DNA of 64,000 nt from contig DVID01000047.1 of NCBI GenBank assembly GCA_018711625.1, positions 1 to 64,000 of the forward strand. Direction: 5' to 3'. The number at the start of each line of letters is the position of its first letter. Positions within the stretch are counted from its first letter, which is position 1. The DNA comes from Candidatus Limicola stercorigallinarum (GTDB lineage Bacteria > Actinomycetota > Coriobacteriia > Coriobacteriales > Coriobacteriaceae). A program made the position numbers and the translations under genes. Positions 1 through 64,000 of the stretch are shown in pieces. Below the pieces are notes generated by a model, which was given only the letters and a program-made list of their open reading frames with translations, searched no databases and had not been told where the DNA came from.

Positions 1-69
1 AAGCTAAGCCCCCGAGCGCCGAGAGTACTGCGGAGGAAGTCCGTGGGAGGGCAGGGCGCCGCTGACCGG
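1..69 (+). rRNA. rrf: 5S rRNA, 3' part (cut by window edge)
   Basis: The first bases follow the 3' half of bacterial 5S rRNA: the AAGC..AAG..CCC..GAGCGCCGA block, then a TACTGCGG..AAG..CCGTGGGAG helix arm and a GCAGGGCGCC end. The 3' end is placed about 14 bases after the GCAGG box by comparison with E. coli 5S, so it may be off by a few bases. The 5' half lies outside the window, so the segment starts at the end of an rRNA operon. A strong terminator follows. Confidence 0.85.
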
Positions 70-101
70 TGGACGGCACCGTCCGCCGATCCGAGAACAG
101 A

Positions 102-129
102 GGCCCCCGGGGTGACCCGGGGGCCTTTT
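102..129 (+). terminator. Rho-independent terminator of the rRNA operon
   Basis: A GGCCCCCGG / CCGGGGGCC stem with a short loop is followed directly by TTTT. It lies about 35 bases after the 5S end and before coaE. The 110 bases between it and coaE are more AT-rich and would hold the coaE promoter; no clear -35/-10 pair was assigned. Confidence 0.85.
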
Positions 130-241
130 GCTATTTGAGGTCTGTTTATGGCCTCTTTTACTGTTAGCTGTATGTCCTATTAGCTTTACTGTTTCGGCCT
201 TTCATATGCTCATTCATTCACGTAGTTGGTTGTGAGGCGCT

Positions 242-898
242 GTGTATACGGTATTTGTCATTGGTAACATCGCGTCGGGTAAATCCACCGCTACGCGGTA
301 TCTCGAGTCTCGTGGAGCCCGCCGCATCGATCTTGATGAGCTTGCTAAATCGCTGTATGTTCCGGGATCAGATCTTGTCTCTGCACTTGCAGAGACGTTT
401 GGACGCGACATCCTCGATACAGACGGCTCTATCATCCCTGCGCGTCTTGCGCAGCACGCATTTAGCTCTCATGAGCAAACTGAGCGTTTGAACGCGCTTG
501 TCCATCCTGCGCTCAAGCAGCGCCTAGCCGACCAGTTGGTTCCTGACGCATGCTGCTGCGCCACGCCTGCCAGTTATCCACTCATGGTAATAGAGGTTTC
601 GGTACCGCGTTCGGTTGAAGACATGTTTCCTCTGGTTGATGAGGTTCTTGCTATCCATGCGCCGTATGACGTGAGACGCGAACGCGCGTGCGCTCGTGGA
701 TTGTTGCCCGAGCAATTTGAGGCACGCGCGGCAGCTCAGCCCACCGACGATGAGCTTTGTGCGATGGCCTCCTTCGTCATAGATAATACGCAGGGCGATG
801 ATACGCTGTTTCGAGCCCTTGATGCGTGGGTAGATAGTCGAGGCATTCGCGGCTTGATTCACGCGGATTCACCGCAGCAGTCTGTTTCATTTGAGTGA
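242..898 (+). CDS. coaE: Dephospho-CoA kinase
   Basis: CoaE phosphorylates the 3'-hydroxyl of dephospho-CoA, the last step of cytosolic coenzyme A synthesis. The 218-residue product begins with a beta strand and the P-loop GNIASGKST (about residues 8-16), followed by the family IDLDELAKSLY segment and a LNALVHPAL motif near residue 85. These features and the length fit CoaE. The start is GTG at 242, placed just before the first beta strand, with only a weak GAGG-like ribosome site. The next gene begins 13 bases after the stop and is probably co-transcribed. The C-terminal part is less conserved, as usual in the family. Confidence 0.9.
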   Translation: MYTVFVIGNIASGKSTATRYLESRGARRIDLDELAKSLYVPGSDLVSALAETFGRDILDTDGSIIPARLAQHAFSSHEQTERLNALVHPALKQRLADQLVPDACCCATPASYPLMVIEVSVPRSVEDMFPLVDEVLAIHAPYDVRRERACARGLLPEQFEARAAAQPTDDELCAMASFVIDNTQGDDTLFRALDAWVDSRGIRGLIHADSPQQSVSFE

Positions 899-911
899 GA
901 GGAGGATCGCT

Positions 912-1502
912 ATGGCACGACGTGTTCGAGCATGTGCGTGGTATCGCGTGCTTCCTCTTGTCATCGTGGCGCTTTTTGGCGCCATTTCTTTCACGTATAC
1001 CTTTGCTCCGTCAGCCTTGTTTAAGGTCTTCTATCCGCTTGATTACGAGGAGTATGTTCTCTCCTCCGCTCAGACGCATGGTGTTGATCCGTATCTTGTT
1101 GCAGCGGTCATCAAAGTTGAGTCTAGCTGGGATGATGATGCGCTATCTTCCCGTGGTGCTGAGGGCTTGATGCAGCTTATGCCCGAGACTGCTCAAGACA
1201 TGATTGATAAGGGGTATGTGGACGGTGCTCGTTATTCGGCATCGAACTTGTTTGATGCTGCTACCAATATTGAGTTTGGCTGCGCGTATCTTTCTTATTT
1301 GCTGACGTATTTTAATGGCGCGACCGATCGCGCGATTGCGGCCTATAACGCGGGCATGGGCAATGTTGATGATTGGGCGCAGGAAGATACTGCCTTGCAT
1401 AATGCTATTACCTTTCCGGAGACGCAGGCCTATCTCTTCCGTGTGACCACCGCGCAGTCGCGTTACGAGGATCTGTATCCTGAGCTATATCTTGGCAAGT
1501 AA
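912..1502 (+). CDS. Lytic transglycosylase, SLT domain, membrane-anchored
   Basis: The product is a predicted peptidoglycan lytic transglycosylase of the Slt/MltC-like goose-lysozyme fold, which cuts glycan strands between MurNAc and GlcNAc. It has 196 residues. An N-terminal hydrophobic segment (about residues 12-35) would anchor it outside the membrane. The catalytic Glu is in VIKVESSW, followed by GAEGLMQLMPETA and AIAAYNAGMGNV, the three signature blocks of SLT domains. The frame is open upstream to a TTG at 891, but the ATG at 912 follows a strong GAGAGGAGG site and is preferred. Its role in division or cell wall turnover is inferred from the family only. Confidence 0.85.
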   Translation: MARRVRACAWYRVLPLVIVALFGAISFTYTFAPSALFKVFYPLDYEEYVLSSAQTHGVDPYLVAAVIKVESSWDDDALSSRGAEGLMQLMPETAQDMIDKGYVDGARYSASNLFDAATNIEFGCAYLSYLLTYFNGATDRAIAAYNAGMGNVDDWAQEDTALHNAITFPETQAYLFRVTTAQSRYEDLYPELYLGK

Positions 1503-1586
1503 GCGCCTGAGTGGCTTCCTGCCGTATGATATGTGCCCTTTGTGTGCGGTGCTATACTGTGCACCCAGCGTGAAGAGGGGAGTGGC

Positions 1587-3833
1587 ATGGAGCGTTTTGA
1601 GGTTGAACGTGTAGGCGGAGAGCTTCGTCGTTTTGGCGTTGCGGGAAGCGACGCGTCGTTTCAGGTGGTCAGTCCCTATGAGCCTGCAGGTGATCAGCCC
1701 CAGGCTATTGCATCGCTCGTAAAGGGCGTTCAGGACGGGGACCGCTATCAGGTGCTTTTGGGTGTTACTGGTTCGGGCAAAACCTACACCATGGCGAAAA
1801 CCATTGAGGCGCTCGGTAAGCCCACACTCGTCATGGCTCCTAATAAAACGCTTGCTGCGCAGTTGGCGAGCGAGCTCAAAGAGTTCTTCCCTCATAACGC
1901 GGTTGTCTACTTTGTTTCGTACTACGACTATTACCAGCCTGAAGCCTACGTCCCCCAGAGCGATACCTATATTGAGAAGGATGCCTCCATCAACGAAGAG
2001 GTGGAGATGCTGCGCCATCAGGCAACCGCATCGCTGCTTTCACGCCGTGATGTGATTGTGGTCGCATCGGTGTCGTGCATCTATGGCATTGGTTCGCCTG
2101 AGGATTATGCGGGCCTTGCCCCCAATGTGGACAAGAAGGAACCGCTCGAGCGCGATGACTTCATTCATGCGCTTATCGACATCCAGTACGATCGCAACGA
2201 CTTTGATTTGGCGCGCGGCACGTTTCGCGTGCGCGGTGACGTGGTGGACGTGTTTCCGCCCTATGCGGAGCACCCCTTGCGTTTTGAGTTCTTTGGTGAT
2301 GAGGTTGAGCTTATTGCCGAGATTGATGAGGTCACAGGGGAGCTCCTACGCGAATATGATGCCATTCCGGTGTGGCCCGCTTCGCACTACGTAACCGAGA
2401 AGCCAAAGGTGACCGCCGCCTTGAAAACGATCGAGGCCGAGTGCGAGCAGCGCGTGGCTGAACTTAAGGCCAACGACAAGCTTTTGGAAGCTCAGCGTTT
2501 GCAGCAGCGTACTGATTACGACCTGGAAATGCTCGAAACCATGGGCTACTGTAACGGTATCGAAAACTACTCGCGTCATCTCGACGGTCGTAAGCCCGGT
2601 GAGCCCCCGTTCACCTTAATCGACTATTTCCCCAAAGACATGCTTTGCATCATCGACGAGAGCCATGTGACGGTGCCGCAGATTCGTGGTATGCACGAAG
2701 GCGACCGCTCGCGTAAGGTGACGCTTGTGGAGCATGGTTTTCGTCTGCCTTCGGCTCTCGACAACCGTCCTCTTCGCTTTGACGAATTTGAAGCGCGTAT
2801 TCCGCAGTTTATCTATGTCAGCGCCACGCCGGGTGATTATGAGCTGCGCGTAAGTCAAAACAACGTGGAGCAGATTATTCGCCCTACGGGTCTCTTGGAT
2901 CCTAAGATTGATGTACGTCCGGTGCGCGGCCAGATTGATGACCTGCTTGATGAGATTCGTGAGCGCGTGAAGCGGCATGAGCGCGTGCTCGTAACCACGC
3001 TCACCAAGCGCATGGCCGAAGACCTTACCGACCATTTGCTCGATGCGGGCATCAAGGTCAACTACATGCACTCAGACACCGCCACCATGGACCGCGTGGA
3101 CATTCTGCGCGATCTGCGCCAAGGAAAGATTGACGTACTCGTGGGTATCAACCTGCTGCGCGAGGGCCTGGATTTGCCCGAGGTCTCGCTCGTGGCGATT
3201 CTCGACGCCGATAAGGAGGGCTTCCTGCGCAACCGGCGTTCGCTTATTCAAACGATTGGACGTGCTGCGCGTAACGCTGACGGCGAAGTGGTGATGTACG
3301 CCGATGTCATCACCGACTCGATGCGTGAGGCCATCGATGAGACCAATCGCCGTCGTGCGATTCAGATGCAGTTTAACGAGGAGCACGGTATTGAGCCCAA
3401 GACCGTGCGCAAGGCCATCAACGATATTTCGAGCTTTATCGCTGAAGCAACAGAGACGGTGGGGAAGCGCGACCGCTCTCGTGGCGACACGCTGGGCCAT
3501 GGTGCATTCTTTACGCCGGCAGGCGAAGATGGTGCCACATCAGCACCTTCCGAGTTTGAATCGGCCGGCCAGCGGCTTGCCGAGGAGCTCGCGGATTTGC
3601 CGCACGACGAGCTGCAGCGAATTGTGGCCACCATGGAGGAAGACATGCGCTCAGCCTCGGAGGCGATGGACTTTGAGGAGGCGGCACGCCTGCGCGACAG
3701 CATCGTGCATCTTCGCGCTGTGTTGGAGGGCGGCACCGAGGATGAGATTATGGAGCGTCTGCGCCGCGATGCCCGCAAGGGATCGGTCTTTGGCGGCGGC
3801 CGCAAGCGTCAGGGCTGGAAGGGTAAGCATTAG
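1587..3833 (+). CDS. uvrB: Excinuclease ABC subunit B
   Basis: UvrB is the damage-verifying helicase of nucleotide excision repair; it is loaded by UvrA and positions UvrC. The 748-residue protein carries the Walker A GVTGSGKT (near residue 65), the beta-hairpin [10 protein letters not shown], the DESH helicase box, and the C-terminal helicase motifs with [11 protein letters not shown]-terminal UVR domain ([23 protein letters not shown]) would contact UvrC. It is longer than the usual 660-690 residues because of a short N-terminal extension and a low-complexity linker before the UVR domain. The ATG at 1587 follows GAAGAGGGG; an upstream GTG at 1533 in frame is less likely. uvrA and uvrC lie within 20 kb. 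Confidence 0.97.
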
Positions 3834-3887
3834 GCGGTGTGGGCACCTGGATGAGAGGTGCGCACAGCAGAAAAGAGGTCCCCATCT

Positions 3888-4427
3888 ATGAGTTCTCGTG
3901 AAATTGCGCGCATCGCGGTGTGCGTGGCGCTGCTGGCAGTGTCGGCATGGGTGAGCATACCCTTGGGTCCCGTCCCCTTCACCTTGCAGACGATGGTGCT
4001 CGCCCTCGTGCCCATGGTGCTGAGCGGCAGGGCTGCGCTCTGGGCGGTTGGTTGCTATCTTCTTTTGGGAGCAATCGGCTTGCCGGTGTTTTCCAATATG
4101 AGTGGAGGCCTTGCGATGTTTGCGGGGCCTACTGGGGGCTTCCTGTGGGGCTTTTTCATTGGCACGGCAGCTGCGGTGGCGGTGCGTGCCCAGAAGATGC
4201 TCCCTGCGATGGTGCGTACCGTGCTCGCGCTCGTTCTGCTCATTCTTTGCTCGTATATCGCGGGAACTATTCAGTTCGCCCTCGTTTCGGGTTCAAGCCC
4301 GCTTGCAGGCCTTGCGGTGTGCGTGTTTCCCTTTGTTGTGCCAGATATCATCAAACTGGCTTGCGGCTGCGCTTTGGGCCAGGCAGTGCGCCGTGCGCTC
4401 TCGGCGCGCGGTACCTCGATGGTATAA
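3888..4427 (+). CDS. bioY: Biotin transporter substrate-binding subunit BioY
   Basis: BioY is the membrane S-component of the ECF biotin transporter. The 179-residue product has about six hydrophobic segments, the N-terminal VPFTLQTMVLALVPMVLSGR block and a GGFLWGFFIG segment, all typical of BioY. The usual ATPase and EcfT subunits are not in the window, so it probably shares a common ECF module or works alone. The ATG at 3888 lies 9 bases after AAAAGAGG; the in-frame GTG at 3858 has no comparable site. It sits 54 bases after uvrB. No biotin repressor site was recognised upstream. Confidence 0.9.
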   Translation: MSSREIARIAVCVALLAVSAWVSIPLGPVPFTLQTMVLALVPMVLSGRAALWAVGCYLLLGAIGLPVFSNMSGGLAMFAGPTGGFLWGFFIGTAAAVAVRAQKMLPAMVRTVLALVLLILCSYIAGTIQFALVSGSSPLAGLAVCVFPFVVPDIIKLACGCALGQAVRRALSARGTSMV

Positions 4428-4478
4428 TTGCGCCATTGGGAATGACGGGGCGTAGCCTCGAGAGATGAAGGGGTGCGT

Positions 4479-5102
4479 ATGCAGGAAGAGTTTGAGCCTG
4501 AGTATCGCGAGATGGATGTTAAGGCGCTCGCTGCTGGGCTTCCAAAGGTTAAGTGGAGCTTGGTGTTCATGGCGGTGGTGAGCTTCGTTGCCGCTGCATG
4601 GGCTTTTGTGACCCCATCTTGGGCTGCAGATGAGCTTTTGAGCATGCTGCCATGGTTCTGCATCGCAGGCGGCTTGCTGGGCTTTTTGGGTACGGTGCTT
4701 GCACGGGCGCCGTGGACGGCCTCTGTGGCCGAGCCGGTGCTGTGCGTGGTGATGCTTGTGGGTGGTCTGGCTACCCTTAACTTCCCCTCGCTTATGAGCA
4801 GCTTTGCTGGCGCATTTGGCATCGTGAGCATCCTGTTGGCCTTCTACGTGCTCTTTGCCGCGCTTGAGATGTATGCGAAGGGTGTTGGCGTTTGGTATGT
4901 GGAGCTTGCCCTTGCCGTTGTGGTGTGGGTTCTGGCCTTCATGGGCCTTGTGGGCGCGCTTGGCCTGGATGGCCAGGTTATGCTTGCTAGCTTGGCCTTT
5001 TTCGTAGCTGCTTGGGGTTTTGTGTACGGTGCTGTGGTACTCACCGGGGTGGATCCCCATGCAGTTCCCCCGATGCCCGCTGAGCCTGAGCTTGCCGACT
5101 AA
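4479..5102 (+). CDS. Membrane protein of the HdeD/DUF308 type
   Basis: The product is a 207-residue polytopic membrane protein of unknown function. After a charged N-terminal tail of about 25 residues come six or so hydrophobic helices with regular short loops, a pattern like HdeD/DUF308 proteins (acid-resistance membrane proteins in enterobacteria). The ATG at 4479 is preferred over a GTG at 4473 because of its spacing from GATGAAGGGG. The gene follows bioY by about 50 bases and ends at a bidirectional terminator. The family match rests on hydropathy and general look, so the role stays open. Confidence 0.6.
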   Translation: MQEEFEPEYREMDVKALAAGLPKVKWSLVFMAVVSFVAAAWAFVTPSWAADELLSMLPWFCIAGGLLGFLGTVLARAPWTASVAEPVLCVVMLVGGLATLNFPSLMSSFAGAFGIVSILLAFYVLFAALEMYAKGVGVWYVELALAVVVWVLAFMGLVGALGLDGQVMLASLAFFVAAWGFVYGAVVLTGVDPHAVPPMPAEPELAD

Positions 5103-5135
5103 GCGGTTTCTCGTCTTACGGATGCGTTAAGCATG

Positions 5136-5165
5136 AGCGCCGGTATCGCTTGCGGTACCGGCGCT
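5136..5165. terminator. Bidirectional hairpin between convergent genes
   Basis: AGCGCCGGTATCGC and GGTACCGGCGCT pair into a long stem with one or two mismatches. It lies between the stop codons of two convergent genes, so it can end transcription from both sides. The T-tract is short. Confidence 0.65.
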
Positions 5166-5204
5166 TTGCGTATGGTTTAGTGGATGAAACGACTACGTCC
5201 CTAT

Positions 5205-6863
5205 TCATCCAGCAAGTGTGTTGATAAGCGCCTGCGCGCAGCGGATGCCATCGGTTGCGGCGCTCATGATGCCACCGGCGTAGCCCGCTCCCTCGCCGCA
5301 TGGGAAGAGCCCCGAAGCGTCGAGTGCAGAGCACGACCGGTCGCGCACAATGGTTACCGGAGAGCTGGAGCGCGATTCCACGCCCGTGAGTACGGCATCG
5401 GGCCGCATGAACCCATGAAGCTTGCGATCGAGGTGTGGCAGGCAGCGTCGCATGGTATCTATCACATACGGGGGAAGCGCATCGTCGAGAGAGGTCCAGG
5501 TAACGCCGAGGGGATAGGTGGGCACAACATCCCCGCATCCCGTACTCGGGACATGGTGCATAAAGTCTTCGAGAAGCTGTGCGGGGGCGCGATATGCTCC
5601 GCCGCCGAGTTGATAGGCGCCTCGTTCGCAGGTTCGTTGTAGCTCAATGCCGGCGAGGGGGCTATCGCCTGCAAGGTCGGTGGGATGCACATTCACCAAG
5701 AGGGCAGCGTTGGCGTTGCTACCATCACGTGCGTTCAGGCTTGCGCCGTTGGTGACCACGGCATGCGGCTCAGACGTGGCAGCGACTACGGTGCCGCCGG
5801 GGCACATGCAGAAGGTGAAGAGGCTGCGACCATCTTTGAGATGATGCACGAGCTTGTACGGGGCGGCTCCAAGCGCGGGGGCGTCTGCGGCGTGGCCGTA
5901 TTGTGCACGGTTGATATCTGCCTGCGGATGCTCGATGCGCACGCCCATGGCAAAGGTTTTGCGCTCAAGGGCAAAACCTCGTTGCGCGAGGAGGAAAAAC
6001 ACATCGCGGGCTGAGTGGCCGCAGGCAAGAATCACGTGATCGCAGGGGATGCGCTCCGTTGAGGCTGTGCTGTCTGAGGTGTGCTCCACCGTAACACCGA
6101 CGATGTCTCCCGAAGTGCCCTGCGAGCGCTCGATATCTACAAGCTTGGTGCGAAAACGCACCTCTCCTCCGCGCATGCGAATGCGGTCTACGATATGCTC
6201 CACAACGGTAGGAAGGATATCTGAGCCAATGTGGGGCTTGGCGTCCCAGAGAATGTCACGAGGGGCGCCGGCTTCAACAAAGGTGTCTAGGATAAGTCGA
6301 TGCGCGGGATTTTTGGTACCGGTGGTGAGCTTGCCATCGGAGAAGGTGCCGGCACCGCCCAGACCAAACTGGATATTGCTCTCGCAGTCGAGCTCACCCG
6401 TCTGTTCAAAGTGGGCTACGGCTTGTGAACGACGGCGCGCATCGTCGCCACGCTCGATGAGGAGCGGCTCAAGGCCTGCTTCGGCCAGGGCGAGCGCGGC
6501 AAACAAGCCGGCACAGCCTGCGCCTACCACCACGGGGCGTTTCATGGAGCCATGGGGAATGGGCGTTGGGAAAGAAAGCTCGTTTGCGCGCACTTGGCGT
6601 ACGCGATGTTTGTCTGCGGCAGGTACGCGTGCGAGCACGCGTTCTTCGTCCAACGTATCGATCAACTGAAGGCGGATGCTCAAGATGAAGTGAACATGGT
6701 CCTTGTGTCGCGCATCGATAGATTTGCGATGTAGCTCAATCGAAGCGATTTCATGCGGTAGTACGCGCAGCAGGCGCACAACATCACGAAGTCCAACGGC
6801 CAAACAACTATGAGGGCCACGGCCTTGTGCCAAGGTGGCGGTGATACCAGAAATCTCGAGCAC
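5205..6863 (-). CDS. FAD-dependent dehydrogenase, COG2509 type
   Basis: This 552-residue flavoprotein resembles the uncharacterised FAD-dependent dehydrogenases of COG2509. An N-terminal region of about 105 residues precedes a dinucleotide-binding motif VVVGAGCAGLFAALALAEAG. It is followed by the conserved NIQFGLGGAGTFSDGKLTTG segment, KPHIGSDILP, and a C-terminal FPCGEGAGYAGGIMSAATDG block. The start is GTG at 6863, supported by a strong AAGGAGGAG site. The substrate is unknown. It is the last gene of a minus-strand run with another flavoprotein, Mrp and an LTA-synthase-like enzyme, with 186 bases to the next gene upstream. Confidence is high for the family and low for the role. Confidence 0.8.
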   Translation of the reverse strand: MLEISGITATLAQGRGPHSCLAVGLRDVVRLLRVLPHEIASIELHRKSIDARHKDHVHFILSIRLQLIDTLDEERVLARVPAADKHRVRQVRANELSFPTPIPHGSMKRPVVVGAGCAGLFAALALAEAGLEPLLIERGDDARRRSQAVAHFEQTGELDCESNIQFGLGGAGTFSDGKLTTGTKNPAHRLILDTFVEAGAPRDILWDAKPHIGSDILPTVVEHIVDRIRMRGGEVRFRTKLVDIERSQGTSGDIVGVTVEHTSDSTASTERIPCDHVILACGHSARDVFFLLAQRGFALERKTFAMGVRIEHPQADINRAQYGHAADAPALGAAPYKLVHHLKDGRSLFTFCMCPGGTVVAATSEPHAVVTNGASLNARDGSNANAALLVNVHPTDLAGDSPLAGIELQRTCERGAYQLGGGAYRAPAQLLEDFMHHVPSTGCGDVVPTYPLGVTWTSLDDALPPYVIDTMRRCLPHLDRKLHGFMRPDAVLTGVESRSSSPVTIVRDRSCSALDASGLFPCGEGAGYAGGIMSAATDGIRCAQALINTLAG

Positions 6864-7049
6864 GCAGCTCCTCCTTCGTAAGTGATTCGTCTGCTTGTTG
6901 CAATGTGAGAGTTATACCCAATTTGATGCATCGCACGTCGCATCTTATAGCGTGAACGGGATGCTAGTGCGCCGCGCGTGCGTCGCATGGTGGGTGGAGG
7001 GGTGATAGAGCTTGCGGTTAAGACGGGGTGGGCAGGAAGCTAGGCGTCT

Positions 7050-8327
7050 CTATAAACCCAGATCTTTCACAGCGGAGGAGGCGGCACGCATGCCTGAAAG
7101 CCAAGCCCAGGCCAGGTTGTAGCCTCCGCAGTCGGCGTCCATATCGAGCGACTCGCCGCAGACCGAAAGTGCCGGTGCTATTGCGGGGCGTACAGTAAGC
7201 GACGGAAGATCAATAGCCTCAAAGGGAATGCCGCCGCGACGCACCTGAGCCACGCGCTCTTCAGTGGTCCCCTGTACGGCAAGGCGAAGAGTCCGCGGAC
7301 AGGTGCTCTCATCGTTGTGCTCGTGCAGCAGAGCCTCTGCAAGAGGTCGGACGAGCAGGCCGTCAAACCATGCTGCGCCGAGGTGTTTCCAGGAACCTCC
7401 GAGTGCACGGGAACGTTCGGCTTCCAGGCGCGTGAAGGCATCGTCCGAGAACTGATAGAACGGATCAATGATGAGCTCGTCTCCTGGCTGCAAACGACGC
7501 GAGAGGTTAAATGCCGCCACGCCCGAGATGCCATAGGATCTAAACAGCACCTCGCCCGTTTCTGTCCACACGGTTTGCCCTGCGCGTTTGAGGGTGAGCT
7601 TGACGTCGGACCTCATGCCATCAAGCTCCTTGAGTGCACGGGGATGATGAGGAAGCGTGCAGGCGATGGGGCAGAGTTGGGGAGCCTCGGCAAGGTGGGG
7701 AAGCTGGAAAAGCTCGGCAACCTCACCCGAGGTGCCGCCGCAGGCAATGATGATGTGGCGAGCGCCGAGCTGCTCAACAACGCGTGGTGCCGCAGCAAGG
7801 TCGCGACGCCATGCGCGCAGCTGGGCGTGACCATCGGTTTTCCCTTTTGCCCGCAGGGGGCGTGTTGGGGTCTCAAACGTAAGTGTCCAGCACGCCTGAT
7901 CAGGCTGGTAGCAGGCATCCAGGAGTGTGATGCCGCAGCGCTCGTTCACGCCTGCGCGCGTGCAAGCGTTGAGCAGCGCATCGCGCACAGACTCCGCACG
8001 CTTGCTCATGGGATAGAGCCGGTCTTCCAGCGAGCAGGTGACTATGCCCACCGATGAAAAAAACGCCTCGAGTTCTTCCTCGGCGCGATCGCCCATAACC
8101 GCACGAGCGCAGTCAGGGTGCCTGTAGCGCGCGGGGTCAAGATGGCGGTTGGAAAGGTTGCAGCGACCGTTACCCGTGGCCAAGATGGGGAGGCCCAAGG
8201 CTACGTCGCGCTCAAGTACCACAACGCGAGCTCCCGCACGCGCTGCTGTGCAAGCGGCGGCGAGGCCGGAAGCCCCGCCGCCGATAATTGCAACGTCATA
8301 GCATGAGGTGTGTGCCGCTGCCGCCAC
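7050..8327 (-). CDS. Flavoprotein of the HI0933 family (NAD(P)/FAD-dependent oxidoreductase)
   Basis: The product has 425 residues. It has the FAD motif IIGGGASGLAAACTAAR at the N-terminus, the LATGNGRCNLSN block near residue 50 that marks HI0933-like proteins, a central HIIIACGGTSG segment, and a C-terminal CGESLDMDADCGGYNLAWAW block. Members are called aminoacetone oxidases or hypothetical flavoproteins, and the true substrate is not established. The start codon is a GTG that overlaps the TAG of the upstream mrp gene by one base, so the two are probably translationally coupled. Both carry redox-type domains, but no shared pathway can be read from the sequence. Confidence 0.85.
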   Translation of the reverse strand: MAAAAHTSCYDVAIIGGGASGLAAACTAARAGARVVVLERDVALGLPILATGNGRCNLSNRHLDPARYRHPDCARAVMGDRAEEELEAFFSSVGIVTCSLEDRLYPMSKRAESVRDALLNACTRAGVNERCGITLLDACYQPDQACWTLTFETPTRPLRAKGKTDGHAQLRAWRRDLAAAPRVVEQLGARHIIIACGGTSGEVAELFQLPHLAEAPQLCPIACTLPHHPRALKELDGMRSDVKLTLKRAGQTVWTETGEVLFRSYGISGVAAFNLSRRLQPGDELIIDPFYQFSDDAFTRLEAERSRALGGSWKHLGAAWFDGLLVRPLAEALLHEHNDESTCPRTLRLAVQGTTEERVAQVRRGGIPFEAIDLPSLTVRPAIAPALSVCGESLDMDADCGGYNLAWAWLSGMRAASSAVKDLGL

Positions 8328-9169
8328 TATGCGCTGGCCTCCGGCTCCGTGCCTTCGTGGGGCGCGACGGCCTCGCAGGCAGCAAGGGCATCGGGCAGCA
8401 GGTTATCGGGCAGTGCGGTCTCAATCTCACCGGCGTCGCATGCGGCGGCAAGTGCCGGGTCGATGGGGAGGCGGCCAAGCACCTTCACACCGTAGGTCTC
8501 TGCTACCTGTTCAAGCTTGCTGGTGCCAAAGATCTCAATGGTCTTGCCGCAGTCGGGGCAGGTGATGTAGCTCATGTTCTCAATAACACCGAGAATGGGC
8601 ACATGCATCTTATCGGCCATGTTCACGGCCTTGGCCACAATCATCGATACCAGGTCTTGCGGGCTTGTTACCACCACAATGCCGTCTACCGGCAGCGACT
8701 GGAATACGGTAAGCGCCACGTCGCCCGTGCCCGGGGGCATGTCCACCAGGAGATAGTCGAGCGGACCCCACGAGGTCTCACTCCAAAACTGGCGGATGGC
8801 GCCGGCAATAACGGGGCCACGCCAGAGCACCGGATCGGTTTCGTGCTCCAAAAGAAGGTTCGAGGACATGACCTTGATGCCGGTGGCGGAAATCTCGGGC
8901 AGAAGCAGATTGCCCAGGCCACTTGCCCGCTTGCCACTCATGCCCACCATCTTGGGGATGGAGGGGCCGGTGATGTCGGCATCGAGGATGCCCACCTTGT
9001 TGCCGCGGCGGGCAAGCTCCACGGCGAGGGCGCCGGTCACAAACGACTTGCCTACGCCGCCTTTGCCCGAAAGAACGGCAATAACGCGTTTCACCTCAGA
9101 AAGGCTGTTCTCTTCAAACTGCGTTGGGGCTGTGGCGCCGCCGGCAGCTTCTGCATGTTCGCAACCCAT
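8327..9169 (-). CDS. mrp: Iron-sulfur cluster carrier ATPase Mrp/ApbC
   Basis: Mrp/ApbC proteins are cytosolic P-loop NTPases that carry Fe-S clusters to apoproteins. The 280-residue product has the deviant Walker A SGKGGVGKS (residues 34-42), DADITGPSIPKM (Walker A'), the DMPPGTGD box and a C-terminal ITCPDCG motif whose two cysteines would bridge a cluster in the dimer. The frame begins at an ATG at 9184, but the ATG at 9169 has an AAAGGA site six bases upstream and is preferred. It precedes a flavoprotein gene with a one-base overlap. Confidence 0.9.
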   Translation of the reverse strand: MGCEHAEAAGGATAPTQFEENSLSEVKRVIAVLSGKGGVGKSFVTGALAVELARRGNKVGILDADITGPSIPKMVGMSGKRASGLGNLLLPEISATGIKVMSSNLLLEHETDPVLWRGPVIAGAIRQFWSETSWGPLDYLLVDMPPGTGDVALTVFQSLPVDGIVVVTSPQDLVSMIVAKAVNMADKMHVPILGVIENMSYITCPDCGKTIEIFGTSKLEQVAETYGVKVLGRLPIDPALAAACDAGEIETALPDNLLPDALAACEAVAPHEGTEPEASA

Positions 9170-9239
9170 GTGCGTTCCTTTCATGTGTGGGATGATGCGG
9201 CCTTCATTGTACCGCGGGCCTTGCTGCCGTGTGGTCTGC

Positions 9240-11390
9240 TCAGCTCACCTGCTCGGCAAAATGGCGGTACTGCATGACTGCCAAGTCGTTCAGGGTGTCG
9301 TCGTAGGGCGTTTCGCTTTCCAAGTTGTAGCAGAGGCCGTCGGATGCACGGAAGGCGTTCACGTTGAGTGCAGGCACGGTTTCGCGCGCAGCCAAAATTG
9401 CCTTCTGGTAGTCGGAAAGGGGTGCGCCGATGTCGTGCAAGAGGCGCGCGCCCAGGGTGCTCATACCTAGCTCCTCGTTGTAACCGGTCTGGTCGTTGCC
9501 TGCGACATCGTAGTTTGCCCAGATGAAATACTGCGTTTCAGACGAGCGCCATGCACGGGTGAAGTCGTCGTCTTGAGCGCAGGAACCCGAATAGTTGATG
9601 GGGTTGGACGCGCTGGGCTGGTGATCGCCAAAAAAGACGAGCGCCACCGGGCGGTCGAGCTGGCTGAGCTCTTCAATGAAGTAGGCAAGATCTTGATCGG
9701 ACCGCTCCATGCATGCCAGATAAACGTTGAGCTGGTCGTTTTGCTCGTCGGAGAGGCCGGGCAGACGATAGTTGAGCATGTCGCCGGTGGGAATGGTCGA
9801 AGGGTCGTAGCCGCTGTGGTTTTGAATGGTGATGTCAAAAATGAACTGAGGCGTATCGTCCTCACGCAGAAGCTCAAGAATCTTGTCGTAGGTTGCTCGG
9901 TCGGTGGCGCCCGAGTGATATCCGGGGGCTGTTGAGAAGGCGTCTTTGTTCTCGATGAAATCGTCAAAGCCCATCTGCTCAAACACGCGGTCGCGGTTCC
10001 AGTTGCTTCCCGCCTGGGGATGGATGGCAGTGGTGCGATATCCCAGCTCGCCAAACTGGCGTGCGAGGTTATCCACATCGTCGAACGCGTAGAGCTGATA
10101 CGGGTATTTGCCGCTGCCCACAAAGGCGATGCTGTTGGAGGTAAGGAACTCAAATTCAGAGTTTGCCGTGCCTCCGCCGTATACCGACGAAAGGACGGTG
10201 CCGCGCTGCAGGGTGTCAGAGAGCGACTTGAAGTATTGGGGGCCTTGATAGCCCAGGTCGGCCAAGTCTTGGTAGATGGAGAGGTCGGCGAAGCTCTCGT
10301 TCATAACGGCAATAACGGCGGGCTTAACCTCCATGAACTGCGCTTCTGCCTCTTTGCGCGAGGGCTGGGAGCCCATAGTCACCTCGTAGCGCTCCACATA
10401 GGATGCGAGCACTTCATCGGCGCGCTCGTCGGAGTAGTTTTCAGGCTTGGGGATGGGCAGGTCTTGGGCGAGCGCGCAGAACGCTGGAATAAAACCACGC
10501 TGGGCATACGTGGTCTGGGGCATCCAGGCATCATAGGTGAAGTCGAGCAGATCCTCCACTTTGACGGTGGAGAAAAACTGCACACAGCCCATGCAGAGGG
10601 CGGCGGCAACACCCAGGTTGCACGCAATGTTGGCCCCGATGGTCGCCTTGCTGTGGAAGGAACGGAGGGGAGCGGGCTGGATAAACGAGAGCGCACAGAG
10701 CGCCGCGCCGCCCGCTAGGAGGGCGGCAATAATCTTGCCCGTGAGCATATAGGTATAGTTGCCGCTCACGGCTGCTGCCGTACCCAGCGCCAAAAGGTCG
10801 TTGGGAAGAATGGCCGCCGTTTTGAACTCAAGGACAAAGTGCTCGGCAATGCCCATGACCACGCAAGCGATAACCACGATGGCGGCAAGTACGCCCGTGC
10901 GCTGGCCCAGGAAGTAGCAGACGAGCATAAACACAAATACCAGGGCCACTGAGAACGCAATGAATGAGGCACCAATTTGGGCGAAGTCTTCGTTGCAGGC
11001 AAATTCGAGGGCAAAGACGGAGAGCACCGATGCGGCGAGCATGAGTGCAAGGTCACGGCCGGCGCGCAGGAGATGGGCCGCTTTGCCGCCCATATCTAAG
11101 ATGCGGGTGAACGTACGGCGGCGCAGGAGGGTGGTTGCCCCCAAAAGGACGGTGCCGACGGTGAAGGTGATGAAAACGAGCTCGGGCTGGCTCGTAGACA
11201 CCAGGCCGATTGAGCACCAGGCGCCCACAAAGGCCAGAAGCGCTGCAAAGGGAAGGGGCCATGCAATCATGCCCGGGGTGATGTCTCTCCGCTGTTTGAT
11301 CGAGAGTGCTACCGTGCCAACAACGATGAGAACGAGTACTGCAAGCCCCACGAAAGGGATGGCGGCGTACTGCGACGAGATGGACTCCAT
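9240..11390 (-). CDS. LTA synthase-like sulfatase-family phosphoglycerol transferase
   Basis: The 716-residue protein has an N-terminal half with about seven hydrophobic helices and a large extracellular alkaline-phosphatase/sulfatase-type domain. The catalytic Thr408 lies in GGGTANSEFEFLTSNS, matching the nucleophile region of LtaS. NESFADLS gives a metal-binding Glu, and FFGDHQPS gives the Asp-His metal ligands. LtaS-type enzymes polymerise glycerol-phosphate from phosphatidylglycerol onto an outer-leaflet lipid anchor. In actinobacteria the product could be another phosphoglycerol polymer. The start ATG at 11390 has a weak ribosome site. A plausible minus-strand promoter (TTCACC, 16 bases, TATATA) lies upstream near 11440-11470. 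It is first in the minus-strand run to 5205. Confidence 0.82.
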   Translation of the reverse strand: MESISSQYAAIPFVGLAVLVLIVVGTVALSIKQRRDITPGMIAWPLPFAALLAFVGAWCSIGLVSTSQPELVFITFTVGTVLLGATTLLRRRTFTRILDMGGKAAHLLRAGRDLALMLAASVLSVFALEFACNEDFAQIGASFIAFSVALVFVFMLVCYFLGQRTGVLAAIVVIACVVMGIAEHFVLEFKTAAILPNDLLALGTAAAVSGNYTYMLTGKIIAALLAGGAALCALSFIQPAPLRSFHSKATIGANIACNLGVAAALCMGCVQFFSTVKVEDLLDFTYDAWMPQTTYAQRGFIPAFCALAQDLPIPKPENYSDERADEVLASYVERYEVTMGSQPSRKEAEAQFMEVKPAVIAVMNESFADLSIYQDLADLGYQGPQYFKSLSDTLQRGTVLSSVYGGGTANSEFEFLTSNSIAFVGSGKYPYQLYAFDDVDNLARQFGELGYRTTAIHPQAGSNWNRDRVFEQMGFDDFIENKDAFSTAPGYHSGATDRATYDKILELLREDDTPQFIFDITIQNHSGYDPSTIPTGDMLNYRLPGLSDEQNDQLNVYLACMERSDQDLAYFIEELSQLDRPVALVFFGDHQPSASNPINYSGSCAQDDDFTRAWRSSETQYFIWANYDVAGNDQTGYNEELGMSTLGARLLHDIGAPLSDYQKAILAARETVPALNVNAFRASDGLCYNLESETPYDDTLNDLAVMQYRHFAEQVS

Positions 11391-11494
11391 TGATTACCTA
11401 TTCATGACCCCGCGCCGCATGTGGCGCGTGCTCAGCAGATGCTTATATAGCATAGCAAACCCCCGGGTGAATATCCCATGGGGTAGCACAAATA

Positions 11495-11508
11495 CGAACA
11501 CGTGTCCG
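11495..11508 (+). promoter_or_regulatory. Probable LexA (SOS) box upstream of uvrA
   Basis: The sequence CGAACACGTGTCCG matches the Gram-positive/actinobacterial LexA consensus CGAAC-RNRY-GTTCG at all but one position. It lies 56 bases before the uvrA start and about 11 bases before a -10-like TACACT (11520-11525), so a bound repressor would cover the -35 region. UvrA is a classical SOS gene, which supports the reading. Confidence 0.6.
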
Positions 11509-11564
11509 GTTGGGTGCGGTACACTCAACGGTTGTATGTCACGGGACACGCCGAAAGGGGTTCC

Positions 11565-14435
11565 ATGTCCGATTCATCCATCATCATCCGCGGTGCGCGC
11601 GAACATAATCTGCGCAACGTTGACGTTGAGATTCCGCGCGACAAGCTCGTAGTCATCACGGGCCTTTCAGGATCGGGAAAATCGAGCCTGGCGTTTGACA
11701 CCATCTACGCCGAGGGCCAGCGCCGCTATGTAGAGAGCCTTTCTAGCTACGCGCGGCAGTTCTTGGGCCAAATGGACAAGCCCGACCTTGACTCCATAGA
11801 TGGCCTCTCACCTGCGGTCTCCATCGACCAGAAGACCACCTCGAAAAACCCGCGCTCCACGGTGGGCACGGTAACCGAGATTTACGACTACCTGCGCCTG
11901 TTGTTTGCTCGCGTGGGTACGCCGCACTGCCCTGAGTGCGGGCGCGTTATTGAGCGCCAAACGACCGACCAAGTGGCGGATAAGATTATGGAGGCGGGAG
12001 CAGGCAGGCGCGCTTTTGTGCTGGCCCCTGTGGTCACCGACCGTAAGGGCGAGTTCGCAAAGCTTCTGGACGATCTGCGCCGTGAGGGCTTTTCACGCGT
12101 GCGCATTGATGGCGAGGTGCGCTCGCTTGATGATCCCATTGAGCTAGATAAGAAGTTCCGCCATAGCATTGAGGTGGTAGTGGACCGCGTGGTCATTCGC
12201 GAGGGGAGCGTCGGCCGTATCGCCGAGGCGGTGGAGCGCGCCACGCAGTTGGCGGCGGGACGCGTGGGCGTGTACCTGCTGCCCGACCGCGATGCCCCCG
12301 AGGGCACAGAGGGTGAGCTGCTTACCTATTCGCTCGCGCTCGCATGCCCCGAGCATGGCCACTCCATCGACGATTTGCAGCCACGCGACTTCTCGTTCAA
12401 TGCGCCCTATGGTGCGTGCCCCGAGTGTGATGGCCTGGGCTTTAAAAAGGTTGTGGACGCCGAGGCGCTTATCGAAGACCCCAATCTCTCCATTGAGGAG
12501 GGCGTGTTTGGCAGCTTCTTTGGGAAATCGAACTACTACCCGCAAATATTCCGCGCGCTTGCCAAGCACCTTAAGGTGGATCCGGCAACGCCGTGGAAGG
12601 ATCTGCCGGCCCGCGTGAAAAAGATCTTCCTCGATGGCTTGGGCGATAAGAAGATGCGGGTGGACTACCACACCCAGGATGGCCGCGATACGCACTGGTT
12701 CACCACGTACTCGGGCGTGCGTAACATTCTCTATGACCGCTATGTTGAGACCACCAACGAAAACACCAAGGCCCGCCTGGAGAAGTACATTCGCGAGGAG
12801 CCGTGCCGTGCCTGCCACGGCGCGCGCCTGCGCCCCGAGATGCTCGCGGTTACCGTGGGTGGCAAGTCGATCTATGACGTGTGTTGCCTTTCGTGCCGCG
12901 CGTCGCTCGACTTCTTTGAGGGGCTTGAGCTTACAGAGCGCCAGGAGTTTATTGGCGGGCGCATCGTTAAGGAGATTATTGAGCGCCTGCGTTTTTTGGT
13001 TGATGTGGGCTTGGACTACCTCACGCTCGATCGCGCTTCGGCGACGCTTTCGGGCGGCGAGGCGCAGCGCATTCGCTTGGCTACGCAGATTGGCGCCGGC
13101 CTTATGGGCGTGCTCTACATTTTGGACGAGCCCTCCATTGGCCTGCACCAGCGCGATAACGAACGCCTGATTGCAACGCTCACGCGCCTGCGCGACATTG
13201 GCAACACGGTTATTGTGGTCGAACACGACGAAGACACCATCCGTGCGGCCGATTTTGTGGTGGACATGGGCCCCGGCGCGGGCGAGCACGGTGGCGAGGT
13301 GGTGTGTGCGGGCACGCCGGAGGAGATTATGGCCTGTCCCGCCTCGCTCACGGGCGCGTACCTTACGGGAAAGCGCATGGTGAGGCTGCCCGAGGAGCGC
13401 CGCCATCCCGGGCGTGGCTGTCTCGCCGTGAGCGGGTGTACCGCCAACAATCTCAAAAACGTAACGGCCAAAATTGAGTTTGGCACGTTCACGGTGGTGA
13501 CGGGCGTTTCGGGCTCGGGCAAGAGCTCCCTGGTGACCGACACCATCGCCCCGGCGCTCACCAATGCGATCCATCGTTCCTCGCGGCCCGTTGGCCCCTA
13601 TAAGAAGATTCAGGGGCTCGAGCAAATCGACAAGGTTATCGACATCGACCAAACGCCCATCGGACGCACGCCGCGCTCCAACCCGGCAACCTACATTGGC
13701 CTGTGGGACGATCTGCGCGCGCTCTTTGCGAGCACGCCGGAGTCGAAGGCGCGCGGCTACTCGCCGGGCCGCTTCTCGTTCAACATTCCGGGTGGCCGCT
13801 GCGAGGCCTGCAAGGGCGATGGCCAGATCAAGATTGAGATGCACTTCCTGCCCGACATCTATGTGCCGTGCGAGGTATGTGGCGGCAAGCGCTACAACCG
13901 CGAGACACTTGAAGTCACGTACCGTGGCAAGTCTATTGCCGACGTGCTCGACATGAGCGTCACCGAGGCGCTGGCGTTCTTTGGGAACATCCCCCAGATC
14001 AAGCGCAAGCTGCAGACGCTTTACGACGTGGGCCTGGGCTATGTGCGTCTGGGGCAGCCGGCAACGACGCTTTCGGGTGGCGAGGCGCAGCGCGTGAAGC
14101 TCGCGAAAGAGCTACATCGCAAGCAAACGGGCAAGACCTTCTACATTCTTGACGAGCCTACCACCGGTTTGCATTTTGAGGACGTGCGCCAGCTGATCGA
14201 CGTGCTTCAACGTCTTGTTGATGCGGGCAACACGGTGCTGGTGATTGAGCACAACCTGGATGTGATCAAGGTTGCCGACCGCTTGATTGACATGGGTCCC
14301 GAGGGCGGTGACGGCGGTGGGCGCATCGTGGTTTCGGGCACGCCTGAAGATGTTGCCGCCTGCCCCGAGAGCTACACCGGCCGGTTTTTGGCACCTATTC
14401 TGGAGCGCGACCGCGCACGCCAGGCGCAAGCTTAA
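11565..14435 (+). CDS. uvrA: Excinuclease ABC subunit A
   Basis: UvrA is the DNA-damage sensor ATPase of nucleotide excision repair. The 956-residue protein has two ABC modules. The first has Walker [13 protein letters not shown] (near residue 30) and signature [16 protein letters not shown]. The second has [13 protein letters not shown] and [15 protein letters not shown]. Zinc modules appear as CPECG (near residue 124) and the paired [18 protein letters not shown]. The size is standard for the family. The ATG at 11565 follows GAAAGGGG; an upstream in-frame start at 11502 falls in the promoter. A LexA-like box upstream suggests SOS control. It forms a complex with UvrB (at 1587) before UvrC incision. 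Confidence 0.97.
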
Positions 14436-14462
14436 GGGCGCTTAACCGCAGAAGCAAGCAGA

Positions 14463-14496
14463 GAGGGGAGACAGGCTCGATGCGCTTGTCTCCCCT
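14463..14496. terminator. Bidirectional terminator between uvrA and the racemase gene
   Basis: GAGGGGAGACAGG / CTTGTCTCCCCTT forms a stem of about 11 pairs around a GC-rich loop. It lies between convergent stops and ends in CTTGTTAT on the plus strand. Confidence 0.7.
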
Positions 14497-14547
14497 TGTT
14501 ATGTCGAGCGTGATGGCCCCGGCGCGATTGCTTCTCATGCCGGTCGT

Positions 14548-15252
14548 TTAGGCTACGTAAGTCCCACCGCAGCGGACGATGGATTCATGAACCAGCACGT
14601 CGAGGGCATCGATGGTGCCTTCGGGCATGGTGCGATAGCGGTTGAGCACCGAGAGCTCAGTGCACGCCAGGATTATGCGGTCGCAGCGTTCGTGCTCAAA
14701 GTACGCCAAAACGCGCTCAAGCTTGTCGAGCCGTGGTGTGCGCCCTGCTTTCACGTCGTCGTAGATGAGCGACATAACATCTGCCTGGCGCTCGGGCGTG
14801 GGGTTCACCGGGGTTACACCCGCCTGCTCGCAGGCATGCGCATACACGCCAGCATCGACCGTGCCATCAGTGCCCATAATGCCCACGCGCCGCACCGTGG
14901 GGTCTTGCGTGGCCACGCGCACCGTTTCGCGCGGCATGTGGATGATGGGCGTTGTAGTGAGGGCCTGGATGCTGTCATAGAAGTAGTGTGACGTGTTGCA
15001 CGGGATGGCAATCTGTCCCACGCCGCAGGCGTCCAGGCGCTCGATGCAGGAGCGCATGCACGTGAGGATAGGTTGGTGATCGGCTGCCTCGATCGCGGCG
15101 GTGCGGTCGGGCATGGAAGCGCACGAGAGGATCACCATGTCCAGGTGGTCTTGGTCGCATGAGGCGCGGGTGTGCCGGATAACCTGCTCGTAAAAGTAGG
15201 CGGTCGCCTCCGGCCCCATGCCGCCGATTACGCCGAGCGTCTGTTTTTCCAT
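14548..15252 (-). CDS. Aspartate/glutamate racemase family protein
   Basis: This is a cofactor-independent Asp/Glu racemase of 234 residues that would interconvert L- and D-aspartate. It opens with LGVIGGMGPEATAYF, the family glycine motif. The two catalytic cysteines sit in IPCNTSHYF and LACTELSVL, about 110 residues apart, and RETV lies between them. The frame extends upstream to 15318, but the ATG at 15252 directly before the first strand gives the normal family length. An ATP-grasp ligase and MurJ are encoded 0.7-2 kb away, which suggests the D-Asp is for peptidoglycan cross-bridges. An amino acid salvage role is also possible. Confidence 0.85.
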   Translation of the reverse strand: MEKQTLGVIGGMGPEATAYFYEQVIRHTRASCDQDHLDMVILSCASMPDRTAAIEAADHQPILTCMRSCIERLDACGVGQIAIPCNTSHYFYDSIQALTTTPIIHMPRETVRVATQDPTVRRVGIMGTDGTVDAGVYAHACEQAGVTPVNPTPERQADVMSLIYDDVKAGRTPRLDKLERVLAYFEHERCDRIILACTELSVLNRYRTMPEGTIDALDVLVHESIVRCGGTYVA

Positions 15253-15356
15253 GCGGGCGCAGCTCCGTTCGAACATGAGTTGAGTACCATTAACTATAGA
15301 AATACTACCAGTTACCACATCGACGACTATGCCGATGCTGTGAAGGAGAGCACGTC

Positions 15357-15842
15357 GTGAGTGCCAAAGCGGTCAAAAAGACCAATGCCATGCGTGAGTT
15401 GGAGTGTGCTGGTGTGACGTTTTGCGAGCACACCTATGAGGTTGATGAAAGCGATCTTTCCGGTGTGCATGTGTGTGCTCAACTGGGAGAAGACCCGGCG
15501 TCAGTGTTTAAAACGCTCGTGTGCGCCACAGCGTCGGGTGGATATGCCGTGTGCTGCATTCCCGTGGCCGAGACGCTCGACCTCAAGGCAGCCGCACGGG
15601 TTTTGCATGAAAAGTCGCTCTCGATGCTGCACATGCGTGACCTTCTTGATGTTACGGGCTATATCCGAGGCGGCTGCTCTCCGGTGGGCATGAAGAAGCG
15701 CTTTCCAACGGTGATTGATGAGACGTGTGTGCTGTTCGACACCATCTATGTTTCGGGCGGCAGACGTGGGCTGCAAGTGGAGCTTGCGCCCGACGATCTG
15801 GTGCGTGTGGTGGACGCCAAGGTGGCGGCCATCACGCAGTGA
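15357..15842 (+). CDS. ybaK: Cys-tRNA(Pro)/Cys-tRNA(Cys) deacylase, YbaK/EbsC family
   Basis: YbaK-type proteins hydrolyse mischarged Cys-tRNA(Pro) in trans. The 161-residue product has the family layout: an N-terminal KTNAMRELECAGVTFCEHTYE segment, FKTLVCATASGGYAVCCIPV (with the catalytic Lys of the KTL motif), and YIRGGCSPVGMKKRFPTVID, the GG.SP.G..K signature. The start is GTG at 15357, eight bases after GAAGGAG. It is divergent from the racemase gene and upstream of an ATP-grasp gene, with 152 bases between. No link between its job and those neighbours is evident. Confidence 0.9.
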   Translation: MSAKAVKKTNAMRELECAGVTFCEHTYEVDESDLSGVHVCAQLGEDPASVFKTLVCATASGGYAVCCIPVAETLDLKAAARVLHEKSLSMLHMRDLLDVTGYIRGGCSPVGMKKRFPTVIDETCVLFDTIYVSGGRRGLQVELAPDDLVRVVDAKVAAITQ

Positions 15843-15994
15843 GCGCTATCCTCTTTATGTGGGATTCTCCCTGCGGGGCATCGCGTTCACTACAATGCTT
15901 TGGGCCTGATTTTTGCCCGCACGCTCTGGCTGTGGCGAGGAGGAGGGCCTCGATGTTTTTATTCCCTCGGACCTGTTGAAGGGACGTAGTACCT

Positions 15995-17260
15995 ATGAGA
16001 CCTGCACGACCGGACGAGAAGGATATCTCCCGTGTACTCCAGCCGGTGATTGTTGGTGCCGATTTTTGCGGCTATGCCTATATACGTTGTTTCTGGGAGG
16101 CCTATGCCGTCCGCTCCATCATGCTTGGCTCGGCGGACATCAAATCGGTCTCGCGAAGCCGCCATGTAGATTATCGCGTGGTGGATGGCCTGGATAACGC
16201 TGCGACCATGCTTGCGCATCTGGAGCGCCTGGGCGACGAGCTTATACGTGCTGGGAAGGTTCCCTTCCTGGTGGGTTGCGGCGACCATTACGCGCGCCTT
16301 ATCTCCGAGCATAAGCGTGAGCTCGAGGAGCGCTATTACGTTCCCTACATCGATTTTGATCTGCTGGACGAGATCACGCAGAAGGAGAACTTCTACAAGA
16401 TCTGCGAGGAGATTGGCATTCCGTACCCCAAGACGGTGTTTCTTGACTGCGCCGATCCCGCAGCGCAGGCGGACGACGGCGGATTCACCTATCCGCTCAT
16501 CGCCAAGCCGTCAAACTCCGCTGCCTACCATTACGCCGAGATTCCCAACAAGAAGAAGGTTTTCCTCGTCCACAGCAAAGACGAGCTGGAGCGCATTTTC
16601 ACAAGCCTCCAGGCGTCGAGCTACGATCGCTCGCTCATTGTGCAGGAGTTTGTGCCGGGTGACGATACACAGATCCGTATCCTTTCCGCCTATACCGATG
16701 CTGCGGGTAATCCCATTTTTATGTGCGGTGGCCGCGTGATTTTGGAAGACCACTCGCCGGGAGCCATTGGCAACCCGGCGATCATCATCCCCGAGCGCAA
16801 TCAGCGCGTGATGGATGACGCCTTGCGTTTTATGCAGCATGTTGGCTATCACGGCATGGCCAATTTTGATGTGAAGTTTGACGAGCGCGATGGGTCGTAC
16901 CGCTTCTTCGAGATCAATACGCGCCCTGGCAGGAGTTCGGCCTTTGTGCGTCAGGCGGGCGTTAACTTTGCGCAGGTACAAGTGGACGATGTGCTGATGG
17001 GTAAGTCCATCGGTCTTCTTCCGGCGGAGAAGCCGTTTGTATACACCACGGTTCCGCCCTATGTGGTGAAGCGCTCCGTTGCCGATGCCGATCTGCGCCG
17101 TCAGGTGCTCGACGCGTTTAAGGACGGCACCGCTGCCTTCCCGCTGTTTTGGAAGGGCGATGGCGTGGCTCAGCATTTCTGGGCAAGCATCACCTATTAT
17201 CATCAGATTTCGAAGTTCAAGAAATATGTGTGGGGCCCCGAGGCCAAAAACTACGCCTAA
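15995..17260 (+). CDS. ATP-grasp carboxylate-amine ligase, D-aspartate ligase-like
   Basis: This 421-residue protein looks like an ATP-grasp enzyme of the COG3919 type. That group includes the Enterococcus D-aspartate ligase (Aslfm), which adds D-Asp to the third residue of the peptidoglycan stem. The N-terminal domain starts VIVGADFCGYAYIRCFWEAY. The grasp fold is seen in KENFYKICEEIGIPYPKTV, YPLIAKPSNS (ATP Lys), IVQEFVPGDDTQIR and the metal-binding FFEINTRPGRSSAFV. It stands 64 bases before murJ, and an aspartate racemase lies 740 bases upstream on the other strand. The ligase class is solid; the D-Asp substrate is an inference from these neighbours. No other cross-bridge gene is in view. 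Confidence 0.75.
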   Translation: MRPARPDEKDISRVLQPVIVGADFCGYAYIRCFWEAYAVRSIMLGSADIKSVSRSRHVDYRVVDGLDNAATMLAHLERLGDELIRAGKVPFLVGCGDHYARLISEHKRELEERYYVPYIDFDLLDEITQKENFYKICEEIGIPYPKTVFLDCADPAAQADDGGFTYPLIAKPSNSAAYHYAEIPNKKKVFLVHSKDELERIFTSLQASSYDRSLIVQEFVPGDDTQIRILSAYTDAAGNPIFMCGGRVILEDHSPGAIGNPAIIIPERNQRVMDDALRFMQHVGYHGMANFDVKFDERDGSYRFFEINTRPGRSSAFVRQAGVNFAQVQVDDVLMGKSIGLLPAEKPFVYTTVPPYVVKRSVADADLRRQVLDAFKDGTAAFPLFWKGDGVAQHFWASITYYHQISKFKKYVWGPEAKNYA

Positions 17261-17324
17261 GATTCGCGCGGTCTCTGCGCCTTGGGCATGTGAGGTTTGA
17301 TATTCAGCGTGAAGGGAGTGCGCC

Positions 17325-19397
17325 ATGACCGAAGAGGAGCGTCCGCAGGGGGCTCATTTTGCTCAACCCGAGCCCAAGCCGGCTCCCCGGCCGGACGAGA
17401 CGGCAGTGTTTCTTGCTGCCGCGCGGTCGTATGCGCATACTGCTCCACGCCCCGATGAGACCTCGGTGTTTTTGGCTGCTGCACAAAGTGCTGCCGCTAC
17501 CCCACATAAGCCTGCTGCTCCGGGCGCGCCGCGCCATATGCGTGGAGATGCTGATGGCGCAGATAGTGCGGTCACCGGTAATCTGAGCGCCGCCTCGGCG
17601 CATGCTGGCGGGCACGCGCTGCACGACGAGGAGGATTCCGCAGGTGCGGAGGCAACGGGTCATTTGGACACCGCGACCCCTGTCGCCTCGGCCGGGGCGG
17701 CCATTCCCGCCGTTGAGTCTACAACGGCCTTCTCCCGAGCCTCCAAAGAAGCCGCTGCAAACGACGATGATGACTTCAGCAGTGCCGGCGATTACGAGGG
17801 CGTGGGCCGCTCCGCAACCCTCATGACGGGTCTCATCATCATCTCGCGCCTCACGGGCTTCGCGCGCACGTGGGTCATGGGTGTTGCCTTTGGCGTATCG
17901 CTCTTGGCGTCGTCGTACAACATCGCGAACAATCTGCCCAACATGCTCTACGAGCTTGTGATGGGTGGCATGCTCGTCACGGCGTTTTTGCCGGTGTATA
18001 TGGATGCACGCCGCCAAGGCGGGCGTGCAGGCGCCAACGATTACGTGGGGAATCTCCTCTCGGTGCTCCTTGTGCTGCTGGGTGTTGTGTCGGTCTTGGC
18101 TATTGTTTTTGCGCCGGGGCTCATCTGGACGCAATCGTTTATGAGCTCGGGCTCCGAGATGGACGCGGCGGTATATTTCTTCCGCTTCTTTGCAATCCAA
18201 ATCTTGTTCTATGGGTTGGGCTCGGTGTTCTCGGGCGTGCTCAACGCGCATCGCGATTACTTCTGGAGCAACTTCGCGCCCATTTTGAACAACGTGGTTG
18301 TTATTGCGAGCTTTGCGTCCTACCCCTGGCTTTCGGGCGTGAACGAGCAGCTGGCGGTGACTGTGCTTGCCGTGGGCACCACGCTTGGCGTGTTCGTGCA
18401 GATGGTGTGCCAGATTCCGGCACTTGCCCGGCATGGCGTGCATCCCCGCTTGCATATCAACCTGCGCGACCCACTCCTTAAAAAGACGCTTGAGCTGGGC
18501 GTACCCACGCTCTTGGCCACCGTGTGCACGCTCATCACCGCGTCGGTGCAAAACTCCTCGGCTCTTGCCGTGCAACCAGGCACGGGTGCTTCGGTGATCG
18601 CATACGCTCGCTTGTGGTACACCCTGCCGTACGCCCTGCTCTCTGTATCGCTCAACACAGCGCTCTACACCGAGCTGGCGCGCGACGTTACGGTGGGGGA
18701 TTACAATGCGGTGCGCGGTGGTATGTCGCGTGGTATAGCGCAGCAGCTCTTTTTCCTCATTCCCTTCGCGCTCTACCTCATGGTTTTCAGCTTTCCGCTC
18801 AATATGGTGTACTGCGCTGGCAAGTTTGACGTGGAGGGCGTGGGGCTTGTTGCCGAGTACCTGCGCTTCCTTGCTGTGTCGTTACCGTTCTACGGCGTAT
18901 GCATGCTCATGCAAAAGGGTTGCTCGGCCCTGCGCGACATGCGTCCCTATGCGATCTTCATGCTGATGGGCGCCATTGTTGAGGTGTTGTGGTCGCTGGG
19001 GCTTGCCGTAGGCATGGGTGGCGGCATGCCCTTCATCGCGCTTTCTCTGACGGCCTCGTATGTGGTTTCTGACCTGGGTGCCATCGTTTGGATGCGCAAG
19101 CGCCTGCGTGGCCTCAACCTTTCAACCATTGTTCATGGTCTGGTGTTTGGCCTGGTGCTGGGCGGCTTGGGCGCAGCGGCGGGTGCTGGTGTGTTGGCGC
19201 TGCTTGATACGGTGGTGGCCCCGCTGGTGACTTATCTTCCCGATGGTGCTGTGCAGACGGCTTCTATGCTCCAGACCTTTGCCTACATTGTGGTGGCGGG
19301 CTTGGTTTCGCTCGCGGTGACCTTTGTGCCAGCCGTTTTGCTCAAGCTGCCGGAGGCCGAGATGTTACGTTCGCTCGTGCGTCGCGCGGGGCGCTAA
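17325..19397 (+). CDS. murJ: Lipid II flippase MurJ with a long cytoplasmic N-terminal tail
   Basis: MurJ (MviN) moves lipid II across the membrane for peptidoglycan synthesis. Residues from about 165 onward form the flippase: SRLTGFARTWVMGVAFG, YNIANNLPNMLYELVMGGML, and about 14 hydrophobic helices with GVLNAHRDYFW and LYTELARD segments. Before it lies a hydrophilic Ala/Pro/Glu-rich tail of about 160 residues holding two copies, 20 residues apart, of a PRPDET(A/S)VFLAAA motif (Thr26 and Thr46). The repeat is visible at DNA level too. The ATG at 17325 follows GAAGGGAG. The stop is one base before the uvrC start, so murJ and uvrC are probably one transcript. Confidence 0.93.
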   Translation: MTEEERPQGAHFAQPEPKPAPRPDETAVFLAAARSYAHTAPRPDETSVFLAAAQSAAATPHKPAAPGAPRHMRGDADGADSAVTGNLSAASAHAGGHALHDEEDSAGAEATGHLDTATPVASAGAAIPAVESTTAFSRASKEAAANDDDDFSSAGDYEGVGRSATLMTGLIIISRLTGFARTWVMGVAFGVSLLASSYNIANNLPNMLYELVMGGMLVTAFLPVYMDARRQGGRAGANDYVGNLLSVLLVLLGVVSVLAIVFAPGLIWTQSFMSSGSEMDAAVYFFRFFAIQILFYGLGSVFSGVLNAHRDYFWSNFAPILNNVVVIASFASYPWLSGVNEQLAVTVLAVGTTLGVFVQMVCQIPALARHGVHPRLHINLRDPLLKKTLELGVPTLLATVCTLITASVQNSSALAVQPGTGASVIAYARLWYTLPYALLSVSLNTALYTELARDVTVGDYNAVRGGMSRGIAQQLFFLIPFALYLMVFSFPLNMVYCAGKFDVEGVGLVAEYLRFLAVSLPFYGVCMLMQKGCSALRDMRPYAIFMLMGAIVEVLWSLGLAVGMGGGMPFIALSLTASYVVSDLGAIVWMRKRLRGLNLSTIVHGLVFGLVLGGLGAAAGAGVLALLDTVVAPLVTYLPDGAVQTASMLQTFAYIVVAGLVSLAVTFVPAVLLKLPEAEMLRSLVRRAGR

Positions 19398-19398
19398 G

Positions 19399-21333
19399 AT
19401 GTCCGCGTTTGACGATACGCCTTCTATGACACCTGCAACGCCTGCGCCCTCGCTTGCCGAGCAGGTGGCACAGGTGCCTACGCAGCCGGGCTGTTATCTG
19501 TGGAAAGACGCTTCTGGTGAAGTCATCTATGTGGGTAAGGCCAAAAACCTGCGCTCCCGCATGCGCCAGTACGTGACCCTTTCCGATGAGCGGCAGAAGA
19601 TTCCGCTCATGATGCAGCTCGTCAAGAGTTTTGACTACATTGTGGTGGACAACGAGCACGAAGCTTTGGTGCTCGAGCGCAACCTCATAGGACAGTATCG
19701 TCCTTACTTCAATGTGGACTTCAAAGATGACAAAAGCTATCCCTTCATCGCGCTTACCAAGGGCGATGTGTACCCTGCCATCAAGTACACGCGCGAAAAG
19801 CATAAGCCGGGCACCCGGTATTTTGGGCCCTACACCGATAGCCGTGCTGCGCGCGACACCATTGATACTCTTCGCAAGGTGATTCCTATTTGCTCGGCCA
19901 CCTGCGCGGAGTGGAAGCGTACGCGCCGCCTGATAGCGTCGCATGCCGACGACGCCGACATCATCAACCTCGTGTGCGCCCAGAAGGGCCGACCGTGCTT
20001 TGATTACCACGTGGGGCGCGGCCCGGGAGCGTGCGTGGGTGCGGTGACGCCCGAGGAGTACGCCCGGAACGTGCGCCGGGTGGAGCGCTTCCTGGCGGGC
20101 AAACGGAGTGAGGTCACCGGGGAGCTCAAGGCCGAGATGGCCGAGGCTGCATCGGAGCTTGATTTTGAGCGGGCATCGCGCATCAAACGCCGGCTTGAGG
20201 TGATCAACGGCCTGGATGATCGCCAACAGGTGGTCTTCCCCTCGCGAGTGGACATCGACCTCATAGGGTTTTATCGCGAAGAGACCATCGCAGGCGCCAG
20301 CGTGTTTGTGGTGCGCGAGGGGCGCACCGTGCGCACCTGCGAGTTCATCCTCGACAAGGGGCTCGATGTTGACGAGGAGGAGCTCGTCGCCGGCTTCATC
20401 AAGCGCTATTACGACGAGACAGCAGACATCCCTGCTGAGGTGAACGTGGCCATCGATCTTGCCGATGCTGAGCTCTTGGGGGCGTGGCTCTCCGAGAAAC
20501 GCGGGCATCAGTGCCATCTTCATCGTCCGCAGCGTGGCGAGAAGCGTCATTTGCTCGAGACTGCCGAGCGCAATGCCCGTCATGCCCTCATGCGCTACAT
20601 GATGCGTACGGGCTATGCGGATGACCGCACCAACCAAGCGCTGCTTCAGCTCGAAAGCGCGCTCGCGTTGCCCGCACCGCCCCTGCGCATTGAGTGCTTC
20701 GATATTTCTACAATTCACGGCCGCTTCACCGTGGCTTCGATGGTGGTTTTCACCAACGGGCGCCCCGACAAGAGCCAGTACCGGCGGTTTCGCGTGAGGA
20801 GCGTGACAGGGGAGGCCAATGACTTCCTCTCGATGCAAGAGGTGCTGGGGCGTCGTTATGCCCCCGAGCGCATGGCCGACGAGCGCTTTGGTAGCTGCCC
20901 CGATTTGTTGGTGGTCGATGGCGGCAAGCCGCAGCTTACGGCGGCGCTCACACAGCTTGAGCAGCTAGGACTCGACATCCCGGTGTGCGGCCTCGCCAAG
21001 GCGGACGAGGAGGTGTTCGTGCCCTGGGACGAGACGCCAGTGGTGCTGCCCAACGGCTCGGCGTCGCTCTACCTCATCAAGCAGGTGCGCGACGAGGCGC
21101 ACCGCTTCGCCATCACCTTCCACCGCGAGCTGCGCGACAAGGCCATGACCGTCTCGGTGCTCGATGAGGTGGAGGGCGTGGGGCCCACGCGCAAGAAGGC
21201 TATCATGCGTCACTTTGGCTCCATGAAGCGGCTGCGCGCGGCGAGCGTGGACGATATCGCCGAAGTGAAGGGCGTGCCCCGGCAGGTGGCAGAAGCGGTG
21301 TACGAGACGCTCCGAGCGTGGAGCCAGGCCTGA
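19399..21333 (+). CDS. uvrC: Excinuclease ABC subunit C
   Basis: UvrC makes both incisions in nucleotide excision repair. The 644-residue protein has an N-terminal GIY-YIG nuclease (PGCYLWKDASGEVIYVGKAKNLRSRM, about residues 31-56), a UVR domain (AEMAEAASELDFERASRIKRRLE, near 240-265) that meets UvrB, a central RNase H-like nuclease (ECFDISTIHG, LLVVDGGKPQ) and C-terminal helix-hairpin-helix motifs (LDEVEGVGPTRKKAIMRHFGS). The ATG at 19399 lies one base after the murJ stop; longer in-frame readings run inside murJ and are rejected. In many actinobacteria uvrC is followed directly by rapZ; here a 21-kb segment intervenes. Confidence 0.97.
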   Translation: MSAFDDTPSMTPATPAPSLAEQVAQVPTQPGCYLWKDASGEVIYVGKAKNLRSRMRQYVTLSDERQKIPLMMQLVKSFDYIVVDNEHEALVLERNLIGQYRPYFNVDFKDDKSYPFIALTKGDVYPAIKYTREKHKPGTRYFGPYTDSRAARDTIDTLRKVIPICSATCAEWKRTRRLIASHADDADIINLVCAQKGRPCFDYHVGRGPGACVGAVTPEEYARNVRRVERFLAGKRSEVTGELKAEMAEAASELDFERASRIKRRLEVINGLDDRQQVVFPSRVDIDLIGFYREETIAGASVFVVREGRTVRTCEFILDKGLDVDEEELVAGFIKRYYDETADIPAEVNVAIDLADAELLGAWLSEKRGHQCHLHRPQRGEKRHLLETAERNARHALMRYMMRTGYADDRTNQALLQLESALALPAPPLRIECFDISTIHGRFTVASMVVFTNGRPDKSQYRRFRVRSVTGEANDFLSMQEVLGRRYAPERMADERFGSCPDLLVVDGGKPQLTAALTQLEQLGLDIPVCGLAKADEEVFVPWDETPVVLPNGSASLYLIKQVRDEAHRFAITFHRELRDKAMTVSVLDEVEGVGPTRKKAIMRHFGSMKRLRAASVDDIAEVKGVPRQVAEAVYETLRAWSQA

Positions 21334-21334
21334 G

Positions 21335-21370
21335 GGCGGCAGGGGGTGCATGCAAGCGCCCCCTGCCGCC
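21335..21370 (+). terminator. Terminator-like hairpin after uvrC
   Basis: A 15-bp stem (GGCGGCAGGGGGTGC with GCGCCCCCTGCCGCC, one G-U pair) with a six-base loop begins two bases after the uvrC stop. There is no T-tract, so termination may be partial or factor-dependent. Confidence 0.55.
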
Positions 21371-21463
21371 GATGGCAGGGTCCGGGTGCGCATGTGTGGA
21401 CTTCGCGATGCCATGGTACTTCGGCGCGCCGCGCATATTTCCATAATGGTGTTTGTTTCCAAA

Positions 21464-21629
21464 CTGGTATTAATCTATTTTTGATTGCCATTTTCTGTAT
21501 GTGCTGGTAATACTAGTAAACAGCACGGAAAACCCTGAGATAAATTCATCAAAATGCGTCAACTGGTATGGTGATTACCACCACCAGTCCAATTAGTCAA
21601 CCAATACCACGAACGGTAGGTTTTACCGT
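21464..21629 (+). promoter_or_regulatory. Promoter and operator region of the sialic acid locus
   Basis: The 421 bases between uvrC and the binding-protein gene contain an AT-rich control region. A good promoter is TTGCCA (21485-21490), 17 bases, TAATAC (21508-21513). The -10 lies inside a palindrome GTGCTG-N14-CAGCAC (21501-21526). Further symmetric sites follow: ACTGGT..ACCAGT (21562-21588, with inner GGTGATTACC) and ACGGTA-N5-TACCGT (21613-21629). The hexamer TGGTAT or a close variant recurs at 21465, 21505, 21564, 21604 (reverse) and 21686. The remaining leader to 21754 is about 230 bases and holds no other clear feature. No regulator gene is adjacent. Confidence 0.5.
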
Positions 21630-21754
21630 CTGTACGCATAGGAGTCCGTTCGCCGAGAACCCGAGAGGTATTTCATCCATGCTCGGTATGGTAGATATGT
21701 CCACAAATGCGCCCTTTCCTGCGTGAGCGAGGGCGCCAAAAGATTGGAGACATC

Positions 21755-23353
21755 ATGCGTGACCTGACCAGGCGTTCGTTCCTTGGCGTTGCGGGAGCCG
21801 CTGCTGCGGTTGCCGGCCTCGGCCTCGCTGGCTGCGGCGGCGACACCACCGAGCCCGCCGGCTCGGGCGACGGCGCCACCACCACGGGCGGCGGCACCAT
21901 CACCGCCGGCTCCGCCTACGCTCCGTCCGACTACAACCCCACGTCCACCTCTTCCGCCTTCTGCCTGGGCTCCAACTGGCATGTGCTCGAGGGCCTCTAT
22001 GGCACCGATCCGCATGACTACAGCACCTTCACCGAGCTCGCCACCGGCGACCCGGAGCAGGTTGACGAGACCCACTTCACCATCACCCTGCGTGACGGCG
22101 CCAAGTTCTCCACGGGCGACGCTGTGACCGCGGCCGACGTGGTCGAGTCCTTCGACCGCACCAAGGCAAACGCCACCTACGCGGCCTTCCTCACCCCGAT
22201 CGATTCGCTCGAGGCCACCGACGACACCACCATCACCGTCACCACGGCCATCGCGAACTTCTCGCTCCTCAAGGAGCGCCTGGCGCTCGTCCGCGTGTTC
22301 CCCGCTGGCACCACCGATGACGAGCTGGCCGACACGCCCGTCGGCTCCGGCCCCTGGATGTACGACAGCATCACCGACAACGCGGTTGACCTCGTCCCCA
22401 ACCCCAACTACAACGGCGAGCATCCGGCGGAGGACTCCGGCCTGCACTACGACATCCTGACCGACGCCACCGCGCGTATGACCGCCCAGCAGAACGGCAC
22501 CACGCTCGTCATGGAGTCCGTCACCGCTGACGCCATCCCCACCGTCGAGGACGCCGGCTGCAAGGTCGACAAGGTCCAGGGCTTCGGCACCCGCTTCATC
22601 ATGTTCAACACCGCCAAGGCTCCGTGGGACAACGTGACCGCCCGCCAGGCCGTCATGTACGCCATCAACACGGACCAGATGATCGAGAACATCTTCAGCG
22701 GTCTCGCCGCCACGGCCAAGTCCTACATCCCGCAGGACTTCCCCAACTATCAGGAGGCCGCCACGGTTTACGCCTACGACAGCGCCAAGGCTGAGTCCAT
22801 GCTCTCCGAGGCGGGCGTGACCCCGGGCAACCTCATCATCCGCACCACCGACAACACCCAGGCTGAGCAGATGGGCATCCAGGCCCAGCAGGATCTCGAG
22901 GCCCTCGGCTTCACTGTCGAGATCAAGACCGAGACCTCGCAGGCCACCTACGCTGCCATCGACGGCGGCTCGGATGACTTCGACATCCTCATCGCCCCGG
23001 GCGACCCGTCCTGCTGGGGCGCCGACCCCGACCTGCTCCTCAACTGGTGGTACGGCGACAACGTCTGGCAGCAGACCCGTACCGGCTGGGGCAGCTCCGC
23101 CGAGTTCGCCCAGATCCGCGAGCTCATGGACGCCGCTCTCGGCCAGTCCGGTGACGAGCAGCAGGCCACCTGGAAGCAGGTCTACGACATCATCGCCGAG
23201 AACTGCGTCCTGTACCCGCTCGTGCACGTCCAGACGGTCACCGCTTCTTGGGACGATGCATCCAAGAGCCCGTCCGGCACGGCCATCGAGGGCTTCGCGG
23301 GCATTGGCACCACGGGCATGAGCTTCATCGACTGCAAGACGGTCGCTGCGTAA
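21755..23353 (+). CDS. Family-5 solute-binding lipoprotein, likely sialic acid ABC importer
   Basis: This 532-residue extracytoplasmic protein binds the substrate of an ABC importer. It has a twin-arginine signal (TRRSFLG, residues 5-11) and a lipobox LAGC with Cys27, then a Gly/Thr/Ser-rich linker. The fold is family 5 (peptide/nickel binding): LEGLYGTDPHDYSTFTELAT, TLRDGAKFSTGDAVTAADVVESF and VRQAVMYAIN-like segments are recognisable. It heads a cluster with two permease/ATPase genes and nanA-nanK-nanE, as in the SatABCD (Haemophilus ducreyi) and SiaEFGI (Corynebacterium) sialic acid systems. The ATG at 21755 is preferred over 21707 because of GGAG spacing and the signal sequence. Sialic acid as substrate is inferred. 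Confidence 0.8.
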   Translation: MRDLTRRSFLGVAGAAAAVAGLGLAGCGGDTTEPAGSGDGATTTGGGTITAGSAYAPSDYNPTSTSSAFCLGSNWHVLEGLYGTDPHDYSTFTELATGDPEQVDETHFTITLRDGAKFSTGDAVTAADVVESFDRTKANATYAAFLTPIDSLEATDDTTITVTTAIANFSLLKERLALVRVFPAGTTDDELADTPVGSGPWMYDSITDNAVDLVPNPNYNGEHPAEDSGLHYDILTDATARMTAQQNGTTLVMESVTADAIPTVEDAGCKVDKVQGFGTRFIMFNTAKAPWDNVTARQAVMYAINTDQMIENIFSGLAATAKSYIPQDFPNYQEAATVYAYDSAKAESMLSEAGVTPGNLIIRTTDNTQAEQMGIQAQQDLEALGFTVEIKTETSQATYAAIDGGSDDFDILIAPGDPSCWGADPDLLLNWWYGDNVWQQTRTGWGSSAEFAQIRELMDAALGQSGDEQQATWKQVYDIIAENCVLYPLVHVQTVTASWDDASKSPSGTAIEGFAGIGTTGMSFIDCKTVAA

Positions 23354-23410
23354 GGCTCCAGCCCATCTCTCGTCTTCCCAACATACGGGGGGACACAGAT
23401 TTGAACGAGG

Positions 23411-23440
23411 GGCCCGGGCACCTGTTGCTCGGGCCTTTCT
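23411..23440 (+). terminator. Intra-operon attenuator after the binding-protein gene
   Basis: GGCCCGGGCA and TGCTCGGGCC form a 10-bp stem (one G-U) with a five-base loop, followed by TTTCT. Its place between the binding-protein gene and the permease gene suggests partial termination, so that more binding protein than permease is made. Confidence 0.7.
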
Positions 23441-23476
23441 CTAGAAAGACGTTGGCAAGAAGAGAGAGGAGAGGGT

Positions 23477-24442
23477 ATGAATAACCTTCTGCGCCTTATC
23501 GGTCGACGCATCATCGCGTTGCCGATCATGGCCCTTGGCGTTACGCTGCTGGTGTTCTTCCTCATGTCGTTCACCGACCCCTCCATTCCGGCACGTACCG
23601 TCCTGGGCGAGGGTGCGTCCCCGGAGCAGGTCGAGCAGTACATGGACGAGCACGGCATGAACGATCCGTGGCCCGTTCGCTACGTCGACTACATCGCCGG
23701 ACTTGTCCAGGGCGACCTGGGCACCTATGGCAGCCGTCAGACCCCGGTGGCCACGGCCATCGCATCGGCCCTGCCCATCACCATGCAGCTCACGTTCTTC
23801 GGTTTGCTGCTTGCTGCTATTTTCTCGTTCACGCTCGGCGTGATATCGGCACTTTATAGAGATAAATGGCCAGACCAGATCATACGCGTGATATCCATCG
23901 CAGGAATCGCCACGCCGTCGTTCTGGCTGGCGGTACTCCTCATCTTGGCCGTTTCCATGGGCGGCCTCACGCGCGTGTTCCCCTCCTCGGGCGCGCTCCC
24001 CAACCTCTTCACCAACCCCGCGGGCTACTTCGGTCGCATGATCATGCCCTCCATCGCCCTCGCCTTCCCGGTGATTGGTCAGATGACCCGTATCGTGCGT
24101 ACCGCCATGGTCGAGGAGCTCGATAAGGACTACGTCCAGACGGCTCGTGGCTCGGGTATTCCCGAGAAGGTCGTTATCGCCAAGAACGTGCTACGCAACG
24201 CCCTCATCACCCCGGTCACGACGCTCGGCTTGAAGATTGGCTACCTCATGGGTGGCGCGGTGGTCATTGAGGTCATCTTCGCGCTCCCCGGCATGGGCAC
24301 GCTCATCCAGCAGGGCATCACCGGCGGAGAGATCATGCTCGTCCAGGGTGTTGTCGTGGTCGTGGCCCTGGCCTTCGTCATCATCAACATCGTGGTTGAC
24401 ATGCTCTACCTGCTCATCAACCCGCGCATTAGGACGGTGTAG
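23477..24442 (+). CDS. ABC importer permease (DppB/SatB-like)
   Basis: The 321-residue product is an inner-membrane permease of the peptide/nickel class (DppB/GsiC-like). It has an N-terminal helix, an extracytoplasmic loop, and five further helices. The EAA-type coupling loop reads VRTAMVEELDKDYVQTARGSGIPEKVVIAKNVLRNALIT, and VIEVIFALPGMGTLIQQGI follows. It starts at ATG 23477 after a GAGAGGAGAGGG site and lies five bases before the next gene. It would pair with the permease half of the fused protein encoded at 24448. The sialic acid link is inferred from the adjoining nan genes. Confidence 0.85.
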   Translation: MNNLLRLIGRRIIALPIMALGVTLLVFFLMSFTDPSIPARTVLGEGASPEQVEQYMDEHGMNDPWPVRYVDYIAGLVQGDLGTYGSRQTPVATAIASALPITMQLTFFGLLLAAIFSFTLGVISALYRDKWPDQIIRVISIAGIATPSFWLAVLLILAVSMGGLTRVFPSSGALPNLFTNPAGYFGRMIMPSIALAFPVIGQMTRIVRTAMVEELDKDYVQTARGSGIPEKVVIAKNVLRNALITPVTTLGLKIGYLMGGAVVIEVIFALPGMGTLIQQGITGGEIMLVQGVVVVVALAFVIINIVVDMLYLLINPRIRTV

Positions 24443-24447
24443 GCCCC

Positions 24448-26469
24448 ATGGTTAAGATTCGTGAGAAGAAGACCGCCCAGCTCGAGCAGGCGGCGGCGAA
24501 GAGCGCCAAGTTCCACGGCCTCAAGAACATGAGCCTCTCCAGCAAGATCTCGCTCGTGCTGCTCGTGCTCGTGGCGCTCTCGGCCATCCTGGCGCCGGTG
24601 ATCGCCCCGCATGACCCGCTCGAGATCACCCGCGCGTACCAGCCGCCGAGCGCAGACCACATCTTCGGTACCGACAACACCGGCCGCGACATTCTGTCGC
24701 GTATGCTCTACGGTGGCCGCTACTCGCTCATCATCGGCTTTGGCGCCACGCTCTTCGCGCTCGTGTGCGGCTCGATCATCGGTGCGCTCGCCGCGGTGTC
24801 GCGCAAGGCGGTTTCCGAGGTCATCATGCGTGTGCTCGACGTCGTCATGTCCATCCCGGGCATCGCGCTTGCAGCCATCCTCGTGTTGATCCTTGGTAAC
24901 TCCGTGCCGGCCATCATTTTCTCCATCGGCTTTATGTACACGCCTCAGATCGCGCGTATCGTGCGCGCCAACGTGGTGTCCGAATACGGCGAAGACTACG
25001 TGCGCGCCGTGATCGTGTCGGGCGCCCGCGCCCCGTGGATCCTGATGAAGCACGTGCTGCGCAACTGCATCGCGCCCATCATGGTCTTCACGGTGACCCT
25101 CGTGGCCGACGCCATCATCTTCGAGGCGTCGCTCACCTTCATCGGCGCCGGCATCGCTGAGCCCACCGCCACCTGGGGCAACATCCTGTCCTCGGCGCGC
25201 GACGGCGTGCTTCTGGGCCGCTGGTGGCAGGCGCTCTTCCCGGGCATCGCCATCATGGTCACCTGCCTTGCGCTCAACATCCTCTCCGAGGGCCTGACCG
25301 ACGCCATGGCCGCTGCGCCCTCCGCTCCCGTGAGCAACGAGAACGCCGAGAGCCGTCGCGAGGCCGACCTCCTCGTGGCCGACCCGGTCCGCGCCTACAA
25401 GGAGCAGGCAGCCACGCTCTCCGAGCGCCTGAGCGCACTTCGCAAGGTTGAGCTCGCTCGCACCGACCGGCGCGTGCCCGATTACTCGGTACCGCCGCTT
25501 TTGCAGGTGAAGAACCTCTCCATCGGCTTCCCGCGCCACGGCGACGTTTCCGTGGTGGACAACGTCTCCTTCGACGTGCGTCCCGGCCAGTGCATGGCGC
25601 TCGTGGGCGAGTCGGGCTGCGGCAAGTCCATCACCACCAAGACCATCATGAACCTTCTGCCCGACAGCGCCCGCATCACCGGTGAGGTGCTCTACAAGGG
25701 CAAGGACCTGCTCAAGCTCAGCAAAGAAGAGCATCGTAAGCTGCTCGGCCATGAGCTCGCCATGGTCTACCAGGACTCGCTTTCCGCGCTCAACCCCTCC
25801 ATGCTCATCTCCGCGCAGATGAAGCAGCTCACCAGCCGCGGCGGCACCCGCTCGGCCGAGGAGCTCCTGGAGCTCGTGGGCCTCGACCCCAAGCGTACGC
25901 TTGAGAGCTACCCGCATGAGCTCTCCGGTGGCCAGTGCCAGCGCGTCATCATCGCTATGGCGCTCACGCGCGACCCGTCGCTCATCATCTGCGACGAGCC
26001 CACCACCGCGCTCGACGTGACGGTGCAGAAGCAGGTCATCAAGCTCTTGAACGACCTGCAGAAGAAGCTTGGCTTCGCCATGATCTTCGTGTCGCACGAC
26101 CTGGCACTCGTGGCCGAGGTTGCCTCCGAGATCACCGTTATGTACGCCGGCCAGGTTGTTGAGTCTGCTCCCACCAAAGAGCTGCTCACCAACCCCATCC
26201 ACGAGTACACGCAGGGCCTTCTGGGCTCCGTGCTCTCCATCGAGGCGCACGACGGCAAGCGCCTGCACCAGGTGCCTGGCTCCGTGCCGAGCCCGGCGGA
26301 CTTCCCCAAGGGAGACCGCTTCGCACCGCGTTCGAGTCATCCCACGGTTGGCCTCGATGTCCATCCCATCCTGAAGCCCGTGCCCGGCGCCGACCACCAC
26401 TTAGTGTCGGAGATCCCGGACGAGGAGCTTCGCAAGAACGGTCTCGTTTCCCGACTGGAGGTGAGGTAG
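24448..26469 (+). CDS. Fused ABC permease and ATPase (SatC/SiaG-like)
   Basis: One 673-residue chain joins a DppC-type permease (about residues 1-300) to a DppD-type ATPase (about 355-673). The permease half has GTDNTGRDILSRMLYGGR and the EAA-like loop YGEDYVRAVIVSGARAPWILMKHVLRN. The ATPase half has GESGCGKS (near 388), [20 protein letters not shown] and a switch His in SHDL. A charged linker separates them. The same arrangement is known in the SatABCD and SiaEFGI sialic acid transporters. The C-terminal cysteine cluster seen in peptide transporter ATPases is absent: the aligned segment reads GDRFAPRSSHPTVGLD. There is no sequence break, so this is a true fusion. Confidence 0.88.
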   Translation: MVKIREKKTAQLEQAAAKSAKFHGLKNMSLSSKISLVLLVLVALSAILAPVIAPHDPLEITRAYQPPSADHIFGTDNTGRDILSRMLYGGRYSLIIGFGATLFALVCGSIIGALAAVSRKAVSEVIMRVLDVVMSIPGIALAAILVLILGNSVPAIIFSIGFMYTPQIARIVRANVVSEYGEDYVRAVIVSGARAPWILMKHVLRNCIAPIMVFTVTLVADAIIFEASLTFIGAGIAEPTATWGNILSSARDGVLLGRWWQALFPGIAIMVTCLALNILSEGLTDAMAAAPSAPVSNENAESRREADLLVADPVRAYKEQAATLSERLSALRKVELARTDRRVPDYSVPPLLQVKNLSIGFPRHGDVSVVDNVSFDVRPGQCMALVGESGCGKSITTKTIMNLLPDSARITGEVLYKGKDLLKLSKEEHRKLLGHELAMVYQDSLSALNPSMLISAQMKQLTSRGGTRSAEELLELVGLDPKRTLESYPHELSGGQCQRVIIAMALTRDPSLIICDEPTTALDVTVQKQVIKLLNDLQKKLGFAMIFVSHDLALVAEVASEITVMYAGQVVESAPTKELLTNPIHEYTQGLLGSVLSIEAHDGKRLHQVPGSVPSPADFPKGDRFAPRSSHPTVGLDVHPILKPVPGADHHLVSEIPDEELRKNGLVSRLEVR

Positions 26470-27282
26470 ATGGCTGAGCAGACCCCCATCATCTTCCTTG
26501 ACAACATCTCGGTCACGTTCAAGACCCGTACGGGGTCGCTCCTGCACCCCAATCTGGTACATGCGGTCAATGGGCTCACGCTTAAGCTCATGCCTGGTGA
26601 GACCATCGGCATCGTAGGCGAGTCGGGCTGCGGTAAGTCCACGACCGCCAACGTTATGTGCGGCTTGCAATCGCCTACATCGGGCCATGTCTACTTCAAG
26701 GGCGAGGACGTTACCAAGCGTACGGCAGAGATGCGCAAAAAGATTGGCCGCGTGGTATCGGTAGTGTTCCAGAACCCCGCCACGGCGTTGAATCCGCGCA
26801 TGTCTGTTCACGACCAGCTGCTCGATCCCCTGATCGTGCACAAGGTGGGTACCGACAGCGAGCGCGAGAAGCGCGCCAAGGACCTCATCAACCTGGTTGG
26901 CCTGCCGTCTTCGGCGATGTACGCCCTTCCGGGCCAGCTCTCGGGCGGTCAGCGTCAGCGCGTCGCCATCGCACGTGCCCTTTCGCTCAACCCCGATGTC
27001 ATCATCGCCGACGAGCCCACTTCGGCTCTTGACGTGTCGGTGCGTGCGCAGATTCTGAACCTGCTGACCGACCTCAAGAAGGAGCTCGGCCTGGCCATGG
27101 TCTTCATCAGCCATGACATCCAGACGGAGCGCTACATTTCTGACCGCATCATCGTGATGAACCACGGCCAGATTATGGAGCAGGGTCCCGCGAAAGAGAT
27201 CTTTGAGCATCCAACGGATGCTTACACCAAGCTGCTTCTGGGGGCAGCGCCGTCGCTGCTCCATCCCAAGCTGGGGCAGTAG
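26470..27282 (+). CDS. ABC importer ATPase (DppF/SatD-like)
   Basis: This 270-residue ATPase would be the second nucleotide-binding subunit of the importer. Visible motifs are [16 protein letters not shown] (near residue 50), the Q-loop FQNPATALNPRM, SGGQRQRVAIARAL, VIIADEPTSALD and the switch His in SHDI. It is shorter than typical OppF proteins and ends soon after HPTDAYTKLLLGAAPS, without the C-terminal oligopeptide-transporter extension and its cysteines. It starts at the base after the stop of the fused gene and has a strong GGAGGTGAGG site. A hairpin follows. Confidence 0.87.
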   Translation: MAEQTPIIFLDNISVTFKTRTGSLLHPNLVHAVNGLTLKLMPGETIGIVGESGCGKSTTANVMCGLQSPTSGHVYFKGEDVTKRTAEMRKKIGRVVSVVFQNPATALNPRMSVHDQLLDPLIVHKVGTDSEREKRAKDLINLVGLPSSAMYALPGQLSGGQRQRVAIARALSLNPDVIIADEPTSALDVSVRAQILNLLTDLKKELGLAMVFISHDIQTERYISDRIIVMNHGQIMEQGPAKEIFEHPTDAYTKLLLGAAPSLLHPKLGQ

Positions 27283-27293
27283 CACATGATGTG

Positions 27294-27330
27294 GCGGCGC
27301 GCGCAACGGAGACTCCGAGGCGCGCGCCGC
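27294..27330 (+). terminator. Terminator-like hairpin between transporter genes and nanA
   Basis: GCGGCGCGCGC pairs with GCGCGCGCCGC around a loop of about 15 bases, followed by TTGTTA. It lies 11 bases after the ATPase stop. The 170 bases that follow, up to nanA, hold a weak TTGCAC..TATGTA promoter-like pair (spacing 19) and a small hairpin at 27402-27419, so nanA may have its own promoter. Confidence 0.5.
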
Positions 27331-27504
27331 TTGTTATGGCGCAATGTCGCTATTGCACGCCCGCGTCTTGGGTATCCTATGTACGCCCTCGGCGCCGCAT
27401 GCGGTCGCGTGGTTGCGACCGGGCGGTGCCCGGGGGAGCGTGCATGCAGGATGACAACCTGCTGCACGATGTTTGTACGCCTCTCACATTAAGGAGAATC
27501 CGTT

Positions 27505-28425
27505 ATGTCCGACAAGCGTTTTACCGGTGTCATTCCTCCGGTCGTCGTCCCTCTTACGCAGGACCGTCAGCTTGATACCGTTTCTTTGGAGCGCAGCATC
27601 AATCGCATGATTGAAGCTGGCGTAGACGGCCTCTTTATTCTGGGTTCGTCCTCCGAGGTGGTCTTCTCGACCGACCAGCGCCGCGCCGAGATTATCAAGA
27701 ACACCGTTAAGTTTGTTGACGGCCGTGTGCCGGTGCTTGCGGGCATCATCGATACCGAGACCGAGCGCATGATCGAGCACGGCAAGCGCGCCGAGCAGAT
27801 GGGTGTGGACGCCCTTGTGGCCACGTGCCCCTTCTACGCGCTCCAGGGTATCGATGAGATTGAGTGGAGCTTCCGCTGCCTGCATGACGCGCTCGACCTG
27901 CCGATCTTCGCCTATGACATTCCGGTGTGCGTGCACAACAAGCTCAACACCGACATGCTCGTCCGCCTTGGCAAGGACGGCGTGCTGGCTGGCGTGAAGG
28001 ACTCCTCGGGCGACGACATCTCCTTCCGTTATCTCGTGCTCAAGAACGAGGACGCGGGCCATCCCATGTCGATCTTGACCGGCCACGAGGTTGTGGTCGA
28101 CGGCGCCTATCTCTCTGGCGCTGACGGTTCGGTGCCGGGTCTCGCCAACGTCGAGCCCTATGGCTATGTGCGTCAGTGGAAGGCCGCGCAGGAGGGTGAC
28201 TGGACCACGGTCAAGGCGGAGCAGGATCGTCTCGCCCGCATCATGGAGATCACCTCGGTGACCTCTGGCGTTGCCGGCTTTGGCGCGGGCGTTGGCGCCT
28301 TCAAGACGGCGCTGCAGCTCATGGGTATCTTTGAGACCAACCAGATGCCGCGCCCTGTGCACTCGCTCAAGGGTGCCAACGTTGAGGCAGTAAAGAAGGT
28401 TCTTGAGGATAACGGCCTGCTGTAA
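27505..28425 (+). CDS. nanA: N-acetylneuraminate lyase (DapA/NanA superfamily)
   Basis: NanA splits N-acetylneuraminate to ManNAc and pyruvate through a Schiff base. The 306-residue protein has the TIM-barrel layout of the DHDPS/NAL superfamily: GVIPPVVVPLTQDRQLD, GVDGLFILGSSSEVV, a YDIPVCVHNKL strand, and GVKDSSGDD with the Schiff-base Lys. The superfamily phosphate/carboxylate loop is normally G(S/T)TGE; here it reads GSSSE, which is a notable change. The assignment to the lyase rests mainly on linkage with nanK and nanE; another 2-keto acid aldolase of the family is possible. It starts at ATG 27505 after AAGGAG. Confidence 0.78.
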   Translation: MSDKRFTGVIPPVVVPLTQDRQLDTVSLERSINRMIEAGVDGLFILGSSSEVVFSTDQRRAEIIKNTVKFVDGRVPVLAGIIDTETERMIEHGKRAEQMGVDALVATCPFYALQGIDEIEWSFRCLHDALDLPIFAYDIPVCVHNKLNTDMLVRLGKDGVLAGVKDSSGDDISFRYLVLKNEDAGHPMSILTGHEVVVDGAYLSGADGSVPGLANVEPYGYVRQWKAAQEGDWTTVKAEQDRLARIMEITSVTSGVAGFGAGVGAFKTALQLMGIFETNQMPRPVHSLKGANVEAVKKVLEDNGLL

Positions 28426-28439
28426 GTTGCTTGTTATGA

Positions 28440-28471
28440 GCGCCCGCTTGCGAACATCCGCTGGCGGGCGC
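28440..28471 (+). terminator. Attenuator-like hairpin between nanA and nanK
   Basis: GCGCCCGC (28440-28447) pairs with GCGGGCGC (28464-28471) around a 16-base loop and is followed by CTTCGCGTTT. The T-run is poor, so it may act as a stabiliser of the upstream mRNA end or as a weak terminator. Confidence 0.45.
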
Positions 28472-28509
28472 CTTCGCGTTTGAGAATGGTTTGAGAAAGG
28501 ACGGCGCTC

Positions 28510-29463
28510 ATGGAGAGCAAAACCATCGTTGCTGTGGACATCGGCGGCACTAAGATTGCCTGCGGATTGGTGACGCTCGGCGGCGACGCTCCAGTGATTG
28601 AAGCGGTTGAGAAGGTTCCCACCGATGCGATGAAGGGTGGCGCCCATGTGCTTGCCACCGTCATTGAGCAGGTTAAGGCCGCTATTGCTCGCGCAACGGT
28701 TGAGCCGGTGGGCGTGGGTATCTCTTCAGCCGGCGTGGTGAACCCCCGCACGGGCGACATCACCTTCGCCAACGAGCTCATGCCCGGCTGGGGCGGTACG
28801 GCGCTTGCGACTGAGGTGACGAAGGCTACCGGGCTTGCCTGCCGCGTCCTCAACGACGTGCATGCCCATGCGCTCGGCGAGGCGCGCTGGGGCGGCGGCC
28901 GCGGTAAGGCCAGCTGCCTCGTGGCGGCTGTGGGCACCGGTATTGGCGGCGCGTTTGTGGAGCATGGGCACATCATGCTCGGCGCCCACGACGAGGCGGG
29001 CCACATCGGTCACGTGTGCTGCCCGGCGGCGGCCGGCGTGCCGTGCTCCTGCGGTGCCACGGGCCATCTGGAGCCCATCGCGGCCGGCCCGGGCATCATC
29101 GCCGAGTACATCCGCCTCGGTGGCGACGAGACCTTTGACGGCAAGCCCATGGACGGCGCCGAGATTGATCGCCGTGCGGCAGCTGGCGATGAGGCCGCAA
29201 AGGCCGCCGAGGCCCGCGCCGGGCGTGCCCTGGGCGAGGTGCTTGGATCCATGTGCAACATGCTCGATCCCGCCTGCGTCATTCTTTCGGGCTCGGTTGC
29301 CCAGTGCGGTCCCGATTGGTCGGATGCCATGAAGGAAGCCTTCCGTGGCCAGGCCATGCCGCCCGTGGCCACCACGCCTGTGGTCGATGGTGAGCTGGGT
29401 GGAGATGCGCCGCTGATCGGCGCGGCCGAGAACTTTGTGAAGTCAGGTTACGCTGAATGCTAG
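28510..29463 (+). CDS. nanK: ROK-family kinase, probable N-acetylmannosamine kinase
   Basis: NanK phosphorylates ManNAc to ManNAc-6-P. The 317-residue product is a ROK-family sugar kinase: VDIGGTKIACG at the N-terminus (phosphate-1), GVGISSAGVVN, VLNDVHAHALGEARWGGGRG, and GTGIGGAFVEHG. The ROK zinc site, normally CxCGxxGCxE, reads CSCGATGHLE here, so a His replaces the third Cys; the preceding HIGHVCC is present. A shift to His could still bind zinc. Position between nanA and nanE supports ManNAc as substrate; glucokinase activity is the main alternative. It starts at ATG 28510 with a GAAAGGA site. Confidence 0.82.
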   Translation: MESKTIVAVDIGGTKIACGLVTLGGDAPVIEAVEKVPTDAMKGGAHVLATVIEQVKAAIARATVEPVGVGISSAGVVNPRTGDITFANELMPGWGGTALATEVTKATGLACRVLNDVHAHALGEARWGGGRGKASCLVAAVGTGIGGAFVEHGHIMLGAHDEAGHIGHVCCPAAAGVPCSCGATGHLEPIAAGPGIIAEYIRLGGDETFDGKPMDGAEIDRRAAAGDEAAKAAEARAGRALGEVLGSMCNMLDPACVILSGSVAQCGPDWSDAMKEAFRGQAMPPVATTPVVDGELGGDAPLIGAAENFVKSGYAEC

Positions 29464-29485
29464 GTCCGGCTCCGGCTTCCCCAGG

Positions 29486-29790
29486 CACCGCACCTTGGCG
29501 TTCAGCTGTGGCGGGATGACCCTAAGGTCTATCCCGCCTAGCTTCACGCCAATCTGCGGCACCTGGGAAACCCGGGCGACCTGAGGGGTTGGAGGTGCGC
29601 CTTCTTTGCTCGGATGCGTTCGGGCATGACCTCAAGGTCTATGCCCTCCGCTTTCGGGGTAACCTCGGGCACTGCGGAAACCCGGGTGTAACGGGCACCG
29701 CACCTTGGCGTTCAGCTGCGGCGGGATGACTATTAGGTCTATCCCGCGCACGCTTCGCTCCAATCTGCGGCACCTGGGGGACTCGGTTGG
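29486..29790. repeat. Three tandem structured repeats between nanK and nanE
   Basis: The 383-base gap holds three related units of about 100-110 bases (29486-29590, 29591-29694, 29695-29790). Each has a central stem: GCGGGAT..ATCCCGC at 29511 and 29721, and CGGGCAT..ATGCCCT at 29621, with a common GAC..AGGTCT between the arms. The middle copy swaps a G-C pair for C-G, so pairing is kept. Units 1 and 3 share long flanks (CACCTTGGCGTTCAGCTG and AATCTGCGGCACCTGG) that also pair with each other. Units 1 and 2 end in GGAAACCCGGG; unit 3 has a variant. No protein is apparent. The last bases before nanE hold only its ribosome site (AAAGGAG). Confidence 0.8.
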
Positions 29791-29846
29791 CCGGAGGGGC
29801 GGGGCAAATCCCGCTCGTTCGTATTCTTCTAGAAAGGAGCGTCGCT

Positions 29847-30533
29847 ATGGCGATCGATCCGTTGATTCAATCATTGAAGGGCAAGCTCATTGTGAGCGTG
29901 CAGGCCTACATGGGTGAGCCGCTGCGCCATCCCGAGACGATGGCCCAGATGGCGCGCGCCTGCGAGCTCGGCGGCGCGGCCGCTATCCGCTGCCAGGGCC
30001 TCTCCGACATCGCGGCCATTAAAGGGCGCACCGAGGTGCCGGTCATCGGCCTGTGGAAAGAGGGGCACGAGGGTGTCTACATCACCCCGACGCTCCGTCA
30101 TGCGCGCGCTTGCGTGGCCGCCGGCGCCGATATCGTGGCCATCGACGCCACCGACCGTCCGCGTCCCGACGGCAAGACCGTCGCCGACACCCTTGAGCCG
30201 CTCAAAGCTGAAGGCGTGCTCACCATGGCCGACTGCATGACCATCGACGATATCCGTCGTGCGGTCGAGATGGGCTTCGACATCGTCTCCACCACGCTCA
30301 GCCACGGCGTTGCCGCCATCGACTGCACCATGGCGGACGGTCCCGACCTGCCGCTGCTGCGTCAGGCTGCCGAGGAGTTCCCCGGCTTCCCGGTGGTGTG
30401 CGAAGGTCGCGTGCACACGCCCGAGGAGGCCCGCGCCGCCATCGATGCCGGCGCCTGGTCGGTGGTCGTGGGTACCGCCATCACGCATCCCACGAGTCTG
30501 ACCTCCTGGTTCAAGGCCGCGCTCGAGGCGTAA
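29847..30533 (+). CDS. nanE: N-acetylmannosamine-6-phosphate 2-epimerase
   Basis: NanE converts ManNAc-6-P to GlcNAc-6-P, which then enters amino sugar metabolism through NagA and NagB (not in this window). The 228-residue TIM-barrel protein has the family segments LKGKLIVSVQAYMGEPLRHP, GAAAIRCQGLSDIAAIK, VPVIGLWKEGHEGVYITPT, GADIVAIDATDRPRPDG (catalytic Lys and Asp region), ADCMTIDDIRRAVEMGFDIVSTTLSHG and FPVVCEGRVHTPEEA. The ATG at 29847 follows AAAGGAG; an upstream in-frame codon at 29787 lies in the repeats. It is separated from nanK by the tandem hairpin repeats. Confidence 0.93.
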   Translation: MAIDPLIQSLKGKLIVSVQAYMGEPLRHPETMAQMARACELGGAAAIRCQGLSDIAAIKGRTEVPVIGLWKEGHEGVYITPTLRHARACVAAGADIVAIDATDRPRPDGKTVADTLEPLKAEGVLTMADCMTIDDIRRAVEMGFDIVSTTLSHGVAAIDCTMADGPDLPLLRQAAEEFPGFPVVCEGRVHTPEEARAAIDAGAWSVVVGTAITHPTSLTSWFKAALEA

Positions 30534-30595
30534 ACGCACGGCAGCTCCAACCACGCCCAAGGCGATAACCACGGCCAAGGTTGCACCTTATCTGA

Positions 30596-30623
30596 CGGGC
30601 CCGCCCCTCATGGGACGGGCCCG
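30596..30623 (+). terminator. Terminator after nanE
   Basis: CGGGCCCGCCCC and TGGGACGGGCCCG form a GC-rich hairpin about 60 bases after the nanE stop. The T-tract is weak (CTTGTA). Confidence 0.55.
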
Positions 30624-30636
30624 GCTTGTATCGAAA

Positions 30637-30708
30637 CCGCCACCTTGTTTATTTGACGCTGAAGCACCATTTCTCGGCCCTTTCAACGTAAAAATAACAA
30701 GGTAGCGG
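30637..30708. repeat. Interspersed palindromic element, copy A
   Basis: A 72-base imperfect palindrome runs from CCGCCACCTTGTTTATTTGA to the mirror end ATAACAAGGTAGCGG. Its arms are about 26 bases with a loop of about 18. A close relative lies at 42527-42596. The rest of the gap to 30817 holds another hairpin, GGCCGACG (30740-30747) with CGTCGGCC (30760-30767), which could end the minus-strand LytTR gene. Confidence 0.8.
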
Positions 30709-30817
30709 AATTTGGATCGAGTGATTCGGTTGCCGCGCCGGCCGACGAATTGGTTGTCACGTCGGCCAACGCGCTAGGCGCTGCCTGTGCTTTGCGCTGT
30801 CCTTTGAGCTGCCCTGC

Positions 30818-32089
30818 TCAGCGATTGTGCCGGATGGTTTCAAGCTGGGCGGTGAATTCGCTAGAGCGGCGGCGGCTCATGGGTAGCACGGTGCCGTTAT
30901 CCAAGGTGATGCGATCCTGGGCAACCTGTGCCACATGGTGTAGGTTCACGAGCGTCGCTCTATGGCAGAAGGTGAAATGTCCTTCTGGGAGCAGGCCGGC
31001 AAGCTGCGAGAGAGCCATGTCACAGGGGAGCGTGGTACCGTCGGCGAGATGAAGCAGGCGGCTTCTGTTTTGAGATTCGGCAAAAAGAAGGTCTCCCGCC
31101 AAGAAACTCAACGCCGTGCGCGGCCCACCGATGGTTATCACCTGGTCTTTCCACACACCTTGCAAGGACGTGCCAGCAAAAGAGCTTTCCATGATGTCGT
31201 TGGGAACGCCATCCGCGGTTTCGCTTCGGGTGTCGAGCCCGCGTTCCAGCTCGTCTACGCGGGCGTGCGCCAGCACCAGCTGCTGCTCCAGCTCGGCTTG
31301 GGTGTGCTTGTGCTCATCGAGCGCTCTCACGAGCTGTGTTCGCCTCTGGGAGTCTTCATGCACGGTCTCGGCAATCCGTAGAACCCACCAGAACAAGAAG
31401 AGCGCGAACACCGTGAGCGCGAACACCAGCACGAGGTACACCTCGGAGTAGCTCATGAATGTCAGGGGCAGCCAGTTTCCAAACATCATGGTGACAAGCA
31501 GGCAGGCTGGCAGCAGAGAAAGTCCCCACCAGAGCGCGGGGTCCACAAGGGTGTCGAGCAGCTTGCGCACGTAGCGAGCAAGCGGTAATGCGAGCGCGAG
31601 AAACACCGTGTTGGAAAGGCTGAGCAGGACGAGGGTCCGGAAAGGATACATATAGCCGTCGTGCCCGGTGGTCCAAACGTTGTCTCCTATCAAGGCTGCC
31701 GCCTGCGTGACGAAATACGCAAGGCTTCCCACCATGAGGATCACGAATGCTTTTTGCGAGGCTGGAGCGTCAACATGTGAGAACATCAGCGCCACCAAAG
31801 CGCAAGCGAGCGTGAGGAAGACGGCATTTTGCAGGGTGAGGCGCCAGGGGTCAAGAACGTCGGGCAGGGGACCGGTGGCAACGTAGACAAAAGGCACCAG
31901 GGCCACGCAGATGGCGACACCGAGCATGGCAACAAGCTGGCGCAGGGGGAGGTCGAGCCGCCGCGTGAAGGGGGCCACGCATAGCACGGCGCACGGAAGT
32001 ACTTGCACCAAAAATCCGATGATATTGCGCAGGACAACCGCAGCCACCTTGTGACACGCCCTTTCTATTGCGGAGAAACGTCTAGCCAT
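30818..32089 (-). CDS. Membrane-bound LytTR-family transcriptional regulator
   Basis: The 423-residue protein has about seven hydrophobic helices in residues 15-240, then a charged helical stretch (VHEDSQRRTQLVRALDEHKH..LEQQLVLAHARVDELERGL), probably a coiled coil, and a C-terminal LytTR DNA-binding domain. That domain shows LAGDLLFAESQNRSRLLHLADG, LPEGHFTFCHRATLVNLHHVA and [22 protein letters not shown]. It lacks a receiver domain, so it may sense a membrane or extracellular cue directly. The frame extends to 32176, but the ATG at 32089 precedes the first helix; no strong ribosome site is seen for either. It is divergent from the giant SLH gene and a likely regulator of it. Confidence 0.85.
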   Translation of the reverse strand: MARRFSAIERACHKVAAVVLRNIIGFLVQVLPCAVLCVAPFTRRLDLPLRQLVAMLGVAICVALVPFVYVATGPLPDVLDPWRLTLQNAVFLTLACALVALMFSHVDAPASQKAFVILMVGSLAYFVTQAAALIGDNVWTTGHDGYMYPFRTLVLLSLSNTVFLALALPLARYVRKLLDTLVDPALWWGLSLLPACLLVTMMFGNWLPLTFMSYSEVYLVLVFALTVFALFLFWWVLRIAETVHEDSQRRTQLVRALDEHKHTQAELEQQLVLAHARVDELERGLDTRSETADGVPNDIMESSFAGTSLQGVWKDQVITIGGPRTALSFLAGDLLFAESQNRSRLLHLADGTTLPCDMALSQLAGLLPEGHFTFCHRATLVNLHHVAQVAQDRITLDNGTVLPMSRRRSSEFTAQLETIRHNR

Positions 32090-32180
32090 GCATTGTACGC
32101 CCGCGCTATGTCGCAGAGAAGAAACGAGCACAGCAGGAGACTCGTTCTGAGGGGTGGCAAGGGGGTCTATCAGCAAGTTT

Positions 32181-32212
32181 TCTCACGAACGGCAGGGATT
32201 TCGCACGGACGG
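32181..32212. promoter_or_regulatory. Candidate LytTR direct-repeat site in the divergent region
   Basis: TCTCACGAACGG (32181-32192) and TCGCACGGACGG (32201-32212) differ at two of 12 positions and repeat every 20 bases. LytTR regulators typically bind pairs of short direct repeats about two helical turns apart. The site lies in the 241-base gap between the LytTR gene and the giant SLH gene. No clear -35/-10 pair was assigned in the gap. Confidence 0.35.
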
Positions 32213-32330
32213 AATGCTCGTCGTGCGGTCCACCGACAAAATAAAGCTGCATGACTGTAGCTGTCGTCTGGATGGGTGTGGTGGACGAGGCCTCCGCCGG
32301 CTCTGGACGTCTGTCGGGAAGGGAGCCCAT

Positions 32331-35300
32331 ATGCTGCATGGATGGAAGCGCATCGTCGTTGCTGTATTGACGGCGCTGCTGCTGTTCGATGCCTCACCGA
32401 TTCCGGCAATGGCGTCGGTGTTGTCGAACGCACCGGCGGAGAACGAGCAGATCCTCTCTGAGCTTGGGAGCATTGCCGGCTCCGAGGACGAGGCGGAGCG
32501 CTACTACGAGCTCATGGAGCGCTATGGTCTGTTGGACGAGGACCGCAACCCCGTCGAGTCGTGGACCATCCAGATGGACGGCAAGGACGTCACGCTCGAC
32601 GAGATTCGCGCGACCCTTGCCGGTGACTACGATGCCGCCAAGACCGTGACCGTGGACGGCACGCCCGTGACCCTTGGCGACCTGGACACCATGCTCCAGA
32701 TCGAGGACTACGTGGCCCACGTCAAGGACACCTACTTCTCCGACCAGGAGTGGACCGACGAGCAGAAGGCCTCGCTCGAAAGCCTTGAGAACCAGATCAA
32801 CTCCGAGGGCATTGAGATCCTGGGCACCGAGGGCGAGCTCACCTTCCCCTCGGGCGTGGACCACAACCTGCGCCTCAAAGTCGAGGCGGAGGACACGGCC
32901 GAGAACGGGCAGGACTACACCGTTACCGTTTCCACGGCTGATGGGCAGCCCGTAAAGAAGGAAGTCACTTTCGACTATGTGGCGCTTTCCGGTAGCGTGA
33001 CGGCAGAAGGCTCTGGTACCGCTGCCATTCCGGTTGATCAGTCTTCGACTACGGTGACCGTCAAGGTGGGTTCTGCCGCCGGCAGCACCAACGGCGACAG
33101 CGTCTTCGTGCTTTCGCTCTTCAACGTGAAGAACGCTCTCTTCGAGGGCGATGCCACCGCTTGGAACAAGACGGTGAAGGTGAAGCAGCAGTTTGACAAG
33201 GTTTACATCAAAACCGAGACCGTTCGCTTTGGCAGCTTTGAAGGTGACGGTCAGGGTTTAGTTGCATTCAATAATAGTGAGGGAGCTACTACACACAACC
33301 TAAACTATGGAAATCAAGAGATATATGACTTGATGACCAATAACCAGTACAAGTCGGTCAGTGCCTCGCTGCCCGACTTGTCTAGCGCGCTTTACCCTGG
33401 ACAATATGAAATAAGCCTGGTCATGCCCTCCCTATCAGTTGCTGCCGATCAACAGGGATTGTTGTTCAGAGACATGGTGGGTTCTGAGCTATATGACATG
33501 ACCAGCTATTTTAACCCAGATGAATGTGCTGCAATTCTACAGCAGACATTTGGCTCAGTGGTTGATGACCCATTCTATTACCTCAGGATAAGGCAGGCGT
33601 TTGAGAAGAATCCGAGCGGTTCAAGGTTCTCATACGCGGGCGGCCACATGCGGGTTCTGCTTCAGCGGGAGGACGATGGCAATGTCCAGTCCCAGGAGAT
33701 GTGGCAGGGGACTGTTCCAGAGCTGACGACTCAGGAATACGATCCGGACAATCCGCCGTCGGGAGGACAACTCACCGTCGATGGATCGATAGGAGGAACT
33801 GAGAGCTCGAAGACATCGGTTGTCATGGAGATGCAGGCCTCAAGATATAACATCTACGACGAAGACGAGACGAATGGGTACCGTCTCACCGTTCAGTACT
33901 CAATGCTCCCATCTACCGTAAATGTGCGTGCGGATGTGACCTATCGCGAAGCTACCGAGCAGACGACGGCTCGTTTTACCGTTCCGTCAGGAAGCTTTTA
34001 TCCTGGTCAACAAGTGCCCATTTCTGTCGACTTAGGTTTCCCGATTGAGATTACTGATGACATGGTGCTGTCCTGCGATAACGGCAAGAAGCTCGTGCCG
34101 GTCGAGATTGGGTCTACTTCAAGTGTGGCTACCTATCTGTATACCGTGGACAGCGCCGACGGTTCTTCAATCGTTGTGAACGGTGGGGGTAAAACGCTAG
34201 GCGGACGCGGTGCCAATGAGAGGGACATCACTGTCACCCTTCCTGACCAGACTGAGATTAACGACTCTCTATCTGCCGCCCAACTCATTACTCCCGACAA
34301 GCGTGAGGCGCTTGAGAGTATTTCTGCAATTGTGAATGAGCCTGTGGACAACCCGGTTGTTCACGTTTCTGTTGCGACAAACCCCAATGAAAAGATGACC
34401 GCGTGGTTAGTTGCTGAACTGAGCGACAATCAGAGTGCGGACGGACAATATGGCACCGCTTCATCGCTTACCGTTGCGGTGGATGGGGGAGAGCCTGTTG
34501 CCCTGACGGCTCCTCTCAATTTAGCTGATGGCGAACCGTTGGTTCTCTCGGCGGATGTTGCAATCGACAGGAACATCACCGATAGCGATGTAACTCATTA
34601 CATTGAACTTTATATTGACGGTTCAATTGCCGTTGGTTTTGGATGCACCGCAATCCAGGAACCGGTCGTCTTCATCACGGAGGAGGACCTCTCGCCCGTC
34701 ATCTCGGTGAAGGACGCCGAGGGCAAGGACTACGTCTTTGCCGACGACACCCACACCATCTACGCTCAGGATGCGCCCAAGATCAAGGCGAGCATCGGGC
34801 TTGCGCAGGGCAAAGATTTCTCGTTCGGTGACACGTCCAACGCCACCACATTCACCAAGAATGACGACGGAACATTCGTGTTCGTCGACCCCGACGCCGA
34901 CTTCGCATGGCGCTCGACCGCGCCGGACGTGGCCGCCATCGACAAGGACGGCAACATCACGCCCACGGGTACGGGCACGGCTTCGTTCGAGCTTGTGGCG
35001 CTCAACGGCAGCGTTGAAGTGGGCGGCGTATCCCAGATGGTCACCAAAACGGCCTCCTACACCTTTACATCCGGAGGCGGCGAGCAACAGACCCTAGAGG
35101 CGCTAAACTTTGGCGCAGGCCTCACGCCCTTCCTGCTCATCCCCAACGACGAGCTTACCGCTGTGGACGGGCAGGGCGTGACTGTTTATTGGTCGAGCAA
35201 CCTGTGTGACAAGAATGGCGACGAGCCGACTAGCTTCACGGTAGAGGTGAAGAATGAAAAGGGAGAGGCGATCGAGGTGCCGGAAGGTGCCGAGGGTGTC

Positions 35301-38300
35301 TTTAACCCAATGACCGTAACCGGTACGGCGTCTGAGCCCGCGGCGAGTGCGACTATTCCGGCGGCGTTGCTGAAATATAGCTATGATGAAGGCGCGTCCA
35401 ACGAGTTTACCGTCGAGGTGAAGGCGAGCTATCAGAACGAGGAGTACTCTGACACCGCTACTATCTCCCTCGCTTCGCGTCCTGCGGTGGTGGACCTGGC
35501 CTCACTTCCGAGCTATTACATTCTGGATACTCAACGCTCGCAGCAGCTTTCCTGGACCATCGAGCATTTTGACCGCGCGGACGACAATCTTGATGACGTC
35601 TTCAAGTTCCAGCTGACCAAGAACGATGAAGAAGTAGACACGGAAGACGTTGTGCTCTCTCGCAATGGTGGTACCGCCACGGGAGGCCATACGATCGACC
35701 TGGGTGATGTGCAGGCTAATCCCGGCGATCCCACAAGCTATCGTGACGTTTACACCGTGACCGTGCAGGCCAAGAACGGCACAGATTCCACCTGGAGTTA
35801 CGACTCGTTCATCCTTTATGTTTACGATGCTGAGGCGCTGCAGATTCTGGTGGACGGAAAGGCCAAAGATGGCACACTTGTGATGTCCAACCGTGAGGTC
35901 ATCTCCCAGATGAGCCAAGAGGATATCCTTGCCTTCAATCGCGACATCTCGCTCAAAAATGCCATTTCCATCAACTATGGCGAATATGCGTGGCAGGAAC
36001 TGGCCGACCAGATTGCCTGGGCGTCCTCCAACAGCTCCGTTGCGAGCGTGAACTATCAGCAGGGCACTCTCTACGAGAACATCGAGAACTTCGCCTACAC
36101 GAGCTATCGCCCTACCGAGGACTTCGTGCTCTCCGGTCTCTCGGACGGCGAGGTCTCGGTGACGGCCACACACAAGCTCACCGGCATGGAGGACCTGCTC
36201 GACGTGAAGGTGGAGACGCTCACCGACAAGCTCTACCTGTTCCAGTGCTACCCGCAGGCTACAACCACGTTGAGCTTTGACATCTACACCGATGCCGAGC
36301 ATAGTGCCACCGAGCACGTGACCATCACTTCTGAGGGCGATGGTCGCGCCGCCTACTACGCGGAGCATGGCATTGCGAGCGACGTCTACTGCACGAGCAC
36401 GGGTGATGACGGCTATACCTATCTGGGCACGTTCTATCAGGCAGCTCTCAAATCAGGCGAGCAGGATTCCACCAAGCTCGAGCTCTACCCCGTGAACAAC
36501 CTCCAGATGCGGCGTGCGGCGTACGCTTACGTGTATCTCAAGAACCCGAACGGTACGCCCTACAAGGGAAGCATCACCTTCCGCGGCGGCGTGTACGTGA
36601 ACGACAAGTACGTCGAAGGGGCTCAGTTCAAACTCAACGGTGCCGGCGATGTGACCACCCCGGGCAATCAGGACACAACGGTCGAACTTTCTGACACCAG
36701 CGGCAAGCTCGAGGTCACCATGGACCAGACCCAGTGGGGCCTTGAGGAAGGCGCTGTAACTGCTGGAGATAAAGTAGAGTACGTCTTCCAGATAGAGATG
36801 GATGGCGGTACGGATTACCTGCCTATGATGCTCCAGATAAACGGCACCACCAACGAGCACGCCGTGGTTGGTTCTGGCGAGACCGTTGCCACGTTTAGGC
36901 AGAACGAGGAGCAGGGAAAACATCCCTTTATTATGTATCAGGTCGGTGTATATGGGGCGAATGGCGCCCCTCGGGATGTGCTTGACTACACTGGCAAAAT
37001 TGGCCCCACGGACGATTTTACTGAAGCCTCTCTCACAGCTATGGTTATGTGGTGGGGAGAAGAGGCGTCGGCGGATGAGGCGACCGTCGCTCTTTCTACT
37101 GCAGACAACGCAGTAGTGGGCGCTTCGAGTCAGCATCACAGACTCTCTAATACGGCCTATCCCTTCTCCGATGCCCTTATAACGGAGTACACGGTTCAGC
37201 TCAACCAGGAATCTCTTGACGGTGTTATCAGGTCTGGTGCAGCGACAAGTGCCCGACTCAACTACTATCGCGACGGCGAAAACCTCGTGCGCTCTGAAGA
37301 GCTCCCATTCAAGTTGTGCAATTTGGTCGGTGTCGGTCGCGTCGAGGATCAAACTGTCATTACCGATATGTTGCATGATATGGGTTCATTTGCTGGTACT
37401 AATGCTGAAAATGATGGTTCCATGAGCGGGGGCGACGAGTTTGTGGGCGTGCTGCTCAATCTCGTTGCGACTGACGATTACACCACAGGGGACGACAAGC
37501 TCTTCTCTATACAACTAGCCCCAACCGATGATCCAACCAAGTTCCTGGGATTCATTGAGGCAAACGTCGGCAATATGTCTGATGTCGATCAGGTCACGGG
37601 CGTATACGGAAACACGGGTAGTACCGAGGACTTTGACTACACGCCGGGTATCAGCGAGATGATGATGCTTTCGGGAATGCGGACGCCCCAGCAGTATGCC
37701 TTTAGTCAGATGGATGACTATAACAAGTCCATGCTTCATCGCGGCGTGCGCAATCTCTCGTTTGACATCGGCGGCTATGCCGAGACGCTCATCTACTACA
37801 ACGAGAACACCGGAAAGTGGAGCATCCAGATTCTCAACGGCGGCTTTAACGCCGGCGGTGGCATGAGCTACACCTGGAACTACAACACCATGTGCGGTCC
37901 CATTCCCTTCACGGCGTCGCTCACCGCGGGTGGCACCGCGGAGGTCTCCATGGACGCGCTCACGGTGAGCTATCTCAACGCGACCAACTTTGAATATGAT
38001 TTTGGCAACGACTTCCTCACCCAGCTGCGCATCTACCTATACCTGCGCTTCTTTGCGGGGGTGGGCTTCGACTATTCCATCGTCGCCTTTAAGTTGGGCG
38101 TGTTTGGACAGGTGGACCTGGACATGCAGTTCCAGTGGCTCAACCGTCCTTACATGGATTCGACCGACCGCATCATCAATGCGGCGGACGCGCACGCCAA
38201 CCGCGATGAGAACGGTGTAGAGCAAGATTACAACCTGGACGGGCAGCACTTTGAGATAACCGGGCAGGTTGGCCTTGAGTTCATCATGAAGCTGCTGTTC

Positions 38301-41300
38301 ATCAGCTACGAGAAGGTGCTGTTCTCCTACAGCTTCAACTTGCTCGATGAGAGCACGGGGGACTGGGAGCAGATTCAGACGAGCTGGGCAGCCAACTCGG
38401 CAGCGCAGCGCAAGGCAATCGAGGATCTGCTGGGCAACGGCTCGGCAACGCTGAGCGATGTAGGCGGTCAGCAGATGGTGTCGCTCAACCTGGCGCCCAC
38501 CGTTGAAAGCCGCGATTACCTCTCCCAGGGTGACCGCACCTGGAACGGCGGAGGAATCCAACTCTTCTCGCTCGATAAAGAAAACGGGCTTGAGGACCTG
38601 GAGACCAACTCCTACCCGTACGCCAACCCCGTGGTGACCGACGACGGCGAGCTCTTGGCGTATGTGACCGATCGGGATTCTATTAATGCCGAGGACACGC
38701 GCGTCGCGTGGGCAACAAAGTCAGGCGACTCTTATACCAAGGGTGGTGAGCTCCCAACACCTAAGGGTGAGGACGGCGGCTACGGCGACAGCCAGCTCTC
38801 GCTCGGAGGTGTAAGCAACGGTGCCGTTGCAGCTTGGACGTGCCAGACCGTCAGTGTCGCCAAGGATGAGGGTGCGACCCTTACCGATGAAGACCAGATG
38901 ATCATGATGAACGGCACGGATGTCTACGCCTCGGTGTGGGACGGCTCGAGCTGGACGACCACGCGCCTCTCTGACAACAGCTCTCCGGACATGGCTCCCG
39001 TCGTGGCAACCAACGGCAAGACGGGCAATGGCTTGCGTGCCGTGGTGGCGTGGCGCTCCGTGCAGTCGAGCGGGCGCGAGGTCAACGCCGACGGCACGAT
39101 GATGACCAATCCCACCGATTTCGACCTCAAGGACACCATCGTCTACAAGGTTTACGAGAACGGGAAGTGGAGCGAGGCAGAGGCTGAGACCCTGTACAAC
39201 GGCACCTCCGGTTCGGTGAAGGGCATCGTGGCCGCCATGCTCGAAGATGGCACGGCGGCGGTTGCCTACACGCTTGACAAGGGTGCCGCGCCCGAGGGCA
39301 TATCCACCATGAGCACCGGAGGTGACGCGACGGCGGACGATCGCGAGATTGCCTACGGCGTGATAGATGCCGAGGGCGAGGTAGTGCGCAGCGTCATTGC
39401 CACTAACGACGCCTACCTTGACGAGAACCCGCAGATTGCAGCGGTGACGTTCCCGGATGCGGGCGAGGACGGCAAGGGTGCCGAGCGGTTCGTGCTCGGC
39501 TGGTACTCCGAGCAGGGCGCCTCGTCCGATGGCGCGCAGGCGCTCGATGGCGGCACGGGCGAAACGCAGGGCGACGCGACCTCCGACATCCGCCTGCTCG
39601 ACTTTGATGCTAACGGCGCCGCCACGCAGCTGCTGCCCGATTCGCTCGGCGACGTCGCGGCAGACATCGACGTGTCCATCACCTCGAACTTCCGCTTCAC
39701 CAAGAATGCCGAGACCATCAACGACCTTTCGATCCTGTGGGTGGAGCGCGCCGCGGGAGAGCTTGGCGGCACCTCGGGCAGCGAAGGCGCTTCTGGTGAC
39801 GACGGCTCTAAGCCTGTTGCCGGCGCCGAGCGCGACGTGCTCAAGGGCGTGAAGTTCTACGCCTACGGCGCTGACAACGAGCTCGTGCGCACGACGGGCG
39901 CCATCGACGTGGCGGAGATGGGCGGTGGCACGCTTATCGATCACTTCGACGCCTACGTGAGCGATTCCACAAACAACACGGTGAGGGCCGTGATTCTGGG
40001 CACCACCTACGGCGAGGGCGGCAAGACGGTCACCCGGACCGCCGAGACCGTGGCGGGCGACACCGTGAGCTTCACGGTGCCCCAGAGCGAGAGCGGCATG
40101 TACACGGCGACCGAGAGCTACGCGGACGGCATCGAGGTCCCGGGCTTCGTCGCGGACTACGAGACCGTGCGTCTGGGCGCCACCACGCAGATCCAGTTCA
40201 CCATAAAGAACATGGGCATCCATGCGATCAATAAGCTGACAATCAAGGTGGGGGACATCGAAACCACCTACGGTGACGGGTCCGACGCGAGCAGGATCAA
40301 CCTGCTGCCCGGGCAGACCATTCAGCTCGCCGCGAACTACCGGGTGCCAGAGAACGGGGTCATAGACCCCGACTTTACCGTCACCGCCACATTTGATGAG
40401 GGAAGCGGGGCCGCGGGCAAAGCGGGCGGCAACGATACCAGCATCATGGGCGCGGTGGCGCGCACGTTCAGCGGCGAGGCCTCCTACAACGAGGCCAAGG
40501 GCACGGTCTATCTGGACCTGCCCGATGTCGAGGTCACGGATGCTTCGATCGTCTCGGAAAAGGAGGGCAAGCGCACGATCCAGATCAAGCTCAACAACCA
40601 TGCGGACGCAGCGCTTGTGAACTCCGGGCGCCAGGTGAAGCTGGGCTTTTACTCGGATGCTGCCTGTGAGACGCCCCTTGCAGCGAAGTATTTCTCGTCC
40701 GGCGACATCGAGGACTCGAGTGACGCCGCCTATGTGGTGACGGTTGATGACAATGCGAACCTGGCCATGGTCGACGACGGCGGCTATGCCGTGCAGGTCA
40801 CCTTCGACGCCGCACAGTTCGCGAAGGATGCCAAGGGCGATGACGCCGCTGAGGTCGAGGAGATTCCGGATACAGGCATTCCTGTATATGCGCGAGTTTG
40901 GGTCGAGGACACCGCAGACGCCGAGCCGCAGGAGCTGGGCGATCCGGTCCCCTCGAACAACTACGGCAACGTGACGGCTGAGAACCTGGCGGTGCGCACG
41001 GGCGAGGAGGTCTCCATCAACAGCGCCATGACGGTGGACGACGCGGGCACCACGGTGACCGTGGACCTTCAGAACAACCGCCTGGCGCAGAAGACCACCG
41101 GTAACCTCATCGTCACCCTACTCGATGCAGATGGCAAGGTAATCGCCCAGCAGCAGAGCTATAAGCAAGGCACGGAAGAGGGTGAAGGTAACGGCCTCAT
41201 CACCCTTGGGGGCGAGGGTGTCGAGACGCGGACGTTCACCTTCGAAGGCGTGACGAATGCCGCCGAGGTGCGCGTGACCTACTCCGACGCAGTGCTCGAT

Positions 41301-42413
41301 AAGGACAACGCAAGGCTCGCCTCCGTGAGCGTTGACGGCGTGGCGCTCACCTATGACGAGGCAACGAAGACGTGGACGGGCTCGGGCGACAACCTGCCGC
41401 AGAGCTTGGTGACCATCGTCCCTGAGAACCTGGACGCCACGGTGACCGTGAACGGCAAGCCTTACAGCGCCTACCTGCAATCGTTCAGCAGGGGCGAGAA
41501 CCGCTTCGAGATTGTGGTGACCGCGCCCGACGGCATGACGACCGGAACCTATTACCTGGTCATCGCAAACAACGTGCCCTTGCCGGCGCCAACCGGGAAT
41601 CCGGTGACAGTTGCCGAGGGTAACGGGCACGGGACGGTGGAGGTCGACCCCGAACGCGCGCGGGAGGGGCAGACCGTGACCGTGACGCCTGCTCCGGACG
41701 AGGGTTATGCTGTGGAATCCGTGACGGTGACCACCGAGGATGGCACGGAGGTGCCCGTGACCGAGGGCGAGGACGGCATCTGGACCTTCACGATGCCCGC
41801 CGGGCCCGTGACGGTCGAGGTTGGCTTCCATTGCCTTGGCGGCGAAGCGTGCCCCACGCGCCCCTTCGGCGACGTGCCGGTGGACGCCTGGTACCACGAC
41901 ACCATGGACTGGGCGGTTGAGGAGGGCCTGCTCACCGGCTATGAGGATGGGACGATCGGCCCGGACAACACGCTTTCCCGCAGCCAGCTCGTAACAATGC
42001 TTTGGCGTCGCGCCGGCTCGCCCGAGACGGACGCGGAGCTCACGTTCACCGACTGCGACCCGGATGCTTTCTATGCCGAGGCGGTCGCCTGGGCGGCGTC
42101 CGAGGGGATCGTCATGGGTTATGGCGACGGGTCGAGCTTCGGCCCCGAGGACCCGGTGACCCGCGAGCAGCTTGCCGTCATCTTCTGGCGGCAGGCTGGC
42201 GAGCCCGAGGCGTCGACGGATCTCTCCGCGTTCACAGACGGCTCCTCTGCCTCGGCATATGCTGTGCCCGCTCTCAAGTGGGCAGTGGAGACGAGCCTCC
42301 TCTTCGGCTTCTCCGACGGCACCCTCGCCCCGGGCGGAGCCCTCAGCCGCGCTCAGACGGCGGCGATGTTCATGCGCCAGGCCGAGGCTGAGTCAGAAGG
42401 GGCGGAAGAGTAG
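32331..42413 (+). CDS. Giant multidomain SLH surface protein (3360 residues)
   Basis: This is a secreted surface protein with an N-terminal signal (VVAVLTALLLFDASPIPAMAS, ending near residue 29). A helical acidic region follows, then many beta-sandwich domains. Recognisable parts are an Ig-like group-2 segment near 857-910 (VAAIDKDGNITPTGTGTASF), a beta-propeller-like region around 2100-2500, a CARDB-like domain near 2604-2690, a cadherin-like sandwich near 2990-3080 and a repeat domain near 3091-3166 (GNGHGTVEVDP..EGQTVTVTPAPDEGY). Three SLH domains end the chain (about 3178-3355; FGDVPVDAWYHDTMDWAVEEGLLTGY) and would bind cell-wall polymer. There is no LPXTG signal. Base composition drops sharply at 33240-34650 and 36890-37740, suggesting mosaic origin. 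The ATG at 32331 follows GGAAGGGAG. Adhesin or scaffold function is a guess. Confidence 0.85.
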   Translation: MLHGWKRIVVAVLTALLLFDASPIPAMASVLSNAPAENEQILSELGSIAGSEDEAERYYELMERYGLLDEDRNPVESWTIQMDGKDVTLDEIRATLAGDYDAAKTVTVDGTPVTLGDLDTMLQIEDYVAHVKDTYFSDQEWTDEQKASLESLENQINSEGIEILGTEGELTFPSGVDHNLRLKVEAEDTAENGQDYTVTVSTADGQPVKKEVTFDYVALSGSVTAEGSGTAAIPVDQSSTTVTVKVGSAAGSTNGDSVFVLSLFNVKNALFEGDATAWNKTVKVKQQFDKVYIKTETVRFGSFEGDGQGLVAFNNSEGATTHNLNYGNQEIYDLMTNNQYKSVSASLPDLSSALYPGQYEISLVMPSLSVAADQQGLLFRDMVGSELYDMTSYFNPDECAAILQQTFGSVVDDPFYYLRIRQAFEKNPSGSRFSYAGGHMRVLLQREDDGNVQSQEMWQGTVPELTTQEYDPDNPPSGGQLTVDGSIGGTESSKTSVVMEMQASRYNIYDEDETNGYRLTVQYSMLPSTVNVRADVTYREATEQTTARFTVPSGSFYPGQQVPISVDLGFPIEITDDMVLSCDNGKKLVPVEIGSTSSVATYLYTVDSADGSSIVVNGGGKTLGGRGANERDITVTLPDQTEINDSLSAAQLITPDKREALESISAIVNEPVDNPVVHVSVATNPNEKMTAWLVAELSDNQSADGQYGTASSLTVAVDGGEPVALTAPLNLADGEPLVLSADVAIDRNITDSDVTHYIELYIDGSIAVGFGCTAIQEPVVFITEEDLSPVISVKDAEGKDYVFADDTHTIYAQDAPKIKASIGLAQGKDFSFGDTSNATTFTKNDDGTFVFVDPDADFAWRSTAPDVAAIDKDGNITPTGTGTASFELVALNGSVEVGGVSQMVTKTASYTFTSGGGEQQTLEALNFGAGLTPFLLIPNDELTAVDGQGVTVYWSSNLCDKNGDEPTSFTVEVKNEKGEAIEVPEGAEGVFNPMTVTGTASEPAASATIPAALLKYSYDEGASNEFTVEVKASYQNEEYSDTATISLASRPAVVDLASLPSYYILDTQRSQQLSWTIEHFDRADDNLDDVFKFQLTKNDEEVDTEDVVLSRNGGTATGGHTIDLGDVQANPGDPTSYRDVYTVTVQAKNGTDSTWSYDSFILYVYDAEALQILVDGKAKDGTLVMSNREVISQMSQEDILAFNRDISLKNAISINYGEYAWQELADQIAWASSNSSVASVNYQQGTLYENIENFAYTSYRPTEDFVLSGLSDGEVSVTATHKLTGMEDLLDVKVETLTDKLYLFQCYPQATTTLSFDIYTDAEHSATEHVTITSEGDGRAAYYAEHGIASDVYCTSTGDDGYTYLGTFYQAALKSGEQDSTKLELYPVNNLQMRRAAYAYVYLKNPNGTPYKGSITFRGGVYVNDKYVEGAQFKLNGAGDVTTPGNQDTTVELSDTSGKLEVTMDQTQWGLEEGAVTAGDKVEYVFQIEMDGGTDYLPMMLQINGTTNEHAVVGSGETVATFRQNEEQGKHPFIMYQVGVYGANGAPRDVLDYTGKIGPTDDFTEASLTAMVMWWGEEASADEATVALSTADNAVVGASSQHHRLSNTAYPFSDALITEYTVQLNQESLDGVIRSGAATSARLNYYRDGENLVRSEELPFKLCNLVGVGRVEDQTVITDMLHDMGSFAGTNAENDGSMSGGDEFVGVLLNLVATDDYTTGDDKLFSIQLAPTDDPTKFLGFIEANVGNMSDVDQVTGVYGNTGSTEDFDYTPGISEMMMLSGMRTPQQYAFSQMDDYNKSMLHRGVRNLSFDIGGYAETLIYYNENTGKWSIQILNGGFNAGGGMSYTWNYNTMCGPIPFTASLTAGGTAEVSMDALTVSYLNATNFEYDFGNDFLTQLRIYLYLRFFAGVGFDYSIVAFKLGVFGQVDLDMQFQWLNRPYMDSTDRIINAADAHANRDENGVEQDYNLDGQHFEITGQVGLEFIMKLLFISYEKVLFSYSFNLLDESTGDWEQIQTSWAANSAAQRKAIEDLLGNGSATLSDVGGQQMVSLNLAPTVESRDYLSQGDRTWNGGGIQLFSLDKENGLEDLETNSYPYANPVVTDDGELLAYVTDRDSINAEDTRVAWATKSGDSYTKGGELPTPKGEDGGYGDSQLSLGGVSNGAVAAWTCQTVSVAKDEGATLTDEDQMIMMNGTDVYASVWDGSSWTTTRLSDNSSPDMAPVVATNGKTGNGLRAVVAWRSVQSSGREVNADGTMMTNPTDFDLKDTIVYKVYENGKWSEAEAETLYNGTSGSVKGIVAAMLEDGTAAVAYTLDKGAAPEGISTMSTGGDATADDREIAYGVIDAEGEVVRSVIATNDAYLDENPQIAAVTFPDAGEDGKGAERFVLGWYSEQGASSDGAQALDGGTGETQGDATSDIRLLDFDANGAATQLLPDSLGDVAADIDVSITSNFRFTKNAETINDLSILWVERAAGELGGTSGSEGASGDDGSKPVAGAERDVLKGVKFYAYGADNELVRTTGAIDVAEMGGGTLIDHFDAYVSDSTNNTVRAVILGTTYGEGGKTVTRTAETVAGDTVSFTVPQSESGMYTATESYADGIEVPGFVADYETVRLGATTQIQFTIKNMGIHAINKLTIKVGDIETTYGDGSDASRINLLPGQTIQLAANYRVPENGVIDPDFTVTATFDEGSGAAGKAGGNDTSIMGAVARTFSGEASYNEAKGTVYLDLPDVEVTDASIVSEKEGKRTIQIKLNNHADAALVNSGRQVKLGFYSDAACETPLAAKYFSSGDIEDSSDAAYVVTVDDNANLAMVDDGGYAVQVTFDAAQFAKDAKGDDAAEVEEIPDTGIPVYARVWVEDTADAEPQELGDPVPSNNYGNVTAENLAVRTGEEVSINSAMTVDDAGTTVTVDLQNNRLAQKTTGNLIVTLLDADGKVIAQQQSYKQGTEEGEGNGLITLGGEGVETRTFTFEGVTNAAEVRVTYSDAVLDKDNARLASVSVDGVALTYDEATKTWTGSGDNLPQSLVTIVPENLDATVTVNGKPYSAYLQSFSRGENRFEIVVTAPDGMTTGTYYLVIANNVPLPAPTGNPVTVAEGNGHGTVEVDPERAREGQTVTVTPAPDEGYAVESVTVTTEDGTEVPVTEGEDGIWTFTMPAGPVTVEVGFHCLGGEACPTRPFGDVPVDAWYHDTMDWAVEEGLLTGYEDGTIGPDNTLSRSQLVTMLWRRAGSPETDAELTFTDCDPDAFYAEAVAWAASEGIVMGYGDGSSFGPEDPVTREQLAVIFWRQAGEPEASTDLSAFTDGSSASAYAVPALKWAVETSLLFGFSDGTLAPGGALSRAQTAAMFMRQAEAESEGAEE

Positions 42414-42436
42414 CTGTCACGTCTCAGCCTCCTTCC

Positions 42437-42474
42437 AACGGGCCCGTCCCAACTCCGGGGCGGGCCCGTTTCTC
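42437..42474 (+). terminator. Terminator of the giant SLH gene
   Basis: AACGGGCCCGTCCC pairs with GGGGCGGGCCCGTT around a short loop, followed by TCTC. It starts about 24 bases after the stop codon. Confidence 0.75.
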
Positions 42475-42526
42475 TTGGATGGACGGGGACGGGGTGTTTC
42501 ATCCACCCATTCATCCCAGTCGCGAG

Positions 42527-42596
42527 CGCTAGCTTGTTTTTTTGACGTTGAAGGAGTCTTAAAAGGGCTGTTCAAGGTCAAAAAAACAAGATAGCG
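42527..42596. repeat. Interspersed palindromic element, copy B
   Basis: A 70-base palindrome has arms CGCTAGCTTGTTTTTTTGAC and GTCAAAAAAACAAGATAGCG, extended inward by GTTGAA and TTCAAG, with a loop of about 18 bases. It is the sibling of the element at 30637-30708. It lies 52 bases after the terminator of the giant gene and 116 bases before rapZ; the remaining bases up to rapZ show nothing clear apart from the ribosome site GGAGG. Confidence 0.8.
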
Positions 42597-42712
42597 GTTT
42601 TCATGACATAATCGCTCCTCCCGATGCGACCGGGCACCCCACGATGTGTGGCGCACGCGTCGTTCATCGCACGCGGGTATACTGAGGGGACTGACCATTT
42701 GCAGGAGGCATC

Positions 42713-43654
42713 ATGGCTGACGTTACCCCTAACTCCATCACCGCGGCTGAACTGGCCGATCGCGTACCCGACATTGTGATCATCACGGGCATGTCCGGCT
42801 CTGGCCGCACGCAGGCCATGCACGTATTTGAGGACATGGGCTACTTCTGCATCGACAACCTGCCACCGCGCTTGGTGCTGCAGTTGGCACAGCTGGTGGG
42901 GATCAACACCGGCGTGGGACGCCACCTGGCCGTTACCTGCGACCTGCGCAGCCAGGGTCTCTTTGATGAGCTGCTCGATGTGATCGAGTCGCTCAAGGCG
43001 CACGAGATGTCGTGCAAGATTGTCTTTTTGGAGGCCTCGGACGAGGTGCTCATGCGTCGCTACAACGAGAACCGGCGCCGGCACCCGCTCGCCACGCCGG
43101 GGGAGACCACCGCGGACGCGATCCAACGCGAGCGCACCCAGCTGGCGAGCGTGCGCGCCCGCGCGGACATGATCATCGACACGAGCCGTATGCGCACCTC
43201 GGCGCTCCAGGGGCTTCTTCGCCGCGAGTTCTCGGAGCTCACTGACCAGCAGCTCATGGATGTGCAGGTGTTCAGCTTCGGCTTCAAGCACGGTCTGCCC
43301 GTTGAGGCCGACATTATGATTGACGTGCGCTTTTTGCCGAACCCCTTCTACGACCCCGAGATGCGTCCGCTCACGGGCCTCGATGAGAAAGTTTCCTCCT
43401 TCGTGCTTGGCCATCCCAAGACCAAGGAGTTTCTGGACGCTTGGTTCCGCCTGCTTGATGCCGTGATGCCGGGGTATGTGGCCGAGGGCAAGCCGCGCCT
43501 TTCCATTGCGATTGGCTGCACAGGTGGCCAGCACCGCAGCGTTGCCATCGCGGAGGCCACGGGCCACTATCTCGAGCGCCAGCAGTACCACGTGGGCATA
43601 TCGCACCGCGACCTGCCCCGTGCCAACATGACCGCCAACGGCGAGGCGCACTAG
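42713..43654 (+). CDS. rapZ: RNase adapter / nucleotide-binding protein RapZ (YvcJ)
   Basis: RapZ-family P-loop proteins link amino-sugar signals to small-RNA decay in enterobacteria; the role in actinobacteria is less clear. The 313-residue product has the P-loop IITGMSGSGRTQAMHVFEDMG (Arg in place of Lys, as I recall for actinobacterial members), the family motif YFCIDNLPPRLVLQL, and the C-terminal domain with DVRFLPNPFYDPEMRPLTGLD and IAIGCTGGQHRSVAIAE. It starts at ATG 42713 after GGAGG. The usual partner gene yvcK between rapZ and whiA is missing, and uvrC, often directly upstream, lies 21 kb away. Confidence 0.93.
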   Translation: MADVTPNSITAAELADRVPDIVIITGMSGSGRTQAMHVFEDMGYFCIDNLPPRLVLQLAQLVGINTGVGRHLAVTCDLRSQGLFDELLDVIESLKAHEMSCKIVFLEASDEVLMRRYNENRRRHPLATPGETTADAIQRERTQLASVRARADMIIDTSRMRTSALQGLLRREFSELTDQQLMDVQVFSFGFKHGLPVEADIMIDVRFLPNPFYDPEMRPLTGLDEKVSSFVLGHPKTKEFLDAWFRLLDAVMPGYVAEGKPRLSIAIGCTGGQHRSVAIAEATGHYLERQQYHVGISHRDLPRANMTANGEAH

Positions 43655-43785
43655 CCGCTCGACCTTCCGCGGGTCAAGAGGTCTTCCTCGACCCGGAGAA
43701 GATGGCACGCGCCTTGAGCTGCCCCTGTCCTGACTCCCCGCGCCTGAGGTACCATGGGTGAGGGTTGCCACGAGGGGAGGGTGCG

Positions 43786-44712
43786 ATGTCATTTACCGCC
43801 GAGGTGCGAGACGAGCTCGCGCGTTGCGAACCTACCTGCGAGTATTGCGGGCTTGCCACACTGGCGGCGCTTACGCGCGTGTGCGGTACGCTGTCGATCG
43901 TGGGGCCAGGACATTACCGGCTCTCGGTGGCGACCGAAACGGGCGCGGTGGCACGCACCATGATCGCGCTCACCCATTCGGTGCTCAAGCTCAAAACAGA
44001 ATTCACCGTGAGGCGCTCCGTGCTGCATAAGGTGCGCAACTACCTCATCACCCTGCCCGACCAGCCGGGGCTCGACAAGGCGCTCGTGCTCCTGGGAATT
44101 CTCAACCGCAAAGGCGGCCTCGTGCGGGGTGTTCCGAGGCACGTGGTGTCACGTCCGTGTTGCAGGCTCTCGTATATTCGCGGGGCGATTATCGCGGGCG
44201 GTTTTGTGGCCGACCCCCGGGGGGACTTCCATCTTGAGGTGGCCGTACAAGGCGAGGACCTTGCCCGCGCCCTGGCGGACCTCATCGAGCAAACAGGCGT
44301 CCACGCGCGTGTAAATGCGCGGAGGAGCGCACATGCGGTGTACCTCAAGAGCGCTACCGATATCTGCCGGCTGCTTGAATCGGTGGGGGCAAAGCGCAGC
44401 GTGCGCGATATCCAAGATGCCCGCGCCATGAAGTCGGTCAAAAACGAAGTGAATCGCCGCGTGAATGCCGAGGTGGCCAACCAAACGCGCAGCGCCGGGG
44501 CGGCTCAGCACCAGCTGGAGCTTATCGCTGAGCTTGAGGCGCGCGGTCTTCGCGACCAGTTGCCCGAGGCGCTTGCTGCCTTCTGTGACTTGCGCGAAGC
44601 GCACCCGGATCTTTCTCTGCGCGATCTGGGCGAGGTGTGCACGCCGCCGCTTTCAAAGTCTGCCTTGTACCATCGAGTGCTCCGCTTAGAAAAGCTTCTT
44701 GCCGAGGCGTAG
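43786..44712 (+). CDS. whiA: DNA-binding protein WhiA
   Basis: WhiA is a homing-endonuclease-fold protein with a C-terminal helix-turn-helix; it regulates sporulation in Streptomyces and division or lipid metabolism in other Gram-positives. The 308-residue product begins SFTAEVRDELAR, has the LAGLIDADG-like part with YIRGAIIAGGFVADPRGDFHLEV, and ends with a helix-turn-helix: HPDLSLRDLGEVCTPPLSKSALYHRVLRLEKL. The ATG at 43786 follows GAGGGGAGGG; a longer reading from 43765 is less likely. It is 131 bases after rapZ with no yvcK between. The host is not expected to sporulate. Confidence 0.94.
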   Translation: MSFTAEVRDELARCEPTCEYCGLATLAALTRVCGTLSIVGPGHYRLSVATETGAVARTMIALTHSVLKLKTEFTVRRSVLHKVRNYLITLPDQPGLDKALVLLGILNRKGGLVRGVPRHVVSRPCCRLSYIRGAIIAGGFVADPRGDFHLEVAVQGEDLARALADLIEQTGVHARVNARRSAHAVYLKSATDICRLLESVGAKRSVRDIQDARAMKSVKNEVNRRVNAEVANQTRSAGAAQHQLELIAELEARGLRDQLPEALAAFCDLREAHPDLSLRDLGEVCTPPLSKSALYHRVLRLEKLLAEA

Positions 44713-44834
44713 GCACACGGCCGATAAGCGTACAGCCGATGTGCAAGCACAGGACAACGTGACATAGTTTTTTGGCATACTATGCGGGGTTATACGTGTT
44801 AAATCGTTTTAATCCAGCATCTAAGTAGGTATTT

Positions 44835-44847
44835 TGAAACGCTTTCA
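44835..44847. promoter_or_regulatory. LacI/CcpA-like palindrome upstream of gap
   Basis: TGAAACGCTTTCA is an inverted repeat TGAAA-CGC-TTTCA, close to catabolite-responsive (cre) sites but one base shorter at the centre. It lies in the AT-rich 269-base gap before gap. A -10-like TATATT is at 44905-44910 with only a poor -35. The gap also holds a near-palindrome TTAAATCGTTTTAA around 44800. Control of gap by a LacI-family regulator is inferred. Confidence 0.35.
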
Positions 44848-44981
44848 TGCAAAGCCTTTACTCAAAAAATCTGCGTTGACGTGATTGAGATTCTTAAAAA
44901 CAGGTATATTTGACGAGTGGTTAGTTTGTGGGCTTTGACGGCAGACGCTCGTCTGCGGGAGCCTAACGAAAGGAGACACAT

Positions 44982-46007
44982 ATGGCAGTTAAGGTTGCTA
45001 TCAACGGCTTCGGCCGCATTGGCCGTCTGGCATTCCGTCAGATGTTCGGTCATGAGGGCTCCGAGATCGTTGCTATCAACGACCTCACCTCTCCGGACAT
45101 GCTTGCCTACTTGCTGAAGTATGACTCCACGCAGGGCAACTACTCCCGCGATCACGAGATTGTCGCCGGCGAGAGCTCCATCACCGTCGATGGCAAGGAG
45201 ATCACCATTTACAAGGAGGCCGACGCCAGCAACCTCCCGTGGGGCGAGCTCGGTGTTGACGTTGTGCTCGAGTGCACCGGCTTCTACACCTCCAAGGCCA
45301 AGGCCCAGGCTCACATCGACGCTGGCGCCAAGAAGGTCGTCATCTCCGCTCCGGCTGGCAACGACCTGCCCACCATCGTTTACAACGTTAACCATGAGAC
45401 GCTGACGGCTGACGACAACATCATCTCTGCCGCTTCCTGCACCACCAACTGCCTCGCCCCGATGGCCAAGGGTCTGAACGACTTCGCCCCCATCGTGTCC
45501 GGCATCATGACCACCATTCACGCCTGGACTGGCGACCAGATGCCGCTCGACGGCCCGCAGCGCAAGGGCAACAAGCGCCGCAGCCGCGCTTGCGCCATCA
45601 ACATCGTCCCCAACAGCACTGGTGCTGCTAAGGCTATCGGCCTCGTGCTCCCCGAGCTCAACGGCAAGCTCATCGGTGCCGCTCAGCGCGTCCCGACCCC
45701 GACCGGCTCGCTCACCAACCTCTACGCTGTGGTTGACAAGAAGGTCACCGTTGACGAGGTCAACGCCGCTATGAAGGCCTACGCCGCCACCATTCCGGAC
45801 ACCTTCGCTTACAACGAGGACGACATCGTCTCCACCGACATCATCGGCGAGACCCATGGCTCGATCTTCGATGCTACGCAGACCATGTGCTCCGATCTGG
45901 GCAACGGCCAGACCCTCGTGCAGGTTGTTTCTTGGTACGACAACGAGAACTCCTACACCTCCCAGATGGTCCGCACCATCAAGTACTTCGAGAAGTTCGT
46001 TGCCTAA
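44982..46007 (+). CDS. gap: Glyceraldehyde-3-phosphate dehydrogenase, type I
   Basis: Gap oxidises glyceraldehyde-3-phosphate to 1,3-bisphosphoglycerate with NAD+. The 341-residue protein has the Rossmann motif [14 protein letters not shown] at the start, the catalytic Cys153 in [15 protein letters not shown], and the substrate region [31 protein letters not shown] split by no break. The C-terminal [16 protein letters not shown] is standard. The codon use is strongly biased to C-ending codons, as expected for a highly expressed gene. It starts at ATG 44982 with a strong AAAGGAGA site and ends in a terminator, so it is a separate transcript from pgk. Confidence 0.97.
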
Positions 46008-46046
46008 GTTGATGCAGGGCGAACGCACTCGATAAGCGTCTTTGTG

Positions 46047-46088
46047 GGCGCGGCCGCTCGGGCACATCGCCCCGCGTCCGCGCCTTTT
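46047..46088 (+). terminator. Terminator of gap
   Basis: A long GC stem (GGCGCGGCCGCTCGGG with CCCCGCGTCCGCGCC, some mismatches) is followed by TTTTTG. It separates gap from the pgk-tpiA-gpmI transcript. Confidence 0.75.
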
Positions 46089-46213
46089 TGTTGGCGCTTG
46101 GCCGAGCGCTCGGGACAAGCGGGCATACAGCCGCCTTGTCCATCCACTTTGGTACCATCGCCGGCTGGACTGCTGGTCGGCGTGATCAACATATAGAGGA
46201 AAGGTAGATGTAC

Positions 46214-47410
46214 ATGGCTTTCACCAAGAAAACCGTTCGCGACATCGATGTCGACGGCAAGCGTGTTTTGATGCGTGTCGATTTTAACGTGCCGCTGAAG
46301 GACGGCGTCGTGACCGACGACACCCGCGTCAAGGCCGCCATCCCCACCATTCAGTACCTCAAAGAGCACAACGCCAAGATCATCCTCATGAGCCACCTTG
46401 GCCGCCCCAAGGGCGACGGCCCCGAGCCGGCGCTCTCCTTGAAGCCGGCCGCTGACAAGCTTGCCGAGCTCACGGGTTACGAGGTCAAGTTTGTTGACGA
46501 CACCTATGGCGAGAAGGCCGCCGAGGCTGTGGCCGCTCTTGAGCCGGGCGACATCCTGGTGCTCGAGAACGTGCGTTTTGACAAGCGCGAGAAGAAGAAC
46601 GACCCCGAGATTGCCAAGACCCTGGCTTCTTACGGTGACATTTTCGTGCTCGACGCCTTTGGCACCGCGCACCGCGCTCAGGGCTCTGTGGTGGGCCCTG
46701 CCGAGTACCTGCCTGCGGTCGCTGGCTTCCTGCTGGAGAAGGAGGTCGACACCCTGACCTCGATCTTCGCCGAGCCTGAGCGTCCCTTCGTAGCTATCGT
46801 GGGTGGCTCCAAGGTGTCCTCGAAGATTGGCGTGCTCGATCACCTCATCGACTCTGCCGATACCCTCATCATCGGTGGCGGCATGGCCTACACCTTCTTC
46901 CTGGCTCAGGGTTACTCGGTGGGTAACTCCCTGAAGGAAGAGGACTGGGTTGAGCGCGCGGCCGAGATGCTCAAGAAGGCCGAGGAGAAGGGTGTCAAGA
47001 TCCTGCTCCCGATCGACAACCGTGTTGCCGACCACTTCGGCGAGGACGCGGTGCCCGAGGTTGTTGCCTCCGACGCTATCCCCGATGACCGCGAGGGCAT
47101 GGATATTGGTCCTGAGACCGAGAAGCTCTACGCTGAGGCTATCGCTGGTGCCAAGACCGTCTTCTGGAATGGCCCCATGGGCGTCTTCGAGTTTGATAAC
47201 TTCGCGCATGGCACCCAGGCCGTGGCCGAGGCTGTTGCTGCCAACGAGGACTGCACCTCGATCATCGGCGGCGGCGACTCTGTAGCAGCTGTGAACAAGT
47301 TCAACCTGGCCGATAAGATGTCCTGGATCTCCACGGGTGGCGGCGCCTCCATGGAGCTTGTCGAGGGCAAGGCCCTTCCCGGAGTGGAGGCTCTCAATGA
47401 CGCAGAGTAA
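46214..47410 (+). CDS. pgk: Phosphoglycerate kinase
   Basis: Pgk makes ATP from 1,3-bisphosphoglycerate. The 398-residue product contains [58 protein letters not shown] and the C-terminal [22 protein letters not shown], all canonical. The frame also opens at ATG 46208, but the GAGGAAAGG site fits the ATG at 46214 better; the choice is uncertain by two residues. It overlaps tpiA by 14 bases, so the two are translationally coupled. Confidence 0.96.
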
Positions 47411-48167
47411 GCGCACCCGCCTTATTGCGGGCAACTGGAAGATGAACAACGACGTCCCGGCTGCCAAGGAGCTTGCCGAGGCGCTGGTGGAAGCTGTTCC
47501 GGCGAACGATTCCGTTGAGGTTGTTATCTGCCCGCCTGCTATCGATCTTGCTTGCACCTCGCATAAGATCGCCGACTCTGTCATCAAGCTTGGTGGCCAG
47601 AACGTGTACTGGGAGGCTTCGGGCGCATACACCGGCGAGATTTCGTGCGACATGCTGAAGTCTGTGAACGCCGAGTACTGCATCATCGGCCACTCCGAGC
47701 GTCGTGACTACTTCCACGAGACCGACGAGGACGTCAACAAGAAGGCTAAGGCCCTCATGGCAGCCGGCATTGTGCCCATCAGCTGCTGTGGCGAGTCGCT
47801 CGAGGTGCGCGAGGCCGGCGAGCACGTTGCCTTTGTGGTCGATCAGATCAAGAAGGACACCGAGGGCCTCGAGATCACCGATCCTTCCAAGTACGTTATT
47901 GCCTACGAGCCCATTTGGGCTATCGGCACCGGCAAGACCGCCACGGCTGATGACGCTCAGGAGGTCTGTGGCGCCATTCGTGCCACGCTCACCGAGATCT
48001 TTGGTGACAAGACCGCTCAGGGCATCCGCATTCTGTACGGCGGCTCCGCTAAGCCCGAGAACATCGCCGGCTTCCTTGAGAAGGAAGACGTTGACGGTGC
48101 GCTCGTGGGCGGCGCTTCGCTCAAGGCCGATAGCTTCGCTGCTATGGTTGAAAAGGCGGCCGAGTAA
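47397..48167 (+). CDS. tpiA: Triosephosphate isomerase
   Basis: TpiA interconverts dihydroxyacetone phosphate and glyceraldehyde-3-phosphate. The 256-residue barrel has the catalytic Lys in IAGNWKMN (after the KRTRL lead), the catalytic His in CIIGHSERR, the Glu in [16 protein letters not shown], and the phosphate-binding [11 protein letters not shown]. It begins at ATG 47397 inside the end of pgk (14-base overlap). Its stop shares one base with the gpmI start. The order pgk-tpiA is the usual actinobacterial one. Confidence 0.97.
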
Positions 48168-49732
48168 TGGCAGAGAACAAGCGTCATCTTCCGGCGCTCC
48201 TGGTGATTATGGACGGCTTTGGCCTTGCGCCTGCGGGCGATAACAATGCCGTCTACAAGGCCAAGAAGCCCTATCTCGACGAGCTGTGGGAGACCTATCC
48301 TCACACCACGCTTGGTGCATCGGGCGAGGACGTGGGTCTTCCTGCGGGCCAGATGGGCAACTCTGAGGTGGGCCACCTCAACATTGGTGCCGGCCGCATT
48401 GTGTTCCAGGAGCTCAGCCGTATCAACAACGCCATCCTCGATGGTTCTATCGAGGAGAACCCGGCACTGGTGCAGGCCATGGACGACGTTGCCAAGTCGG
48501 GCGCAACCCTGCACCTGCTGGGCCTCGTTTCCCCGGGCGGCGTGCACTCCATGCAGCGCCATGGCGAGAACCTTGCCGCGATTGCCGCCATTCATGGCGT
48601 GAAGCATATTCGCTTCCACTGCTTCATGGACGGCCGCGATGTTGACCCGCACTCTGGTGCCGGCTACATTCAGACGCTCAAGGACAACCTTGAGGCGCTT
48701 TCGCAGTATGCCGAGGTTGACGCGCGTATTGCTACGGTTTCTGGCCGTTACTGGGCTATGGACCGCGATAACCGCTGGGAGCGTGTTGAGCGCGCCTACG
48801 ACGTGGTCACCATGCCGGCGGAAACCGATACCGACCCTGTTCAGGGCGTTGAGGCCTACTACAAGAAGGACGAGCGTGGCGATGAGTTCATCGAGCCGTT
48901 TGCGTGCCACAATGAGGGCGTGCGCGACGGCGACGCGATGGTCTTCTTCAACTTCCGTCCCGACCGTGCTCGCGAGATGACGCGTGCCTTCACCGAGGAG
49001 GACTTCGACGGCTTTGAGCGCAAGGTGGCGCCTAAGCTTTCGCACTTCATCACTATGACGGAGTACGACGAGACGTTTAAGAACGTGGAAGTGGCCTTCC
49101 CGAAGACCTTCCCCGAGAACGTGCTGGCCGATGTTATTGCGCAGAACGGCTTGAAGCAGCTGCATACCGCCGAGACCGAGAAGTACGCTCATGTGACGTT
49201 CTTCCTGAACGGCGGCGTGGAGGAGCCTAAGGAGGGGGAGCAGCGCGTGCTCGTTCCTTCGCCGAAGGTTGCCACCTACGACCTGCAGCCCGAGATGTCT
49301 GAGCCCGAGGTCACCGAGAAGCTCGTGGCTGCCATTGAGGCCGACGCTGCGGACTTCTACATTGTGAACTACGCAAACTGCGACATGGTTGGCCACACGG
49401 GTGTCTTCGATGCTGCCGTCAAGGCCGTTGAGGCCGTGGACGACGGTCTTTCGAAGGTCATTCCGGCGATTCTTGCCAAGGGTGGCTTTGCGCTTATCAC
49501 GGCTGACCACGGCAATGCCGACCACATGTACGATGAGGATGCCGACGGTGAGAAGCATCCCTTCACCGCGCACACCACCAACCGTGTGCCGTTCATTGTG
49601 GTGGATCCTGCCGCCAAGCTCACGGGCATTGAGGACGGGCGTCTCTCTGACATCGCGCCCACGATGCTCACGCTGGCAGGCCTTGAGCCTTCGGCCGAGA
49701 TGACCGGCCGCATCCTCGCTACCGAGGAGTAA
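48167..49732 (+). CDS. gpmI: Phosphoglycerate mutase, cofactor-independent
   Basis: GpmI converts 3-phosphoglycerate to 2-phosphoglycerate using two metal ions and a phosphoserine intermediate. The 521-residue protein has VIMDGFGLAPAGDNNAV, the nucleophilic Ser in QMGNSEVGHLNIGAGR, CFMDGRDVDPHSG, NFRPDRAREMT, and the metal ligands in NYANCDMVGHTG and LITADHGNADHM. It is longer than the phosphoglycerate mutases of many actinobacteria, which use the cofactor-dependent GpmA type. The ATG at 48167 overlaps the tpiA stop by one base. A terminator follows closely. Confidence 0.96.
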   Translation: MAENKRHLPALLVIMDGFGLAPAGDNNAVYKAKKPYLDELWETYPHTTLGASGEDVGLPAGQMGNSEVGHLNIGAGRIVFQELSRINNAILDGSIEENPALVQAMDDVAKSGATLHLLGLVSPGGVHSMQRHGENLAAIAAIHGVKHIRFHCFMDGRDVDPHSGAGYIQTLKDNLEALSQYAEVDARIATVSGRYWAMDRDNRWERVERAYDVVTMPAETDTDPVQGVEAYYKKDERGDEFIEPFACHNEGVRDGDAMVFFNFRPDRAREMTRAFTEEDFDGFERKVAPKLSHFITMTEYDETFKNVEVAFPKTFPENVLADVIAQNGLKQLHTAETEKYAHVTFFLNGGVEEPKEGEQRVLVPSPKVATYDLQPEMSEPEVTEKLVAAIEADAADFYIVNYANCDMVGHTGVFDAAVKAVEAVDDGLSKVIPAILAKGGFALITADHGNADHMYDEDADGEKHPFTAHTTNRVPFIVVDPAAKLTGIEDGRLSDIAPTMLTLAGLEPSAEMTGRILATEE

Positions 49733-49749
49733 TCCAGCTCATTTTGGAA

Positions 49750-49785
49750 GGGCCGCCGCAGCCACCAGGTTGCGGCGGCCCTTTT
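49750..49785 (+). terminator. Terminator of the pgk-tpiA-gpmI operon
   Basis: GGGCCGCCGCA and TGCGGCGGCCC form a perfect 11-bp stem with a 10-base loop, followed by TTTTG, 17 bases after the gpmI stop. A REP-type palindrome follows immediately. Confidence 0.9.
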
Positions 49786-49789
49786 GTGT

Positions 49790-49876
49790 GGGTCAGTTGG
49801 GGACGTGTTCCATCTGACCCATTTTTGGGAGAAAATGGTTCAGATAGGTCAGATGGAACACGTCCCCAAATGACCC
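49790..49876. repeat. REP pair in inverted orientation (BIME-like), upstream of RAYT
   Basis: A 31-base REP unit at 49790-49820 has stem arms GGGTCAG and CTGACCC with an inner TGGGGA..TTCCA part. A reverse copy is at 49847-49876. Together they make a bipartite palindrome. The same unit recurs at 50750, 51433 and (reverse) 51498. The remaining bases to the RAYT start contain a ribosome site GGGAGGAG and no other clear feature. Confidence 0.9.
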
Positions 49877-50007
49877 ATTTCGCTCGCAGGCTGGATATTG
49901 TCACTGACCGAAGTGTGGGGCATATGTACCAGTCGGTGTCCTAAGATACAACAACCCTCTTCCGCTGCCGTCTCTAGCTGCACCATTTTCGGGGGAGGAG
50001 TGCGTTT

Positions 50008-50802
50008 ATGCCAAGATTGCCTCGCCAGTATTCGGAATCTGGGTTTTACCACGTTATGTTGCGAGGAAATGGCAAGCAGATTATCTTTGAGGACGACGCC
50101 GACCGTCGGTTCTTTTTAAAGCTTCTTCGGGAGAAAACCGAGGCGGATGGTGTGGCGATTATCGCGTGGTGCCTCATGAGCAATCACGTCCATCTGTTGA
50201 TCGATGACCCAAAGGGGTCGATCAGCCACGTGATGCATGCGATTTCAACAGCGTATGCACGCCACTTCAACGACAAGACTGGTCATCTCGGCGCGGTATT
50301 CCAAGGCCGGTTTACGAGTGTTCCCATAGCGGACGACAACCAGCTTTTACAGGCACTCCGGTACATTCACGAAAATCCGGCTAAAGCGGGAGTGGCCGCC
50401 GTAAGCGAATACCCGTGGAGCAGCTATGGAGAATATCGGGGGCGTCCAGGGATTGCAAACACAGAAATGGTGCTTGATATGGTTGGTGGAACGAACGGCT
50501 TTCTGCGCTTTTGCAACGATGGTCAATTCGGGTCATATTACTTTAGGTCGACGAGTCGGGCTTCCGATGAAGATGCGCTCGAGGTGCTGCGCTGCACGCT
50601 GGGAGGCATAGAGCCTGTAGATATCAAAAAGATGCCAAAGGAGCAAAGAAATCGCGCGCTTCAATCGCTCCGGGCAGCTGGTCTCACGGTGAAGCAGATG
50701 CAGCGGCTCACGGGCATTGGGCACAACACCATCTCTCGCGTAACAAAAGGGGTCAGTTGGGGACGTGTTCCATCTGACCCATTTGAGGAAGGGTGCAAAT
50801 GA
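50008..50802 (+). CDS. REP-associated tyrosine transposase (RAYT, Y1-type)
   Basis: The 264-residue protein has the Y1/HUH transposase domain of IS200/IS605 TnpA relatives. It starts MPRLPRQYSESGFYHVMLRGN. The HUH pair is His60 and His62 in SNHVHLLIDDP, and the likely nucleophile is Tyr119 in LQALRYIHENPAKAG. A C-terminal helix-turn-helix (LTVKQMQRLTGIGHNTISRV) is typical of RAYTs. These enzymes bind and cut REP hairpins and spread them. Here REP copies lie before, at the end of, and after the gene. The last 17 residues (GVSWGRVPSDPFEEGCK) come from a REP copy read in frame. Its stop overlaps the start of the HAD gene by four bases (ATGA). No IS ends were seen. Confidence 0.92.
   Translation: MPRLPRQYSESGFYHVMLRGNGKQIIFEDDADRRFFLKLLREKTEADGVAIIAWCLMSNHVHLLIDDPKGSISHVMHAISTAYARHFNDKTGHLGAVFQGRFTSVPIADDNQLLQALRYIHENPAKAGVAAVSEYPWSSYGEYRGRPGIANTEMVLDMVGGTNGFLRFCNDGQFGSYYFRSTSRASDEDALEVLRCTLGGIEPVDIKKMPKEQRNRALQSLRAAGLTVKQMQRLTGIGHNTISRVTKGVSWGRVPSDPFEEGCK
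50750..50780 (+). repeat. Single REP unit inside the end of the RAYT gene
   Basis: This copy, with the same GGGTCAG..CTGACCC arms as the unit at 49790, is a direct copy of that unit. It encodes the last part of the RAYT protein and lies 19 bases before the HAD start codon, so it would place a hairpin near the HAD ribosome site. Confidence 0.9.
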
Positions 50803-51425
50803 ACTGGATTGTGTTCTTTGATATCGATGGCACGCTAACACGCGGGGTGACGTCGGGGGCGTATCTTGCGAGGTTACTCGGGCATGAGCGGACAATGAAA
50901 GAGGCGGAGGAAGCCTACGCGCGGGGCGAACTCGATAACAACGAGGTATGCCGCATTGATGCGGCGGGCTATGCAGGGCGCACCACAGCGGAGCTCTTCG
51001 GCATGCTTGAAGGCATGCCGCTTGTCGATGGGGTCGCCCAAGCAGTCGAGGCCATCCATACCGCCGGCGGGGAAGCGCATATCGCGTCGTTAGCGTGGGA
51101 TGTGGTAGGGGCGTACCTATGCGAGCGGTACGGATTCGACGGATTTGTTGGATCGAAGCTCGAGATGAAGGATGGTGTATACACGGGCGAAGTTTCCTGC
51201 GCGCTCGAAGCCGGGGACAAATGCGCCTATGCGCGCGAACTCTGTGTGACACTGGGTATCGACCTAGCGGAATGCGTTGCGATTGGGGACAGTCGCTCAG
51301 ACATTCAGCTCTTTGAGCTGGTGGGGACCTCGATTGCCTTCAACGCGACCGAGGAAGCGAGGCGCGTTGCGACGCACGTCTATTGCGGAGCAGATATCGC
51401 CGATGCCCTTGCCCTGGCGCGGTGA
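50799..51425 (+). CDS. HAD-superfamily phosphatase, SerB-like
   Basis: The 208-residue cytosolic protein is a haloacid dehalogenase-type phosphatase. Motif I is FFDIDGTLT (nucleophile Asp, residues 6-14 region), motif II is in HIASLAWDVVG, the conserved Lys lies in EAGDKCAYARELC, and motif III is GDSRSDIQLFELVG. An all-helical cap of the SerB/CicA type sits between motifs I and II (RTMKEAEEAYARGELDNNEVCRI). The substrate is unknown. The ATG at 50799 overlaps the RAYT stop; a GTG at 50793 also in frame is less likely. REP units lie on both sides, so the gene is enclosed by the RAYT repeat system. Confidence 0.85.
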   Translation: MNWIVFFDIDGTLTRGVTSGAYLARLLGHERTMKEAEEAYARGELDNNEVCRIDAAGYAGRTTAELFGMLEGMPLVDGVAQAVEAIHTAGGEAHIASLAWDVVGAYLCERYGFDGFVGSKLEMKDGVYTGEVSCALEAGDKCAYARELCVTLGIDLAECVAIGDSRSDIQLFELVGTSIAFNATEEARRVATHVYCGADIADALALAR

Positions 51426-51432
51426 AGCATGT

Positions 51433-51528
51433 GGGTCAGTTGGGGACGTGTTCCATCTGACCCATCTGACCCATCTGACCCATTAGCTTCCTAAAATGGG
51501 TCAGATGGAACACGTCCCCAACTGACCT
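51433..51528. repeat. Second REP pair (BIME-like) with a 9-base tandem repeat
   Basis: A direct REP unit (51433-51463) and a reverse unit (51498-51528) enclose a stretch where CATCTGACC occurs three times in tandem (51454-51480). The tandem copies extend the arm of the left REP. It starts seven bases after the HAD stop and lies 68 bases before secG. Confidence 0.9.
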
Positions 51529-51596
51529 GCAACGGGGAGGGGAGAGTGTGGTAGCATACGTAAGGTTATTGCAAGATACTGAAGGAGTCTCTACAT

Positions 51597-51851
51597 ATGG
51601 GTCCGTTCCAGATCATCCTCTTCATCGTGTGGGCGCTTTCCACCATCGCGCTCGTGGCGCTCGTGCTCATGCACTCGGGCAAGGGCACCGGCGTGTCCGA
51701 CATGATTGCCAGCTCGCTCTATAACGCATCTGCTGCGACCGGCATCATGGAGCAGAACCTTGATCGGCTTACGGTGATCGTTGCCGTGGTGTTCGCTGCC
51801 TGCATCGTGCTTGCCATGTTCTTCTTCCCCCAGGGAATCGTCGGCATCTAA
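51597..51851 (+). CDS. secG: Preprotein translocase subunit SecG
   Basis: SecG is the small membrane subunit of the SecYEG channel. The 84-residue product has two hydrophobic helices (about 3-24 and 57-80) joined by a short loop with HSGKGTGVSDMIASS, which fits SecG. In actinobacteria secG normally follows tpiA; here gpmI, the RAYT locus and the HAD gene lie between. The ATG at 51597 follows GAAGGAG. Confidence 0.93.
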   Translation: MGPFQIILFIVWALSTIALVALVLMHSGKGTGVSDMIASSLYNASAATGIMEQNLDRLTVIVAVVFAACIVLAMFFFPQGIVGI

Positions 51852-51883
51852 GCCATCAAAACAAGCCTAATATCGGCGTTTCC

Positions 51884-51911
51884 GGCCGCCCGCATCGCGA
51901 GCGGCCATTTT
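51884..51911 (+). terminator. Terminator of secG
   Basis: GGCCGC and GCGGCC arms around an 11-base loop are followed by ATTTTG, 33 bases after the secG stop. Confidence 0.75.
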
Positions 51912-52314
51912 GCGTTACAGGCGAGAAGGCAGAAACGCATCTGGCAAACATGCGCGCCCGCGCAGCAAACCCTCACGCGTCAATGTTGCTTAACTGTAAA
52001 CAAACCGTACGGATTGTGTTAATCATCTTTTAACGTTGGCGCGAGCGAGTGCGAGCGCCCCGATCACTCTCTCAAAAGAACAGCAGCATAGGTGGCATAT
52101 ATGCATAACGGCTATCGTTTGCCATGGAATCACTGTCGCGCCATAAAGAAAAATGCGGACTTTACTCAAAAAAGAACGCTTTAGTACGGTCAAGTTGGGT
52201 TAAGGTAGTACCCAACGTTGCCACGGCTGCGTCACTCAGCCTTGATGTTGGTCGGTGCATCGTCGCGTGGGCGGATCCAATGGTCCGCACAGGTTCTGTA
52301 TTAAGGAGGATGGA
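51912..52314 (+). promoter_or_regulatory. 403-base leader region before oppA
   Basis: No gene is apparent. The part from 51990 to 52180 is AT-rich and should hold the oppA promoter, but no convincing -35/-10 pair was found. It contains a CCGTACGG palindrome near 52006-52013, an inverted repeat GTTGGGT (52194-52200) with ACCCAAC (52210-52216), and a 14-mer CTTTACTCAAAAAA (52160-52173) that also occurs upstream of gap (44856-44869). The region ends in a strong AAGGAGGA site. Confidence 0.4.
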
Positions 52315-53997
52315 ATGGCTGAATTCCTGAACAAGCCGGTGAGCCGTCGTGGCTTCGTCGGCGGTGCTCTGGCTACGGGCGTTCTTGCTGCACTCGCTGG
52401 CTGTGGCCAGAAGGGCGGCGGCGACGCTGGCAGCTCTGCTGCTACCGGTTCTTCGACCGGCGGCACGCTTCGTTACTACATCAACAACCCGGTTTGCATC
52501 GAGCCGTTTAACCTGCAGGAAGACCAGGGCACTCAGGTTGGCTTCCAGCTGTTCGACTCGCTGACCCAGTACAACTTCGAGGAGGGCAAGCTCGAGCCGC
52601 TCGCTTGCGAGAGCTATGACGTCAACGAGGACGCCACCGAGTTCACCTTCCACCTGAAGGCTGCGAAGTTCCACGATGGCACCGATGTCAAGGCTTCCAA
52701 CTGGAAGTATGGCTGGGAGCGCATCGTCAACCCCAACACCAACACCGAGAGCCCCTCGGTCATCGGTTACCACCTCGCCATGATCGAGGGCTACGACGCT
52801 CTCGCCGCTGGTGAGGCCGAGGAGATGACGGGCCTTTCCTGCCCCGACGATTCCACCCTCGTGGTCAAGCTTTCCTACAGCTACGCTGACTTCCCCTATG
52901 TCGCCTCGCATCCTGCTCTGGCGCCTATCCCTGACTGCGCCAAGGATATGACCCAGACCGAGTTCGGCCTGTCGCCTATCGGCAACGGCCCCTTCAAGAT
53001 GGACGGCGAGTGGGTCGACGGCCAGTACATCAACATCGTTCGTTACGATGATTACTATGGCGACAAGGCCATCCTCGACGGTGTCAACTTCATGATTCAG
53101 AAGGACGTGGAGACCGCTTACAAGGAGTTCCAGGCTGGTAACCTCGACGTCTCCGACGTGCCGGTTGCTTCCCTCGCCACCGCTGCTGAGGAGTACGGCG
53201 AGTCTGAGGACGGCTACACCATCACCCCTGGCCACCAGTTCCTCAACGGCACCGAGCCCTCCACCTATTACCTCACCTGCAACGTGGTGGACGGCCCCTT
53301 CACCGACGTGAACCTGCGCCACGCCGTTTCGATGGCCATCAACCGTCAGGCCATCTGCGACACCCTCTTCCATGGTTCGCGCACCCCGGCCGACAACATC
53401 GTCCCGCCCGGAATCGACGGTTACGAGGAGGGCGCATGGGAGTTCTCCAAGTACGACGTCGATGCTGCTACCGAGATTCTCGACCAGTACTATCCCGCTG
53501 ACGCCGATGGCAACCGCGGTCTCGAGCTGACCATCACCTCCAACCAGGATGGTGGCCACAAGGAGGTTATGGACGCCGTTATCTCCGACCTTGCTAACGT
53601 GGGCATCACCTGCGTTGCCGACACCCCCGACTGGGCTACGGTCCTCGATCGTTACCAGAAGCTCGACTACCAGTTCGGTCGTCTGGGCTGGGTTGCCGAC
53701 TACCCGATCATGGACAACTTCCTGTATCCGCTGTTCTACACCGGCAACGGCGACAACCGCGCTGGCTACAGCAACCCCGACGTGGACGCGAAGCTCATGG
53801 CCGCCCGCTCCACGGTTGACGACGCCGAGCGCAAGGCAGCGCTCCAGGCTGTCAACAAGGAGATCGCCGAGGATAGCCCCGTCATCCCGCTGATGTTCTA
53901 CACCCACACCACGGTTGGTGGCTCGAACGTCGCTAAGCTGTACCTCGACCCGCAGAAGAAGGCCGACCTTTCCAAGGCCGAGCTCGTCGAAGCTTAA
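52315..53997 (+). CDS. oppA: Oligopeptide ABC transporter substrate-binding lipoprotein
   Basis: The 560-residue lipoprotein binds peptides outside the membrane for the OppBCDF importer. It has a twin-arginine-like SRRGFVGG (residues 10-17) and a lipobox LAGC with Cys30. The family-5 fold is seen in FQLFDSLTQYNFEEGKLEPLACESYDV, TFHLKAAKFHDGTDVKASNW, and LRHAVSMAINRQAICDTLF. C-terminal WVADYPIMDNFLYPLFYT resembles the OppA peptide-site segment. The ATG at 52315 follows AAGGAGGA. An attenuator and four transporter genes follow. Peptide specificity is inferred from the family and the standard operon order. Confidence 0.9.
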   Translation: MAEFLNKPVSRRGFVGGALATGVLAALAGCGQKGGGDAGSSAATGSSTGGTLRYYINNPVCIEPFNLQEDQGTQVGFQLFDSLTQYNFEEGKLEPLACESYDVNEDATEFTFHLKAAKFHDGTDVKASNWKYGWERIVNPNTNTESPSVIGYHLAMIEGYDALAAGEAEEMTGLSCPDDSTLVVKLSYSYADFPYVASHPALAPIPDCAKDMTQTEFGLSPIGNGPFKMDGEWVDGQYINIVRYDDYYGDKAILDGVNFMIQKDVETAYKEFQAGNLDVSDVPVASLATAAEEYGESEDGYTITPGHQFLNGTEPSTYYLTCNVVDGPFTDVNLRHAVSMAINRQAICDTLFHGSRTPADNIVPPGIDGYEEGAWEFSKYDVDAATEILDQYYPADADGNRGLELTITSNQDGGHKEVMDAVISDLANVGITCVADTPDWATVLDRYQKLDYQFGRLGWVADYPIMDNFLYPLFYTGNGDNRAGYSNPDVDAKLMAARSTVDDAERKAALQAVNKEIAEDSPVIPLMFYTHTTVGGSNVAKLYLDPQKKADLSKAELVEA

Positions 53998-54048
53998 GTT
54001 TTCGGTGAAGACCGAGGATTAGTGCTACACTGGCGATTATGTCTGTGT

Positions 54049-54086
54049 GGGGCGCCTGTCCTTCCGGGGACGGGCGCCCCGTTTTT
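54049..54086 (+). terminator. Attenuator between oppA and oppB
   Basis: GGGGCGCCTGTCC pairs with GGACGGGCGCCCC (one or two bulged bases) around a short loop, followed by GTTTTT. As in the sialic acid cluster, it follows the binding-protein gene and likely lowers permease expression. Confidence 0.85.
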
Positions 54087-54110
54087 GTCCAACCACTAGG
54101 GGAGAGAATC

Positions 54111-55148
54111 ATGGGGAAATACATATTGAAGCGTGTGCTTCAATTCATCCCTGTCTTCATCGGCGTGACGATCATCCTGTTCGCCATGAAGGCAATCGTT
54201 CCCGGCGATCCTATTTCGATGATCACCGGCGGACGCTCCGTGCCCGAGCAGACGCGCCTTCAGCTCGAGGTCGAGAACAACATGATCTACGGCAACGAGA
54301 AGGGGCAGCCCATCTACGACGAGAACGGTGACACGATTCCCGTTCCCATCTGGGAGCAGTACCTCCGCTACATGAATGACCTGCTCCATGGAGATCTGGG
54401 CACGTCGTACTCGAAGAAGCGCGAGGTCACCGACATCCTGAGCGAGAAGTATCCCTATACGATCAAGCTCGCTGCGTGCGCCATCTGCCTTGAGGCCATC
54501 ATGGGTATCGGTGCGGGCCTTATCTCCGCGGTGAAGCGCTATTCGTTCTGGGACATCATGGTGACGCTCATCACCTCAGTCTTGGTGGCCGTGCCGGCGT
54601 TCTGGCTCGGCATGCTCTTGCAGCTGATATTCGGCATATGGCTGAAGGATCTCACCGGAGGTGCTTTCGCACTGCCTATCTCGGGTGCCGGCGGTCCCAA
54701 CTCCCCCTATCAGGATTGGATGCACTACATCCTGCCTGCATTCACCCTTGCGGCGGTCTCCACGGCCTACACCGCGCGCATCATGCGCTCGCAGCTCCTT
54801 GACGTGTTGAACCAGGATTACATCCGCACGGCCAAGGCGAAGGGTCTCTCGCGTCGTTCGATCATCGTGCATCATGCGCTCAAGAACGCCCTTATCCCGG
54901 TTGTCACCTACATCGGCATCGACTTTGGCGCCATGCTTGCCGGAGCCATCCTTACCGAGACCGTTTTCAACTGGCCGGGTGTTGGTTCCGAAATCTACCG
55001 TGCCATCTCGTCGCGCGACTGGCCGCTGGTTATGGGCGGCGTCACGGTCATCATCGTGGTGGTCATGATCATCAACCTGCTCGTTGACGTCAGCTATGCC
55101 TTCCTTGATCCGCGCATCAGGCTGGGCAGCAGCAAGAACGAGAACTAG
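54111..55148 (+). CDS. oppB: Oligopeptide ABC transporter permease OppB
   Basis: The 345-residue inner-membrane subunit has the N-terminal KYILKRVLQFIPVFIGVTIILFAMKAIVPGDP, an external loop, five later helices and the EAA-type loop LLDVLNQDYIRTAKAKGLSRRSIIVHHALKNALIPV. The C-terminal ILTETVFNWPGVGSEIYRAI is standard. The ATG at 54111 follows GGGGAGAG; the frame extends to 54039 across the attenuator but that start is unlikely. oppC follows after 11 bases. Confidence 0.93.
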   Translation: MGKYILKRVLQFIPVFIGVTIILFAMKAIVPGDPISMITGGRSVPEQTRLQLEVENNMIYGNEKGQPIYDENGDTIPVPIWEQYLRYMNDLLHGDLGTSYSKKREVTDILSEKYPYTIKLAACAICLEAIMGIGAGLISAVKRYSFWDIMVTLITSVLVAVPAFWLGMLLQLIFGIWLKDLTGGAFALPISGAGGPNSPYQDWMHYILPAFTLAAVSTAYTARIMRSQLLDVLNQDYIRTAKAKGLSRRSIIVHHALKNALIPVVTYIGIDFGAMLAGAILTETVFNWPGVGSEIYRAISSRDWPLVMGGVTVIIVVVMIINLLVDVSYAFLDPRIRLGSSKNEN

Positions 55149-55159
55149 GAGGAGCGCAG

Positions 55160-56110
55160 ATGCAGTATCCAAGTCCTATTCAGCGCGCTGGCGCGGCGGC
55201 AACTGCGGAGGCCGTAAAAGCCACCACGGTTTCCGGCGAGGCATCTCGTACCCTTTGGGGCGACGCGTGGAAGCGTCTTCGCCGCAACAAGCTTGCTATC
55301 ATCGCGGCCATCTGGATTGTGTTTGTAGCGCTCGTGGCCATCACGGCCGACCTCTGGGCACCGCAGCTCTTGGGATCGCCCACTTCTGCCGATACGACGG
55401 CCATGGCGACCTCGTCGCTTCTGCCGCCCTCGCTTGAGCACCCGTTCGGCACCGACGTTACGGGCCGCGACATCCTGGTGCGTGTTATCTATGGTGCGCG
55501 CATCTCGCTCACCATCGGCTTGCTCGCCACGGCCATCTCGACCGTCATCGGCTTGGTGATGGGCGCTTTGGCGGCCTACTACGGTGGCATCTTCGACACC
55601 ATCATCATGCGTGCGGCCGACATCTTTCTGGCCTTCCCGTACGTGCTCTTCGTCCTTTGCCTCATTGCGGCACTGGGCCAGAGCATCACGAACGTGTTCG
55701 TGGCCATCGGTATTCTGGGTTGGCCGTCGATTGCCCGCGTGTTCCGCTCGGCGATTCTTTCGGTCAAGGAGAATGACTATGTTGACGCGGCTCGTGCCAT
55801 GGGCGCATCCGATGCCCGTATCATCGCGCGTCATATCTTCCCCAACTCGGTAGCCTCCATCGTGGTGTACGCCACCATGAACATTGGTTCCGCCATCCTG
55901 ACCGAGGCTTCCATCTCCTTCCTTGGCATGGGCGTCCAGCCGCCCAACCCGTCCTGGGGCATCATGATTCAGGATGGCCAGGCCTACCTCATGACCGCTC
56001 CGTGGCTCATGATCATGCCGGGTCTGGCAATTCTCTCCACAGTGCTGGCATTCACGCTTTTGGGTGACGGCCTGCGCGACGCTCTCGACGTCAAGATGAA
56101 GGATGCATAA
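55160..56110 (+). CDS. oppC: Oligopeptide ABC transporter permease OppC
   Basis: The 316-residue permease has a cytoplasmic N-terminal tail, a first helix (NKLAIIAAIWIVFVALVAITAD), HPFGTDVTGRDILVRVIYGARISL, and the coupling loop KENDYVDAARAMGASDARIIARHIFPNSV. It ends with LGDGLRDALDVKMKDA, a typical OppC terminus. It starts at ATG 55160 after GGAGGAGCG and its stop shares one base with the oppD start. It pairs with OppB. Confidence 0.93.
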   Translation: MQYPSPIQRAGAAATAEAVKATTVSGEASRTLWGDAWKRLRRNKLAIIAAIWIVFVALVAITADLWAPQLLGSPTSADTTAMATSSLLPPSLEHPFGTDVTGRDILVRVIYGARISLTIGLLATAISTVIGLVMGALAAYYGGIFDTIIMRAADIFLAFPYVLFVLCLIAALGQSITNVFVAIGILGWPSIARVFRSAILSVKENDYVDAARAMGASDARIIARHIFPNSVASIVVYATMNIGSAILTEASISFLGMGVQPPNPSWGIMIQDGQAYLMTAPWLMIMPGLAILSTVLAFTLLGDGLRDALDVKMKDA

Positions 56111-57240
56111 TGGCAAAGAAGCAAACGACGAATCACGTCGACCTTAAAGACAAGCCCATTCCTGAGGGACGTCATCTGCTTGAGGTCGACAACCTAAAGA
56201 TGTTCTTCCACACGCAGGACGGTATTGTTCACGCGGTTAACGGTGTGTCCTACACGCTCGACCGCGGCGAGACGCTTGGCGTGGTTGGCGAGTCCGGCTC
56301 CGGTAAGTCCGTGACCGCTATGACGCTCATGGGCCTTATCGATATGCCTCCGGGCAAGATCGAGGGCGGACACGTGTATTACCGTGGAGAGTCGCTGCTC
56401 GACATGTCTGAGAAGGAGATGCAGCACATCCGCGGCAACGACATCGCCATGATTTTCCAGGACCCCATGACGAGCCTGAACCCGGTGTACAAGATCGGTC
56501 GTCAGGTGGGCGAGGGCTTGCGTCTGCATCGTGGCTACAGCAAGAAGGAGGCGCTCGACCGCGCCGTTGAACTGCTGCGTTTGGTGGGCATCCCCAACCC
56601 CGAGAAGCGCGTGAACGAGTATCCTCACCAGTTTTCGGGCGGTATGCGCCAGCGCGTGATGATTGCTATGGCACTTGCCTGCGACCCGGATATCCTCATC
56701 GCCGACGAGCCCACCACGGCACTCGACGTGACCATCCAGGCGCAGATTATCGAGCTCATGCAGGAGATGCAGCAGAAGAACGGCAACGCCATCATCATGA
56801 TCACTCATGACCTGGGCGTGGTCGCCGATATGGCCGACAAGATTATGGTTATGTACGCTGGTCGCCCCGTTGAGTTTGGCACTGCCGACGAGATCTTCTA
56901 CGAGAGCCGTCACCCCTACACCTGGGGCCTCATCCGCTCGATTCCCGAGCAGGCGATTGACGAGAAGAAGCCGCTTACGCCCATCCATGGCAACCCGCCT
57001 TCGCTCGTGAACCTGCCTGAAGGCTGCCCCTTCGCGCCGCGCTGCCCGTATGCCGTGGATATCTGCCACGAGAAGACGCCCGAGCACATTACAACCGAGA
57101 CCGGTCATTACTCGGCGTGCCACTTCGCAGACGATCCGGAGTTCTTGAAGAACGCCCCGGATACGTCGCGTTCGCGCGGCAAGATCGCCACGGGCACGCC
57201 GGATACGATCGAGGTTACCTCTAAGGGAGGTGTGGCTTAA
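56110..57240 (+). CDS. oppD: Oligopeptide ABC transporter ATPase OppD
   Basis: The 376-residue ATPase has Walker [12 protein letters not shown], the Q-loop [36 protein letters not shown] and the switch His in THDLGV. Its C-terminal extension has [15 protein letters not shown] and a later SACHF, the four-cysteine pattern that binds a 4Fe-4S cluster in OppD of Mycobacterium. The start at 56110 overlaps oppC by one base. It forms a heterodimer with OppF. Confidence 0.94.
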
Positions 57241-57242
57241 CT

Positions 57243-58268
57243 ATGGCTTCCAACACCAACGAACCGCTGTTGCGCGTTGAGCATCTGTCTAAGGAATTCC
57301 CTGCTGAGGCTGGCATGCTTGCAGGACGTTTCTCCAAGCGTGTTGTGTCTGCTGTGAACGATGTCTCGTTTGAGATTCATGCCGGGGAGACCTTCGGCCT
57401 TGTGGGCGAGTCCGGCTGCGGCAAGTCCACCACGGGCCGCTCTATCATGCGCCTGACCAACCCCACCTCGGGCAAGGTGTTCTTCGAGGGCAAAGATGTT
57501 TCTCAGATGAACAAGCGTGAGCTCAAGAACCTCCGCCGCGAGATGCAGTTCATCTTCCAGGATCCGTATGCGAGCCTGAACCCGCGTATGACCATTGGTG
57601 AGATTGTCTCGGAGCCTATGACCATCCATGGCGTGGGCACCAAGGAAGAGCGCATGAAGACCGTGCGCGAGCTGCTCGACGTGGTTGGCCTCAACCCGGA
57701 GCACATCAACCGCTATCCGCACGAGTTCTCGGGCGGCCAGCGTCAGCGTATTGGTATTGCACGCGCCTTTGCCCTGCGTCCAAAGCTCATCATCTGCGAC
57801 GAGCCCGTCTCGGCACTCGACGTGTCCATCCAGGCGCAGGTGCTGAACCTCCTGAAGGACCTCCAGGACCGCTACGGCACCGCGTACCTCTTCATCGCCC
57901 ACGACCTTTCGGTGGTGCAGCACATCTCTGACCGCGTGGCCGTGATGTATCTGGGCAAGATGGTGGAGCTTTCCGATTGGAAGACGCTCTACACCGAGCC
58001 GCATCACCCCTACACGCAGTCGCTGCTTTCGGCTGTGCCGGTGCCCGACCCGGATATCCAGAAGACGCGCAAGCGCATCATTCTGGCCGGCGATCCGCCG
58101 TCGCCCATCGACCCGCCGAGCGGTTGCCGCTTCCACACCCGTTGCCCCATCGCGCAGGCCATTTGCTCCAAGGAGGAGCCGGAATGGAAAGAGGTGGAGC
58201 CCGGTCACTTCTGCGCCTGCCACTTTGCTCAGAAGTTCCCGATCAAGGAGACGTCAATCGAGCTCTAA
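57243..58268 (+). CDS. oppF: Oligopeptide ABC transporter ATPase OppF
   Basis: The 341-residue ATPase has Walker [56 protein letters not shown] and the switch His in AHDLSVV. The C-terminal cysteines [15 protein letters not shown] and CACHF are present, as in OppD. It starts at 57243, two bases after the oppD stop, and ends the operon before a strong terminator. Confidence 0.94.
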
Positions 58269-58312
58269 GATTGTGGGCCACATAGCTTGATGGCTGTAAG
58301 ACAGCTTGCTAG

Positions 58313-58346
58313 AAAGCGGGTCGTGCCAAGGAGCACGACCCGCTTT
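58313..58346. terminator. Bidirectional terminator between oppF and the SLH gene
   Basis: AAAGCGGGTCGTGC and GCACGACCCGCTTT form a perfect 14-bp stem with a short loop. A T-run follows on the plus strand and an A/T flank on the minus strand, so it serves both convergent genes. Confidence 0.88.
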
Positions 58347-58375
58347 CGTATGGCGCCGATACCTGACGGTTCTTG

Positions 58376-59989
58376 CTAGAACAGGTGGGCCTCTTCAATG
58401 GCGCGCATAACAAAGGTTGCGCCCTCGATGCGCGTGCATGACCTTGTGGGGCTCAGCTTGTTTCCACTTCCCTGAATGAGGCCTATCTGGAGTGCTTCAA
58501 GAATGCTTGCTTGGGCCCACGAGGAGGTTGTGTTGCTATCGGCAAAGCTTCTGTAGAGCTCCCACGTGCTCTGGCCGTAACCGGAGTGATGCTCGGCGAG
58601 ACGAAGCAGGATTACCACGACCTGTTCACGCGAAATGGGGGAGTTGGGTGCAAAGCTTGTGCCTCCGCCTACACCGGCGATGGCGCCTGTTCTCACGGCC
58701 CAGTTGGCTGCTCCGGTATACCATGCATGCGAAGCCACGTCTGCCATGCCCGTTGTATTGACCGCAGTTGTCATGTTGTATGAGTTTGCCTCATGTGGCG
58801 CAAGGTAGCGCCAAAGCATCGTGGCAAATTGAGCGCGTGTGAGTGTGGCCGAAGGTGCGAAGGTTACCTCGTTAAGGCCTGTGAGAATGCCTGCGTCAAA
58901 CACGTATTCAAGCACGCCGCTTGTAACGTACCAATCGTTGGCGCCTACATCGCGGAAGCGGTAGAGCGGCTCAACGGGCTCAGAATACGTTTCCCAGCTG
59001 CGCACATTGTCATAGCGCTGATCGTTGCACGCTGGAGTGGGAGACCATCCATAGTGGTCGCGCGCACGCATGGCTTGGTCGGAGATCATGAAGTAATCGG
59101 TGTCCACCTTGTCCCAAAAGCCTCCGTCAGCTCCCGTGCTGGAGCTCGGTGGGTCATCCCATGTGACATCGACGTGATAGTTCTTACCGTTGATGGTCAC
59201 GATGTTCCAGCCATGGTTCATGGCTGTGGAGCTCACATATGTGCAGGGTATGCCAGCTTTTTGCATGAGGGCCATATACGCCTCGGAGTATCCTTGGCAC
59301 ACGGCTGTTCCGCGCACAAGCGCCCCGTAGGCGGTGTACGATTCGCTCGGTATGGTGCCATGCAGGTAGTTTGCATAGTCGTAGACACAAGTTCGCACAA
59401 GGTAGTCGTGAAGCGCCTTCGCCTTCTCAAGGTCTGTCATGTTGTAGCCCACCCAGAGCAGCGCATCGTAAACGGCATCGTTATATTGGTCGCGCATGAC
59501 AGCAATCTGTGCTGTGCTCCAATAGTAGATGGGCTGGAGAGAAAGAACGCGACCGGAGTAGTCATAGGTGATTGTTGTCGTGCGGAAGTAGAACAGGTCG
59601 GGATAATTGTTCCAAAGCCGATCGAGTGCGGCGAGCGCATCTTGATAGGTGGCACCAACATACGACACGTCTATATAGCTTTGCACGGCGTTGACAGCGC
59701 GCACCATAATGCTTTCTAGCGTAGACACGTTTGCTGCAGAGAGTTGATCAATGGACGCTTCGCTATTAAGGGGGAAGTCGGCGGGATTGTCTTTGGAGCG
59801 GGTGATTGTGGTCAGGCCCTGCTGCGCCTGCAGGGCTGTTTCCGTTGTTGCTGCGGTTTCCGTCGTTGCCGTGGCTCCCGCCGTTGGTTCTGCAGTCTCA
59901 GTGGCATACGCTGTGGCAACGTTTGCACCTGGTAAGAAAAGGAGCACAAGGGCGAAGCAAATGGGGGAGAGGCGTCTGAGAAGATGCAT
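58376..59989 (-). CDS. Secreted transglutaminase-like protein with SLH domains
   Basis: The 537-residue surface protein has a signal peptide (LCFALV-type segment FALVLLFLPGANVATAYA, about residues 11-28), a Thr/Ala-rich linker, a helical region, and a transglutaminase-like core. The predicted triad is Cys231 in TAVCQGYSEAY, His259 in MNHGWN and Asp274 in HVDVTWDDP. Three SLH domains from about residue 345 (FRDVGANDWYVTSGVLEYVFDAGILTGL) anchor it to the wall. The core may be a protease, a cross-linker or an amidase-like enzyme; the sequence does not say which. The ATG at 59989 follows AAAGGAG; a longer frame to 60112 lacks a signal at its start. Confidence 0.88.
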   Translation of the reverse strand: MHLLRRLSPICFALVLLFLPGANVATAYATETAEPTAGATATTETAATTETALQAQQGLTTITRSKDNPADFPLNSEASIDQLSAANVSTLESIMVRAVNAVQSYIDVSYVGATYQDALAALDRLWNNYPDLFYFRTTTITYDYSGRVLSLQPIYYWSTAQIAVMRDQYNDAVYDALLWVGYNMTDLEKAKALHDYLVRTCVYDYANYLHGTIPSESYTAYGALVRGTAVCQGYSEAYMALMQKAGIPCTYVSSTAMNHGWNIVTINGKNYHVDVTWDDPPSSSTGADGGFWDKVDTDYFMISDQAMRARDHYGWSPTPACNDQRYDNVRSWETYSEPVEPLYRFRDVGANDWYVTSGVLEYVFDAGILTGLNEVTFAPSATLTRAQFATMLWRYLAPHEANSYNMTTAVNTTGMADVASHAWYTGAANWAVRTGAIAGVGGGTSFAPNSPISREQVVVILLRLAEHHSGYGQSTWELYRSFADSNTTSSWAQASILEALQIGLIQGSGNKLSPTRSCTRIEGATFVMRAIEEAHLF

Positions 59990-60199
59990 AGGGGCTCCTT
60001 TCCATACAAGGCGGCACGCTTGAGGCCATGGTATCGTGTGCAAGAGCGCTCGAGCTTCGAGGAGAGTAGAGTGGCGGGAATCGTAACGTGCGTGATGCGG
60101 AAATGTGGCCACGGTTCTGGTGTAGCTTGCAATGGCTTGAACATCCGTGCAGGTAGAACACCTAATTTGAGCTCACCCAAACTTTCTTAGAAAATTCTC

Positions 60200-60229
60200 T
60201 TGCATCCTAAGAGAGATATGGGCTATTAT
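60200..60229 (+). promoter_or_regulatory. Promoter of tRNA-Leu
   Basis: TTGCAT (60200-60205), 18 bases, TATTAT (60224-60229). The expected start site is about 12 bases before the mature tRNA. The rest of the 258-base gap back to 59990 has no other clear feature. Confidence 0.6.
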
Positions 60230-60247
60230 CTTCCTTGCTGAAACCAC

Positions 60248-60337
60248 GTCGGAGTGGCGGAATTGGCAGACGCGCTAGCTTGAGGTGCTAGTGACCACAT
60301 TTCGGTCATGCGGGTTCAAGTCCCGCCTCCGACACCA
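60248..60337 (+). tRNA. tRNA-Leu (anticodon GAG)
   Basis: The acceptor arms are GTCGGAG and CTCCGAC with an encoded A-CCA end. The D-arm carries GGCGGAATTGGCAGACGCG. The anticodon arm is CTAGC-TTGAGGT-GCTAG, giving GAG. A long variable arm and a T-arm with GGTTCAAGTCC complete a class II tRNA, as expected for leucine. Confidence 0.96.
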
Positions 60338-60349
60338 GCGCAACTGATA

Positions 60350-60377
60350 CCCAAACCCTTCGGGGTTTGGGTTTTTT
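60350..60377 (+). terminator. Terminator of tRNA-Leu
   Basis: CCCAAACCC and GGGTTTGGG pair with a TTCG loop and are followed by TTTTTT, 12 bases after the tRNA. The remaining 200 bases to the next gene hold no clear feature apart from a GGGGGAG ribosome site. Confidence 0.95.
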
Positions 60378-60577
60378 CTTATCTAGGTGCCCTCCTTACG
60401 GGCGACAGCTCGCCCCTGCTTCCATCTGCCGGTTTTCTTACACGCTTCATGATCGCTTGGGCTCTCTTGGGGTATACAAGGTTGCGATGACATGCCGAGA
60501 TGTTGCCGGGCTATCTCTAGGGTTCGCCTGTCCGCGCAACGCATTGTGCTGAGTGCAACCAACCGGGTGGGGGAGCC

Positions 60578-62989
60578 ATGGATACCATAGGACGTTCGGA
60601 TGCCACGACGCTCTCGCGGCTCGTTGAGCTTACGAGCGACGCCGTTGTGGTCTGTGATACTGCGGGAACCATCCTCCATGTAAACCACCAGCTGCTTAAG
60701 CTTGCGCGCAAGGAGCGCGGCTCCATCGTAGGTACCGACATCAAGGACTTGATGTTTAGCGAGTTCTTCGAGCGTGCTGGCGACCATCGTCTGCCGTTTC
60801 CGCTCAACGGCACCGATTGCGTCAACATGCTCAAGCTTGCTGACGGCTCGTTCGTTCCCGTGCATACGAGGGCGCTTGCTCCTTCGGCTACCGTGACCGA
60901 GGAGCATCCCAATCTTATCCGTCGCATGCTTCCGCGTGGTCGTGTGCTTGTAGTGATGCAGAGCCTTGAGGAGCAGTATGCTCACGACCGGCAGATGCAT
61001 CGCGTGCTCTCTGAGCTTCAAGCGGCCAATAAGCGCCTTTCGGGTACACTTTCGGTCATTATGTCTACCGTGGGTGCGGAAGATCTTCCGTCGCTTCTGG
61101 ATAATGTTTTGAACCGCTTGGTGGATGCGCTTGATGCCGATGGCTCCCTCATTTACTTCTCAGAGGGCGGTGGGTTCAAGCTGCGCGGTGTTTCACGCGG
61201 CCTTGAGCACGACTACGTGCCCGAGTTTATCCCGTATGGCGTGGGCATTCCCACCTATGTACTGCGTCACACACGCTCGTGCCGGTTTAACATTGTGCCT
61301 TCAGGCGACCATCGTGGTATTGATGCGGGGCAGTTTTACGACCTCGATGCGCGAAGCAGCCACAAGTTGCGCGTGCAGGATACGCCGCCTTTTAAGACCA
61401 CCATCGACGTGCCCGTGTTTTTTGGCATGCAGATCTTGGGCGTGATTGAGCTGGGTTGGAAGCGCTTTACCCCGCCTCGTCCCTATGATGTGAACGTGCT
61501 GGAGGTAATCTGCGACTACCTCTCTATCGAGCTGGTGAGTCTCACGACGGCATTGCGCTCTCAACGAGCAGCCGAGCTCACGCGTTCGCTCAACCACCTG
61601 CGCGACACGCTCTACGCCTTCGAGGGCGATCAGGGGACGGTGTGGTGCGAGCTTAACGTCGAGGTGCGGCGCGTGCTCGCGTGCAGACTCTGCCCCGTGG
61701 TGTTTGATGAAGAGCTGGGCGGCTATGTTATAGATTACGAAGACGGGGATCAGGCGCTCCTTCCCGATGACATAGACGACGTCTTTTTCTCTACAACAAC
61801 GCCGGCTGCTCGTATGGGCCATGCTGCGCGTGATCACTTTGCTCATACGGGCCTTCAGGGTCTGGACGAGGCAGACCTCAAGTTTGTGCGACTCACGCGC
61901 ATCGATCGCGGGTCGCGCGCTGGCCGCTGGCTGGAATCGCATGGACTTCCCAGCCAGGGGGCGTTTTTGGACCTTAGGGGCCGCCCCGATGCCCGGGAGA
62001 CGGCTTCTGCCTGCGTGGCGTGCGGCGGAGAGGGCCTCGTGCCGTCGCAGCCCCCGGGGCCTCCCCTTATGGTGATGCTCTTGCGCGACGGCTCTCAGGA
62101 GCCCATTGACGATATGGAATTCGATTACCTCGTGCGCTTTGCCCACGACCTTGAGCTCTTCGCGCACAATATGGTGCAGCGGAGCGAGAGCACGCGCATT
62201 GCCCAAACGCTGCAAAGCGGTATGCGCAGCTCGCTGGGTTCGGTTCCAGGCATTACAAGCGACGCGCTGTATTCTTCGGCCACGCGGCAGGCGCTTGTGG
62301 GCGGCGATTTCTACACGTTGCTGCGTATGCCCGACGACCACGCTCTCATGATTTTGGGAGATGTCTCGGGCAAGGGGGTGGAGGCAGCATCGATGTCTGC
62401 CTTGGTGAAGACCGCTCTCACGGCGTATGCCTGGGAGGGCGCGAGCCCGGTTGCCATGGTGCGATCGCTTAATGCCATGCTCATGAGCTTCTCGCGCGTA
62501 GAGACCTTTGCCACCCTCTTTGTGACCGATATCGATCTTCGCCGGCATACAGCTACCTATTGCTCTGCCGGGCATCCGCCCACGATGCTTATTCGTGGCG
62601 CTACATCAGGCGAGGGGTCTACGGAGGAGGCATGTGGCGCGGCTGCGGACGCGGGCGAGCACGATAGCGTTGCCGAGATTGAGCTTTTAAGCACGCAGTC
62701 GGGCGTGGTGGGTGCTTTTGAGGGCATGTCGTACCAGATGGGTTCGTTCACGTGGAATCCGGGTGACATCCTCTTCATGTATACCGATGGCGCCATTGAG
62801 GCACGCAGCCCTTCCGGTGAGTTTTTTGGCGAGCAGCGGCTGCGCGACATTTTGCTTATGCGGGCCTCCGACGGTGTAGAAGGTTTGTGCCGGAGCGTGC
62901 TGAACGAGCTTGATGTGTTCAGCGCATCGGCGCTTGAAGATGATATTGCCCTGGTGGCGTTGCGCTTGGACGGCGTTGGCGCGCGGTAG
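60578..62989 (+). CDS. PAS-GAF-PP2C (SpoIIE/RsbU-type) serine phosphatase
   Basis: The 803-residue cytosolic protein has an N-terminal PAS domain (LSRLVELTSDAVVVCDTAGTILHVNHQLLKL, about 6-120), a GAF domain (about 170-330; LVDALDADGSLIYFSEGGGF), a central linker with CVACGG, and a C-terminal SpoIIE-type PP2C phosphatase (about 560-800). The metal-binding Asp residues are in ILGDVSGKGVEAASM, FMYTDGAIEARS and LEDDIALVALRL. Such phosphatases dephosphorylate STAS antagonists to activate partner switching. A STAS-HATPase fusion gene follows after 25 bases and is the likely partner. The start at ATG 60578 has GGGGGAGCC upstream. The signal sensed by PAS/GAF is unknown. Confidence 0.9.
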   Translation: MDTIGRSDATTLSRLVELTSDAVVVCDTAGTILHVNHQLLKLARKERGSIVGTDIKDLMFSEFFERAGDHRLPFPLNGTDCVNMLKLADGSFVPVHTRALAPSATVTEEHPNLIRRMLPRGRVLVVMQSLEEQYAHDRQMHRVLSELQAANKRLSGTLSVIMSTVGAEDLPSLLDNVLNRLVDALDADGSLIYFSEGGGFKLRGVSRGLEHDYVPEFIPYGVGIPTYVLRHTRSCRFNIVPSGDHRGIDAGQFYDLDARSSHKLRVQDTPPFKTTIDVPVFFGMQILGVIELGWKRFTPPRPYDVNVLEVICDYLSIELVSLTTALRSQRAAELTRSLNHLRDTLYAFEGDQGTVWCELNVEVRRVLACRLCPVVFDEELGGYVIDYEDGDQALLPDDIDDVFFSTTTPAARMGHAARDHFAHTGLQGLDEADLKFVRLTRIDRGSRAGRWLESHGLPSQGAFLDLRGRPDARETASACVACGGEGLVPSQPPGPPLMVMLLRDGSQEPIDDMEFDYLVRFAHDLELFAHNMVQRSESTRIAQTLQSGMRSSLGSVPGITSDALYSSATRQALVGGDFYTLLRMPDDHALMILGDVSGKGVEAASMSALVKTALTAYAWEGASPVAMVRSLNAMLMSFSRVETFATLFVTDIDLRRHTATYCSAGHPPTMLIRGATSGEGSTEEACGAAADAGEHDSVAEIELLSTQSGVVGAFEGMSYQMGSFTWNPGDILFMYTDGAIEARSPSGEFFGEQRLRDILLMRASDGVEGLCRSVLNELDVFSASALEDDIALVALRLDGVGAR

Positions 62990-63014
62990 ATGCAGAAGCG
63001 AGGAACGGTGGCAT

Positions 63015-63743
63015 ATGCGTGAATGGAACGACATAGCGGTAATCGCCCCTACGAGCGATATCGACATTTCGTCCGTGCCGTTGCTGCGCGAGCAGATGGA
63101 TACGCTTATTGAGAGCGGCATGCGGCGCATTCTCATCAACTGCCGCAACGTAAAGTTCATTGACTCCACGGGCGTGGCGTTTCTTGTCTCGCGCGCACGG
63201 CGTCTCATGCGCGATGACGGCATGCTCTCGCTCGAAAATGTGTCGGCTGCGGTGGCGCGTTTTTTGCAGATCGCCCGGTTGCTCGACGCGCTGCACGTGA
63301 CCCTGGCCGACCGTCCGCCGGTACCGGTGCTTTCTCCCGGCGAGCTGCCGCAATGGAGCAAGAGCATCCCGGTGCAGGCAGGTATTGAGCACCTAGCGGG
63401 ATATCGCCATCGTGTGCTGGAGCTCTTGGAGGGGCTGCCGCTCAGTCGCGAGGCGTGCTATGACACGGCGCTTGCGGCGGGGGAGGCGTTAGGCAATGCC
63501 TACGATCATGCCGATGGTGCCGGCTGCGTACTCAACGTGCGGGCGTATGGGGACCGTGTAGTTATTGAGGTGTGTGACTGCGGCGAGGGATACGAGATTG
63601 CCGACAACGAGGAACCCGATGAGTCGGAGGAGCGCGGCCGCGGCATTAGGCTCATGCGTATGTTGGTGGACAGCGTTGAGGTGCGGAAACGTACCGATGT
63701 GCGGGGAACCATGGTGCGCCTGGTGAAGCTCCTTGCGGTGTGA
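63015..63743 (+). CDS. Fused STAS antagonist and HATPase anti-sigma-type kinase
   Basis: The 242-residue protein joins an RsbV-like STAS domain (about 1-100) to an RsbW-like HATPase_c domain (about 110-242). The phospho-acceptor Ser51 is in FIDSTGVAFL. The kinase part has the N-box AAGEALGNAYDHADGAG, the DxGxG-like CDCGEGYEI and the G-box GRGIRLMRMLVDSV. In classical systems these are two proteins (RsbV and RsbW). The upstream PP2C phosphatase would remove the Ser51 phosphate. No sigma factor gene is adjacent, so the final target is not visible. The ATG at 63015 has GAGGAA upstream; longer in-frame starts inside the previous gene are rejected. Confidence 0.87.
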   Translation: MREWNDIAVIAPTSDIDISSVPLLREQMDTLIESGMRRILINCRNVKFIDSTGVAFLVSRARRLMRDDGMLSLENVSAAVARFLQIARLLDALHVTLADRPPVPVLSPGELPQWSKSIPVQAGIEHLAGYRHRVLELLEGLPLSREACYDTALAAGEALGNAYDHADGAGCVLNVRAYGDRVVIEVCDCGEGYEIADNEEPDESEERGRGIRLMRMLVDSVEVRKRTDVRGTMVRLVKLLAV

Positions 63744-63869
63744 GGGAGACGCTGGGGGATGTACTTCGGCGGGAGTGGGGTTTGTAGTCCATCGGGGACG
63801 TGGCCTCCGCCAATGGTGCAGTCTGAGGACGGAGTAGCTCAGTCGCTCACATGCTGACCAAATGAAAAG

Positions 63870-63887
63870 AGGCGCCCGAAGGCGCCT
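63870..63887 (-). terminator. Terminator of tRNA-Cys (minus strand)
   Basis: AGGCGCC-CGAA-GGCGCCT hairpin; read on the minus strand it is followed by CTTTTC, 11 bases after the tRNA end. The 126 bases from 63744 to 63869 show no clear feature. Confidence 0.85.
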
Positions 63888-63897
63888 TGACAAATCA

Positions 63898-63971
63898 TGG
63901 AGGCGACGCCCAGATTCGAACTGGGGGTAAAGGCTTTGCAGGCCTCTGCCTTACCACTTGGCCACGTCGCC
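63898..63971 (-). tRNA. tRNA-Cys (anticodon GCA)
   Basis: On the minus strand, acceptor arms GGCGACG and CGTCGCC enclose a standard cloverleaf with TGGCCAAGTGG in the D-arm, anticodon arm AGGCC-TGCAAAG-CCT (anticodon GCA) and T-arm with GTTCGAATC. The discriminator T and an encoded CCA follow. Confidence 0.95.
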
Positions 63972-64000
63972 GATGAAAAAGGCCGAATGCATAGTTCATC

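Follow-up and report, generated by a model that had tools for sequence, protein, structure and literature searches.

Three tandem copies of a probable REP-like palindromic element of Coriobacteriales lie between nanK and nanE of Candidatus Limicola stercorigallinarum

Results

The window, by which we mean the whole 64,000-nt stretch of DNA analysed, carries on its forward strand a nanA-like gene of the DHDPS family (27505..28425), a ROK-family sugar kinase (28510..29463; Pfam ROK, 161.5 bits) and nanE (29847..30533; Pfam NanE, 167.2 bits; NCBIfam NF002231, 263.2 bits, above cut-off). The NCBIfam NanK models score below cut-off on the kinase, which we call nanK by its neighbourhood. The 383-nt nanK-nanE spacer contains three imperfect hairpins of about 101 nt each, all on the forward strand, with start-to-start distances of 110 and 100 nt according to the covariance model R1 described below. 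Unit 1 (29474..29574; R1, 104.9 bits) starts 10 nt past the nanK stop codon and is of the type called A below. Unit 2 (29584..29684; 74.4 bits) is a divergent copy with a weak outer stem, and unit 3 (29684..29785; 82.3 bits) is near unit 1, to which it is 93% identical over 54 nt and 81% over 48 nt. The original prediction had placed three tandem structured repeats at 29486-29790, a span that is right within about 12 nt. A weak terminator-like hairpin between the array and nanE (29797..29816, forward strand) represents no excess, with one found and 1.2 expected.

The arms that had been read from the sequence are there, GCGGGAT/ATCCCGC in units 1 and 3 and GGGCAT/ATGCCC in unit 2, as is the swap of G-C for C-G between them; the outermost C/T of unit 2, however, is not a pair. 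The central hairpin is also present, but its apical stem is longer than had been noted, since the arms continue into GACC-4 nt-GGTC with one bulged T (GACT in unit 3). The apical core, ATGACC-loop-GGTC, bulged T, AT, lies on the forward strand at 29516..29532 in unit 1, 29626..29642 in unit 2 and 29726..29742 in unit 3, and is conserved, with one change in unit 3. Pairing of the outer flanks, predicted for units 1 and 3, was found in both and weakly in unit 2. Folded on the gene strand, units 1 to 3 have z-scores of -9.0, -2.5 and -4.6 (200 shuffles each, of which 0, 3 and 0 fold as well); the other strand of unit 1 gives -11.5 and the whole spacer -8.3 (100 shuffles). Allowing up to two mismatches, the apical pattern matches the three units and nothing else in the window; shuffled windows contain a mean of 0.61 matches and reach three in 2 of 100 cases.

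We built R1 (101 positions, 24 pairs) from 18 distinct copies, alignment A3. The core, ATGACC-4 nt-GGTC-T-AT, forms a stem with a single bulged T. Below it follow complementary but variable stems, split by conserved irregular positions (TTCA against TTTC, ACCTTG against CAATCT, and CACC against GGCAC), and both the bulge and the mismatches persist across families. In A3, 90.0% of 432 cells are paired, a percentage inflated by the derivation of the structure from the same sequences. Two-sided changes occur in 19 of the 24 pairs, which none of 500 shuffles matched, and the covariation score of 0.429 compares with 0.207 (sd 0.019) after shuffling and with no more than 0.12 when the partners are slid. 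The two-sided changes are not due to the shared derivation of the structure alone, and this extensive covariation bears out the suggestion that the structure is under selection.

The element is widespread. By blastn, the array had matches in 42 of 98 related genomes, spread over 5 of 36 genera, and R1 found copies in 49 of 59 genomes of the organism's own family. In its own genome R1 returned 8 rows at 7 places, one row being a reverse echo of unit 1; it gave 42 rows in the genome G037, 51 in G005 and 44 in G046, reverse echoes among them, and counts in Collinsella-like genomes reach about 50 rows. Across the order, 46 of 120 genomes matched, 25 within the family and 21 outside it. The best match outside the family scored 90.8 bits, and the weaker ones there (E 1e-5 to 1e-7) are not all verified; 55 rows came from eleven outside genomes, and 24 were read in context. 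Copies lie behind many unrelated genes, including pheS, purH, agaS and the RNase P RNA gene. One copy in the own genome, L174 (C47:665-761), is composite, its 5' arm seemingly replaced by a RAYT-type repeat, GGGGACGTGTTCC. The original prediction had proposed a covariance-model search of relatives and a look at other intergenic regions, and was to fall if the unit occurred only here and its alignment held no further covariation; both searches returned copies, and neither uniqueness nor lack of covariation applies.

No Rfam family matched the element among 4227 families, searched at the gathering threshold or, on selected loci, at E up to 0.5-1; on element loci there were two weak matches to microRNA models, far below cut-off. 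Collinsella-1 RNA (RF01700), likewise structured and found in Coriobacteriales, was considered and rejected, as it matched neither the own genome nor any scanned element locus. Plasmids gave no match to one type A query, phages none to one type B query, and viral contigs none to one pattern. A literature search outside subscription papers, which took in parts of Weinberg 2010 (PMC2864571) and of a paper on RAYTs (PMC2817692), found no description of this repeat, and the supplementary tables of Fremin & Bhatt 2021 (PMC8040213) may list the motif.

We determined the placement of 64 copies. Of these, 3 come from the window and 4 from other places in the own genome; the remaining ones are from G037 and G046, and some are orthologous and hence not independent. 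There are two ARRANGEMENTS, type A and type B. Type A starts 0-11 nt behind the stop codon. Type B starts about 40 nt behind it, after an extra hairpin that itself begins at the stop; the gap is taken up by this hairpin, which reads GTTACGCGG..CCGCGTAAC or a variant of it, and by a linker with GACGCTG at its end, and a TCGCTG border follows the element on its 3' side. With genes called by a home-made codon-usage caller rather than an annotation pipeline, 18 of 21 type A copies lie no more than 11 nt from the stop, where uniform placement in the gap would give 3.0, and 31 of 39 type B copies do so when measured from the first hairpin (2.8 expected). The upstream gene is co-oriented in 60 of the 64 copies, among which convergent pairs give no information on orientation. 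The next gene is co-directional for 18 type A copies and convergent for 3, with a median of 77.5 nt to the next co-directional start; for type B the numbers are 20 and 19. The degenerate copy L170 was left out of the placement and T-run counts and L163, whose apical core is inverted, was flipped; both, and L174, were left out of the profile and of the strand counts by type. Copies from other families show both arrangements (L376 and L377 at 0 nt and L383 at 1 nt from the stop). One copy (L167) sits about 15 nt behind an RNase P RNA gene, so the anchor may be the 3' end of the gene and not translation itself.

A run of T is not typical behind the element, TTTT occurring within 12 nt in 3 of 64 copies, and for want of a T run directly behind the hairpin we rejected the reading as an intrinsic terminator. 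At two loci of one outside genome (L372, L390), the hairpin ahead of the element does look like a true terminator (CCGGCCTAACGGCCGG and a T run), hinting that the first hairpin of type B was derived from terminators. In G037, a single contig of 2.306 Mb, the orientation of the copies splits at two opposite points of the chromosome (31 of 36, for the best split picked after the fact), as expected if the element follows gene orientation and replication.

We also compared the two strands. Read on the strand opposite to the gene, the conserved mismatches turn into tandem pairs, namely G.A, G.G/G.A and G.T. That strand has the lower minimum energy in 104 of the 112 non-redundant copies with RNA parameters and in 107 with DNA parameters, and in 22 and 24, respectively, of the 24 copies from other families, counts that are not independent because copies share ancestry. 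Within the window this applies to unit 1 only, units 2 and 3 folding better on the gene strand, and the consensus of the 18 sequences folds at -30.1 on the gene strand versus -27.3 on the other. The paired columns hold 98 G-U and 74 A-C cells, which is not decisive for a sense-strand RNA. We regard these energies as a lead, not a proof, that folding of the non-coding DNA strand may matter.

Presence at orthologous sites is unstable. Among NanE neighbourhoods from 80 named genomes, R1 matched in 21 loci. The nanK-nanE spacer holds three copies here, two in Collinsella tanakaei and in an uncultured Collinsella, and one in Collinsella sp. An2; in Enorma phocaeensis R1 finds none, and a decayed copy is visible by eye. 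Of 18 loci from the C. aerofaciens group, 12 carry a single reversed copy in a nanK-nanE spacer of about 141 nt, and six have no copy in a spacer of 71 nt. All 18 have a copy between nanA and nanK, a gap that in the window (84 nt) is without the element. When unfilled, the nanK-nanE spacer of this group forms a simple hairpin, and its stem is similar to the outer stem seen in filled spacers (5 of 12 filled and all 6 unfilled spacers aligned). From this one site came an early reading in which the element would always insert into the loop of a pre-existing hairpin, and we do not generalise it.

Seven sites of G037, followed through up to 20 genomes, gave 90 orthologous sites, 47 with the element and 43 without. 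At one and the same site, close species carry differing subtypes, shortened copies, cores inverted in place, or another palindrome family. Thus copies appear and disappear, switch subtype, become shorter and are inverted in place, and the suspicion of an unrecognised mobile repeat is supported by this presence and absence, by the copies elsewhere and by the lack of an Rfam match. A MITE would have terminal inverted repeats and a target-site duplication; the outer arms here are complementary, and among the sites compared none is an insertion with a clean duplication. At one orthologous site (L349, L350, L353, L354) the apical core has been turned around in place and reads ATAGACCTTCTGGTCAT.

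Three sites are common to the own family and another, with gene names assigned by reading the proteins: pheS-pheT (PheS 74% identical), behind purH (73%) and agaS-nagA (84%), the last of which also has a copy in the own genome. This suggests long retention or function, and not selfish spread alone. PheS matched in 74 genomes, and 50 were examined, four of whose loci (L426, L428, L430, L431) were misread by the script. R1 finds the element in 6 of 30 pheS-pheT loci, a seventh being a weak match of 19 bits; in 20 further spacers, a different palindrome lies directly behind the stop in 5. A near-identical neighbour, L401, retains only the element's 3' tail at its unfilled pheS-pheT site, which therefore looks like a deletion.

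Other palindromes occupy the same post-stop positions. A second family, which has the core ..GGACAGTCCT..GGAACTCGC.. and outer arms that vary but are complementary, occurs at L307, L310-L318, L440, L442, L445-L447 and downstream at L134, in Collinsella-like genomes and in another family. A short palindrome, AATGTGACAAAGGGACTGTCCCTTTGTCACAT, or a near variant stands directly behind the stop where relatives have the element (L303, L281, L367-L369); at L281 it lies behind the element.

The window also encodes a RAYT-like transposase (50008-50802; 264 aa; Y1_Tnp, 55 bits; NF047646, 77.4 bits, just under the cut-off of 80). It is flanked by a different repeat, GGGTCAGTTGGGGACGTGTTCCATCTGACCC, at 49790 and 50750 (49790-49831, 49844-49877 and 50750-50791), and the gene with its own REP pair is likely a REPtron. 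R1 finds no element flanking this RAYT, the only one inspected. Y1 transposase counts do not track element copy number, and no link to a mobile enzyme was found: G011 and G015 have 21 and 24 element rows and no Y1 match, and G010 has six Y1 matches and no element.

Discussion

We think it probable, at roughly 60%, that the element is a large REP-like family of palindromes maintained and spread at the DNA level by a putative enzyme; secondarily, it may affect the 3' ends of transcripts. The array behind nanK would then most plausibly be three tandem copies of this Coriobacteriales element, and its triplication is better read as local tandem expansion than as a dedicated nan regulator.

Di Nocera et al. 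2013 (PMC3733652), in the parts consulted, describe GTAG and CGTC superfamilies of REPs, and do so with none of the Coriobacteriales names that we searched for. Like those REPs, the element is a dispersed intergenic palindrome whose stems vary; it is found close to the 3' ends of ORFs, whether the flanking genes are co-directional or convergent, in numbers that vary by species, and like the CGTC type it lacks an obvious transposase. Unlike them, it is a single irregular hairpin of about 100 nt, which exceeds their stated 20-40 bp two- to fivefold, and type B carries an additional hairpin as well as the constant borders GACGCTG...TCGCTG. GTAG-tagged REPs have an unpaired GTAG at one end; of 112 copies here, just 9 show GTAG among their first 12 nt or CTAC among their last 12. 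In the CGTC-tagged REPs of that paper the stem is 8-9 bp with an unpaired CGTC at its foot, the tail is CCA and the loop has 4-5 nt, whereas the apical stem here is 10 bp with a bulge, often starting GGGC, and the tail is TCC; CGTC appears in the expected stretch of 55 of 112 copies and is absent from that stretch in units 1-3. The element is thus REP-like by position and behaviour, yet longer and at odds with the tags of both superfamilies. ERIC/RU, BOX and similar repeats are also imperfect intergenic palindromes, of about 100-130 nt; length, palindromy and intergenic place are alike, and host range and stop anchoring differ, a distinction drawn against general descriptions of those repeats.

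In the reading that we prefer, the element would spread and persist as a DNA hairpin that a putative enzyme recognises by its irregularities, the bulge and the tandem mismatches, probably on the strand opposite to the gene. Landing or survival would be confined to the 3' ends of genes because the least harm is done there. After transcription, the hairpin may shield the mRNA upstream of it or trim it, and may uncouple it from the next gene.

The main competitor makes that last step primary: a functional 3'-UTR or intercistronic RNA, whose hairpin would stabilise the upstream cistron or set its ratio to the next, selection for this effect holding it behind stop codons. The tight anchoring to stop codons and to gene orientation would suit this, as would the short distance from type A to the next co-directional gene, the three sites common to two families and the copy directly behind RNase P RNA. 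We nevertheless find it doubtful, though worth keeping in view, since the element is missing at 43 of 90 orthologous sites and is found by R1 at pheS-pheT in only 6 of 30 loci, the excess of G-U over A-C does not strongly favour the RNA strand, and the opposite strand is the more stable in most copies. An effect on mRNA 3' ends in general is possible. The original prediction had allowed for an mRNA stability or regulatory element inside the operon. That the array regulates nan in particular, for which its three copies here would speak, is hardly credible and is rejected by the distribution: the element stands behind many unrelated genes, and relatives have from none to three copies at this spacer, sometimes reversed.

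Inversions in place and truncations are typical of palindrome mutation at the DNA level, and both occur here, as they would if template switching kept the palindromes complementary with neither function nor enzyme. We consider this unlikely, because template switching would erase the conserved bulge and mismatches that persist across families, and because dispersed copies argue that something copies them. Slightly less likely still is that the element is the REP of the RAYT transposases of these genomes. A RAYT gene is present in the window, and REPs of other bacteria lie close behind the 3' ends of ORFs (PMC3733652, as far as consulted); however, this RAYT adjoins the other repeat, GGGTCAGTTGGGGACGTGTTCCATCTGACCC, and Y1 counts are out of step with element rows. 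Integron attC sites lie behind stop codons, fold on the non-coding strand and conserve structure over sequence, and the element resembles them in all three respects. We judge it very improbable that it is such a recombination site: the attC R-box pair, RYYYAAC/GTTRRRY, occurs in 0 of 112 copies on either strand, and the hosts are housekeeping genes in operons, not cassette arrays.

A broader reading is more speculative than the REP-like one, and we would not put much weight on it. Here the element would belong to a stop-anchored superfamily of Coriobacteriales in which the irregular core is fixed and the arms, though complementary, can be exchanged. Its functional form would be the folded non-coding DNA strand (tandem G.A and G.T pairs, extrahelical base); it would be moved by a putative structure-reading enzyme and share hot spots with at least one other palindrome family, as a novel attC/REP-like system.

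For Collinsella, Enorma and other Coriobacteriales of the gut, the finding means that a genome can have up to tens of copies of an unannotated structured repeat, placed at the 3' ends of ordinary genes. In these hosts the repeat is relevant to the expression of operons and to the 3' ends of mRNAs, and it can mislead searches for riboswitches and small RNAs. It is also a natural experiment on the spread of palindromes, and if its strand bias reflects recognition of folded single-stranded DNA, it would point to a new putative enzyme.

Follow-up and report, generated by a model that had tools for sequence, protein, structure and literature searches.

A single polypeptide that joins a STAS domain of the RsbV type to an HATPase kinase domain of the RsbW type, encoded directly behind a sensor phosphatase, raises the question of which output such a fused partner-switching pair could serve. 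An earlier note on this locus had proposed that the kinase could phosphorylate its own STAS domain in cis, with the phosphatase resetting it, and that something other than a sigma factor may be the output. We therefore analysed the stretch of 64,000 nucleotides that carries the locus (the window), the assembly to which it belongs (1.96 Mb in 49 contigs, about 95% complete), a class sample of 159 Coriobacteriia genomes, in which SigB was called at E below 1e-50, and a phylum sample of 396 genomes that was searched for the fusion.

The phosphatase and fusion genes

Pfam searches located both the STAS and the HATPase domain in one open reading frame of 242 residues, lying 25 bases after the gene of a PAS-GAF-PP2C phosphatase on the same plus strand, in agreement with the earlier reading of this arrangement; the PAS match of the phosphatase stays below its cut-off (Table 1). 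The fusion displays the DSTG motif (residues 50-53) with the predicted phospho-acceptor of partner-switching STAS domains, as well as the N, G1 and G2 boxes of RsbW/SpoIIAB-type HATPases. These motifs, which had already been described as intact, proved to be near-invariant: D50, S51, E157, N161, H165, D188, G190, G208, R209 and G210 are identical in all 74 non-identical homologues, with G192 shared by 73 of these. In most of the rows compared, the linker shows lower conservation than each of the two domains. The AlphaFold model of the fusion comprises two confident domains (mean pLDDT 88.6, pTM 0.76), which matched RsbV/SpoIIAA and RsbW/SpoIIAB structures in the fold comparison. An assignment to the RsbA family (NF041045) was not obtained, as the fusion scored 52 bits, over its HATPase part only, against a curated cut-off of 210. 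Since the same single chain was read in 28 related contigs and matched at full length in most genomes of the class (see below), the fusion is not an assembly artefact.

Among the contigs of the genome searched, the phosphatase gene of the window is the only one encoding a full SpoIIE-family phosphatase, and the metal-binding or catalytic Asp residues of its GGD, GDV and TDG motifs and both of DD are retained in all 96 aligned homologues that cover them. A further candidate on contig C40 was rejected as a second RsbU-type phosphatase because it scored higher as a classical PP2C (58 bits) than as SpoIIE (28 bits); by eye, its neighbours resemble FHA and kinase genes. Between the GAF and PP2C domains of the window's phosphatase, approximately 250 residues (320-570, window positions 61535-62290) gave no Pfam match. 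This stretch contains a CxxC motif (ACVACGG), ends in a GAF-like manner when inspected by eye and is possibly a second, divergent GAF domain.

Upstream of the phosphatase gene, the terminator-like hairpin suggests that transcription of the phosphatase-fusion pair probably starts from a separate promoter downstream of the hairpin. In several relatives, the phosphatase reading frame extends back into a similar leader (MRVQVPPPTP) near the tRNA-Leu and hairpin region, suggesting a conserved site upstream of the phosphatase. The minus strand at 58376-60112 encodes a 578-residue protein in which transglutaminase-like and S-layer-homology-like stretches were recognized by eye.

Table 1. Features of the phosphatase-fusion locus, in window coordinates.
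Feature	Position	Strand	Details
tRNA-Leu	60248-60337		Upstream of the hairpin and the phosphatase gene
Terminator-like hairpin between tRNA-Leu and phosphatase gene	60349..60372	+	Consensus scan; not above shuffled background
PAS-GAF-PP2C (SpoIIE/RsbU/RsbP-type) phosphatase gene	60578..62989	+	803 aa; ORF and Pfam
Weak PAS-like segment of phosphatase, residues 12-62	60611..60763	+	Pfam PAS_8 18.3 bits, below cut-off 21.8
GAF domain of phosphatase, residues 168-319	61079..61534	+	Pfam GAF_2 31.6 bits, GAF 31.1 bits
PP2C domain of phosphatase	62330..62968	+	Pfam SpoIIE 148 bits, E 3e-43
STAS-HATPase fusion gene	63015..63743	+	242 aa; ATG at 63015 within ORF 62910-63743
STAS (RsbV/SpoIIAA-like) domain, Pfam match residues 5-94	63015..63305	+	STAS 52.8 bits; TIGR00377 69 bits, above cut-off 53.45
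Ser51 codon, predicted phospho-acceptor (D50-S51-T-G)	63165..63167	+	S in 74/74 homologues
Linker joining STAS and HATPase, about residues 98-121	63306..63377	+	Alignment
RsbW/SpoIIAB-like HATPase (kinase) domain, Pfam residues 122-238	63378..63728	+	HATPase_c_2 65.7 bits
N box of kinase, residues 157-165	63483-63509	+
G1 box of kinase, residues 188-192	63576-63590	+
G2 box of kinase, residues 208-210	63636-63644	+

Further switch components in the genome

The earlier statement that no sigma factor lies nearby holds for the window, as matches to sigma-70 region 2 occurred on other contigs only; for the genome as a whole it does not. The search for a sigma-B-like factor, which the note had recommended, yielded one SigB/F/G-type sigma factor on contig C43 (TIGR02980, 291.6 bits at a cut-off of 234.35), the start of which overlaps the gene of a 128-residue RsbW homologue (L042:7404-8574, same contig). 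A second, lone STAS protein of the RsbV/RsfB type (104 residues, DSTG intact) is encoded on contig C35, and its Ser is kept in all 30 copies read. The fusion, the lone STAS gene and the sigma operon thus occupy distant loci, with the fusion pair not near the sigma operon.

Examination of the sigma-linked RsbW revealed NCBIfam and Pfam matches to its N-terminal half only. In all 68 non-identical class sequences, the N box no longer has its Asn (it typically reads EEAFIYAC or EEGFVYAC), and the DxGxG and GxG motifs are absent. The best fold matches of its model (pLDDT 93) were B. subtilis RsbW, M. tuberculosis UsfX (in complexes with RsfB and with SigF) and SpoIIAB. Judged by these sequences, the protein is apparently kinase-dead and able to act only as an anti-sigma factor. 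Counterparts in other actinobacterial classes likewise lacked the kinase motifs in 20 of 20 loci read, 18 of which had a sigma factor match in the same locus, and a split of labour between a kinase-dead anti-sigma factor and a separate kinase appears to be general in Actinomycetota.

Separate rsbV and rsbW genes elsewhere in the genome that serve this phosphatase had been named as an observation that would speak against the proposed cis switch. A separate rsbV does exist, but the separate RsbW is devoid of every kinase motif and is therefore unlikely to replace the fusion as kinase. The four other HATPase_c_2 matches in the genome carry histidine-kinase domains (HisKA or His_kinase) and were ruled out as RsbW kinases on these grounds, which leaves the fusion as the only RsbW-type kinase with intact motifs found in this genome.

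In a search for the SigF/SigB-type promoter GTTT-N-GGGWA, the 400 bases preceding the PP2C genes contained one site, at a single distant locus (L166), and the upstream regions of the lone STAS and rsbW genes contained none. As no SigF-type pattern recurred, we did not predict a regulon.

Distribution in Coriobacteriia and beyond

The survey for the same fusion in other Coriobacteriia, also suggested beforehand, returned full-length matches in 124 of the 159 genomes, and SigB was detected in 123. The two co-occur in 121 genomes and are jointly absent from 33, giving 154 concordant and 5 discordant genomes, of which three carry the fusion only and two SigB only (G014 and G079). Together with the SigB/F/G factor and its own RsbW in the genome under study, this concordance leaves the earlier suggestion of an output other than a sigma factor unsupported. 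The lone STAS protein was found in 126 genomes, the number also matched by the fusion profile, and was missing in 33, at least 20 of which are the same genomes that lack the fusion. Regarding the discordant cases, G014 gave an HATPase-only match, the fusion being cut off by a contig end, and the three fusion-only genomes lack both SigB and the dead RsbW, two adjacent genes that a single deletion or gap would take out together. One of these three, G124 (L168; 98% complete, 2 contigs), holds the PP2C-fusion pair and two lone-STAS matches, and its fusion may do something without SigB.

Most absences (26 of 33) fall into one family, f3, and the others belong to two further families, plus a single genome from a mixed family; the counts are thus not independent and imply only a handful of independent losses. 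The 26 genomes of f3, which is probably Eggerthellaceae and belongs to the same order, were without SigB, the fusion and, among those listed, the lone STAS protein. In nearly all loci read, the gene immediately preceding the fusion encodes a PP2C phosphatase. For distant families, the alignment of this phosphatase is restricted to its PP2C end, indicating that the sensor regions differ.

Within the phylum sample, full-length single-frame fusion matches were, among the matches listed, confined to Coriobacteriia. Thirteen out-of-class candidate loci, large reading frames with one matched domain, were rejected, as none holds both domains in one frame. In other actinobacterial classes, the hits of the fusion profile are to unfused STAS and HATPase genes, which are often neighbours. 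In the adjacent pairs (L217-L228), the order is that of the fusion, with the HATPase gene directly behind the STAS gene, and the two frequently share a reading frame interrupted by one stop. The fusion therefore probably arose by the joining of such a pair.

Proposed wiring and alternatives

We consider it likely that the PP2C phosphatase and the fusion, as phosphatase and kinase, make up the input arm of a SigB/SigF-type stress switch, the remaining components of which are encoded at two distant loci. In favour of this model are the intact fusion, the motif-less sigma-linked RsbW, the near-complete joint presence and absence, and the operon with PP2C, whereas the three fusion-only genomes, the distance from the sigma operon and the lack of a recurrent SigF-type promoter count against it. 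Who phosphorylates or binds whom in the Coriobacteriia switch we infer from Mycobacterium smegmatis, in which RsbW1 binds SigF and has no kinase activity, while RsbW2, with N/G1/G2 motifs, is the sole kinase of RsfB (Ser63) (PMC7693655). Both systems have a sigma-linked RsbW that lacks kinase motifs (here) or kinase activity (there), a separate RsbW kinase with N/G1/G2 boxes, a single-domain STAS antagonist and a PP2C phosphatase thought to reset it. In contrast to M. smegmatis, where RsbW2 (148 aa) is a protein of its own, encoded in one operon with RsfB, the kinase described here has an N-terminal STAS domain and the PP2C gene directly upstream, and the lone STAS gene is located elsewhere.

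According to this analogy, the HATPase of the fusion would be the kinase that holds the lone STAS protein phosphorylated and thereby off. The PAS-GAF sensor would activate PP2C, leading to dephosphorylation of the lone STAS protein, which could then bind the dead RsbW and free the sigma factor. Via Ser51, the fused STAS domain would likewise be a substrate of this kinase and this phosphatase, and it would probably gate the kinase, with the unphosphorylated form occupying the kinase site and the phosphorylated form releasing it, so that one phosphatase event would restore the antagonist and damp the kinase. The basis for taking such gating as the most likely role of the fused STAS domain is the conservation of Ser51 together with the precedent of Rv1364c. 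This M. tuberculosis protein (PDB 3ke6), described as limited to pathogenic mycobacteria, combines PAS, PP2C, kinase and STAS domains in one chain, in which the kinase domain phosphorylates the chain's own STAS domain (Ser600) and the phosphatase domain removes the phosphate (PMC9138534). As in Rv1364c, a sensor, a PP2C domain, an RsbW-type kinase and a STAS domain would work together in Coriobacteriia; unlike Rv1364c, they are divided between two genes rather than held in a single chain and follow the order STAS-kinase, and the fusion is found in most of a class. With this precedent, self-phosphorylation of the fusion in cis is plausible. The neighbouring PP2C probably resets the fused STAS domain. 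A further point against the model is that the sigma factor might also be bound directly by the fusion kinase.

The switch also shares its PP2C phosphatase, phospho-Ser STAS, RsbW-fold proteins and SigB/F/G sigma factor with the Bacillus RsbU/RsbP-RsbV-RsbW-SigB system. There, RsbW is a separate protein that serves as both kinase and anti-sigma factor, whereas here these functions appear to be divided between two proteins, and the kinase is joined to a STAS domain; as far as motifs can tell, a sigma-linked RsbW of this dual type was not found among the 68 class sequences.

A self-contained switch was considered as an alternative. In it, the kinase would have its own STAS domain as sole substrate, PP2C would reverse the phosphorylation, and a non-sigma partner would be the target of the free STAS or kinase domain. 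Such a device would fit the two intact domains, the conserved operon with PP2C and the retention of the fusion in three genomes where neither SigB nor its RsbW was found, but we regard it as unlikely given that the fusion is present or absent almost completely together with SigB and the lone STAS protein across the 159 genomes, and that, the fusion aside, no intact RsbW-type kinase was found for a lone STAS protein whose Ser is kept in every copy read.

Slightly less probable still are two readings that retain SigB as output and assign the fusion another place. The fusion could itself be an anti-sigma factor, its HATPase binding SigB in parallel to the dead RsbW under control of the STAS part, as the domain has the RsbW/SpoIIAB fold and Bacillus RsbW performs both jobs (PMC7693655); however, sigB in the genome studied already has a dedicated RsbW homologue, whose gene overlaps it, and the kinase-type RsbW2 of M. 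smegmatis does not bind SigF (PMC7693655). Equally improbable is that the fused STAS domain is the main antagonist, binding the dead RsbW and releasing SigB, with the lone STAS protein as an auxiliary. While Ser51 is invariant in the fusion, just as the corresponding Ser is in the 30 lone-STAS copies, the lone STAS protein is kept wherever the fusion profile matches (126 genomes), which suggests that it is not optional.

Returning to the input-arm model, a more far-reaching version, which we put forward tentatively and rather doubt, would be a class-wide self-gated kinase, whose built-in STAS domain must be phosphorylated before the kinase acts on the free antagonist. A single PP2C would then both reactivate the antagonist and shut off the kinase, resulting in a sharper switch than that of separate rsbV and rsbW genes, its probable source by gene joining.

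The partner switch itself is already known and close to the mycobacterial SigF layout, of which the STAS-kinase fusion is a variant; a literature search of limited reach found no description of this variant. The present analysis provides a parts list for the apparent general stress switch of Collinsella, Enorma, Atopobiaceae relatives and deeper Coriobacteriia. As a natural fusion of a kinase with its predicted substrate, the protein also makes cis versus trans phosphorylation and the logic of partner switching directly testable with small purified proteins.
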